Part shown: piece by piece, positions 1 through 64,000 of the stretch
Position numbering within the stretch: position 1 is the first letter of the stretch
Layout of the letters: each line of letters opens with the position of its first letter
Source: Siphonodentalium dalli
Taxonomy: Eukaryota > Mollusca > Scaphopoda > Gadilida > Siphonodentaliidae
Reading direction: 5' to 3'
Assembly (NCBI GenBank): GCA_032622095.1
Contig: CP136064.1
Coordinates: 181,880,011-181,944,010, forward strand
Length of the DNA stretch: 64,000 nucleotides
Program-made: the position numbers and the translations under genes
The notes under the pieces: generated by a model
Told to the model about the DNA's origin: nothing
What the model saw: the letters and a program-made list of their open reading frames with translations, nothing else
Databases searched by the model: none

Positions 1-2731
1 TTCAATGGAAATATGTGATATGGCAAAGGGTGATATCACCCTTCCATGATCACAATTTTACGCGATTCAAACGTCAAAACGGGATTACATAATGGATATA
101 TTGAACAATGAATTTATATGTGAAATGGCAAAGGGTGATATCACCCTTCCATGATCACAATTTTACCGATTAAAACTTCAAAAACGGGATTACATCATGG
201 ATATATTGAACAATGAATTTATATTTGAGATGGCAAAGGATGATATCACCCTTCCATGATCACAATTTTACGCGATTCTAACGTCAACACCGGATTATAT
301 CATGCATATATTGTACAATGAATTTATATGTGAAATGGCAAAGGGTGATATCACCCTTCCATGATCACAATTTTACCGATTAAAACTTAAAAACGGGATT
401 ACATCATGGATATATTGAACAATGAATTTATATGTGAAATGGCAAAGGGTGATATCACCCTTCCATGACCACAATTTTACCGATTATAACTTCAAAACGC
501 GATTACATAATGGATATATTGAACAATGAATTTATATGTGAAATGGCAAAGGATGATATCACCCTTCCATGATCACAATTTTATGCGATTCTAGCCTCAA
601 AACCGGATTACATCATGGATATATTGTACAATGAATTTATATGTGAAATGGCAAAGGGTGATATCACCCTTCCATGATCACAATTTTTCCGATTAAAACT
701 TAAAAACGGGATTACATCATGGATATATTGAACAATGAATTTATATGTGAAATGGCAAAGGGTGATATTATACTTCCATTATCACAATTTTACCGAATAT
801 AACTTCAAAACGGGATTACATAATGGATATATTGAACAATGAATTTATATGTGAAATGGCAAAGGATGATATCACCCTTCCATGATCACAATTTTACGCG
901 ATTCAAACGTCAAAACGGGATTACATAATGAATATATTGTACAATGAATTTATATGTGAAATGGCAAAGGGTGATATCACCCTTCCATGATCACAATTTT
1001 ACCGATTAAAACTTAAAAACGGGATTACATCATGGATATATTGAACAATGAATTTATATGTGAAATGGCAAAGGGTGATATCACCCTTCCATTATCACAA
1101 TTTTACCGATTAAAACTTAAAAACGGGATTACATCATGGATATATTGAACAACGAATTTATATGTGAAATGGCAAAGGGTGATATCACACTTCCATGATC
1201 ACAATTTTACCGATTATAACTTCAAAATGGGAATACATAATGGATATATTGAACAATGAATTTATATGTGAAATGGCAAAGGATGATATCACCCTTCCAT
1301 GATCACAATTTTATGCGATTCTAGCTTCAATACCGGATTACATCATGGATATATTGTACAATGAATTTATATGTGAAATGGCAAAGGGTGATATCACCCT
1401 TCCATGATCACAATTTTACCGATTAAAACTTAAAAACGGGATTACATCATGGATATATTGAACAACGAATTTATATGTGAAATGGCAAAGGGTGATATCA
1501 CCCTTCCATGATCACAATTTTACCGATTATAACTACAAAACGGGATTACATAATGGATATATTGAACAATGAATTGATATGTGAAATGGCAAAGGGTGAT
1601 ATCACCCTTCCATGATCACAATTTTACCGATTATAATTTTAAAACGGGATTACATAATCAATATATTGTACAGTGAATTTATATGTGAAATGGCAAAGGA
1701 TGATATCACCCGTCCATGATCACAATTTTACGCAATTCTAACTTCAAAACCGGATTACATCATGCATATATTGTACAATGAATTTATATGTGAAATGGCA
1801 AGGGGTGATATCACCCTTCCATGATCACAATTTTACCGATTAAAACTTAAAAACGGGATTACACCATGGATATATTGAACAATGAATTTATATGTGAAAT
1901 GGCAAAGGGTGATATCACCCTTCCATGATCACAATTTTACCGATTATAACTTCAAAACGGGAATACATAATGGATATATTGAACAATGAATTTATATGTG
2001 AAATGGCAAAGGATGATATCACCCTTCCATGATCACAATTTTATGCGATTCTAGCTTCAATACCGGATTACATCATGGATATATTGTACAATGAATTTAT
2101 ATGTGAAATGGCAAAGGGTGATATCACCCTTCCATGCTCACAATTTTACCGATTAAAACTTAAAAACGGGATTACATCATGGATATATTGAACAACGAAT
2201 TTATATGTGAAATGGCAAAGGGTGATATCACCCTTCCATGATCACAATTTTACCGATTATAACTACAAAACGGGATTACATAATGGATATATTGAACAAT
2301 GAATTGATATGTGAAATGGCAAAGGGTGATATCACCCTTCCATGATCACAATTTTACCGATTATAATTTTAAAACGGGATTACATAATCAATATATTGTA
2401 CAGTGAATTTATATGTGAAATGGCAAAGGGTGATATCACCCTTCCAAGATCACAATTTTACGTGATTGAAACTTTAAAACGGGATTACATAATTGATATA
2501 TTGTACAATGAATTTATATGTGAAATGGCAAAGGGTGATATCACCCTTCTATGATCACAATTTTACTCGATTCAAACTTCAAAACGGGATTAGATCATGG
2601 ACTTACTGTACAATGGATTTATATGTGATATGGCAAAGGGTGATATCACCCTTCCATGACCACAATTTTACGCGATTCTAACTTCAAGACGGGATTACAT
2701 CATGGATATATTGTACAGTAAATATATATGT
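1..2731 (+). repeat. HOR unit U0, about 27 monomers, 5' truncated by the window
   Basis: The window opens inside M1 (TTCAATGGAAATATG), so only about 94 bp of the unit are missing and its full length would be near 2,825 bp, the longest here. It shares the rare TTTGAGATGG lead (about 225) and GATATTATACTTCC (about 765) with U2 and U9. A 7-monomer internal duplication (offset 730 bp) accounts for much of its extra length. Confidence 0.85.
1075..2425 (+). repeat. Internal 7-monomer tandem duplication in U0 (period 730 bp)
   Basis: About 620 bp at 1,075 to 1,695 recurs at 1,805 to 2,425. Shared rare variants in the same order are GGGAATACATAATGG, CTAGCTTCAATACC (1,321 and 2,051), ATAACTACAAAAC and ATAATTTTAAAACGG. 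The copies differ by a few substitutions, so the duplication is recent but not the latest event. Confidence 0.75.
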
Positions 2732-5142
2732 GATACTGGCAAAGGATGATGTCACCCTTCCATGACCACAATTGCAATTTTACGCGATTCAAACTTCAAA
2801 ACGGGATTACATCATGGACTTACTGTTCAATGGAAATATGTGATATGGCAAAGGGTGATATCACCCTTCCATGATCACAATTTTACGCGATTCAAACGTC
2901 AAAACGGGATTACATAATGGATATATTTGTACAATGAATTTATATGTGAAATGGCAAAGGGTGATATCACCCTTCCATGATCACAATTTTACCGATTAAA
3001 ACTTCAAAAACGGGATTACATCATGGATATATTGAACAATGAATTTATATGTGAGATGGCAAAGGATGATATCACCCTTACATGATCACAATTTTACGCG
3101 ATTCTAGCCTCAAAACCGGATTACATCATGGATATATTGTACAATGAATTTATATGTGAAATGGCAAAGGGTGATATCACCCTTCCATGATCACAATTTT
3201 ACCGATTAAAACTTAAAAACGGGATTACATCATGGATATATTGAACAATGAATTTATATGTGAAATGGCAAAGGGTGATATCACCCTTCCATGATCACAA
3301 TTTTACCGATTATAACTTCAAAACGGGATTACATAATAGATATATTGAACAATGAATTTATATGTGAAATGGCAAAGGATGATATCACCCTTCCATGATC
3401 ACAATTTTATGCGATTCTAGCCTCAAAACCGGATTACATCATGGATATATTGTACAATGAATTTATATGTAAAATGGCAAAGGGTGATATCACCCTTCCA
3501 TGATCACAATTTTACCGATTAAAACTTTAAAACGGGATTACATCATGGATATATTGAACAATGAATTTATATGTGAAATGGCAAAGGGTGATATCACCCT
3601 TCCATGATCACAATTTTACCGATTAAAACTTAAAAAACGGGATTACATCATGGATATATTGAACAATGAATTTATATGTGAAATGGCAAAGGGTGATATC
3701 ACCCTTCCATTATCACAATTTTACGGAATATAACTTCAAAACGGGATTACATAATGGATATATTGAACAATGAATTTATATGTGAAATGGCAAAGGATGA
3801 TATCACCCTTCCATGATCACAATTTTACGCAATTCTAACTTCAAAACCGGATTACATCATGCATATATTGTACAATGAATTTATATGTGAAATGGCAAAG
3901 GGTGATATCACCCTTCCATGATCACAATTTTACCGATTAAAACTTAAAAAACGGGATTACATCATGGATATATTGAACAATGAATTTATATGTGAAATGG
4001 CAAAGGGTTATATCACCCTTCCATTATCACAATTTTACGGAATATAACTTCAAAACGGGATTACATAATGGATATATTGAACAATGAATTTATATGTGAA
4101 ATGGCAAAGGATGATATCACCCTTCCATGATCACAATTTTACGCAATTCTAACTTCAAAACCGGATTACATCATGCATATATTGTACAATGAATTTATAT
4201 GTGAAATGGCAAAGGGTGATATCACCCTTCCATGATCACAATTTTACCGATTAAAACTTAAAAACGGGATTACATCATGGATATATTGAATAATGAATTT
4301 ATATGTGAAATGGCAAAGGGTGATATCACCCTTCCATGATCACAATTTTACCGATTATAACTTCAAAACGGGATTACATAATGGATATATTGAACAATGA
4401 ATTTATATGTGAAATGGCAAAGGATGATATCACCCTTCCATGATCACAATTTTATGCGATTCTAGCTTCAAAACCGGATTACATCATGGATATATTGTAC
4501 AATGAATTTATATATGAAATGGAAAAGGGTGATATCACCCTTCCATGATCACAATTTTACCGATTAAAACTTAAAAACGGGATTACATCATGGATATATT
4601 GAACAACGAATTTATATGTGACATGGCAAAGGGTGATATCACCCTTCCATGATCACAATTTTACCGATTATAACTTCAAAACGGGATTACATAATGGATA
4701 TATTGAACAATGAATTGATATGTGAAATGGCAAAGGGTGATATCACCCTTCCATGATCACAATTTTACCGATTATAATTTCAAAACGGGATTACGTAATC
4801 AATATATTGTACAGTGAATTTATATGTGAAATGGCAAAGGGTGATATCACCCTTCCAAGATCACAATTTTACGCGATCGAAACTTCAAAACGGGATTACA
4901 TAATTGATATATTGTACAATGAATTGATATGTGAAATGGCAAAGGGTGATATCACCCTTCCATGATCACAATTTTACTCAATTCAAACTTCAAAACGGGA
5001 TTAGATTATGGACTTACTGTACAATGGATTTATATGTGATATGGCAAAGGGTGATATCACCCTTCCATGACCACAATTTTACGCGATTCTAACTTCAAGA
5101 CGGGAATACATCATGGATATATTGTACAGTACATATATATGT
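2732..5142 (+). repeat. HOR unit U1, 23 monomers, 2,411 bp
   Basis: M4 carries CCCTTACATGATCAC, shared with U3, U10, U21, U22, U24, U25, U28 and U35. The unit equals the 2,097-bp layout of U22 and U24 plus one 314-bp, 3-monomer duplication. Tail monomers are of the type with TTACGTAATC and TTAGATTATGG. Confidence 0.85.
3593..4220 (+). repeat. 3-monomer tandem duplication in U1 (period 314 bp)
   Basis: The trio with boxes CTTAAAAAACGGG, ACGGAATATAACTTC and ACGCAATTCTAACTTC followed by GCATATATTG appears twice in succession (CTTAAAAAACGG at 3,629 and 3,943). U22 and U24 have the trio once, so the duplication is derived. Confidence 0.8.
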
Positions 5143-7448
5143 GATACTGGCAAAGGATGATGTCACCCTTCCATGACCACAATTGCAATTTTACGCGATT
5201 CAAACTTCAAAACGGGATTACATCATGGACTTACTGTTCAGTGGAAATATGTGATATGGCAAAGGGTGATATCACCCTTCCATGATCACAATTTTACGCG
5301 ATTCAAACGTCAAAACGGGATTACATAATGGATATATTTGTACAATGAATTTATATGTGAAATGGCAAAGGGTGATATCACCCTTCCATGATCACAATTT
5401 TACCGATTAAAACTTCAAAAACGGGATTACATCATGGATATATTGAACAATGAATTTATATTTGAGATGGCAAAGGATGATATCACCCTTCCATGATCAC
5501 AATTTTACGCGATTCTAGCGTCAAAACCGGATTATATCATGCATATATTGTACAATAAATTTATATGTGAAATGGCAAAGGGTGATATCACCCTTCCATG
5601 ATCACAATTTTACCGATTAAAACTTAAAAACGGGATTACATCATGGATATATTGAACAATGAATTTATATGTGAAATGGCAAAGGGTGATATCACCCTTC
5701 CATGATCACAATTTTACCGATTATAACTTCAAAACGGGATTACATAATGGATATATTGAACAATGAATTTATATGTGAAATGGCAAAGGATGATATCACC
5801 CTTCCATGATCACAATTTTATGCGATTCTAGCCTCAAAACCGGATTACATCATGGATATATTGTACAATGAATTTATATGTGAAATGGCAAAGGGTGATA
5901 TCACCCTTCCATGATCACAATTTTTCCGATTAAAACTTAAAAACGGGATTACATCATGGATATATTGAACAATGAATTTATATGTGAAATGGCAAAGGGT
6001 GATATTATACTTCCATTATCACAATTTTACCGAATATAACTTCAAAACGGGATTACATAATGGATATATTGAACAATGAATTTATATGTGAAATGGCAAA
6101 GGATGATATCACCCTTCCATGATCACAATTTTACGCGATTCAAACGTCAAAACGGGATTACATAATGGATATATTATACAATGAATTTATATGTGAAATG
6201 GCAAAGGGTGATATCACCCTTCCATGATCACAATTTTACCGATTAAAACTTAAAAAACGGGATTACATCATGGAAATATTGAACAATGAATTTATATGTG
6301 AAATGGCAAAGGGTGATATCACCCTTCCATTATCACAATTTTACCGAATATAACTTCAAAACGGGATTACATAATGGATATATTGAACAATGAATTTATA
6401 TGTGAAATGGCAAAGGATGATATCACCCTTCCATGATCACAATTTTACGCAATTCTAACTTCAAAACCGGATTACATCATGCATATATTGTACAATGAAT
6501 TTATATGTGAAATGGCAAGGGGTGATATCACCCTTCCATGATCACAATTTTACCGATTAAAACTTAAAAACGGGATTACATCATGGATATATTGAACAAT
6601 GAATTTATATGTGAAATGGCAAAGGGTGATATCACCCTTCCATGATCACAATTTTACCGATTATAACTTCAAAACGGGAATACATAATGGATATATTGAA
6701 CAATGAATTTATATGTGAAATGGCAAAGGATGATATCACCCTTCCATGATCACAATTTTATGCGATTCTAGCTTCAATACCGGATTACATCATGGATATA
6801 TTGTACAATGAATTTATATGTGAAATGGCAAAGGGTGATATCACCCTTCCATGATCACAATTTTACCGATTAAAACTTAAAAACGGGATTACATCATGGA
6901 TATATTGAACAACGAATTTATATGTGAAATGGCAAAGGGTGATATCACCCTTCCATGATCACAATTTTACCGATTATAACTACAAAACGGGATTACATAA
7001 TGGATATATTGAACAATGAATTGATATGTGAAATGGCAAAGGGTGATATCACCCTTCCATGATCACAATTTTACCGATTATAATTTCAAAACGGGATTAC
7101 ATAATCAATATATTGTACAGTGAATTTATATGTGAAATGGCAAAGGGTGATATCACCCTTCCAAGATTACAATTTTACGTGATTGAAACTTTAAAACGGG
7201 ATTACATAATTGATATATTGTACAATGAATTTATATGTGAAATGGCAAAGGGTGATATCACCCTTCCATGATCACAATTTTACTCGATTCAAACTTCAAA
7301 ACGGGATTAGATCATGGACTTACTGTACAATGGATTTATATGTGATATGGCAAAGGGTGATATCACCCTTCCATGACCACAATTTTACGCGATTCTAACT
7401 TCAAGACGGAATTACATCATGGATATATTGTACAGTAAATATATATGT
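5143..7448 (+). repeat. HOR unit U2, 22 monomers, 2,306 bp
   Basis: Direct counterpart of U9, which is 7 bp shorter because of one deletion near 17,210. Diagnostic variants are TTTGAGATGG (about 5,460), GATATTATACTTCC (about 6,002), CTTCAATACC and the single-base change CCAAGATTACAATT (about 7,163), all repeated in U9. Confidence 0.87.
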
Positions 7449-9444
7449 GATACTGGCAAAGGATGATGTCACCCTTCCATGACCACAATTGCAATTTTAC
7501 GCGATTCAAACTTCAAAACGGGATTACATCATGGACTTACTGTTCAATGGAAATATGTGATATGGCAAAGGGTGATATCACCCTTCCATGATCACAATTT
7601 TACGCGATTCAAACGTCAAAACGGGATTACATAATGGATATATTTGTACAATGAATTTATATGTGAAATGGCAAAGGGTGATATCACCCTTCCATGATCA
7701 CAATTTTACCGATTAAAACTTCAAAAACGGGATTACATCATGGATATATTGAACAATGAATTTATATGTGAGATGGCAAAGGATGATATCACCCTTACAT
7801 GATCACAATTTTACGCGATTCTAGCCTCAAAACCGGATTACATCATGGATATATTGTACAATGAATTTATATGTGAAATGGCAAAGGGTGATATCACCCT
7901 TCCATGATCACAATTTTACCGATTAAAACTTAAAAACGGGATTACATCATGGATATATTGAACAATGAATTTATATGTGAAATGGCAAAGGGTGATATCA
8001 CCCTTCCATGATCACAATTTTACCGATTATAACTTCAAAACGGGATTACATAATAGATATATTGAACAATGAATTTATATGTGAAATGGCAAAGGATGAT
8101 ATCACCCTTCCATGATCACAATTTTATGCGATTCTAGCCTCAAAACCGGATTACATCATGGATATATTGTACAATGAATTTATATGTGAAATGGCAAAGG
8201 GTGATATCACCCTTCCATGATCACAATTTTACCGATTAAAACTTAAAAACGGGATTACATCATGGATATATTGAACAATGAATTTATATGTGAAATGGCA
8301 AAGGGTGATATCACCCTTCCATGATCACAATTTTACCGATTAAAACTTAAAAAACGGGATTACATCATGGATATATTGAACAATGAATTTATATGTGAAA
8401 TGGCAAAGGGTGATATCACCCTTCCATTATCACAATTTTACGGAATATAACTTCAAAACGGGATTACATAATGGATATATTGAACAATGAATTTATATGT
8501 GAAATGGCAAAGGATGATATCACCCTTCCATGATCACAATTTTACGCAATTCTAACTTCAAAACCGGATTACATCATGCATATATTGTACAATGAATTTA
8601 TATGTGAAATGGCAAAGGGTGATATCACCCTTCCATGATCACAATTTTACCGATTAAAACTTAAAAACGGGATTACATCATGGATATATTGAACAATGAA
8701 TTTATATGTGAAATGGCAAAGGGTGATATCACCCTTCCATGATCACAATTTTACCGATTAAAACTTAAAAAACGGGATTACATCATGGATATATTGAACA
8801 ATGAATTTATATGTGAAATGGCAAAGGGTGATATCACCCTTCCATTATCACAATTTTACGGAATATAACTTCAAAACGGGATTACATAATGAATATATTG
8901 AACAATGAATTTATATGTGAAATGGCAAAGGATGATATCACACTTCCATGATCACAATTTTACGCAATTCTAACTTCAAAACGGGATTACATAATGGATA
9001 TATTGAACAATGAATTGATATGTGAAATGGCAAAGGGTGATATCACCCTTCCATGATCACAATTTTACCGATTATAATTTCAAAACGGGATTACGTAATC
9101 AATATATTGTACAGTGAATTTATATGTGAAATGGTAAAGGGTGATATCACCCTTCCAAGATCACAATTTTACGCGATCGAAACTTCAAAACGGGATTACA
9201 TAATTGATATATTGTACAATGAATTTATATGTGAAATGGCAAAGGGTGATATCACCCTTCCATGATCACAATTTTACTCGATTCAAACTCTTCAAAACGG
9301 GATTAGATTATGGACTTACTGTACATTGGATTTATATGTGATATGGCAAAGGGTGATATCACCCTTCCATGACCACAATTTTACGCGATTCTAACTTCAA
9401 GACGGGAATACATCATGGATATATTGTACAGTACATATATATGT
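7449..9444 (+). repeat. HOR unit U3, 19 monomers, 1,996 bp
   Basis: Counterpart of U10. A 4-monomer block with CTTAAAAAACGGG and ACGGAATATAAC occurs twice (8,346 and 8,764, offset 418 bp). Near 8,960 an ACGCAATTCTAAC box is joined directly to the GAATTGATATG end of an M11 monomer, so M6 and M11 are fused. A private 2-bp insertion gives AAACTCTTCAAAAC at about 9,285. Confidence 0.85.
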
Positions 9445-11012
9445 GATACTGGCAAAGGATGATGTCACCCTTCCATGACCACAATTGCAATTTTACGCGA
9501 TTCAAACTTCAAAACGGGATTACATCATGGACTTACTGTTCAATGGAAATATGTGATATGGCAAAGGGTGATATCACCCTTCCATGATCACAATTTTACG
9601 CGATTCAAACGTCAAAACGGGATTACATAATGGATATATTTGTACAATGAATTTATATGTGAAATGGCAAAGGGTGATATCACCCTTCCATGATCACAAT
9701 TTTACCGATTAAAACTTCAAAAACGGGATTACATCATGGATATATTGAACAATGAATTTATATGTGAGATGGCAAAGGATGATATCACCCTTCCATGATC
9801 ACAATTTTACGCGATTCTAACTTCAAAACCGGATTACATCATGGATATATTGAACAATGAATTTATATGTGAAATGGCAAAGGGTGATATCACCCTTCCA
9901 TTATCACAATTTCACGGAATATAACTTCAAAACGGGATTACATAATGGATATATTGAACAATGAATTTATATGTGAAATGGCAAAGGATGATATCACCCT
10001 TCCATGATCACAATTTTACGCAATTCTAACTTCAAAACCGGATTACATCATGCATATATTGTACAATGAATTTATATGTGAAATGGCAAAGGGTGATATC
10101 ACCCTTCCATGATGACAATTTCACCGATTAAAACTTAAAAACGGGATTACATCATGGATATATTGAACAATGAATTTATATGTGAAATGGCAAAGGGTGA
10201 TATCACCCTTCCATGATCACAATTTTACCGATTATAACTTCAAAACGGGATTACATAATGGATATATTGAACAATGAATTTATATGTGAAATGGCAAAGG
10301 ATGATATCACCCTTCCATGATCACAATTTTATGCTATTCTAGCTTCAAAACCGGATTACATCATGGATATATTGTACAATGAATTTATATGTGAAATGGA
10401 AAAGGGTGATATCACCCTTCCATGATCACAATTTTACCGATTAAAAACGGGATTACATCATGGATATATTGAACAACGAATTTATATGTGAAATGGCAAA
10501 GGGTGATATCACCCTTCCATGATCACAATTTTACCGATTATAACTTCAAAACGGGATTACATAATGGATATATTGAACAATGAATTGATATGTGAAATGG
10601 CAAAGGGTGATATCACCCTTCCATGATCACAATTTTACCGATTATAATTTCAAAACGGGATTACGTAATCAATATATTGTACAGTGAATTTATATGTGAA
10701 ATGGTAAAGGGTGATATCACCCTTCCAAGATCACAATTTTACGCGATCGAAACTTCAAAACGGGATTACATAATTGATATATTGTACAATGAATTTATAT
10801 GTGAAATGGCAAAGGGTGATATCACCCTTCCATGATCACAATTTTACTCGATTCAAACTTCAAAACGGGATTAGATTATGGACTTACTGTACAATTGATT
10901 TATATGTGATATGGCAAAGGGTGATATCACCCTTCCATGACCACAATTTTACGCGATTCTAACTTCAAGACGGGAATACATCATGGATATATTGTACAGT
11001 ACATATATATGT
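9445..11012 (+). repeat. HOR unit U4, 15 monomers, 1,568 bp (A type)
   Basis: First unit with the 7-bp deletion in M10 (TACCGATTAAAAACGGG at 10,435). Unlike the other five carriers it keeps CCATGATCAC, not CCAAGATCAC, before the deleted box, so the deletion came before that substitution or the substitution was later converted away. AATTTCACGG near 9,908 and CCATGATGAC near 10,109 are further A-type marks. Confidence 0.85.
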
Positions 11013-12483
11013 GATACTGGCAAAGGATGATGTCACCCTTCCATGACCACAATTGCAATTTTACGCGATTCAAACTTCAAAACGGGATTACATCATGGAC
11101 TTACTGTTCAATGGAAATATGTGATATGGCAAAGGGTGATATCACCCTTCCATGATCACAATTTTACGCGATTCAAACGTCAAAACGGGATTACATAATG
11201 GATATATTTGAACAATGAATTTATATGTGAAATGGCAAAGGGTGATATCACCCTTCCATGATCACAATTTTACCGATTAAAACTTCAAAAACGGGATTAC
11301 ATCATGGATATATTGAACAATGAATTTATATGTGAGATGGCAAAGGATGATATCACCCTTCCATGATCACAATTTTACGCGATTCTAACTTCAAAACCGG
11401 ATTACATCATGGATATATTGAACAATGAATTTATATGTGAAATGGCAAAGGGTGATATCACCCTTCCATTATCACAATTTTACGGAATATAACTTCAAAA
11501 CGGGATTACATAATGGATATATTGAACAATGAATTTATATGTGAAATGGCAAAGGATGATATCACCCTTCCATGATCACAATTTTACGCAATTCTAACTT
11601 CAAAACCGGATTACATCATGCATATATTGTACAATGAATTTATATGTGAAATGGCAAAGGGTGATATCACCCTTCCATGATCACAATTTTACCGATTATA
11701 ACTTCAAAACGGGATTACATAATGGATATATTGAACAATGAATTTATATGTGAAATGGCAAAGGATGATATCACCCTTCCATGATCACAATTTTATGCGA
11801 TTCTAGCTTCAAAACCGGATTACATCATGGATATATTGTACAATGAATTTATATGTGAAATGGAAAAGGGTGATATCACCCTTCCATGATCACAATTTTA
11901 CCGATTAAAACTTAAAAACGGGATTACATCATGGATATATTGAACAACGAATTTATATGTGAAATGGCAAAGGGTGATATCACCCTTCCATGATCACAAT
12001 TTTACCGATTATAACTTCAAAACAGGATTACATAATGGATATATTGAACAATGAATTGATATGTGAAATGGCAAAGGGTGATATCACCCTTCCATGATCA
12101 CAATTTTACCGATTATAATTTCAAAACGGGATTACGTAATCAATATATTGTACAGTGAATTTATATGTGAAATGGCAAAGGGTGATATCACCCTTCCAAG
12201 ATCACAATTTTACGCGATTGAAACTTCAAAACGGGATTACATAATTGATATATTGTACAATGAATTGATAGGTGAAATGGCAAAGGGTGATATCACCCTT
12301 CCATGATCACAATTTTACTCGATTCAAACTTCAAAACGGGATTAGATTATGGACTTATTGTACAATGGATTTATATGTGATATGGCAAAGGGTGATATCA
12401 CCCTTCCATGACCACAATTTTACGCGATTCTAACTTCAAGACGGGAATACATCATGGATATATTGTACAGTAAATATATATGT
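11013..12483 (+). repeat. HOR unit U5, 14 monomers, 1,471 bp
   Basis: B-type unit lacking monomer M7: the ACGCAATTC monomer (about 11,588) is followed directly by the ACCGATTATAAC monomer. TTTGAACAATG in M2 and AAAACAGGATTAC in M11 link it to U12. Confidence 0.85.
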
Positions 12484-13849
12484 GATACTGGCAAAGGATG
12501 ATGTCACCCTTCCATGACCACAATTGCAATTTTACGCGATTCAAACTTCAAAACGGGATTACATCATGGACTTACTGTTCAATGGAAATATGTGATATGG
12601 CAAAGGGTGATATCACCCTTCCATGATCACAATTTTACGCGATTCAAACGTCAAAACGGGATTACATAATGGATATATTTGTACAATGAATTTATATGTG
12701 AAATGGCAAAGGGTGATATCACCCTTCCATGATCACAATTTTACCGATTAAAACTTCAAAAACGGGATTACATCATGGATATATTGAACAATGAATTTAT
12801 ATGTGAGATGGCAAAGGATGATATTACCCTTCCATGATCACAATTTTACGCGATTCTAACTTCAAAACCGGATTATATCATGCATATATTGTACAATGAA
12901 TTTATATGTGAAATGGCAAGGGGTGATATCACCCTTCCATGATCACAATTTTACCGATTAAAACTTAAAAACGGGATTACATCATGGATATATTGAACAA
13001 TGAATTTATATGTGAAATGGCAAAGGGTGATATCACCCTTCCATGATCACAATTTTACCGATTATAACTTCAAAACGGGATTACATAATGGATATATTGA
13101 ACAATGAATTTATATGTGAAATGGCAAAGGATGATATCACCCTTCCATGATCACAATTTTATGCGATTCTAGCTTCAATACCGGATTACATCATGGATAT
13201 ATTGTACAATGAATTTATATGTGAAATGGCAAAGGGTGATATCACCCTTCCATGATCACGATTTTACCGATTAAAACTTAAAAACGGGATTACATCATGG
13301 ATATATTGAACAACGAATTTATATGTGAAATGGCAAAGGGTGATATCACCCTTCCATGATCACAATTTTACCGATTATAACTTCAAAACGGGATTACATA
13401 ATGGATATATTGAACAATGAATTGATATGTGAAATGGCAAAGGGTGATATCACCCTTCCATGATCACAATTTTACCGATTATAATTTCAAAACGGGATTA
13501 CATAATCAATATATTGTACAGTGAATTTATATGTGAAATGGCAAAGGGTGATATCACCCTTCCAAGATCACAATTTTACGTGATTGAAACTTTAAAACGG
13601 GATTACATAATTGATATATTGTACAATGAATTTATATGTGAAATGGCAAAGGGTGATATCACCCTTCCATGATCACAATTTTACTCGATTCAAACTTCAA
13701 AACGGGATTAGATCATGGACTTACTGTACAATGGATTTATATGTGATATGGCAAAGGGTGATATCACCCTTCCATGACCACAATTTTACGCGATTCTAAC
13801 TTCAAGACGGAATTACATCATGGATATATTGTACAGTAAATATATATGT
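12484..13849 (+). repeat. HOR unit U6, 13 monomers, 1,366 bp (C type)
   Basis: M4 has its palindrome broken as GATATTACCC, followed by TTATATCATGCATATATTG and a GGCAAGGGGTG lead. The same set marks U20, U27, U29, U30, U31 and U34, in whole or part. The tail is of the TACGTGATTGAAACTTT and TTAGATCATGG type. Confidence 0.85.
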
Positions 13850-14902
13850 GATACTGGCAAAGGATGATGTCACCCTTCCATGACCACAATTGCAATTTTA
13901 CGCGATTCAAACTTCAAAACGGGATTGCATCATGGACTTACTGTTCAATGGAAATATGTGATATGGCAAAGGGTGATATCACCCTTCCATGATCACAATT
14001 TTACGCGATTCAAACGTCAAAACGGGATTACATAATGGATATATTTGTACAATGAATTTATATGTGAAATGGCAAAGGGTGATATCACCCTTCCATGATC
14101 ACAATTTTACCGATTAAAACTTCAAAAACGGGATTACATCATGGATATATTGAACAATGAATTTATATGTGAAATGGCAAAGGGTGATATCACCCTTCCA
14201 TTATCACAATTTTATGCGATTCTAGCTTCAAAACCGGATTACATCATGGATATATTGTACAATGAATTTATATGTGAAATGGAAAAGGGTGATATCACCC
14301 TTCCATGATCACAATTTTACCGATTAAAACTTAAAAACGGGATTACATCATGGATATATTGAACAACGAATTTATATGTGAAATGGCAAAGGGTGATATC
14401 ACCCTTCCATGATCACAATTTTACCGATTATAACTTCAAAACGGGATTACATAATGGATATATTGAACAATGAATTGATATGTGAAATGGCAAAGGGTGA
14501 TATCACCCTTCCATGATCACAATTTTACCGATTATAATTTCAAAACGGGATTACATAATCAATATATTGTACAGTGAATTTATATGTGAAATGGCAAAGG
14601 GTGATATCACCCTTCCAAGATCACAATTTTACGTGATTGAAACTTTAAAACGGGATTACATAATTGATATATTGTACAATGAATTTATATGTGAAATGGC
14701 AAAGGGTGATATCACCCTTCCATGATCACAATTTTACTCGATTCAAACTTCAAAACGGGATTAGATCATGGACTTACTGTACAATGGATTTATATGTGAT
14801 ATGGCAAAGGGTGATATCACCCTTCCATGACCACAATTATACGCGATTCTAACTTCAAGACGGAATTACATCATGGATATATTGTACAGTAAATATATAT
14901 GT
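13850..14902 (+). repeat. HOR unit U7, 10 monomers, 1,053 bp, the shortest unit
   Basis: Monomers M4 to M9 are collapsed into one chimera near 14,180 to 14,280. It starts like M5 (CCATTATCAC) and continues like M9 (TATGCGATTCTAGCTTC). The head (M1 to M3) and tail (M10 to M15) are intact, so this is close to the minimal unit in the window. Confidence 0.85.
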
Positions 14903-15638
14903 GATACTGGCAAAGGATGATGTCACCCTTCCATGACCACAATTGCAATTTTACGCGATTCAAACTTCAAAACGGGATTGCATCATGGACTTACTGTTCA
15001 ATGGAAATATGTGATATGGCAAAGGGTGATATCACCCTTCCATGATCACAATTTTACGCGATTCAAACGTCAAAACGGGATTACATAATGGATATATTTG
15101 TACAATGAATTTATATGTGAAATGGCAAAGGGTGATATCACCCTTCCATGATCACAATTTTACCGATTAAAACTTCAAAAACGGGATTACATCATGGATA
15201 TATTGAACAATGAATTTATATGTGAAATGGCAAAGGGTGATATCACCCTTCCATTATCACAATTTTATGCGATTCTAGCTTCAAAACCGGATTACATCAT
15301 GGATATATTGTACAATGAATTTATATGTGAAATGGAAAAGGGTGATATCACCCTTCCATGATCACAATTTTACCGATTAAAACTTAAAAACGGGATTACA
15401 TCATGGATATATTGAACAACGAATTTATATGTGACATGGCAAAGGGTGATATCACCCTTCCATGATCACAATTTTACCGATTAAAACTTAAAAACGGGAT
15501 TACATCATGGATATATTGAATAATGAATTTATATGTGAAATGGCAAAGGGTGATATCACCCTTCCATGATCACAATTTTACCGATTATAACTTCAAAACG
15601 GGATTACATAATGGATATATTGAACAATGAATTTATAT

Positions 15639-16266
15639 GTGAAATGGCAAAGGATGATATCACCCTTCCATGATCACAATTTTATGCGATTCTAGCTTCA
15701 AAACCGGATTACATCATGGATATATTGTACAATGAATTTATATGTGAAATGGAAAAGGGTGATATCACCCTTCCATGATCACAATTTTACCGATTAAAAC
15801 TTAAAAACGGGATTACATCATGGATATATTGAACAACGAATTTATATGTGACATGGCAAAGGGTGATTTCACCCTTCCATGATCACAATTTTACCGATTA
15901 TAACTTCAAAACGGGATTACATAATGGATATATTGAACAATGAATTGATATGTGAAATGGCAAAGGGTGATATCACCCTTCCATGATCACAATTTTACTG
16001 ATTATAATTTCAAAACGGGATTACGTAATCAATATATTGTACAGTGAATTTATATGTGAAATGGCAAAGGGTGATATCACCCTTCCAAGATCACAATTTT
16101 ACGCGATCGAAACTTCAAAACGGGATTACATAATTGATATATTGTACAATGAATTTATATGTGAAATGGCAAAGGGTGATATCACCCTTCCATGATCACA
16201 ATTTTACTCGATTCAAACTTCAAAACGGGATTAGATTATGTACTTACTGTACAATGGATTTATATG
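15639..16266 (+). repeat. Inverted duplication, left (source) arm, 628 bp
   Basis: Six monomers (M9 to part of M15) in normal orientation. They carry private variants, GGGTGATTTCACCC (about 15,865) and TTATGTACTTACTG (about 16,248), that reappear in the reversed arm. This shows that the reversed arm was copied from this one rather than from another unit. Confidence 0.9.
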
Positions 16267-16314
16267 TGATATGGCAAAGGGTGATATCACCCTTCCATGA
16301 CCACAATTTTACGC
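16267..16314 (+). repeat. 48-bp spacer of the inverted duplication
   Basis: Ordinary M15 sequence, including one complete 18-bp palindrome and CCATGACCAC, lies between the arms and ends at ACGC. The midpoint of the two arms falls at 16,290.5. Confidence 0.9.
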
Positions 16315-16942
16315 CATATAAATCCATTGTACAGTAAGTACATAATCTAATCCCGTTTTGAAGTTTGAATCGAGTAAAATTGTGATCATGGAAGGGTGAT
16401 ATCACCCTTTGCCATTTCACATATAAATTCATTGTACAATATATCAATTATGTAATCCCGTTTTGAAGTTTCGATCGCGTAAAATTGTGATCTTGGAAGG
16501 GTGATATCACCCTTTGCCATTTCACATATAAATTCACTGTACAATATATTGATTACGTAATCCCGTTTTGAAATTATAATCGGTAAAATTGTGATCATGG
16601 AAGGGTGATATCACCCTTTGCCATTTCACATATCAATTCATTGTTCAATATATCCATTATGTAATCCCGTTTTGAAGTTATAATCGGTAAAATTGTGATC
16701 ATGGAAGGGTGAAATCACCCTTTGCCATGTCACATATAAATTCGTTGTTCAACATATCCATGATGTAATCCCGTTTTTAAGTTTTAATCGGTAAAATTGT
16801 GATCATGGAAGGGTGATATCACCCTTTTCCATTTCACATATAAATTCATTGTACAATATATCCATGATGTAATCCGGTTTTGAAGCTAGAATCGCATAAA
16901 ATTGTGATCATGGAAGGGTGATATCATCCTTTGCCATTTCAC
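16315..16942 (-). repeat. Inverted duplication, right arm, 628 bp
   Basis: This is the reverse complement of 15,639 to 16,266. Reading both arms base by base I find two differences: C for T at the ACTGATTATAAT site, and G for A giving GGATATGTTGAAC. The insertion replaces the 9 bases GATTCTAAC that stand between ACGC and TTCAAGACGGG in all ordinary M15 monomers. The array resumes at once in the forward direction and in register. This is the only reversed sequence in the window. It could give a long hairpin in DNA or in any transcript crossing it. Confidence 0.92.
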
Positions 16943-16991
16943 TTCAAGACGGGAATACATCATGGATATATTGTACAGTACATATATATGT

Positions 16992-19290
16992 GATACTGGC
17001 AAAGGATGATGTCACCCTTCCATGACCACAATTGCAATTTTACGCGATTCAAACTTCAAAACGGGATTACATCATGGACTTACTGTTCAGTGGAAATATG
17101 TGATATGGCAAAGGGTGATATCACCCTTCCATGATCACAATTTTACGCGATTCAAACGTCAAAACGGGATTACATAATGGATATATTTGTACAATGAATT
17201 TATATGTGAAAGGGTGATATCACCCTTCCATGATCACAATTTTACCGATTAAAACTTCAAAAACGGGATTACATCATGGATATATTGAACAATGAATTTA
17301 TATTTGAGATGGCAAAGGATGATATCACCCTTCCATGATCACAATTTTACGCGATTCTAACGTCAAAACCGGATTATATCATGCATATATTGTACAATGA
17401 ATTTATATGTGAAATGGCAAAGGGTGATATCACCCTTCCATGATCACAATTTTACCGATTAAAACTTAAAAACGGGATTACATCATGGATATATTGAACA
17501 ATGAATTTATATGTGAAATGGCAAAGGGTGATATCACCCTTCCATGATCACAATTTTACCGATTATAACTTCAAAACGGGATTACATAATGGATATATTG
17601 AACAATGAATTTATATGTGAAATGGCAAAGGATGATATCACCCTTCCATGATCACAATTTTATGCGATTCTAGCCTCAAAATCGGATTACATCATGGATA
17701 TATTGTACAATGAATTTATATGTGAAATGGCAAAGGGTGATATCACCCTTCCATGATCACAATTTTTCCGATTAAAACTTAAAAACGGGATTACATCATG
17801 GATATATTGAACAATGAATTTATATGTGAAATGGCAAAAGGTGATATTATACTTCCATTATCACAATTTTACCGAATATAACTTCAAAACGGGATTACAT
17901 AATGGATATATTGAACAATGAATTTATATGTGAAATGGCAAAGGATGATATCACCCTTCCATGATCACAATTTTACGCGATTCAAACGTCAAAACGGGAT
18001 TACATAATGGATATATTGTACAATGAATTTATATGTGAAATGGCAAAGGGTGATATCACCCTTCCATGATCACAATTTTACCGATTAAAACTTAAAAAAC
18101 GGGATTACATCATGGATATATTGAACAATGAATTTATATGTGAAATGGCAAAGGGTGATATCACCCTTCCATTATCACAATTTTACCGAATATAACTTCA
18201 AAACGGGATTACATAATGGATATATTGAACAATGAATTTATATGTGAAATGGCAAAGGATGATATCACCCTTCCATGATCACAATTTTACGCAATTCTAA
18301 CTTCAAAACCGGATTACATCATGCATATATTGTACAATGAATTTATATGTGAAATGGCAAGGGGTGATATCACCCTTCCATGATCACAATTTTACCGATT
18401 AAAACTTAAAAACGGGATTACATCATGGATATATTGAACAATGAATTTATATGTGAAATGGCAAAGGGTGATATCACCCTTCCATGATCACAATTTTACC
18501 GATTATAACTTCAAAACGGGAATACATAATGGATATATTGAACAATGAATTTATATGTGAAATGGCAAAGGATGATATCACCCTTCCATGATCACAATTT
18601 TATGCGATTCTAGCTTCAATACCGGATTACATCATGGATATATTGTACAATGAATTTATATGTGAAATGGCAAAGGGTGATATCACCCTTCCATGATCAC
18701 AATTTTACCGATTAAAACTTAAAAACGGGATTACATCATGGATATATTGAACAACGAATTTATATGTGAAATGGCAAAGGGTGATATCACCCTTCCATGA
18801 TCACAATTTTACCGATTATAACTACAAAACGGGATTACATAATGGATATATTGAACAATGAATTGATATGTGAAATGGCAAAGGGTGATATCACCCTTCC
18901 ATGATCACAATTTTACCGATTATAATTTCAAAACGGGATTACATAATCAATATATTGTACAGTGAATTTATATGTGAAATGGCAAAGGGTGATATCACCC
19001 TTCCAAGATTACAATTTTACGTGATTGAAACTTTAAAACGGGATTACATAATTGATATATTGTACAATGAATTTATATGTGAAATGGCAAAGGGTGATAT
19101 CACCCTTCCATGATCACAATTTTACTCGATTCAAACTTCAAAACGGGATTAGATCATGGACTTACTGTACAATGGATTTATATGTGATATGGCAAAGGGT
19201 GATATCACCCTTCCATGACCACAATTTTACGCGATTCTAACTTCAAGACGGAATTACATCATGGATATATTGTACAGTAAATATATATGT
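16992..19290 (+). repeat. HOR unit U9, 22 monomers, 2,299 bp
   Basis: Counterpart of U2. A private 7-bp deletion near 17,210 turns GTGAAATGGCAAAGGG into GTGAAAGGG and explains the whole length difference. CCAAGATTACAATT recurs at about 19,004. Confidence 0.87.
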
Positions 19291-21285
19291 GATACTGGCA
19301 AAGGATGATGTCACCCTTCCATGACCACAATTGCAATTTTACGCGATTCAAACTTCAAAACGGGATTACATCATGGACTTACTGTTCAATGGAAATATGT
19401 GATATGGCAAAGGGTGATATCACCCTTCCATGATCACAATTTTACGCGATTCAAACGTCAAAACGGGATTACATAATGGATATATTTGTACAATGAATTT
19501 ATATGTGAAATGGCAAAGGGTGATATCACCCTTCCATGATCACAATTTTACCGATTAAAACTTCAAAAACGGGATTACATCATGGATATATTGAACAATG
19601 AATTTATATGTGAGATGGCAAAGGATGATATCACCCTTACATGATCACAATTTTACGCGATTCTAGCCTCAAAACCGGATTACATCATGGATATATTGTA
19701 CAATGAATTTATATGTGAAATGGCAAAGGGTGATATCACCCTTCCATGATCACAATTTTACCGATTAAAACTTAAAAACGGGATTACATCATGGATATAT
19801 TGAACAATGAATTTATATGTGAAATGGCAAAGGGTGATATCACCCTTCCATGATCACAATTTTACCGATTATAACTTCAAAACGGGATTACATAATAGAT
19901 ATATTGAACAATGAATTTATATGTGAAATGGCAAAGGATGATATCACCCTTCCATGATCACAATTTTATGCGATTCTAGCCTCAAAACCGGATTACATCA
20001 TGGATATATTGTACAATGAATTTATATGTGAAATGGCAAAGGGTGATATCACCCTTCCATGATCACAATTTTACCGATTAAAACTTAAAAACGGGATTAC
20101 ATCATGGATATATTGAACAATGAATTTATATGTGAAATGGCAAAGGGTGATATCACCCTTCCATGATCACAATTTTACCGATTAAAACTTAAAAAAACGG
20201 GATTACATCATGGATATATTGAACAATGAATTTATATGTGAAATGGCAAAGGGTGATATCACCCTTCCATTATCACAATTTTACGGAATATAACTTCAAA
20301 ACGGGATTACATAATGGATATATTGATCAATGAATTTATATGTGAAATGGCAAAGGATGATATCACCCTTCCATGATCACAATTTTACGCAATTCTAACT
20401 TCAAAACCGGATTACATCATGCATATATTGTACAATGAATTTATATGTGAAATGGCAAAGGGTGATATCACCCTTCCATGATCACAATTTTACCGATTAA
20501 AACTTAAAAACGGGATTACTTCATGGATATATTGAACAATGAATTTATATGTGAAATGGCAAAGGGTGATATCACCCTTCCATGATCACAATTTTACCGA
20601 TTAAAACTTAAAAAACGGGATTACATCATGGATATATTGAACAATGAATATATATGTGAAATGGCAAAGGGTGATATCACCCTTCCATTATCACAATTTT
20701 ACGGAATATAACTTCAAAACGGGATTACATAATGGATATATTGAACAATGAATTTATATGTGAAATGGCAAAGGATGATATCACCCTTCCATGATCACAA
20801 TTTTACGCAATTCTAACTTCAAAACGGGATTACATAATGGATATATTGAACAATGAATTGATATGTGAAATGGCAAAGGGTGATATCACCCTTCCATGAT
20901 CACAATTTTACCGATTATAATTTCAAAACGGGATTACGTAATCAATATGTTGTACAGTGAATTTATATGTGAAATGGTAAAGGGTGATATCACCCTTCCA
21001 AGATCACAATTTTACGCGATCGAAACTTCAAAACGGGATTACATAATTGATATATTGTACAATGAATTTATATGTGAAATGGCAAAGGGTGATATCACCC
21101 TTCCATGATCACAATTTTACTCGATTCAAACTTCAAAACGGGATTAGATTATGGACTTACTGTACATTGGATTTATATGTGATATGGCAAAGGGTGATAT
21201 CACCCTTCCATGACCACAATTTTACGCGATTCTAACTTCAAGACGGGAATACATCATGGATATATTGTACAGTACATATATATGT
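19291..21285 (+). repeat. HOR unit U10, 19 monomers, 1,995 bp
   Basis: Counterpart of U3, with the same M6/M11 fusion (about 20,815) and the same repeated 4-monomer block. Private changes include CTTAAAAAAACGG (about 20,188), GGATTACTTCATGG and CAATATGTTGTACAG. Confidence 0.87.
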
Positions 21286-22853
21286 GATACTGGCAAAGGA
21301 TGATGTCACCCTTCCATGACCACAATTGCAATTTTACGCGATTCAAACTTCAAAACGGGATTACATCATGGACTTACTGTTCATTGGAAATATGTGATAT
21401 GGCAAAGGGTGATATCACCCTTCCATGATCACAATTTTACGCGATTCAAACGTCAAAACGGGATTACATAATGGATATATTTGTACAATGAATTTATATG
21501 TGAAATGGCAAAGGGTGATATCACCCTTCCATGATCACAATTTTACCGATTAAAACTTCAAAAACGGGATTACATCATGGATATATTGAACAATGAATTT
21601 ATATGTGAGATGGCAAAGGATGATATCACCCTTCCATGATCACAATTTTACGCGATTCTAACTTCAAAACCGGATTACATCATGGATATATTGAACAATG
21701 AATTTATATGTGAAATGGCAAAGGGTGATATCACCCTTCCATCATCACAATTTCACGGAATATAACTTCAAAACGGGATTACATAATGGATATATTGAAC
21801 AATGAATTTATATGTGAAATGGCAAAGGATGATATCACCCTTCCATGATCACAATTTTACGCAATTCTAACTTCAAAACCGGATTACATCATGCATATAT
21901 TGTACAATGAATTTATATGTGAAATGGCAAAGGGTGATATCACCCTTCCATGATGACAATTTTACCGATTAAAACTTAAAAACGGGATTACATCATGGAT
22001 ATATTGAACAATGAATTTATATGTGAAATGGCAAAGGGTGATATCACCCTTCCATGATCACAATTTTACCGATTATAACTTCAAAACGGGATTACATAAT
22101 GGATATATTGAACAATGAATTTATATGTGAAATGGCAAAGGATGATATCACCCTTCCATGATCACAATTTTATGCGATTCTAGCTTCAAAACCGGATTAC
22201 ATCATGGATATATTGTACAATGAATTTATATGTGAAATGGAAAAGGGTGATATCACCCTTCCAAGATCACAATTTTACCGATTAAAAACGGGATTACATC
22301 ATGGATATATTGAACAACGAATTTATATGTGAAATGGCAAAGGGTGATATCACCCTTCCATGATCACAATTTTACCGATTATAACTTCAAAACGGGATTA
22401 CATAATGGATATATTGAACAATGAATTGATATGTGAAATGGCAAAGGGTGATATCACCCTTCCATGATCACAATTTTACCGATTATAATTTCAAAACGGG
22501 ATTACGTAATCAATATATTGTACAGTGAATTTATATGTGAAATGGTAAAGGGTGATATCACCCTTCCAAGATCACAATTTTACGCGATCGAAACTTCAAA
22601 ACGGGATTACATAATTGATATATTGTACAATGAATTTATATGTGAAATGGCAAAGGGTGATATCACCCTTCCATGATCACAATTTTACTCGATTCAAACT
22701 TCAAAACGGGATTAGATTATGGACTTACTGTACAATGGATTTATATGTGATATGGCAAAGGGTGATATCACCCTTCCATGACCACAATTTTACGCGATTC
22801 TAACTTCAAGACGGGAATACATCATGGATATATTGTACAGTACATATATATGT
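21286..22853 (+). repeat. HOR unit U11, 15 monomers, 1,568 bp (A type)
   Basis: Counterpart of U4. The 7-bp deletion is at 22,276, now preceded by CCAAGATCAC. M5 reads CCATCATCACAATTTCACGG. Confidence 0.87.
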
Positions 22854-24428
22854 GATACTGGCAAAGGATGATGTCACCCTTCCATGACCACAATTGCAAT
22901 TTTACGCGATTCAAACTTCAAAACGGGATTACATCATGGACTTACTGTTCAATGGAAATATGTGATATGGCAAAGGGTGATATCACCCTTTCATGATCAC
23001 AATTTTACGCGATTCAAACGTCAAAACGGGATTACATAATGGATATATTTGAACAATGAATTTATATGTGAAATGGCAAAGGGTGATATCACCCTTCCAT
23101 GATCACAATTTTACCGATTAAAACTTCAAAAACGGGATTACATCATGGATATATTGAACAATGAATTTATATGTGAGATGGCAAAGGATGATATCACCCT
23201 TCCATGATCACAATTTTACGCGATTCTAACTTCAAAACCGGATTACATCATGGATATATTGAACAATGAATTTATATGTGAAATGGCAAAGGGTGATATC
23301 ACCCTTCCATTATCACAATTTTACGGAATATAACTTCAAAACGGGATTACATAATGGATATATTGAACAATGAATTTATATGTGAAATGGCAAAGGATGA
23401 TATCACCCTTCCATGATCACAATTTTACGCAATTCTAACTTCAAAACCGGATTACATCATGCATATATTGTACAATGAATTTATATGTGAAATGGCAAAG
23501 GGTGATATCACCCTTCCATGATGACAATTTTACCGATTAAAACTTAAAAACGGGATTACATCATGGATATATTGAACAATGAATTTATATGTGAAATGGC
23601 AAAGGGTGATATCACCCTTCCATGATCACAATTTTACCGATTATAACTTCAAAACGGGATTACATAATGGATATATTGAACAATGAATTTATATGTGAAA
23701 TGGCAAAGGATGATATCACCCTTCCATGATCACAATTTTATGCGATTCTAGCTTCAAAACCGGATTACATCATGGATATATTGTACAATGAATTTATATG
23801 TGAAATGGAAAAGGGTGATATCACCCTTCCATGATCACAATTTTACCGATTAAAACTTAAAAACGGGATTACATCATGGATATATTGAACAACGAATTTA
23901 TATGTGAAATGGCAAAGGGTGATATCACCCTTCCATGATCACAATTTTACCGATTATAACTTCAAAACAGGATTACATAATGGATATATTGAACAATGAA
24001 TTGATATGTGAAATGGCAAAGGGTGATATCACCCTTCCATGATCACAATTTTACCGATTATAATTTCAAAACGTGATTACGTAATCAATATATTGTACAG
24101 TGAATTTATATGTGAAATGGCAAAGGGTGATATCACCCTTCCAAGATCACAATTTTACGCGATTGAAACTTCAAAACGGGATTACATAATTGATATATTG
24201 TACAATGAATTGATATGTGAAATGGCAAAGGGTGATATCACCCTTCCATGATCACAATTTTACTCGATTCAAACTTCAAAACGGGATTAGATTATGGACT
24301 TATTGTACAATGGATTTATATGTGATATGGCAAAGGGTGATATCACCCTTCCATGACCACAATTTTACGCGATTCTAACTTCAAGACGGGAATACATCAT
24401 GGATATATTGTACAGTAAATATATATGT
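22854..24428 (+). repeat. HOR unit U12, 15 monomers, 1,575 bp (B type)
   Basis: Marks of the B type are CCCTTTCATGATC and TTTGAACAATG in M2, an undeleted M10, AAAACAGGATTAC in M11 and AAAACGTGATTACG in M12. It follows an A-type unit, giving a 3,143-bp A+B pair. Confidence 0.87.
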
Positions 24429-25787
24429 GATACTGGCAAAGGATGATGTCACCCTTCCATGACCACAATTGCAATTTTACGCGATTCAAACTTCAAAACG
24501 GGATTACATCATGGACTTACTGTTCATTGGAAATATGTGATATGGCAAAGGGTGATATCACCCTTCCATGATCACAATTTTACGCGATTCAAACGTCAAA
24601 ACGGGATTACATAATGGATATATTTGTACAATGAATTTATATGTGAAATGGCAAAGGGTGATATCACCCTTCCATGATCACAATTTTACCGATTAAAACT
24701 TCAAAAACGGGATTACATCATGGATATATTGAACAATGAATTTATATGTGAGATGGCAAAGGATGATATCACCCTTCCATGATCACAATTTTACGCGATT
24801 CTAACTTCAAAACCGGATTACATCATGGATATATTGAACAATGAATTTATATGTGAAATGGCAAAGGGTGATATCACCCTTCCATCATCACAATTTCACG
24901 GAATATAACTTCAAAACGGGATTACATAATGGATATATTGAACAATGAATTTATATGTGAAATGGCAAAGGATGATATCACCCTTCCATGATCACAATTT
25001 TACGCAATTCTAACTTCAAAACCGGATTACATCATGCATATATTGTACAATGAATTTATATGTGAAATGGCAAAGGGTGATATCACCCTTCCATGATGAC
25101 AATTTTACCGATTAAAACTTAAAAACGGGATTACATCATGGATATATTGAACAATGAATTTATATGTGAAATGGCAAAGGGTGATATCACCCTTCCATGA
25201 TCACAATTTTACCGATTATAACTTCAAAACGGGATTACATAATGGATATATTGAACAATGAATTTATATGTGAAATGGCAAAGGATGATATCACCCTTCC
25301 ATGATCACAATTTTATGCGATTCTAGCTTCAAAACCGGATTACATCATGGATATATTGTACAATGAATTTATATGTGAAATGGAAAAGGGTGATATCACC
25401 CTTCCAAGATCACAATTTTACCGATTAAAAACGGGATTACATCATGGATATATTGAACAACGAATTTATATGTGAAATGGCAAAGGGTGATATCACCCTT
25501 CCATGATCACAATTTTACCGATTATAACTTCAAAACGGGATTACATAATGGATATATTGAACAATGAATTGATATGTGAAATGGCAAAGGGTGATATCAC
25601 CCTTCCATGATCACAATTTTACTCGATTCAAACTTCAAAACGGGATTAGATTATGGACTTACTGTACAATGGATTTATATGTGATATGGCAAAGGGTGAT
25701 ATCACCCTTCCATGACCACAATTTTACGCGATTCTAACTTCAAGACGGGAATACATCATGGATATATTGTACAGTACATATATATGT
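24429..25787 (+). repeat. HOR unit U13, 13 monomers, 1,359 bp (A type, two monomers lost)
   Basis: The deleted M10 is at 25,419. M11 is followed directly by M14 (ACTCGATTCAAAC), so M12 and M13 are missing. The junction lies in shared sequence between about 25,570 and 25,622, and the 209-bp deficit against 1,568 equals two monomers, as expected from unequal exchange. Confidence 0.87.
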
Positions 25788-27362
25788 GATACTGGCAAAG
25801 GATGATGTCACCCTTCCATGACCACAATTGCAATTTTACGCGATTCAAACTTCAAAACGGGATTACATCATGGACTTACTGTTCAATGGAAATATGTGAT
25901 ATGGCAAAGGGTGATATCACCCTTTCATGATCACAATTTTACGCGATTCAAACGTCAAAACGGGATTACATAATGGATATATTTGAACAATGAATTTATA
26001 TGTGAAATGGCAAAGGGTGATATCACCCTTCCATGATCACAATTTTACCGATTAGAACTTCAAAAACGGGATTACATCATGGATATATTGAACAATGAAT
26101 TTATATGTGAGATGGCAAAGGATGATATCACCCTTCCATGATCACAATTTTACGCGATTCTAACTTCAAAACCGGATTACATCATGGATATATTGAACAA
26201 TGAATTTATATGTGAAATGGCAAAGGGTGATATCACCCTTCCATTATCACAATTTTACGGAATATAACTTCAAAACGGGATTACATAATGGATATATTGA
26301 ACAATGAATTTATATGTGAAATGGCAAAGGATGATATCACCCTTCCATGATCACAATTTTACGCAATTCTAACTTCAAAACCGGATTACATCATGCATAT
26401 ATTGTACAATGAATTTATATGTGAAATGGCAAAGGGTGATATCACCCTTCCATGATGACAATTTTACCGATTAAAACTTAAAAACGGGATTACATCATGG
26501 ATATATTGAACAATGAATTTATATGTGAAATGGCAAAGGGTGATATCACCCTTCCATGATCACAATTTTACCGATTATAACTTCAAAACGGGATTACATA
26601 ATGGATATATTGAACAATGAATTTATATGTGAAATGGCAAAGGATGATATCACCCTTCCATGATCACAATTTTATGCGATTCTAGCTTCAAAACCGGATT
26701 ACATCATGGATATATTGTACAATGAATTTATATGTGAAATGGAAAAGGGTGATATCACCCTTCCATGATCACAATTTTACCGATTAAAACTTAAAAACGG
26801 GATTACATCATGGATATATTGAACAACGAATTTATATGTGAAATGGCAAAGGGTGATATCACCCTTCCATGATCACAATTTTACCGATTATAACTTCAAA
26901 ACAGGATTACATAATGGATATATTGAACAATGAATTGATATGTGAAATGGCAAAGGGTGATATCACCCTTCCATGATCACAATTTTACCGATTATAATTT
27001 CAAAACGTGATTACGTAATCAATATATTGTACAGTGAATTTATATGTGAAATGGCAAAGGGTGATATCACCCTTCCAAGATCACAATTTTACGCGATTGA
27101 AACTTCAAAACGGGATTACATAATTGATATATTGTACAATGAATTGATATGTGAAATGGCAAAGGGTGATATCACCCTTCCATGATCACAATTTTACTCG
27201 ATTCAAACTTCAAAACGGGATTAGATTATGGACTTATTGTACAATGGATTTATATGTGATATGGCAAAGGGTGATATCACCCTTCCATGACCACAATTTT
27301 ACGCGATTCTAACTTCAAGACGGGAATACATCATGGATATATTGTACAGTAAATATATATGT
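25788..27362 (+). repeat. HOR unit U14, 15 monomers, 1,575 bp (B type)
   Basis: Standard B unit with the full set of B marks. A private change gives ACCGATTAGAACTTC near 26,046. Confidence 0.87.
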
Positions 27363-28930
27363 GATACTGGCAAAGGATGATGTCACCCTTCCATGACCAC
27401 AATTGCAATTTTACGCGATTCAAACTTCAAAACGGGATTACATCATGGACTTACTGTTCATTGGAAATATGTGATATGGCAAAGGGTGATATCACCCTTC
27501 CATGATCACAATTTTACGCGATTCAAACGTCAAAACGGGATTACATAATGGATATATTTGTACAATGAATTTATATGTGAAATGGCAAAGGGTGATATCA
27601 CCCTTCCATGATCACAATTTTACCGATTAAAACTTCAAAAACGGGATTACATCATGGATATATTGAACAATGAATTTATATGTGAGATGGCAAAGGATGA
27701 TATCACCCTTCCATGATCACAATTTTACGCGATTCTAACTTCAAAACCGGATTACATCATGGATATATTGAACAATGAATTTATATGTGAAATGGCAAAG
27801 GGTGATATCACCCTTCCATCATCACAATTTCACGGAATATAACTTCAAAACGGGATTACATAATGGATATATTGAACAATGAATTTATATGTGAAATGGC
27901 AAAGGATGATATCACCCTTCCATGATCACAATTTTACGCAATTCTAACTTCAAAACCGGATTACATCATGCATATATTGTACAATGAATTTATATGTGAA
28001 ATGGCAAAGGGTGATATCACCCTTCCATGATGACAATTTTACCGATTAAAACTTAAAAACGGGATTACATCATGGATATATTGAACAATGAATTTATATG
28101 TGAAATGGCAAAGGGTGATATCACCCTTCCATGATCACAATTTTACCGATTATAACTTCAAAACGGGATTACATAATGGATATATTGAACAATGAATTTA
28201 TATGTGAAATGGCAAAGGATGATATCACCCTTCCATGATCACAATTTTATGCGATTCTAGCTTCAAAACCGGATTACATCATGGATATATTGTACAATGA
28301 ATTTATATGTGAAATGGAAAAGGGTGATATCACCCTTCCAAGATCACAATTTTACCGATTAAAAACGGGATTACATCATGGATATATTGAACAACGAATT
28401 TATATGTGAAATGGCAAAGGGTGATATCACCCTTCCATGATCACAATTTTACCGATTATAACTTCAAAACGGGATTACATAATGGATATATTGAACAATG
28501 AATTGATATGTGAAATGGCAAAGGGTGATATCACCCTTCCATGATCACAATTTTACCGATTATAATTTCAAAACGGGATTACGTAATCAATATATTGTAC
28601 AGTGAATTTATATGTGAAATGGTAAAGGGTGATATCACCCTTCCAAGATCACAATTTTACGCGATCGAAACTTCAAAACGGGATTACATAATTGATATAT
28701 TGTACAATGAATTTATATGTGAAATGGCAAAGGGTGATATCACCCTTCCATGATCACAATTTTACTCGATTCAAACTTCAAAACGGGATTAGATTATGGA
28801 CTTACTGTACAATGGATTTATATGTGATATGGCAAAGGGTGATATCACCCTTCCATGACCACAATTTTACGCGATTCTAACTTCAAGACGGGAATACATC
28901 ATGGATATATTGTACAGTACATATATATGT
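27363..28930 (+). repeat. HOR unit U15, 15 monomers, 1,568 bp (A type)
   Basis: Standard A unit: GTTCATTGG in M1, CCATCATCACAATTTCACGG in M5, the deleted M10 at 28,353 and GAAATGGTAAAGGG in M13. Confidence 0.87.
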
Positions 28931-31123
28931 GATACTGGCAAAGGATGATGTCACCCTTCCATGACCACAATTGCAATTTTACGCGATTCAAACTTCAAAA
29001 CGGGATTACATCATGGACTTACTGTTCAATGGAAATATGTGATATGGCAAAGGGTGATATCACCCTTTCATGATCACAATTTTACGCGATTCAAACGTCA
29101 AAACGGGATTACATAATGGATATATTTGAACAATGAATTTATATGTGAAATGGCAAAGGGTGATATCACCCTTCCATGATCACAATTTTACCGATTAAAA
29201 CTTCAAAAACGGGATTACATCATGGATATATTGAACAATGAATTTATATGTGAGATGGCAAAGGATGATATCACCCTTCCATGATCACAATTTTACGCGA
29301 TTCTAACTTCAAAACCGGATTACATCATGGATATATTGAACAATGAATTTATATGTGAAATGGCAAAGGGTGATATCACCCTTCCATTATCACAATTTTA
29401 CGGAATATAACTTCAAAACGGGATTACATAATGGATATATTGAACAATGAATTTATATGTGAAATGGCAAAGGATGATATCACCCTTCCATGATCACAAT
29501 TTTACGCAATTCTAACTTCAAAACCGGATTACATCATGCATATATTGTACAATGAATTTATATGTGAAATGGCAAAGGGTGATATCACCCTTCCATGATG
29601 ACAATTTTACCGATTAAAACTTAAAAACGGGATTACATCATGGATATATTGAACAATGAATTTATATGTGAAATGGCAAAGGGTGATATCACCCTTCCAT
29701 GATCACAATTTTACCGATTATAACTTCAAAACGGGATTACATAATGGATATATTGAACAATGAATTTATATGTGAAATGGCAAAGGATGATATCACCCTT
29801 CCATGATCACAATTTTATGCGATTCTAGCTTCAAAACCGGATTACATCATGGATATATTGTACAATGAATTTATATGTGAAATGGAAAAGGGTGATATCA
29901 CCCTTCCATGATCACAATTTTACCGATTAAAACTTAAAAACGGGATTACATCATGGATATATTGAACAACGAATTTATATGTGAAATGGCAAAGGGTGAT
30001 ATCACCCTTCCATGATCACAATTTTACCGATTATAACTTCAAAACAGGATTACATAATGGATATATTGAACAATGAATTGATATGTGAAATGGCAAAGGG
30101 TGATATCACCCTTCCATGATCACAATTTTACCGATTATAATTTCAAAACGTGATTACGTAATCAATATATTGTACAGTGAATTTATATGTGAAATGGCAA
30201 AGGGTGATATCACCCTTCCATGATGACAATTTTACCGATTAAAACTTAAAAACGGGATTACATCATGGATATATTGAACAATGAATTTATATGTGAAATG
30301 GCAAAGGGTGATATCACCCTTCCATGATCACAATTTTACCGATTATAACTTCAAAACGGGATTACATAATGGATATATTGAACAATGAATTTATATGTGA
30401 AATGGCAAAGGATGATATCACCCTTCCATGATCACAATTTTATGCGATTCTAGCTTCAAAACCGGATTACATCATGGATATATTGTACAATGAATTTATA
30501 TGTGAAATGGAAAAGGGTGATATCACCCTTCCAAGATCACAATTTTACCGATTAAAAACGGGATTACATCATGGATATATTGAACAACGAATTTATATGT
30601 GAAATGGCAAAGGGTGATATCACCCTTCCATGATCACAATTTTACCGATTATAACTTCAAAACGGGATTACATAATGGATATATTGAACAATGAATTGAT
30701 ATGTGAAATGGCAAAGGGTGATATCACCCTTCCATGATCACAATTTTACCGATTATAATTTCAAAACGGGATTACGTAATCAATATATTGTACAGTGAAT
30801 TTATATGTGAAATGGTAAAGGGTGATATCACCCTTCCAAGATCACAATTTTACGCGATCGAAACTTCAAAACGGGATTACATAATTGATATATTGTACAA
30901 TGAATTTATATGTGAAATGGCAAAGGGTGATATCACCCTTCCATGATCACAATTTTACTCGATTCAAACTTCAAAACGGGATTAGATTATGGACTTACTG
31001 TACAATGGATTTATATGTGATATGGCAAAGGGTGATATCACCCTTCCATGACCACAATTTTACGCGATTCTAACTTCAAGACGGGAATACATCATGGATA
31101 TATTGTACAGTACATATATATGT
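28931..31123 (+). repeat. HOR unit U16, 21 monomers, 2,193 bp (B/A recombinant)
   Basis: M1 to M12 are of B type and are followed by M7 to M15 of A type, with the deleted M10 at 30,546. The switch lies between 30,179 and 30,221, where M12 (TTGTACAGTG) runs into CCATGATGAC of M7. This is the long product expected from an unequal crossover six monomers out of register. Confidence 0.88.
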
Positions 31124-32698
31124 GATACTGGCAAAGGATGATGTCACCCTTCCATGACCACAATTGCAATTTTACGCGATTCAAACTTCAAAACGGGATT
31201 ACATCATGGACTTACTGTTCAATGGAAATATGTGATATGGCAAAGGGTGATATCACCCTTTCATGATCACAATTTTACGCGATTCAAACGTCAAAACGGG
31301 ATTACATAATGGATATATTTGAACAATCAATTTATATGTGAAATGGCAAAGGGTGATATCACCCTTCCATGATCACAATTTTACCGATTAAAACTTCAAA
31401 AACGGGATTACATCATGGATATATTAAACAATGAATTTATATGTGAGATGGCAAAGGATGATATCACCCTTCCATGATCACAATTTTACGCGATTCTAAC
31501 TTCAAAACCGGATTACATCATGGATATATTGAACAATGAATTTATATGTGAAATGGCAAAGGGTGATATCACCCTTCCATTATCACAATTTTACGGAATA
31601 TAACTTCAAAACGGGATTACATAATGGATATATTGAACAATGAATTTATATGTGAAATGGCAAAGGATGATATCACCCTTCCATGATCACAATTTTACGC
31701 AATTCTAACTTCAAAACCGGATTACATCATGCATATATTGTACAATGAATTTATATGTGAAATGGCAAAGGGTGATATCACCCTTCCATGATGACAATTT
31801 TACCGATTAAAACTTAAAAACGGGATTACATCATGGATATATTGAACAATGAATTTATATGTGAAATGGCAAAGGGTGATATCACCCTTCCATGATCACA
31901 ATTTTACCGATTATAACTTCAAAACGGGATTACATAATGGATATATTGAACAATGAATTTATATGTGAAATGGCAAAGGATGATATCACCCTTCCATGAT
32001 CACAATTTTATGCGATTCTAGCTTCAAAACCGGATTACATCATGGATATATTGTACAATGAATTTATATGTGAAATGGAAAAGGGTGATATCACCCTTCC
32101 ATGATCACAATTTTACCGATTAAAACTTAAAAACGGGATTACATCATGGATATATTGAACAACGAATTTATATGTGAAATGGCAAAGGGTGATATCACCC
32201 TTCCATGATCACAATTTTACCGATTATAACTTCAAAACAGGATTACATAATGGATATATTGAACAATGAATTGATATGTGAAATGGCAAAGGGTGATATC
32301 ACCCTTCCATGATCACAATTTTACCGATTATAATTTCAAAACGTGATTACGTAATCAATATATTGTACAGTGAATTTATATGTGAAATGGCAAAGGGTGA
32401 TATCACCCTTCCAAGATCACAATTTTACGCGATTGAAACTTCAAAACGGGATTACATAATTGATATATTGTACAATGAATTGATATGTGAAATGGCAAAG
32501 GGTGATATCACCCTTCCATGATCACAATTTTACTCGATTCAAACTTCAAAACGGGATTAGATTATGGACTTATTGTACAATGGATTTATATGTGATATGG
32601 CAAAGGGTGATATCACCCTTCCATGACCACAATTTTACGCGATTCTAACTTCAAGACGGGAATACATCATGGATATATTGTACAGTAAATATATATGT
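31124..32698 (+). repeat. HOR unit U17, 15 monomers, 1,575 bp (B type)
   Basis: Standard B unit. Private changes are TTTGAACAATCAATTT near 31,318 and ATATATTAAACAATG near 31,420. Confidence 0.87.
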
Positions 32699-32808
32699 GA
32701 TACTGGCAAAGGATGATGTCACCCTTCCATGACCACAATTGCAATTTTACGCGATTCAAACTTCAAAACGGGATTACATCATGGACTTACTGTTCATTGG
32801 AAATATGT
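32699..32808 (+). repeat. Reference M1 monomer, the HOR start marker (110 bp)
   Basis: The most distinctive monomer. It starts GATACTGGC, with one extra base against GATATGGC. Its palindrome centre is GATGTC, not GATATC. It has CCATGACCAC followed by a 6-bp expansion giving CAATTGCAATTTT, and it ends with CTTACTGTTCATTGGAAATATG, which is 2 bp short. It occurs 37 times, about once per unit. Confidence 0.9.
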
Positions 32809-32846
32809 GATATGGCAAAGGGTGATATCACCCTTCCATGATCACA
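32806..32846. repeat. Reference 41-bp dyad (M2 of U18)
   Basis: The core AAGGGTGATATCACCCTT at 32,818 to 32,835 is a perfect 18-bp palindrome centred on GATATC. Symmetry continues imperfectly outwards. The left arm reads TGTGATATGG, CA, AAGGGTGAT; the right arm, read on the other strand, reads TGTGATCATGG, AAGGGTGAT. It is repeated in nearly every monomer. It could extrude as a hairpin or bind a symmetrical protein dimer; neither is shown by sequence alone. Confidence 0.85.
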
Positions 32847-34266
32847 ATTTTACGCGATTCAAACGTCAAAACGGGATTACATAATGGATATATTTGTACA
32901 ATGAATTTATATGTGAAATGGCAAAGGGTGATATCACCCTTCCATGATCACAATTTTACCGATTAAAACTTCAAAAACGGGATTACATCATGGATATATT
33001 GAACAATGAATTTATATGTGAGATGGCAAAGGATGATATCACCCTTCCATGATCACAATTTTACGCGATTCTAACTTCAAAACCGGATTACATCATGGAT
33101 ATATTGAACAATGAATTTATATGTGAAATGGCAAAGGGTGATATCACCCTTCCATCATCACAATTTCACGGAATATAACTTCAAAACGGGATTACATAAT
33201 GGATATATTGAACAATGAATTTATATGTGAAATGGCAAAGGATGATATCACCCTTCCATGATCACAATTTTACGCAATTCTAACTTCAAAACCGGATTAC
33301 ATCATGCATATATTGTACAATGAATTTATATGTGAAATGGCAAAGGGTGATATCACCCTTCCATGATGACAATTTTACCGATTAAAACTTAAAAACGGGA
33401 TTACATCATGGATATATTGAACAATGAATTTATATGTGAAATGGCAAAGGGTGATATCACCCTTCCATGATCACAATTTTACCGATTATAACTTCAAAAC
33501 GGGATTACATAATGGATATATTGAACAATGAATTTATATGTGAAATGGCAAAGGATGATATCACCCTTCCATGATCACAATTTTATGCGATTCTAGCTTC
33601 AAAACCGGATTACATCATGGATATATTGTACAATGAATTTATATGTGAAATGGAAAAGGGTGATATCACCCTTCCAAGATCACAATTTTACCGATTAAAA
33701 ACGGGATTACATCATGGATATATTGAACAACGAATTTATATGTGAAATGGCAAAGGGTGATATCACCCTTCCATGATCACAATTTTACCGATTATAACTT
33801 CAAAACGGGATTACATAATGGATATATTGAACAATGAATTGATATGTGAAATGGCAAAGGGTGATATCACCCTTCCATGATCACAATTTTACCGATTATA
33901 ATTTCAAAACGGGATTACGTAATCAATATATTGTACAGTGAATTTATATGTGAAATGGTAAAGGGTGATATCACCCTTCCATGATCACAATTTTACGCGA
34001 TCGAAACTTCAAAACGGGATTACATAATTGATATATTGTACAATGAATTTATATGTGAAATGGCAAAGGGTGATATCACCCTTCCATGATCACAATTTTA
34101 CTCGATTCAAACTTCAAAACGGGATTAGATTATGGACTTACTGTACAATGGATTTATATGTGATATGGCAAAGGGTGATATCACCCTTCCATGACCACAA
34201 TTTTACGCGATTCTAACTTCAAGACGGGAATACATCATGGATATATTGTACAGTACATATATATGT

Positions 34267-35841
34267 GATACTGGCAAAGGATGATGTCACCCTTCCATGA
34301 CCACAATTGCAATTTTACGCGATTCAAACTTCAAAACGGGATTACATCATGGACTTACTGTTCAATGGAAATATGTGATATGGCAAAGGGTGATATCACC
34401 CTTTCATGATCACAATTTTACGCGATTCAAACGTCAAAACGGGATTACATAATGGATATATTTGAACATTGAATTTATATGTGAAATGGCAAAGGGTGAT
34501 ATCACCCTTCCATGATCACAATTTTACCGATTAAAACTTCAAAAACGGGATTACATCATGGATATATTGAACAATGAATTTATATGTGAGATGGCAAAGG
34601 ATGATATCACCCTTCCATGATCACAATTTTACGCGATTCTAACTTCAAAACCGGATTACATCATGGATATATTGAACAATGAATTTATATGTGAAATGGC
34701 AAAGGGTGATATCACCCTTCCATTATCACAATTTTACGGAATATAACTTCAAAACGGGATTACATAATGGATATATTGAACAATGAATTTATATGTGAAA
34801 TGGCAAAGGATGATATCACCCTTCCATGATCACAATTTTACGCAATTCTAACTTCAAAACCGGATTACATCATGCATATATTGTACAATGAATTTATATG
34901 TGAAATGGCAAAGGGTGATATCACCCTTCCATGATGACAATTTTACCGATTAAAACTTAAAAACGGGATTACATCATGGATATATTGAACAATGAATTTA
35001 TATGTGAAATGGCAAAGGGTGATATCACCCTTCCATGATCACAATTTTACCGATTATAACTTCAAAACGGGATTACATAATGGATATATTGAACAATGAA
35101 TTTATATGTGAAATGGCAAAGGATGATATCACCCTTCCATGATCACAATTTTATGCGATTCTAGCTTCAAAACCGGATTACATCATGGATATATTGTACA
35201 ATGAATTTATATGTGAAATGGAAAAGGGTGATATCACCCTTCCATGATCACAATTTTACCGATTAAAACTTAAAAACGGGATTACATCATGGATATATTG
35301 AACAACGAACTTATATGTGAAATGGCAAAGGGTGATATCACCCTTCCATGATCACAATTTTACCGATTATAACTTCAAAACAGGATTACATAATGGATAT
35401 ATTGAACAATGAATTGATATGTGAAATGGCAAAGGGTGATATCACCCTTCCATGATCACAATTTTACCGATTATAATTTCAAAACGTGATTACGTAATCA
35501 ATATATTGTACAGTGAATTTATATGTGAAATGGCAAAGGGTGATATCACCCTTCCAAGATCACAATTTTACGCGATTGAAACTTCAAAACGGGATTACAT
35601 AATTGATATATTGTACAATGAATTGATATGTGAAATGGCAAAGGGTGATATCACCCTTCCATGATCACAATTTTACTCGATTCAAACTTCAAAACGGGAT
35701 TAGATTATGGACTTATTGTACAATGGATTTATATGTGATATGGCAAAGGGTGATATCACCCTTCCATGACCACAATTTTACGCGATTCTAACTTCAAGAC
35801 GGGAATACATCATGGATATATTGTACAGTAAATATATATGT
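34267..35841 (+). repeat. HOR unit U19, 15 monomers, 1,575 bp (B type)
   Basis: Last unit of the regular A/B block. Private changes are TTTGAACATTG near 34,461 and AACGAACTTATATG near 35,304. Confidence 0.87.
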
Positions 35842-37102
35842 GATACTGGCAAAGGATGATGTCACCCTTCCATGACCACAATTGCAATTTTACGCGATTC
35901 AAACTTCAAAACGGGATTACATCATGGACTTACTGTTCAATGGAAATATGTGATATGGCAAAGGGTGATATCACCCTTCCATGATCACAATTTTACGCGA
36001 TTCAAACGTCAAAACGGGATTACATAATGGATATATTTGTACAATGAATTTATATGTGAAATGGCAAAGGGTGATATCACCCTTCCATGATCACAATTTT
36101 ACCGATTAAAACTTCAAAAACGGGATTACATCATGGATATATTGAACAATGAATTTATATGTGAGATGGCAAAGGATGATATTACCCTTCCATGATCACA
36201 ATTTTAGGCGATTCTAACTTCAAAACCGGATTATATCATGCATATATTGTACAATGAATTTATATGTGAAATGGCAAGGGGTGATATCACCCTTCCATGA
36301 TCACAATTTTACCGATTAAAACTTAAAAACGGGATTACATCATGGATATATTGAACAATGAATTTATATGTGAAATGGCAAAGGGTGATATCACCCTTCC
36401 ATGATCACAATTTTACCGATTATAACTTCAAAACGGGATTACATAATGGATATATTGAACAATGAATTTATATGTGAAATGGCAAAGGATGATATCACCC
36501 TTCAATGATCACAATTTTATGCGATTCTAGCTTCAATACCGGATTACATCATGGATATATTGTACAATGAATTTATATGTGAAATGGCAAAGGGTGATAT
36601 CACCCTTCCATGATCACAATTTTACCGATTAAAACTTAAAAACGGGATTACATCATGGATATATTGAACAACGAATTTATATGTGAAATGGCAAAGGATG
36701 ATATCACCCTTCCATGATCACAATTTTACCGATTATAACTTCAAAACGGGATTACATAATGGATATATTGAACAATGAATTGATATGTGAAATGGCAAAG
36801 GGTGATATCACCCTTCCATGATCACAATTTTACCGATTATAATTTCAAAACGGGATTACATAATCAATATATTGTACAATGAATTTATATGTGAAATGGC
36901 AAAGGGTGATATCACCCTTCCATGATCACAATTTTACTCGATTCAAACTTCAAAACGGGATTAGATCATGGACTTACTGTACAATGGATTTATATGTGAT
37001 ATGGCAAAGGGTGATATCACCCTTCCATGACCACAATTTTACGCGATTCTAACTTCAAGACGGAATTACATCATGGATATATTGTACAGTAAATATATAT
37101 GT
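35842..37102 (+). repeat. HOR unit U20, 12 monomers, 1,261 bp (C type)
   Basis: GATATTACCC occurs in M4 (about 36,179), followed by a private AATTTTAGGCG. M12 and M13 are fused: TTACATAATCAATATATTG of M12 runs into TACAATGAATTT of M13 near 36,870, removing one monomer. Confidence 0.85.
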
Positions 37103-38363
37103 GATACTGGCAAAGGATGATGTCACCCTTCCATGACCACAATTGCAATTTTACGCGATTCAAACTTCAAAACGGGATTGCGTCATGGACTTACTGTTCA
37201 ATGGAAATATGTGATATGGCAAAGGGTGATATCACCCTTCCATGATCACAATTTTACGCGATTCAAACGTCAAAACGGGATTACATAATGGATATATTTG
37301 TACAATGAATTTATATGTGAAATGGCAAAGGGTGATATCACCCTTCCATGATCACAATTTTACCGATTAAAACTTCGAAAACGGGATTACATCATGGATA
37401 TATTGAACAATGAATTTATATGTGAGATGGCAAAGGATGATATCACCCTTACATGATCACAATTTTACGCGATTCTAGCCTCAAAACAGGATTACATCAT
37501 GGATATATTGTACAATGAATTTATATGTGAAATGGCAAAGGGTGATATCACCCTTCCATGATCACAATTTTACCGATTAAAACTTAAAAACGGGATTACA
37601 TCATGGATATATTGAACAATGAATTTATATGTGAAATGGCAAAGGGTGATATCACCCTTCCATGATCACAATTTTACCGATTATAACTTCAAAACGGGAT
37701 TACATAATAGATATATTGAACAATGAATTTATATGTGAAATGGCAAAGGATGATATCACCCTTCCATGATCACAATTTTATGCGATTCTAGCTTCAATAC
37801 CGGATTACATCATGGATATATTGTACAATGAATTTATATGTGAAATGGCAAAGGGTGATATCACCCTTCCATGATCACAATTTTAACGATTAAAACTTAA
37901 AAACGGGATTACATCATGGATATATTGAACAACGAATTTATATGTGAAATGGCAAAGGATGATATCACCCTTCCATGATCACAATTTTACCGATTATAAC
38001 TTTAAAACGGGATTACATAATGGATATATTGAACAATGAATTGATATGTGAAATGGCAAAGGGTGATATCACCCTTCCATGATCACAATTTTACCGATTA
38101 TAATTTCAAAATGGGATTACATAATCAATATATTGTACAATGAATTTATATGTGAAATGGCAAAGGGTGATATCACCCTTCCATGATCACAATTTTACTC
38201 GATTCAAACTTCAAAACGGGATTAGATCATGGACTTACTGTACAATGAATTTATATGTGATATGGCAAAGGGTGATATCACCCTTCCATGACCACAATTT
38301 TACGCAATTCTAACTTCAAGACGGAATTACATCATGGATATATTGTACAGTAAATATATATGT
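37103..38363 (+). repeat. HOR unit U21, 12 monomers, 1,261 bp
   Basis: The head carries GGATTGCGTCATGG, CTTCGAAAACGGG, CCCTTACATGATC and AAAACAGGATTAC, all repeated 1,261 bp further on in U22. The tail repeats the M12/M13 fusion of U20. The unit is therefore a join of a U22-like head to a U20-like tail. Confidence 0.85.
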
Positions 38364-40460
38364 GATACTGGCAAAGGATGATGTCACCCTTCCATGACCA
38401 CAATTGCAATTTTACGCGATTCAAACTTCAAAACGGGATTGCGTCATGGACTTACTGTTCAATGGAAATATGTGATATGGCAAAGGGTGATATCACCCTT
38501 CCATGATCACAATTTTACGCGATTCAAACGTCAAAACGGGATTACATAATGGATATATTTGTACAATGAATTTATATGTGAAATGGCAAAGGGTGATATC
38601 ACCCTTCCATGATCACAATTTTACCGATTAAAACTTCGAAAACGGGATTACATCATGGATATATTGAACAATGAATTTATATGTGAGATGGCAAAGGATG
38701 ATATCACCCTTACATGATCACAATTTTACGCGATTCTAGCCTCAAAACAGGATTACATCATGGATATATTGTACAATGAATTTATATGTGAAATGGCAAA
38801 GGGTGATATCACCCTTCCATGATCACAATTTTACCGATTAAAACTTAAAAACGGGATTACATCATGGATATATTGAACAATGAATTTATATGTGAAATGG
38901 CAAAGGGTGATATCACCCTTCCATGATCACAATTTTACCGATTATAACTTCAAAACGGGATTACATAATAGATATATTGAACAATGAATTTATATGTGAA
39001 ATGGCAAAGGATGATATCACCCTTCCATGATCACAATTTTATGCGATTCTAGCCTCAAAACCGGATTACATCATGGGTATATTGTACAATGAATTTATAT
39101 GTGAAATGGCAAAGGGTGATATCACCCTTCCATGATCACAATTTTACCGATTAAAACTTAAAAACGGGATTACATCATGGATATATTGAACAATGAATTT
39201 ATATGTGAAATGGCAAAGGGTGATATCACCCTTCCATGATCACAATTTTACCGATTAAAACTTAAAAAACGGGATTACATCATGGATATATTGAACAATG
39301 AATTTATATGTGAAATGGCAAAGGGTGATATCACCCTTCCATTATCACAATTTTACGGAATATAACTTCAAAACGGGATTACATAATGGATATATTGAAC
39401 AATGAATTTATATGTGAAATGGCAAAGGATGATATCACCCTTCCATGATCACAATTTTACGCAATTCTAACTTCAAAACCGGATTACATCATGCATATAT
39501 TGTACAATGAATTTATATGTGAAATGGCAAAGGGTGATATCACCCTTCCATGATCACAATTTTACCGATTAAAACTTAAAAACGGGATTACATCATGGAT
39601 ATATTGAATAATGAATTTATATGTGAAATGGCAAAGGGTGATATCACCCTTCCATGATCACAATTTTACCGATTATTACTTCAAAACGGGATTACATAAT
39701 GGATATATTGAACAATGAATTTATATGTGAAATGGCAAAGGATGATATCACCCTTCCAGGATCACAATTTTATGCGATTCTAGCTTCAAAACCGGATTAC
39801 ATCATGGATATATTGTACAATGAATTTATATGTGAAATGGAAAAGGGTGATATCACCCTTCCATGATCACAATTTTACCGATTAAAACTTAAAAACGGGA
39901 TTACATCATGGATATATTGAACAACGAATTTATATGTGAAATGGCAAAGGGTGATATCACCCTTCCATGATCACAATTTTACCGATTATAACTTCAAAAC
40001 GGGATTACATAATGGATATATTGAACAATGAATTGATATGTGAAATGGCAAAGGGTGATATCACCCTTCCATGATCACAATTTTACCGATTATAATTTCA
40101 AAACGGGATTACGTAATCAATATATTGTACAGTGAATTTATATGTGAAATGGCAAAGGGTGATATCACCCTTCCAAGATCACAATTTTACGCGATCGAAA
40201 CTTCAAAACGGGATTACATAATTGATATATTGTACAATGAATTTATATGTGAAATGGCAAAGGGTGATATCACCCTTCCATGATCACAATTTTACTCGAT
40301 TCAAACTTCAAAACGGGATTAGATTATGGACTTACTGTACAATGGATTTATATGTGATATGGCAAAGGGTGATATCACCCTTCCATGACCACAATTTTAC
40401 GCGATTCTAACTTCAAGACGGGAATACATCATGGATATATTGTACAGTAAATATATATGT
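38364..40460 (+). repeat. HOR unit U22, 20 monomers, 2,097 bp
   Basis: The head matches U21; the body has the layout of U24. Private changes include CATCATGGGTATATTG (about 39,072), ACCGATTATTACTTC (about 39,670) and CCAGGATCAC (about 39,758). The last change removes a TGA and creates an extra two-monomer open frame. Confidence 0.85.
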
Positions 40461-42035
40461 AATACTGGCAAAGGATGATGTCACCCTTCCATGACCACAA
40501 TTGCAATTTTACGCGATTCAAACTTCAAAACGGGATTACATCATGGACTTACTGTTCAATGGAAATATGTGATATGGCAAAGGGTGATATCACCCTTCCA
40601 TGATCACAATTTTACGCGATTCAAACGTCAAAACGGGATTACATAATTGATATATTTGTACAATGAATTTATATGTGAAATGGCAAAGGGTGATATCACC
40701 CTTCCATGATCACAATTTTACCGATTAAAACTTCAAAAACGGGATTACATCATGGATATATTGAACAATGAATTTATATGTGAGATGGCAAAGGATGATA
40801 TCACCCTTCCATGATCACAATTTTACGCGATTCTAACTTCAAAACCGGATTACATCATGGATATATTGAACAATGAATTTATATGTGAAATGGCAAAGGG
40901 TGATATCACCCTTCCATTATCACAATTTTACGGAATATAACTTCAAAACGGGATTACATAATGGATATATTGAACAACGAATTTATATGTGAAATGGCAA
41001 AGGATGATATCACCCTTCCATGATCACAATTTTACGCAATTCTAACTTCAAAACCGGATTACATCATGCATATATTGTACAATGAATTTATATGTGAAAT
41101 GGCAAAGGGTGATATCACCCTTCCATGATGACAATTTTACCGATTAAAACTTAAAAACGGGATTACATCATGGATATATTGAACAATGAATTTATATGTG
41201 AAATGGCAAAGGGTGATATCACCCTTCCATGATTACATTTTTACCGATTATAACTTTAAAACGGGATTACATAATGGATATATTGAACAATGAATTTATA
41301 TGTGAAATGGCAAAGGATGATATCACCCTTCCATGATCACAATTTTATGCGATTCTAGCTTCAAAACCGGATTACATCATGGATATATTGTACAATGAAT
41401 TTATATGTGAAATGGAAAAGGGTGATATCACCCTTCCATGATCACAATTTTACCGATTAAAACTTAAAAACTGGATTACATCATGGATATATTGAACAAC
41501 GAATTTATATGTGAAATGGCAAAGGGTGATATCACCCTTCCATGATCACAATTTTACCGATTATAACTTCAAAACGGGATTACATAATGGATATATTGAA
41601 CAATGAATTGATATGTGAAATGGCAAAGGGTGATATCACCCTTCCATGATCACAATTTTACCGATTATAATTTCAAAACGGGATTACATAATCAATATAT
41701 TGTACAGTGAATTTATATGTGAAATGGCAAAGGGTGGTATCACCCTTCCAAGATCACAATTTTACGTGATTGAAACTTTAAAACGGGATTACATAATTGA
41801 TATATTGTACAATGAATTTATATGTGAAATGGCAAAGGGTGATATCACCCTTCCATGATCACAATTTTACTCGATTCAAACTTCAAAACGGGATTAGATC
41901 ATGGACTTACTGTACAATGGATTTATATGTGATATGGCAAAGGGTGATATCACCCTTCCATGACCACAATTTTACGCGATTCTAACTTCAAGACGGAATT
42001 ACATCATGGATATATTGTACAGTAAATATATATGT
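40461..42035 (+). repeat. HOR unit U23, 15 monomers, 1,575 bp (A/B body, other tail)
   Basis: M1 has AATACTGGC instead of GATACTGGC. The body is A/B-like (CCATTATCAC, CCATGATGAC), but the tail is of the TACGTGATTGAAACTTT and TTAGATCATGG type seen in U6 and U27, so body and tail come from different lineages. A private GGGTGGTATCACCC is near 41,734. Confidence 0.83.
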
Positions 42036-44132
42036 GATACTGGCAAAGGATGATGTCACCCTTCCATGACCACAATTGCAATTTTACGCGATTCAAACTT
42101 CAAAACGGGATTACATCATGGACTTACTGTTCAATGGAAATATGTGATATGGCAAAGGGTGATATCACCCTTCCATGATCACAATTTTACGCGATTCAAA
42201 CGTCAAAACGGGATTACATAATGGATATATTTGTACAATGAATTTATATGTGAAATGGCAAAGGGTGATATCACCCTTCCATGATCACAATTTTACCGAT
42301 TAAAACATCAAAAACGGGATTACATCATGGATATATTGAACAATGAATTTATATGTGAGATGGCAAAGGATGATATCACCCTTACATGATCACAATTTTA
42401 CGCGATTCTAGCCTCAAAACCGGATTACATCATGGATATATTGTACAATGAATTTATATGTGAAATGGCAAAGGGTGATATCACCCTTCCATGATCACAA
42501 TTTTACCGATTAAAACTTAAAAACGGGATTAGATCATGGATATATTGAACAATGAATTTATATGTGAAATGGCAAAGGGTGATATCACCCTTCCATGATC
42601 ACAATTTTACCGATTATAACTTCAAAACGGGATTACATAATAGATATATTGAACAATGAATTTATATGTGAAATGGCAAAGGATGATATCACCCTTCCAT
42701 GATCACAATTTTATGCGATTCTAGCCTCAAAACCGGATTACATCATGGATATATTGTACAATGAATTTATATGTGAAATGGCAAAGGGTGATATCACCCT
42801 TCCATGATCACAATTTTACCGATTAAAACTTAAAAACGGGATTACATCATGGATATATTGAACAATGAATTTATATGTGAAATGGCAAAGGGTGATATCA
42901 CCCTTCCATGATCACAATTTTACCGATTAAAACTTAAAAAACGGGATTACATCATGGATATATTGAACAATGAATTTATATGTGAAATGGCAAAGGGTGA
43001 TATCACCCTTCCATTATCACAATTTTACGGAATATAACTTCAAAACGGGATTACATAATGGATATATTGAACAATGAATTTATATGTGAATTGGCAAAGG
43101 ATGATATCACCCTTCCATGATCACAATTTTACGCAATTCTAACTTCAAAACCGGATTACATCATGCATATATTGTACAATGAATTTATATGTGAAATGGC
43201 AAAGAGTGATATCACCCTTCCATGATCACAATTTTACCGATTAAAACTTAAAAACGGGATTACATCATGGATATATTGAATAATGAATTTATATGTGAAA
43301 TGGCAAAGGGTGATATCACCCTTCCATGATCACAATTTTACCGATTATAACTTCAAAACGGGATTACATAATGGATATATTGAACAATGAATTTATATGT
43401 GAAATGGCAAAGGATGATATCACCCTTCCATGATCACAATTTTATGCGATTCTAACTTCAAAACCGGATTACATCATGGATATATTGTACAATGAATTTA
43501 TATGTGAAATGGAAAAGGGTGATATCACCCTTCCATGATCACAATTTTACCGATTAAAACTTAAAAACGGGATTACATCATGGATATATTGAACAACGAA
43601 TTTATATGTGAAATGGCAAAGGGTGATATCACCCTTCCATGATCACAATTTTACCGATTATAACTTCAAAACGGGATTACATAATGGATATATTGAACAA
43701 TGAATTGATATGTGAAATGGCAAAGGGTGATATCACCCTTCCATGATCACAATTTTACCGATTATAATTTCAAAACGGGATTACGTAATCAATATATTGT
43801 ACAGTGAATTTATATGTGAAATGGCAAAGGGTGATATCACCCTTCCAAGATCACAATTTTACGCGATCGAAACTTCAAAACGGGATTACATAATTGATAT
43901 ATTGTACAATGAATTTATATGTGAAATGGCTAAGGGTGATATCACCCTTCCATGATCACAATTTTACTCGATTCAAACTTCAAAACGGGATTAGATTATG
44001 GACTTACTGTACAATGGATTTATATGTGATATGGCAAAGGGTGATATCACCCTTCCATGACCACAATTTTACGCGATTCTAACTTCAAGACGGGAATACA
44101 TCATGGATATATTGTACAGTACATATATATGT
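42036..44132 (+). repeat. HOR unit U24, 20 monomers, 2,097 bp
   Basis: Same length and layout as U22, and equal to U1 without its 314-bp duplication. Private changes include AAAACATCAAAAACGGG (about 42,303) and GGGATTAGATCATGG in the fifth monomer (about 42,527). Confidence 0.85.
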
Positions 44133-46333
44133 GATACTGGCAAAGGATGATGTCACCCTTCCATGACCACAATTGCAATTTTACGCGATTCAAACTTCAA
44201 AACGGGATTACATCATGGACTTACTGTTCAATGGAAATATGTGATATGGCAAAGGGTGATATCACCCTTCCATGATCACAATTTTACGCGATTCAAACGT
44301 CAAAACGGGATTACATAATGGATATATTTGTACAATGAATTTATATGTGAAATGGCAAAGGGTGATATCACCCTTCCATGATCACAATTTTACCGATTAA
44401 AACTTCAAAAACGGGATTACATCATGGATATATTGAACAATGAATTTATATGTGAGATGGCAAAGGATGATATCACCCTTACATGATCACAATTTTACGC
44501 GATTCTAGCCTCAAAACCGAATTACATCATGGATATATTGTACAATGAATTTATATGTGAAATGGCAAAGGGTGATATCACCCTTCCATGATCACAATTT
44601 TACCGATTAAAACTTAAAAACGGGATTACATCATGGATATATTGAACAATGAATTTATATGTGAAATGGCAAAGGGTGATATCACCCTTCCATGATCACA
44701 ATTTTACCGATTATAACTTCAAAACGGGATTACATAATAGATATATTGAACAATGAATTTATATGTGAAATGGCAAAGGATGATATCACCCTTCCATGAT
44801 CACAATTTTATGCGATTCTAGCCTCAAAACCGGACTACATCATGGATATATTGTACAATGAATTTATATGTGAAATGGCAAAGGGTGATATCACCCTTCC
44901 ATGATCACAATTTTACCGATTAAAACTTAAAAACGGGATTACATCATGGATATATTGAACAATGAATTTATATGTGAAATAGCAAAGGGTGATATCACCC
45001 TTCCATGATCACAATTTTACCGATTATAATTTCAAAACGGGATTACGTAATCAATATATTGTACAGTGAATTTATATGTGAAATGGCAAAGGGTGATATC
45101 ACCCTTCCAAGATCACAATTTTACGCGATTGAAACTTCAAAACGGGATTACATAATTGATATATTGTACAATGAATTTATATGTGAAATGGCAAAGGATG
45201 ATATCACCCTTCCATGATCACAATTTTACGCAATTCTAACTTCAAAACCGGATTACATCATGCATATATTGTACAATGAATTTATATGTGAAATGGCAAA
45301 GGGTGATATCACCCTTCCATGATGACAATTTTACCGATTAAAACTTAAAAACGGGATTACATCATGGATATATTGAACAATGAATTTATATGTGAAATGG
45401 CAAAGGGTGATATCACCCTTCCATGATCACAATTTTACCGATTATAACTTCAAAACGGGATTACATAATGGATATATTGAACAATGAATTTATATGTGAA
45501 ATGGCAAAGGATGATATCACCCTTCCATGATCACAATTTTATGCGATTCTAGCTTCAAAACCGGATTACATCATGGATATATTGTACAATGAATTTATAT
45601 GTGAAATGGAAAAGGGTGATATCACCCTTCCATGATCACAATTTTACCGATTAAAACTTAAAAACGGGATTACATCATGGATATATTGAACAACGAATTT
45701 ATATGTGAAATGGCAAAGGGTGATATCACCCTTCCATGATCACAATTTTACCGATTATAACTTCAAAACGGGATTACATAATAGATATATTGAACAAAGA
45801 ATTTATATGTGAAATGGCAAAGGATGATATCACCCTTCCATGATCACAATTTTATGCGATTCTAGCTTCAAAACCGGATTACATCATGGATATATTGTAC
45901 AATGAATTTATATGTGAAATGGAAAAGGGTGATATCACCCTTCCATGATCACAATTTTACCGATTAAAACTTAAAAACGGGATTACATCATGGATATATT
46001 GAACAACGAATTTATATGTGAAATGGCAAAGGGTGATATCACCCTTCCATGATCACAATTTTACCGATTATAACTTCAAAACGGGATTACATAATTGATA
46101 TATTGTACAATGAATTTATATGTGAAATGGCAAAGGGTGATTTCACCCTTCCATGATCACAATTTTACTCGATTCAAACTTCAAAACGGGATTAGATTAT
46201 GGACTTACTGTACAATGGATTTATATGTGATATGGCAAAGGGTGATATCACCCTTCCATGACCACAATTTTACGCGATTCTAACTTCAAGACGGGAATAC
46301 ATCATGGATATATTGTACAGTACATATATATGT
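44133..46333 (+). repeat. HOR unit U25, 21 monomers, 2,201 bp (composite)
   Basis: An M12 and M13 pair normally found only near the unit end lies in the middle (45,005 to 45,200). It runs straight into an M6 monomer (ACGCAATTC, about 45,226). M9 and M10 then occur twice. The unit looks like a D-type head joined to a second unit body. M14 has GGGTGATTTCACCC (about 46,138). Confidence 0.83.
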
Positions 46334-47804
46334 GATACTGGCAAAGGATGATGTCACCCTTCCATGACCACAATTGCAATTTTACGCGATTCAAACTTCA
46401 AAACGGGATTACATCATGGACTTACTGTTCAATGGAAATATGTGATATGACAAAGGGTGATATCACCCTTCCATCATCACAATTTTACGCGATTCAAACG
46501 TCAAAACGGGATTACATAATGGATATATTTGTACAATGAATTTATATGTGAAATGGCAAAGGGTGATATCACCCTTCCATGATCACAATTTTACCGATTA
46601 AAACTTCAAAAACGGGATTACATCATGGATATATTGAACAATGAATTTATATGTGAGATGGCAAAGGATGATATCACCCTTCCATGATCACAATTTTACG
46701 CGATTCTAACTTCAAAACCGGATTACATCATTGATATATTGAACAATGAATTTATATGTGAAATGGCAAAGGGTGATATCACCCTTCCATTATCACAATT
46801 TTACGGAATATAACTTCAAAACGGGATTACATAATGGATATATTGAACAATGAATTTATATGTGAAATGGCAAAGGATGATATCACCCTTCCATGATCAC
46901 AATTTTACGCAATTCTAACTTCAAAACCGGATTACATCATGCATATATTGTACAATGAATTTATATGTGAAATGGCAAAGGGTGATATCACCCTTCCATG
47001 ATGACAATTTTACCGATTAAAACTTAAAAACGGGATTACATCATGGATATATTGAACAATGAATTTATATGTGAAATGGCAAAGTGTGATATCACCCTTC
47101 CATGATCACAATTTTACCGATTATAACTTCAAAACGGGATTACATAATGGATATATTGAACAATGAATTTATATGTGAAATGGCAAAGGATGATATCACC
47201 CTTCCATGATCACAATTTTATGCGATTCTAGCTTCAAAACCGGATTACATCATGGATATATTGTACAATGAATTTATATGTGAAATGGAAAAGGGTGATA
47301 TCACCCTTCCATGATCACAATTTTACGGATTAAAACTTAAATACGGGATTACATCATGGATATATTGAACAACGAATTGATATGTGAAATGGCAAAGGGT
47401 GATATCACCCTTCCATGATCACAATTTTACCGATTATAATTTCAAAACGGGATTACGTAATCAATATATTGTACAGTGAATTTATATGTGAAATGGCAAA
47501 GGGTGATATCACCCTTCCAAGATCACAATTTTACGCGATTGAAACTTCAAAACGGGATTACATAATTGATATATTGTACAATGAATTGATATGTGAAATG
47601 GCAAAGGGTGATATCACCCTTCCGTGATCACAATTTTACTCGATTCAAACTTCAAAACGGGATTAGATTATGGACTTACTGTACAATGGATTTATATGTG
47701 ATATGACAAAGGGTGATATCACCCTTCCATGACCACAATTTTACGCGATTCTAACTTCAAGACGGGAATACATCATGGATATATTGTACAGTAAATATAT
47801 ATGT
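46334..47804 (+). repeat. HOR unit U26, 14 monomers, 1,471 bp
   Basis: A/B-like body. M10 and M11 are fused (AACAACGAATTGATATG near 47,370), costing one monomer. Private changes include GATATGACAAAGGG (about 46,444 and again 47,701) and AAAGTGTGATATC (about 47,083). Confidence 0.85.
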
Positions 47805-49170
47805 GATACTGGCAAAGGATGATGTCACCCTTCCATGACCACAATTGCAATTTTACGCGATTCAAACTTCAAAACGGGATTACATCATGGACTTACTGTT
47901 CAATGGAAATATGTGATATGGCAAAGGGTGATATCACCCTTCCATGATCACAATTTTACGCGATTCAAACGTCAAAACGGGATTACATAATGGATATATT
48001 TGTACAATGAATTTATATGTGAAATGGCTAAGGGTGATATCACCCTTCCATGATCACAATTTTACCGATTAAAACTTCAAAAACGGGATTACATCATGGA
48101 TATATTGAACAATGAATTTATATGTGAGATGGCAAAGGATGATATTACCCTTCCATGATCACAATTTTACGCGATTCTAACTTCAAAACCGGATTATATC
48201 ATGCATATATTGTACAATGAATTTATATGTGAAATGGCAAGGGGTGATATCACCCTTCCATGATCACAATTTTACCGATTAAAACTTAAAAACGGGATTA
48301 CATCATGGATATATTGAACAATGAATTTATATGTGAAATGGCAAAGGGTGATATCACCCTTCCATGATCACAATTTTACCGATTATAACTTCAAAACGGG
48401 ATTACATAATGGATATATTGAACAATGAATTTATATGTGAAATGGCAAAGGATGATATCACCCTTCCATGATCACAATTTTATGCGATTCTAGCTTCAAT
48501 ACCGGATTACATCATGGATATATTGTACAATGAATTTATATGTGAAATGGCAAAGGGTGATATCACCCTTCCATGGTCACAATTTTACCGATTAAAACTT
48601 AAAAACGGGATTACATCATGGATATATTGAACAACGAATTTATATGTGAAATGGCAAAGGGTGATATCACCCTTCCATGATCACAATTTTACCGATTATA
48701 ACTTCAAAACGGGATTACATAATGGATATATTGAACAATGAATTGATATGTGAAATGGCAAAGGGTGATATCACCCTTCCATGATCACAATTTTACCGAT
48801 TATAATTTCAAAACGGGATTACATAATCAATATATTGTACAGTGAATTTATATGTGAAATGGCAAAGGGTGATATCACCCTTCCAAGATCACAATTTTAC
48901 GTGATTTAAACTTTAAAACGGGATTACATAATTGATATATTGTACAATAAATTTATATGTGAAATGGCAAAGGGTGATATCACCCTTCCATGAACAAAAT
49001 TTTACTCGATTCAAACTTCAAAACGGGATTAGATCATGGACTTACTGTACAATGGATTTATATGTGATATGGCAAAGGGTGATATCACCCTTCCATGACC
49101 ACAATTATACGCGATTCTAACTTCAAGACGGAATTACATCATGGATATATTGTACAGTAAATATATATGT
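47805..49170 (+). repeat. HOR unit U27, 13 monomers, 1,366 bp (C type)
   Basis: Same length and marks as U6, including GATATTACCC, TTATATCATGCAT, GGCAAGGGGTG and CTTCAATACC. A private change makes ACGTGATTTAAAC (about 48,899), which puts a stop in the otherwise open frame. Confidence 0.86.
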
Positions 49171-50955
49171 GATACTGGCAAAGGATGATGTCACCCTTCC
49201 ATGACCACAATTGCAATTTTACGCAATTCAAACTTCAAAACGGGATTACATCATGGACTTACTGTTCAATGGAAATATGTGATATGGCAAAGGGTGATAT
49301 CACCCTTCCATGATCACAATTTTACGCGATTCAAACGTCAAAACGGGATTATATAATGGATATATTTGTACAATGAATTTATATGTGAAATGGCAAAGGG
49401 TGATATCACCCTTCCATGATCACAATTTTACCGATTAAAACTTCAAAAACGGGATTACATCATGGATATATTGAACAATGAATTTATATGTGAGATGGCA
49501 AAGGATGATATCACCCTTACATGATCACAATTTTACGCGATTCTAGCCTCAAAACCGGATTACATCATGGATATATTGTACAATGAATTTATATGTGAAA
49601 TGGCAAAGGGTGATATCACCCTTCCATGATCACAATTTTACCGATTAAAACTTAAAAACGGGATTACATCATGGATATATTGAACAATGAATTTATATGT
49701 GAGATGGCAAAGGATGATATCACCCTTCCATGATCACAATTTTACGCGATTCTAACTTCAAAACCGGATTACATCATGGATATATTGAACAATGAATTTA
49801 TATGTGAAATGACAAAGGGTGATATCACCCTTCCATTATCACAATTTTACGGAATATAACTTCAAAACGGGATTACATAATGGATATATTAAACAATGAA
49901 TTTATATGTGAAATGGCAAAGGATGATATCACCCTTCCATGATCACAATTTTACGCAATTCTAACTTCAAAACCGGATTACATCATGCATATATTGTACA
50001 ATGAATTTATATGTGAAATGGCAAGGGGGTGATATCACCCTTCCATGATGACAATTTTACCGATTAAAACTTAAAAACGGGATTACATCATGGATATATT
50101 GAACAATGAATTTATATGTGAAATGGCAAAGGGTGATATCACCCTTCCATGATCACAATTTTACCGATTATAACTTCAAAACGGGATTACATAATGGATA
50201 TATTGAACAATGAATTGATATGTGAAATGGCAAAGGATGATATCACCCTTCCATGATCACAATTTTATGCGATTCTAGCTTCAAAACCGGATTACATCAT
50301 GGATATATTGTACAATGAATTTATATGTGAAATGGAAAAGGGTGATATCACCCTTCCATGATCACAATTTTACCGATTAAAACTTAAAAACGGGATTACA
50401 TCATGGATATATTGAACAACGAATTTATATGTGAAATGGCAAAGGGTGATATCACCCTTCCATGATCACAATTTTACCGATTATAACTTCAAAACGGGAT
50501 TACATAATGGATATATTGAACAATGAATTGATATGTGAAATGGCAAAGGGTGATATCACCCTTCCATGATCACAATTTTACCGATTATAATTTCAAAACG
50601 GGATTACGTAATCAATATATTGTACAGTGAATTTATATGTGAAATGGCAAAGGGTGATATCACCCTTCCAAGATCACAATTTTACGCGATTGAAACTTCA
50701 AAACGGGATTACATAATTGATATATTGTACAATGAATTGATATGTGAAATGGCAAAGGGTGATATCACCCTTCCATGATCACAATTTTACTCGATTCAAA
50801 CTTCAAAACGGGATTAGATTATGGACTTACTGTACAATGGATTTATATGTGATATGGCAAAGGGTGATATCACCCTTCCATGACCACAATTTTACGCGAT
50901 TCTAACTTCAAGACGGGAATACATCATGGATATATTGTACAGTAAATATATATGT
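49171..50955 (+). repeat. HOR unit U28, 17 monomers, 1,785 bp
   Basis: A D-type head (CCCTTACATGATC) joins an A/B-type middle that begins with a second GAGATGGC monomer near 49,702. A 1-bp insertion gives GGCAAGGGGGTG at about 50,020 and is shared with U29. Confidence 0.85.
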
Positions 50956-52636
50956 GATACTGGCAAAGGATGATGTCACCCTTCCATGACCACAATTGCA
51001 ATTTTACGCGATTCAAACTTCAAAACGGGATTACATCATGGACTTACTGTTCAATGGAAATATGTGATATGGCAAAGGGTGATATCACCCTTCCATGATC
51101 ACAATTTTACGCGATTCAAACGTCAAAACGGGATTACATAATGGATATATTTGTACAATGAATTTATATGTGAAATGGCAAAGGGTGATATCACCCTTCC
51201 ATGATCACAATTTTACCGATTAAAACTTCAAAAACGGGATTACATCATGGATATATTGAACAATGAATTTATATGTGAGATGGCAAAGGATGATATTACC
51301 CTTCCATGATCACAATTTTACGCGATTCTAACTTCAAAACCGGATTATATCATGGATATATTGTACAATGAATTTATATGTGAAATGGCAAAGGGTGATA
51401 TCACCCTTCCATGATCACAATTTTACCGATTAAAACTTAAAAACGGGATTACATCATGGATATATTGAACAATGAATTTATATGTGAGATGGCAAAGGAT
51501 GATATCACCCTTCCATGATCACAATTCTACGCGATTCTAACTTCAAAACCGGATTACATCATGGATATATTGAACAATGAATTTATATGTGAAATGGCAA
51601 AGGGTGATATCACCCTTCCATTATCACAATTTTACGGAATATAACTTCAAAACGGGATTACATAATGGATATATTGAACAATGAATTTATATGTGAAATG
51701 GCAAAGGATGATATCACCCTTCCATGATCACAATTTTACGCAATTCTAACTTCAAAACCGGATTACATCATGCATATATTGTACAATGAATTTATATGTG
51801 AAATGGCAAGGGGGTGATATCACCCTTCCATGATGACAATTTTACCGATTAAAACTTAAAAACGGGATTACATCATGGATATATTGAACAATGAATTTAT
51901 ATGTGAAATGGCAAAGGGTGATATCACCCTTCCATGATCACAATTTTACCGATTATAACTTCAAAACGGGATTACATAATGGATATATTGAACAATGAAT
52001 TTATATGTGAAATGGCAAAGGATGATATCACCCTTCCATGATCACAATTTTATGCGATTCTAGCTTCAAAACCGGATTACATCATGGATATATTGTACAA
52101 TGAATTTATATGTGAAATGGAAAAGGGTGATATCACCCTTCCATGATCACAATTTTACCGATTAAAACTTAAAAACGGGATTACATCATGGATATATTGA
52201 ACAACGAATTTATATGTGAAATGGCAAAGGGTGATATCACCCTTCCATGATCACAATTTTACCGATTATAACTTCAAAACGGGATTACATAATGGATATA
52301 TTGAACAATGAATTGATATGTGAAATGGCAAAGGGTGATATCACCCTTCCAAGATCACAATTTTACGCGATTGAAACTTCAAAACGGGATTACATAATTG
52401 ATATATTGTACAATGAATTGATATGTGAAATGGCAAAGGGTGATATCACCCTTCCATGATCACAATTTTACTCGATTCAAACTTCAAAACGGGATTAGAT
52501 TATGGACTTACTGTACAATGGATTTATATGTGATATGGCAAAGGGTGATATCACCCTTCCATGACCACAATTTTACGCGATTCTAACTTCAAGACGGGAA
52601 TACATCATGGATATATTGTACAGTAAATATATATGT
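50956..52636 (+). repeat. HOR unit U29, 16 monomers, 1,681 bp
   Basis: Tandem relative of U28: GGCAAGGGGGTG recurs exactly 1,785 bp downstream at about 51,805. M12 has been lost, so M11 runs into CCAAGATCAC of M13 near 52,350, which accounts for the 104-bp difference. The head is C type (GATATTACCC). Confidence 0.86.
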
Positions 52637-54317
52637 GATACTGGCAAAGGATGATGTCACCCTTCCATGACCACAATTGCAATTTTACGCGATTCAAACT
52701 TCAAAACGGGATTACATCATGGACTTACTGTTCAATGGAAATATGTGATATGGCAAAGGGTGATATCACCCTTCCATGATCACAATTTTACGCGATTCAA
52801 ACGTCAAAACGGGATTACATAATGGATATATTTGTACAGTGAATTTATATGTGAAATGGCAAAGGGTGATATCACCCTTCCATGATCACAATTTTACCGA
52901 TTAAAACTTCAAAAACGGGATTACATCATGGATATATTGAACAATGAATTTATATGTGAGATGGCAAAGGATGATATTACCCTTCCATGATCACAATTTT
53001 ACGCGATTCTAACTTCAAAACCGGATTATATCATGCATATATTGTACAATGAATTTATATGTGAAATGGCAAGGGGTGATATCACCCTTCCATGATCACA
53101 ATTTTACCGATTAAAACTTAAAAACGGGATTACATCATGGATATATTGAACAACGAATTTATATGTGAAATGGCAAAGGGTGATATCACCCTTCCATGAT
53201 CACAATTTTACCGATTATAACTTCAAAACGGGATTACATAATGGATATATTGAACAATGAATTTATATGTGAAATGGCAAAGGATGATATCACCCTTCCA
53301 TGATCACAATTTTATGCGATTATAATTTCAAAACCGGATTACGTAATCAATATATTGTACAGTGAATTTATATGTGAAATGGCAAAGGGTGATATCACCC
53401 TTCCATGATCACAATTTTACGCGATTGAAACTTCAAAACGGGATTACATAATTGATATATTGTACAATTAATTGATATGTGAAATGGCAAAGGGTGATAT
53501 CACCCTTCCATGATCACAATTTTACGCGATTCAAACTTCAAAACGGGATTACATCATGGACTTACTGTTCAATGGAAATATGTGATATGGCAAAGGGTGA
53601 TATCACCCTTCCATGATCACAATTTTACGCGATTCAAACGTCAAAACGGGATTACATAATGGATATATTTGTACAATGAATTTATATGTGAAATGGCAAA
53701 GGGTGATATCACCCTTCCATGATCACAATTTTACCGATTAAAACTTAAAAACGGGATTACATCATGGATATATTGAACAACGAATTTATATGTGAAATGG
53801 CAAAGGGTGATATCACCCTTCCATGATCACAATTTTACCGATTATAACTTCAAAACGGGATTACATAATGGATATATTGAACAATGAATTTATATGTGAA
53901 ATGGCAAAGGATGATATCACCCTTCCATGATCACAATTTTATGCGATTATAATTTCAAAACCGGATTACGTAATCAATATATTGTACAGTGAATTTATAT
54001 GTGAAATGGCAAAGGGTGATATCACCCTTCCATGATCACAATTTTACGCGATTGAAACTTCAAAACGGGATTACATAATTGATATATTGTACAATGAATT
54101 GATATGTGAAATGGCAAAGGGTGATATCACCCTTCCATGATCACAATTTTACACGATTCAAACTTCAAAACGGGATTAGATTATGGACTTACTGTACAAT
54201 GGATTTATATGTGATATGGCAAAGGGTGATATCACCCTTCCATGACCACAATTTTACGCGATTCTAACTTCAAGACGGGAATACATCATGGATATATTGT
54301 ACAGTAAATATATATGT
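52637..54317 (+). repeat. HOR unit U30, 16 monomers, 1,681 bp, with nested duplication
   Basis: A C-type head is followed by an M9/M12 chimera, an M13, a partial M1-like monomer, an M2, and then the same chimera and M13 again. The M1-like monomer at about 53,515 to 53,588 has CTTACTGTTCAATGG but lacks GATACTGGC and the 6-bp expansion, so it is not counted as a unit start. Its presence shows that a unit boundary once lay there. Confidence 0.83.
53105..54140 (+). repeat. 6-monomer tandem duplication in U30 (period 627 bp)
   Basis: Sequence at 53,105 to about 53,510 recurs from 53,732 to about 54,137. Both copies contain a chimeric monomer that begins TTTATGCGAT (M9) and continues TATAATTTCAAAACCGG and TTACGTAATC (M12), at 53,311 and 53,938. 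The same chimera occurs a third time near 58,985. Confidence 0.83.
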
Positions 54318-55683
54318 GATACTGGCAAAGGATGATGTCACCCTTCCATGACCACAATTGCAATTTTACGCGATTCAAACTTCAAAACGGGATTATATCA
54401 TGGACTTACTGTTCAATGGAAATATGTGATATGGCAAAGGGTGATATCACCCTTCCATGATCACAATTTTACGCGATTCAAACGTCAAAACGGGATTACA
54501 TAATGGATATATTTGTACAATGAATTTATATGTGAAATGGCAAAGGGTGATATCACCCTTCCATGATCACAATTTTACCGATTAAAACTTCAAAAACGGG
54601 ATTACATCATGGATATATTGAACAATGAATTTATATGTGAGATGGCAAAGGATGATATTACCCTTCCATGATCACAATTTTACGCGATTCTAACTTCAAA
54701 ACCGGATTATATCATGCATATATTGTACAATGAATTTATATGTGAAATGGCAAGGGGTGATATCACCCTTCCATGATCACAATTTTACCGATTAAAACTT
54801 AAAAACGGAATTACATCATGGATATATTGAACAATGAATTTATATGTGAAATGGCAAAGGGTGATATCACCATTCCATGATCACAATTTTACCGATTATA
54901 ACTTCAAAACGGGATTACATAATGGATATATTGAACAATGAATTTATATGTGAAATGGCAAAGGATGATATCACCCTTCCATGATCACAATTTTATGCGA
55001 TTCTAGCTTCAATACCGGATTACATCATGGATATATTGTACAATGAATTTATATGTGAAATGGCAAAGGGTGATATCACCCTTCCATGATCACAATTTTA
55101 CCGATTAAAACTTAAAAACGGGATTACATCATGGATATATTGAACAACGAATTTATATGTGAAATGGCAAAGGGTGATATCACCCTTCCATGATCACAAT
55201 TTTACCGATTATAACTTCAAAACGGGATTACATAATGGATATATTGAACAATGAATTGATATGTGAAATGGCAAAGGGTGATATCACCCTTCCATGATCA
55301 CAATTTTACCGATAATAATTTCAAAACGGGATTACATAATCAATATATTGTACAGTGAATTTATATGTGAAATGGCAAAGGGTGATATCACCCTTCCAAG
55401 ATCACAATTTTATGTGATTGAAACTTTAAAACGGGATTACATAATTGATATATTGTACAATGAATTTATATGTGAAATGGCAAAGGGTGATATCACCCTT
55501 CCATGATCGCAATTTTACTCGATTCAAACTTCAAAACGGGATTAGATCATGGACTTACTGTAAAATGGATTTATATGTGATATGGCAAAGGGTGATATCA
55601 CCCTTCCATGACCACAATTTTACGCGATTCTAACTTCAAGACGGGATTACATCATGGATATATTGTACAGTAAATATATATGT
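54318..55683 (+). repeat. HOR unit U31, 13 monomers, 1,366 bp (C type)
   Basis: Same layout and length as U6 and U27. Private changes include AAAACGGAATTAC (about 54,804), GATATCACCATTCC (about 54,865), CCGATAATAATTTC (about 55,310) and ACTGTAAAATGG (about 55,557). Confidence 0.86.
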
Positions 55684-56838
55684 GATACTGGCAAAGGACG
55701 ATGTCACCCTTCCATGACCACAATTGCAATTTTACGCGATTCAAACTTCAAAACGGGATTACATCATGGACTTACTGTTCAATGGAAATATGTGATATGG
55801 CAAAGGGTGATATCACCCTTCCATAATCACAATTTTACCGATTAAAACTTCAAAAACGGGATTACATCATGGATATATTGAACAATGAATTTATATGTGA
55901 AATGGCAAAGGGTGATATCACCCTTCCATGATCACAATTTTACCGATTATAACTTCAAAACGGGATTACATAATGGATATATTGAACAATGAATTGATAT
56001 GTGAAATGGCAAAGGGTGATATCACCCTTACATGATCACAATTTTACCGATTATAATTTCAAAACGGGATTACGTATTCAATATATTGTACAGTGAATTT
56101 ATATGTGAAATGGCAAAGGGTGATATCACCCTTCCAAGATCACAATTTTACGCGATTGAAACTTCAAAACGGGATTACATAATTGATATATTGTACAATG
56201 AATTTATATGTGAAATGGAAAAGGGTGATATCACCCTTCCATGATCACAATTTTACCGATTAAAACTTAAAAACGGGATTACATCATGGATATATTGAAC
56301 AACGAATTTATATGTGAAATGGCAAAGGGTGATATCACCCTTCCATGATCACAATTTTACCGATTATAACTTCAAAACGGGATTACATAATGGATATATT
56401 GAACAATGAATTGATATGTGAAATGGCAAAGGGTGATATCACCCTTCCATGATCACAATTTTACCGATTATAATTTCAAAACGGGATTACGTAATCAATA
56501 TATTGTACAATGAATTTATATGTGAAATGGCAAAGGGTGATATCACCCTTCCAAGATAACAATTTTACGCGATTATAACTTCAAAACGGGATTACATAAT
56601 TGATATATTGTACAATGAATTTATATGTGAAATGGCAAAGGGTGATTTCACCCTTCCATGATCACAATTTTACTCGATTCAAACTTCAAAACGGGATTAG
56701 ATCATGGACTTACTGTACAATGGATCTATATGTGATATGGCAAAGGGTGATATCACCCTTCCATGACCACAATTTTACGCGATTCTAACTTCAAGACGGG
56801 AATACATCATGGATATATTGTACAGTAAATATATATGT
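55684..56838 (+). repeat. HOR unit U32, 11 monomers, 1,155 bp (composite)
   Basis: M2 and M3 are fused near 55,830 (GATATGGC lead, CCATAATCAC, then CGATTAAAACTTCAAAAACGG). The M12 and M13 pair occurs twice, at about 56,032 to 56,210 and 56,448 to 56,620, separated by M10 and M11. M1 carries AAAGGACGATGTC, a further change in its stem. Confidence 0.82.
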
Positions 56839-58309
56839 GATACTGGCAAAGGATGATGTCACCCTTCCATGACCACAATTGCAATTTTACGCGATTCAAA
56901 CTTCAAAACGGGATTACATCATGGACTTACTGTTCAATGGAAATATGTGATATGGCAAAGGGTGATATCACCCTTCCATGATCACAATTTTACGCGATTC
57001 AAACGTCAAAACGGGATTACATAATGGATATATTTGTACAATGAATTTATATGTGAAATGGCAAAGGGTGATATCACCCTTCCATGATCACAATTTTACC
57101 GATTAAAACTTCAAAAACGGGATTACATCATGGATATATTGAACAATGAATTTATATGTGAGATGGCAAAGGATGATATCACCCTTCCATGATCACAATT
57201 TTACGCGATTCTAACTTCAAAACCGGATTATATCATGCATATATTGTACAATGAATTTATATGTGAAATGGCAAAGGGTGATATCACCCTTCCATGATCA
57301 CAATTTTACTCGATTCAAACTTAAAAACGGGATTACATCATGGATATGTTGAACAATGAATTTATATGTGAAATGGCAAAGGGTGATATCACCCTTCCAT
57401 GATCACAATTTTACCGATTATAACTTCAAAACGGGATTACATAATGGATATATTGAACAATGAATTTATATGTGAACTGGCAAAGGATGATATCACCCTT
57501 CCATGATCACAATTTTATGCGATTCTAGCCTCAAAACGGGATTACATCATGGATATATTGTACAATGAATTTATATGTGAAATGGCAAAGGGTGATATCA
57601 CCCTTCCATGATCACAATTTTACCGATTAAAACTTTAAAACGGGATTACATCATGGATATATTGAACAATGAATTTATATGTGATATGGCAAAGGGTGAT
57701 ATCACCCTTCCATGATCACAATTTTACCGATTATAACTTCAAAAAGGGATTACATAATGGATATATTGAACAATGAATTTATATGTGAAATGGCAAAGGA
57801 TGATATCACCCTTCCATGATCACAATTTTATGCGATTCTAGCTTTAAAACCGGATTACATCATGGATATATTGTACAATGAATTTATATGTGAAATGGCG
57901 AAGGGTGATATCACCCTTCCATGATCACAGTTGTACCGATTAAAACTTAAAAACGGGATTACATCATGGATATATTGAACAACGAATTGATATGTGAAAT
58001 GGCAAAGGGTGATATCACCCTTCCATGATCACAATTTTTCCGATTATAACTTCAAAACGGGATTACATAATTGATATATTGTACAATGAATTGATATGTG
58101 AAATGGCAAAGGGTGATATCACCCTTCCATGATCACAATTTTACTCGATTCAAACTTCAAAACGGGATTAGATTATGGACTTACTGTACAATGGATTTAT
58201 ATGTGATATGGCAAAGGGTGATATCACCCTTCCATGACCACAATTTTACGCGATTCTAACTTCAAGACGGGAATACATCATGGATATATTGTACAGTAAA
58301 TATATATGT
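56839..58309 (+). repeat. HOR unit U33, 14 monomers, 1,471 bp
   Basis: Carries more private substitutions than units to the left, for example GGATATGTTGAAC, GTGAACTGGC, CAAAAAGGGATTAC, ATGGCGAAGGG and CACAGTTGTACCG. An M11/M13 chimera (ATAACTTC joined to ATAATTGATATATTG) precedes M14, as in U25. Confidence 0.83.
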
Positions 58310-59812
58310 GATACTGGCAAAGGATGATGTCACCCTTCCATGACCACAATTGCAATTTTACGCGATTCAAACTTCAAAACGGGATTACATCATGGACTTA
58401 CTGTTCAATGGAAATATGTGAAATGGCAAAGGGTGATATCACCCTTCCATGATCACAATTTTACGCGATTCAAACGTCAAAACGGGATTACATAATGGAT
58501 ATATTTGTACAATGAATTTATATGTGAAATGGCAAAGGGTGATATCACCCTTCCATGATCACAATTTTACAGATTAAAACTTCAAAAACGGGATTACATC
58601 ATGGATATATTGAACAATGAATTTATATGTGAGATGGCAAAGGATGATATTACCCTTCCATGATCACAATTTTACGCGATTCTAACTTCAAAACCGGATT
58701 ATATCATGCATATATTGTACAATGAATTTATATGTGAAATGGCAAGGGGTGATTTCACCCTTCCATGATCACAATTTTACCGATTAAAACTTAAAAACGG
58801 GATTACATCATGGATATATTGAACAACGAATTTATATGTGAAATGGCAAAGGGTGATATCACCCTTCCATGATCACAATTTTACCGATTATAACTTCAAA
58901 ACGGGATTACATAATGGATATATTGAACAATGAATTTATATGTGAAATGGCAAAGGATGATATCACCCTTCCATGATCACAATTTTATGCGATTATAATT
59001 TCAAAACCGGATTACGTAATCAATATATTGTACAGTGAATTTATATGTGAAATGGCAAAGGGTGATATCACCCTTCCATGATCACAATTTTACCGATTAA
59101 AACTTCAAAAACGGGATTACATCATGGATATATTGAACAATGAATTTATATGTGAGATGGCAAACAATGATATTACCCTTCCATGATCACAATTTTACGC
59201 GATTCTAACTTCAAAACCGGATTATATCATGCATATATTGTACAATGAATTTATATGTGAAATGGCAAGGGGTGATATCACCCTTCCATGATCACAATTG
59301 TACCGATTAAAACTTAAAAACGGGATTACATCATGGACATATTGAACAACGAATTTATATGTGAAATGGCAAAGGGTGATATCACCCTTCCATGAACACA
59401 ATTTTTCCGATTATAACTTCAAAACGAGATTACATAATGGATATATTGAACAATGAATTGATATGTGAAATGGCAAAGGGCGATATCACCCTTCCATGAT
59501 CACAATTTTACCGATTATAATTTCAAAACGGGATTACATATTCAATATATTGTACAATGAATTTATATGTGAAATGGCAAAGGGTTATATCACACTTCCA
59601 TGATCACAATTTTACCGATTAAAACTTTAAAACGGGATTACATCATGGATATATTGAACAACGAATTTACTTACTGTATGGACTTACTGTACAATGGATT
59701 GATATGTGATATGGCAAAGGGTGATATCACCCTTCCATGACCACAATTTTACGCGATTCTAACTTCAAGACGGGATTACATCATGGATATATTGTACAGT
59801 AAATATATATGT
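58310..59812 (+). repeat. HOR unit U34, about 14 monomers, 1,503 bp, out-of-register
   Basis: M3, M4 and the following monomer occur twice (about 58,570 and 59,095), joined through the M9/M12 chimera near 58,985. The second M4 has GGCAAACAATGATATTACC. The unit is about 33 bp longer than a whole number of monomers because of the irregular junction near 59,670. Confidence 0.83.
59661..59691 (+). repeat. Irregular (non-register) junction
   Basis: ACGAATTTAC of an M10-like monomer runs into TTACTGTATGG and then CTTACTGTACAATGG of M14. ACTTACTGTA occurs twice 13 bp apart (59,669 and 59,682). Other junctions in the window preserve the 105-bp register; this one does not, which suggests end joining or slippage rather than homologous exchange. 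Confidence 0.8.
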
Positions 59813-61176
59813 GATACTGGCAAAGGATGATGTCACCCTTTCATGACCACAATTGCAATTTTACGCGATTCAAACTTCAAAACGGGATTACATCATGGAC
59901 TTACTGTTCAATGGAAATATGTGATATGGCAAAGGGTGATATCACCCTTCCATGATCACAATTTTACGCGAATCAAACGTCAAAACGAGATTACATAATG
60001 GATATATTGTACAATGAATTTATATGTGAAATGGCAAAGGGTGATATCACCCTTCCGTGATCACAATTTTACCGATTAAAACTTCAAAAACGGGATTACA
60101 TCATGGATATATTGAACAATGAATTTATATGTGAGATGGCAAAGGATGATATCACCCTTACATGATCACAATTTTACGCGATTCAAACTTCAAAACCGGA
60201 TTACATCATGCATATATTGTACAATGAATTTAAATGTGAAATGGCAAAGGGTGATATCACCCTTCCATGATCACAATTTTACCGATTAAAACTTAAAAAC
60301 GGGATTACATCATGGATATATTGAACAATAAATTATATCTGAAATGGCAAAGGGTGATATCACCCTTCCATGATCACAATTTTACCGATTATAACTTCAA
60401 AACGGGATTACATAATGGATATATTGAACAATGAATTTATATGTGAAATGGCAAAGGATGATATCACCCTTCTATGATCACAATTTTATGCGATTCTAGC
60501 TTCAAAACCGGATTACATCATGGATATATTGTACAATGAATTTATATGTGAAATGGCAAAGGGTGATAACACCCTTCCATGATCACAATTTTACCGATTA
60601 AAACTTAAAAACGGGATTACATCATGGATATATTGAACAACGAATTTATATGTGAAATGGCAAAGGGTGGTTTCACCCTTCCATGATCACAATTTTTCCG
60701 ATTATAACTTCAAAACGGGATTACATAATGGATATATTGAACAATGAATTGATATGTGAAATGGCAAAGGGTGATATCACCCTTCCATGATCACAATTTT
60801 ACCGATTATAATTTCAAAACGGGATTACATAATCAATATATTGTACAGTGAATTTATATGTGAAATGGCAAAGGGTAATATCACCCTTCCAAGATCACAA
60901 TTTTACGCAATTGAAACTTCAAAACGGGATTACATAATTGATATATTGTACAATGAATTTATATGTGAAATGGCAAAGGGTGATATCACCCTTCCATGAT
61001 CACAATTTTGCTCAATTCAAACTTCAAAACGGGATTAGATCATGGACTTACTGTACAATGGATTTATATGTGATATGGCAAAGGGTGATATCACCCTTCC
61101 ATGACCACAATTTTACGCGATTCTAACTTCAAGACGGGATTACATCATGGATATATTGTACAGTAAATATGTATGT
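59813..61176 (+). repeat. HOR unit U35, 13 monomers, 1,364 bp
   Basis: D-type M4 (CCCTTACATGATC). It has many private changes, for example AATAAATTATATCTG (about 60,326), GATAACACCC (about 60,566), GGGTGGTTTCACCC (about 60,666) and GGGTAATATC (about 60,873). Several of these break the palindrome. Confidence 0.83.
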
Positions 61177-62542
61177 GATACTGGCAAAGGATGATGTCAC
61201 CCTTCCATGACCACAATTGCAATTTTACCCGATTTAAACTTCAAAACGGGATTACATCATGGACTTACTGTTCAATGGAAATATGTGATATGGCAAAGGG
61301 TGATATCACCCTTCCATGATCATAATTTTACGCGATTCAAACGTCAAAACGGGATTACATAATGGATATATTGTACAATGAATTTATATGTGAAATGGCA
61401 AAGGGTGATATCACCCTTCCATGATCACAATTTTACCGATTAAAACTTCAAAAACGGGATTACATCATGGATATATTGAACAATGAATTTATATGTGAGA
61501 TGGCAAATGATGATATCACCCTTCCATGATCACAATTTTACGCGATTCTAACTTCAAAACCGGATTATATCATGCATATATTGTACAATGAATTTATATG
61601 TGAAATGGCAAAGGGTGATATCACCCTTCCATGATCACAATTTTACCGATTAAAACTTAAAAACGGGATTACATCATGGATATATTGAACAATGAATTTA
61701 TATGTGAAATGGCAAAGGGTGATATCACCCTTCCATGATCACAATTTTACCGATTATAACTTCAAAACGGGATTACATCATGCATATATTGAACAATGAA
61801 TTTATATGTGAAATGGCAAAGGATGATAACACCCTTCCATGATCACAATTTTATGCGATTCTAGCCTCAAAACCGGATTACATCATGGATATATTGTACA
61901 ATGAATTTATATGTGAAATGGCAAAGGGTGATATCACCCTTCCATGATCACAATTTTACCGATTATAACTTCAAAACGGGATTACATAATAGATATATTG
62001 AACAATGAATTGATATGTGAAATGGCAAAGGGTGATATCACCCTTCCATGATCACAATTTTACCGATTATAATTTCAAAACGGGATTACATAATCAAAAT
62101 ATTGTACAGTGAATTTATATGTGAAATGGCAAAGGGTGATATCACCCTTCCAAGATCACAATTTTACGCGATTGAAACTTCAAAACGGGATTACATAATC
62201 AATATATTGTACAGTGAATTTATATGTGAAATGGCAAAGGGTGATATCACCCTTCCAAGATCACAATTTTACGCGATTGAAACTTCAAAACGGGATTACA
62301 TAATTGATATATTGTACAATGAATTTATATGTGAAATGGCAAAGGGTGATATCACCCTTCCATGATCACAATTTTACTCGATTCAAACTTCAAAACGGGA
62401 TTAGATCATGGACTTACTGTACAATGGATTTATATGTGATATGGCAAAGGGTGATATCACCCTTCTATGACCACAATTTTACGCGATTCTAACTTCAAGA
62501 CGGGATTAGTTCATGGATATATTGTACAGTAAATATATATGT
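61177..62542 (+). repeat. HOR unit U36, 13 monomers, 1,366 bp
   Basis: Marks are GGCAAATGATG in M4, GATAACACCC in M9 and two adjacent M13 monomers. M15 has TTAGTTCATGG. This is the last complete unit before the edge. Confidence 0.83.
62153..62362 (+). repeat. Single-monomer duplication of M13 (period 105 bp)
   Basis: Two successive monomers have CCAAGATCAC and ACGCGATTGAAACTTC. They differ mainly at ATAATCAATATATTGTACAGTG against ATAATTGATATATTGTACAATG, so the first is an M13/M12 hybrid. Having CCAAGA twice in a row removes two TGA codons and gives a 105-codon open frame at 62,048 to 62,365. Confidence 0.8.
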
Positions 62543-63540
62543 GATACTGGCAAAGGATGATGTCACCCTTCCATGACCATAATTGCAATTTTACGCGATT
62601 CAAACTTCAAAACAAGATTACATCATGGACTTACTGTTCAATGGAAATATGTGATAGGCAAAGGGTGATATCACCCTTCCATTATCACAATTTTACGCGA
62701 TTAAAACGTCAAAACGGGATTACATAATGGATATATTGTACAATGAATTTATATGTGAAATGGCAAAGGGTGATATCACCCTTCCATGATCACAATTTTA
62801 CCGATTAAAACTTAAAAAACGGGATTACATCATGGATATATTGAACAATGAATTTATATGTGAAATGGCAAAGGGTGATATCAGCCTTCCATGATCACAA
62901 TTTTACCGATTATAACTTCAAAACGGGATTACATAATGGATATATTGAACAATGAATTTATATGTGAAATGGCAAAGGATGATATCACCCTTCCGTGATC
63001 ACAATTTTACTCGATTCTAACTTCAAAACTGGATTACATCATGCATATATTGTACAATGAATTTATATGTGAAATGGCAAAGGGTGATATCACCCTTCCA
63101 TGATCACAATTTTACCGATTAAAACTTAAAAACGGGATTACATCATGGATATATTGAACAATGAATTTATATGTGAAATGGCAAAGGGTGATATCACCCT
63201 TCCATGATCACAATTTTACCGATTATAACTTCAAAACTGGATTACATAATGGATATATTGAACAATGAATTTATATGTGAAATGGCAAAGGATGATATCA
63301 CCCTTCCATGATCACAATTTTACGCGATTCTAGCTTCAAAACCGGATTACATCATGGATATATTGTACAATGAATTTATATGTGAAATGGCAAAGGATGA
63401 TATCACCCTTCCATGATCACAATTTTACGCAATTCTAACTTCAAAACTGGATCACATCATGCATATATTGTACAATGAATTTATATGTGAAATGGCAAAG
63501 GGTGAAATCACACTTCCAACTCCACATTTTACGCGATATA
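62543..63540 (+). repeat. HOR unit U37, right edge of the array, about 9.5 monomers
   Basis: M1 is altered (GACCATAATTGC, AAAACAAGATTAC) and M2 has lost 2 bp (GTGATAGGC). Substitutions rise towards the end (GATATCAGCC, ACTGGATCACATC). In the last monomer the dyad reads GGGTGAAATCACACTTCC, and after TTTTACGCGATATAATAG the sequence no longer matches the consensus closely. Confidence 0.85.
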
Positions 63541-63650
63541 ATAGCCTGTTTAGCAAAAATATTTAATTGTAATGTACGGCCTTTCATTTGTGATCTGGCT
63601 AAGGGTGAAATCACTCTCACAAAACCACATTTCCATGCGATAGAATAACC
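63541..63650 (+). repeat. Strongly diverged monomer outside the main array
   Basis: TTGTGATCTGGC, TAAGGGTGAAATCACT, AAAACCACATTT and ATGCGATAGAATAACC align in order with TATGTGATATGGC, AAAGGGTGATATCACC, ATGACCACAATTT and ACGCGATTCTAAC. Its dyad lies 103 bp after that of the last array monomer, so register and length are kept although much of the linking sequence has changed. It is probably an old array-edge copy. Confidence 0.75.
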
Positions 63651-64000
63651 TTATTCTGACGTGTCTGAATAATAAAAGATTTAAAGTAAATAAGTGATCA
63701 AGGCAAGCTATGTCTAAATTTAATGCGAACATATATGTAATCTTTGTTACAATTTCATGAATGGTGTGGTATTCAGAATAAATTTTGACATGTGTCGATC
63801 ACACTGCGAATTGATAAAAGAATGAATGCATGCATGGCTACATTACTGTCCACAACATTAATCTACCGTTGTAACACCTTAGTTTAGACACAACATGCGA
63901 AAACAAACGTATTTGTATATACATAATATGTCTAAATAGCGAAAATGAATACTTGCCTGTAATGCCCGGAACACGTCAGCACATTAGGGTTGTTTACAGA
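63651..64000. other. Unique AT-rich flank, no gene seen
   Basis: No repeat match, RNA gene, splice-supported exon or coding frame of note is visible. GTGATCAAGGC at 63,694 lies 104 bp after GTGATCTGGC at 63,590 and could be a further decayed monomer, but the rest of that stretch does not align well. The segment is too short to identify the neighbouring locus. Confidence 0.6.

Follow-up and report, generated by a model that had tools for sequence, protein, structure and literature searches.

Within a tandem array of almost uniform orientation, we identified a reversed piece six monomers long, which is a real, well-preserved copying accident of a known mutation type. Its product, its source, the order of its breakpoints and its uniqueness are all observed directly in the window (the whole 64-kb stretch of DNA analysed here). 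Because the source, the sister sites and both junctions of this small, base-resolved inversion are intact, its formation is directly readable. The anatomy is probably best fitted by one local strand switch followed by a return, in the order 3-2-1-4 of the four-point model.

A uniform satellite array with one reversed piece

The window consists of a head-to-tail tandem array of 104/105-bp monomers extending from base 11 to approximately base 63,540, with about 600 forward monomers and uniform orientation except for the one reversed piece. An 18-bp dyad, perfect in its main form AAGGGTGATATCACCCTT, is present once per monomer in the array. Allowing up to five substitutions, we counted 607 dyads in the window, 417 of which match AAGGGTGATATCACCCTT exactly. 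Asymmetric variants are common (AAGGATGATATCACCCTT in 107 and AAGGATGATGTCACCCTT in 36 of the 607), and their partner bases show no compensating change. The window holds a single open reading frame of at least 100 aa, no tRNA and no Rfam family at gathering score, and the array appears to be eukaryote-type satellite DNA. The CENP-B box motif had no match at 0 or 1 mismatch on either strand, and 1 forward and 6 reverse matches at 2 mismatches.

The monomer patterns had no exact match in viral or genome contig collections, and 15639-16314 had no match among plasmids or phages. The open-licence literature yielded no account of the dyad AAGGGTGATATCACCCTT or of a 104/105-bp satellite or monomer, and none of a 104-bp centromeric satellite with a higher-order repeat. 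Across 1-63540, the context of a 9-bp site described below often repeats at 1,568 or 1,575 bp, as obtained by position subtraction, indicating higher-order structure. A single 137-bp dyad spacing at 59580-59717 resembles a forward partial duplication inside a monomer, with no inversion visible by eye. Where the array ends (63500-64000), the last monomers are degenerate and the final ~400 bp do not look satellite-like by eye.

The initial annotation described 15639-16942 as the only reversed segment, and the whole window bears this out. A BLAST search of the 64-kb window with the consensus monomer (E at most 1e-10) returned 601 plus-strand matches and six minus-strand matches, all of the latter within 16320-16942. 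Six of the 607 dyads sit in reversed monomers, all at one place, and the reversed piece has no second copy in the window. Consistent with a local reversal, the AT skew is 0.032 in 16001-18000 versus 0.072-0.099 in the other 31 bins.

With the right arm of the reversed structure masked, 19 words of 16 bases still matched a reverse complement, each of the 19 containing the dyad-core 8-mer, and no 24-base word did so in the window. At shorter lengths the dyad core was absent from 5 of 26 words (14 bases) and from 31 of 50 words (12 bases). The prospect of further inverted copies did not materialize outside the right arm in the window, either by consensus BLAST or as a 16-base reversed word lacking the dyad core, in a scan that shorter pieces, or pieces centred on a dyad, could escape.

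Anatomy of the inverted duplication and its sister sites

The reversed structure and its reference site comprise the following features:

15639-16266, forward strand: left arm; six forward monomers plus 1 bp, the original array sequence and source of the copy
15650-15667, forward strand: dyad of the first left-arm monomer, with one mismatch; departure from the copied strand lies 11 bases beyond it
16267-16314, forward strand: spacer of 48 bp in forward orientation; a perfect 18-bp dyad and a 9-nt tail beyond the predicted hairpin edge
16277-16294, forward strand: spacer dyad AAGGGTGATATCACCCTT, perfect
16314-16315, no strand: junction 1; forward strand left and copied strand entered at the complement of 16266, with 0 bp microhomology
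16315-16942, reverse strand: right arm; inverted copy of the left arm, six minus-strand monomers
16942-16943, no strand: junction 2; return to the forward array with 7-9 bp of GATTCTAAC missing and 2 bp (AC) microhomology
5085-5093, forward strand: GATTCTAAC at the uninterrupted sister site, in the closest forward copy (4409-5758)

The two arms pair without gaps at 626 of 628 positions, which upholds the original description of a 628-bp inverted duplication with a 48-bp spacer. Base pairing stops immediately outside the 628 nt, and the arms form the longest inverted pair in the window. As had also been stated, they differ at two positions only, 15828/16753 and 15999/16582.

An uninterrupted ancestral version had been placed at about 5,065-5,110, and the same flanks do enclose the 9 bp there; intact GATTCTAAC occurs elsewhere too. 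The forward array likewise continues in register after the insertion, as claimed: the left arm, spacer, 9 bp and right flank, when joined, give a 1350-column alignment to 4409-5758 that contains 8 mismatches and a single gap, which reflects a distinct 7-bp deletion after 17208. None of the 12 best homologous copies of ~1.35 kb, selected with a query containing the 9 bp, carries the interruption. The reported replacement of 9 bp proved correct in that GATTCTAAC is missing between 16314 and 16943, and needs correction in its exact size: given the 2-bp ambiguity (AC) at the second junction, the reversed piece measures 626-628 bp and the loss 7-9 bp.

Source of the right arm and relative age

To the initial claim that the arms share private variants, the comparison with other copies adds a clear instance: 16241 T is present in both arms and in 0 of the 21 other full-length copies listed. 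Three further rare variants are common to both arms, namely 15852 C and 15868 T (each in 1 of the 21 other listed copies) and 16108 C (in 3 of the 21). These 21 full-length, ungapped 628-bp copies are those among the matches listed (the best 25 of 1842 pairs), and after the 21st the length falls to 569. The right arm shows 2 differences from the left arm and at least 5 from any other place found in the window. Judged from the rare variants common to both, the right arm is copied from the left arm or its allele.

The two differing positions carry opposite signatures. At 15999 the left arm has T, and the right arm and all 21 listed copies have C; at 15828/16753 the left arm and all 21 listed copies have A, and the right arm has G in the same sense. 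Base comparison at these positions thus assigns one private derived base to each arm. After copying, at least the left arm mutated, and a copying error could explain the private base of the right arm. Four pairs of forward 628-bp segments show zero differences, which suggests that forward homogenisation is as young as, or younger than, the reversed piece.

These private bases bear directly on whether the structure is a sequencing or assembly artefact of the fold-back type, an explanation we consider very improbable. Fold-back reads, defined as reads that double back, the second part aligning to the region of the first on the opposite strand, made up ~0.55-0.6% of nanopore genomic reads and were virtually absent in the PacBio HiFi data examined, according to an excerpt of PMC12870357. 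By our reading of that definition a fold-back turns once, within one molecule, whereas the present structure has two junctions, an in-register return and a loss of 7-9 bp. Moreover, T at 15999 occurs only in the left arm, with the converse at 15828/16753. Together, the private derived base in each arm and the in-register return make a fold-back artefact unlikely, barring base errors.

The arms also bear on the possibility that six monomers exactly, excised from a sister chromatid as a free fragment or small circle, were inserted backwards into a break. Its appeal lies in the integral monomer length, as expected of circles arising by recombination between monomers. However, colinearity of the two arms extends to the last informative bases: at the closest positions where monomers 1 and 7 differ (15630 versus 16257 and 15643 versus 16270), the right arm matches the left arm on both sides. 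A circle would have had to open within ~13 bp of its own closure point, or ~2% of 627, and to land 48 bp from its source. Circle reinsertion was rejected on the colinearity of the arms, and we regard this origin as very improbable.

Breakpoint phase and the predicted dyad hairpin

The interval between the dyads at 15650 and 16277 is 627 bp, equal to six whole monomers, and on the copied strand each breakpoint precedes a dyad start by 11 bases (junction 2 within its 2-bp ambiguity). An integral monomer length within this ambiguity has a chance probability of ~2.9%, a figure for a single event and for a regularity of length and phase looked for after seeing the data. The whole-monomer length of the reversed piece and the common breakpoint phase form a newly recognised regularity, noticed post hoc.

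The palindrome formed by the surroundings of the dyad is imperfect. Folding of 98-nt windows with DNA parameters around 600 dyads, excluding the reversed monomers and the window edge, gave a modal predicted hairpin of 41 nt, its outermost enclosing pair lying at -12/+28 in 337 folds and elsewhere in 263. The first left-arm monomer has a predicted fold of -30/+51 in the forward direction and -11/+29 in reverse. For the uninterrupted sister site (5025-5110), the predicted fold reaches -11.4 kcal/mol (z -2.6), a value matched by 2 of 200 shuffles. Relative to the modal predicted hairpin, the two breakpoints on the copied strand fall 1 nt within one edge, and the forward departure and return lie 9 nt and 17-19 nt, respectively, past the other edge.

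The earlier suggestion that the dyads aided the switch therefore receives modest support from the two copied-strand switch points, which coincide in phase at the edge of the modal predicted hairpin, but not from the departure point beyond the other edge. Because every monomer has a dyad, some dyad is always close to any breakpoint. Across the 607 dyads, an A.C combination occurs at one dyad pair in 156, and none of the nine pairs shows a symmetry-restoring double change. Dyad mutations are thus not repaired to symmetry, which argues that hairpin-driven copying is not pervasive. A broader proposal, that the dyad hairpin is a repeating switch site at whose edge strand switches enter and leave the copied strand, so that reversed pieces consist of whole monomers, is tentative and in our view rather unlikely.

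Private changes next to the event

A 7-bp deletion lies after 17208 (17208-17209), ~266 bp past junction 2; it is private (0 of 12 homologous copies) and its placement is ambiguous by up to 3 bases. The first four bases of the 5′ stem of the predicted dyad hairpin precede it, and it produces the only 99-bp dyad spacing in the window. Within the 1.35-kb homologous block, this deletion constitutes one further private structural change of the event copy. Its origin may lie in the same disturbed synthesis or be independent of it. A mutation shower around the event was not seen: the event copy has 3 private substitutions, versus 0-17 private columns in the 12 other copies, counts that include gaps and in which some copies score 0 because an identical twin is in the set.

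Junctions and mechanism

Junction 1 is blunt (0 bp) and junction 2 has 2 bp (AC) of microhomology. Among 50,000 random forward/reverse joins in the array, 0 bp occurred in 53% and 2 bp in 13%, and the junction microhomology is no greater than random joins give. Microhomology-mediated break-induced replication is recognised by junction microhomology beyond chance.

By a local strand switch and return, rightward DNA synthesis would have reached 16314, just past the spacer dyad, and quit its template. Restarting 48 bases back, at 16266 of the complementary strand, synthesis would have proceeded leftward across six monomers as far as 15639-15641 and then rejoined the original template, 7-9 bases past the departure point. 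The imperfect 41-nt predicted hairpin centred on the monomer dyad may have positioned the switches, and the whole event could have taken place in one step during replication. The 7-bp deletion downstream, in the same predicted hairpin stem, was counted as support for such a switch.

A template switch to the other strand and back had been proposed from the start, and a single local event with in-register return does fit; yet the same product would arise from break repair with fold-back synthesis. The accompanying statement that the switch explains every detail was overstated, with microhomology of 0 and 2 bp as in random joins and a departure 9 nt off the hairpin edge. In the repair alternative, a double-strand break near 16314 would lose 7-9 bp, the resected 3′ end would fold back via the dyad hairpin, extend by ~628 nt, unfold and be end-joined.

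Small losses and blunt or 2-bp junctions are ordinary for end joining. The 7-9 bp loss, the blunt first junction and the 2-bp second junction are consistent with such repair, as is the predicted 41-nt hairpin that adjoins the end. However, the predicted stem is separated from the 3′ end by nine bases that are unpaired to the flank where copying starts, and copying ~628 nt before returning to the same break would amount to a long templated insertion. We treat break repair with fold-back synthesis as a serious rival, though we would assign it a minor share of the probability. The sequence alone does not firmly separate break repair from replication template switching.

As to persistence, inverted Alu repeats with a 12-bp spacer stall replication forks in E. 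coli, as stated in part of a review (PMC7999016). As stalling was reported with that spacer, one of 48 bp, as in the present structure, may be tolerable in a eukaryote.

Comparison with known systems

The four-point template-switch model describes the structure closely. A reverse-complement fragment derives from nearby ancestral sequence (626 of 628 positions, with rare variants in common), and the segments L to 1, 2 to 3 and 4 to R reproduce the product, with breakpoints at 16314, 16266, 15639 and 7-9 bp past the departure. With an inverted match of 628 nt, a one-strand alignment has little scope to account for the product instead. In the portion of PMC7954356 drawn on here, two breakpoint orders make up the majority of great-ape template switches, and 3-2-1-4 is among them. 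Like the short-range mutations in that portion, the present event combines nearby copying of the other strand and return, order 3-2-1-4, an inverted-repeat product and structure-forming sequence near the first switch point (PMC7954356). Unlike them, the copied piece of ~627 bp lies at or above the described range of "tens to hundreds of nucleotides", the setting is a satellite array, and the copied-strand breakpoints fall in one repeat phase (excerpt of PMC7954356).

Small inverted triplications of FEN1/rad27 mutants offer a second comparison. As excerpted from PMC13334657, their inverted fragment measures 20 bp to several kb (median 160), their spacer has a median of 30 bp, and fold-back of a 3′ flap is proposed as their origin. 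Our structure resembles these yeast events in having an inverted length within their range, a short spacer near their median and two switches. It differs, so far as the excerpt describes them, in having two copies, no flanking direct duplication and 0-2 bp at the junctions versus ~6 (PMC13334657). A small inverted triplication (DUP/IN/DUP) was accordingly rejected: there are two copies only, and the right flank best matches 5094 onwards, not the left arm again.

Among the titles listed from the open-licence literature, none reported a base-level event of this kind in a satellite array, which is weak evidence given that coverage. Large, finished orientation changes are already known in satellite arrays, as in the TmSat1/TmSat2 macro-dyads of Tribolium madens, whose basic sequence is ~110 bp (part of PMC13081366). 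Kilobase-scale inverted subarrays tending to symmetry, as in those macro-dyads, are absent from our 64-kb window. As portrayed in that part of PMC13081366, the inverted subarrays of T. madens recur and span several kb, and the subunits at inversion sites are diverged, whereas here one 628-bp reversed piece stands among ~600 forward monomers. Should other events in the same arrays have the hairpin-edge phase, satellite dyads would be linked to strand switching; if this is true, phased inversions could seed arrays with large inverted subarrays, a testable idea on their origin.
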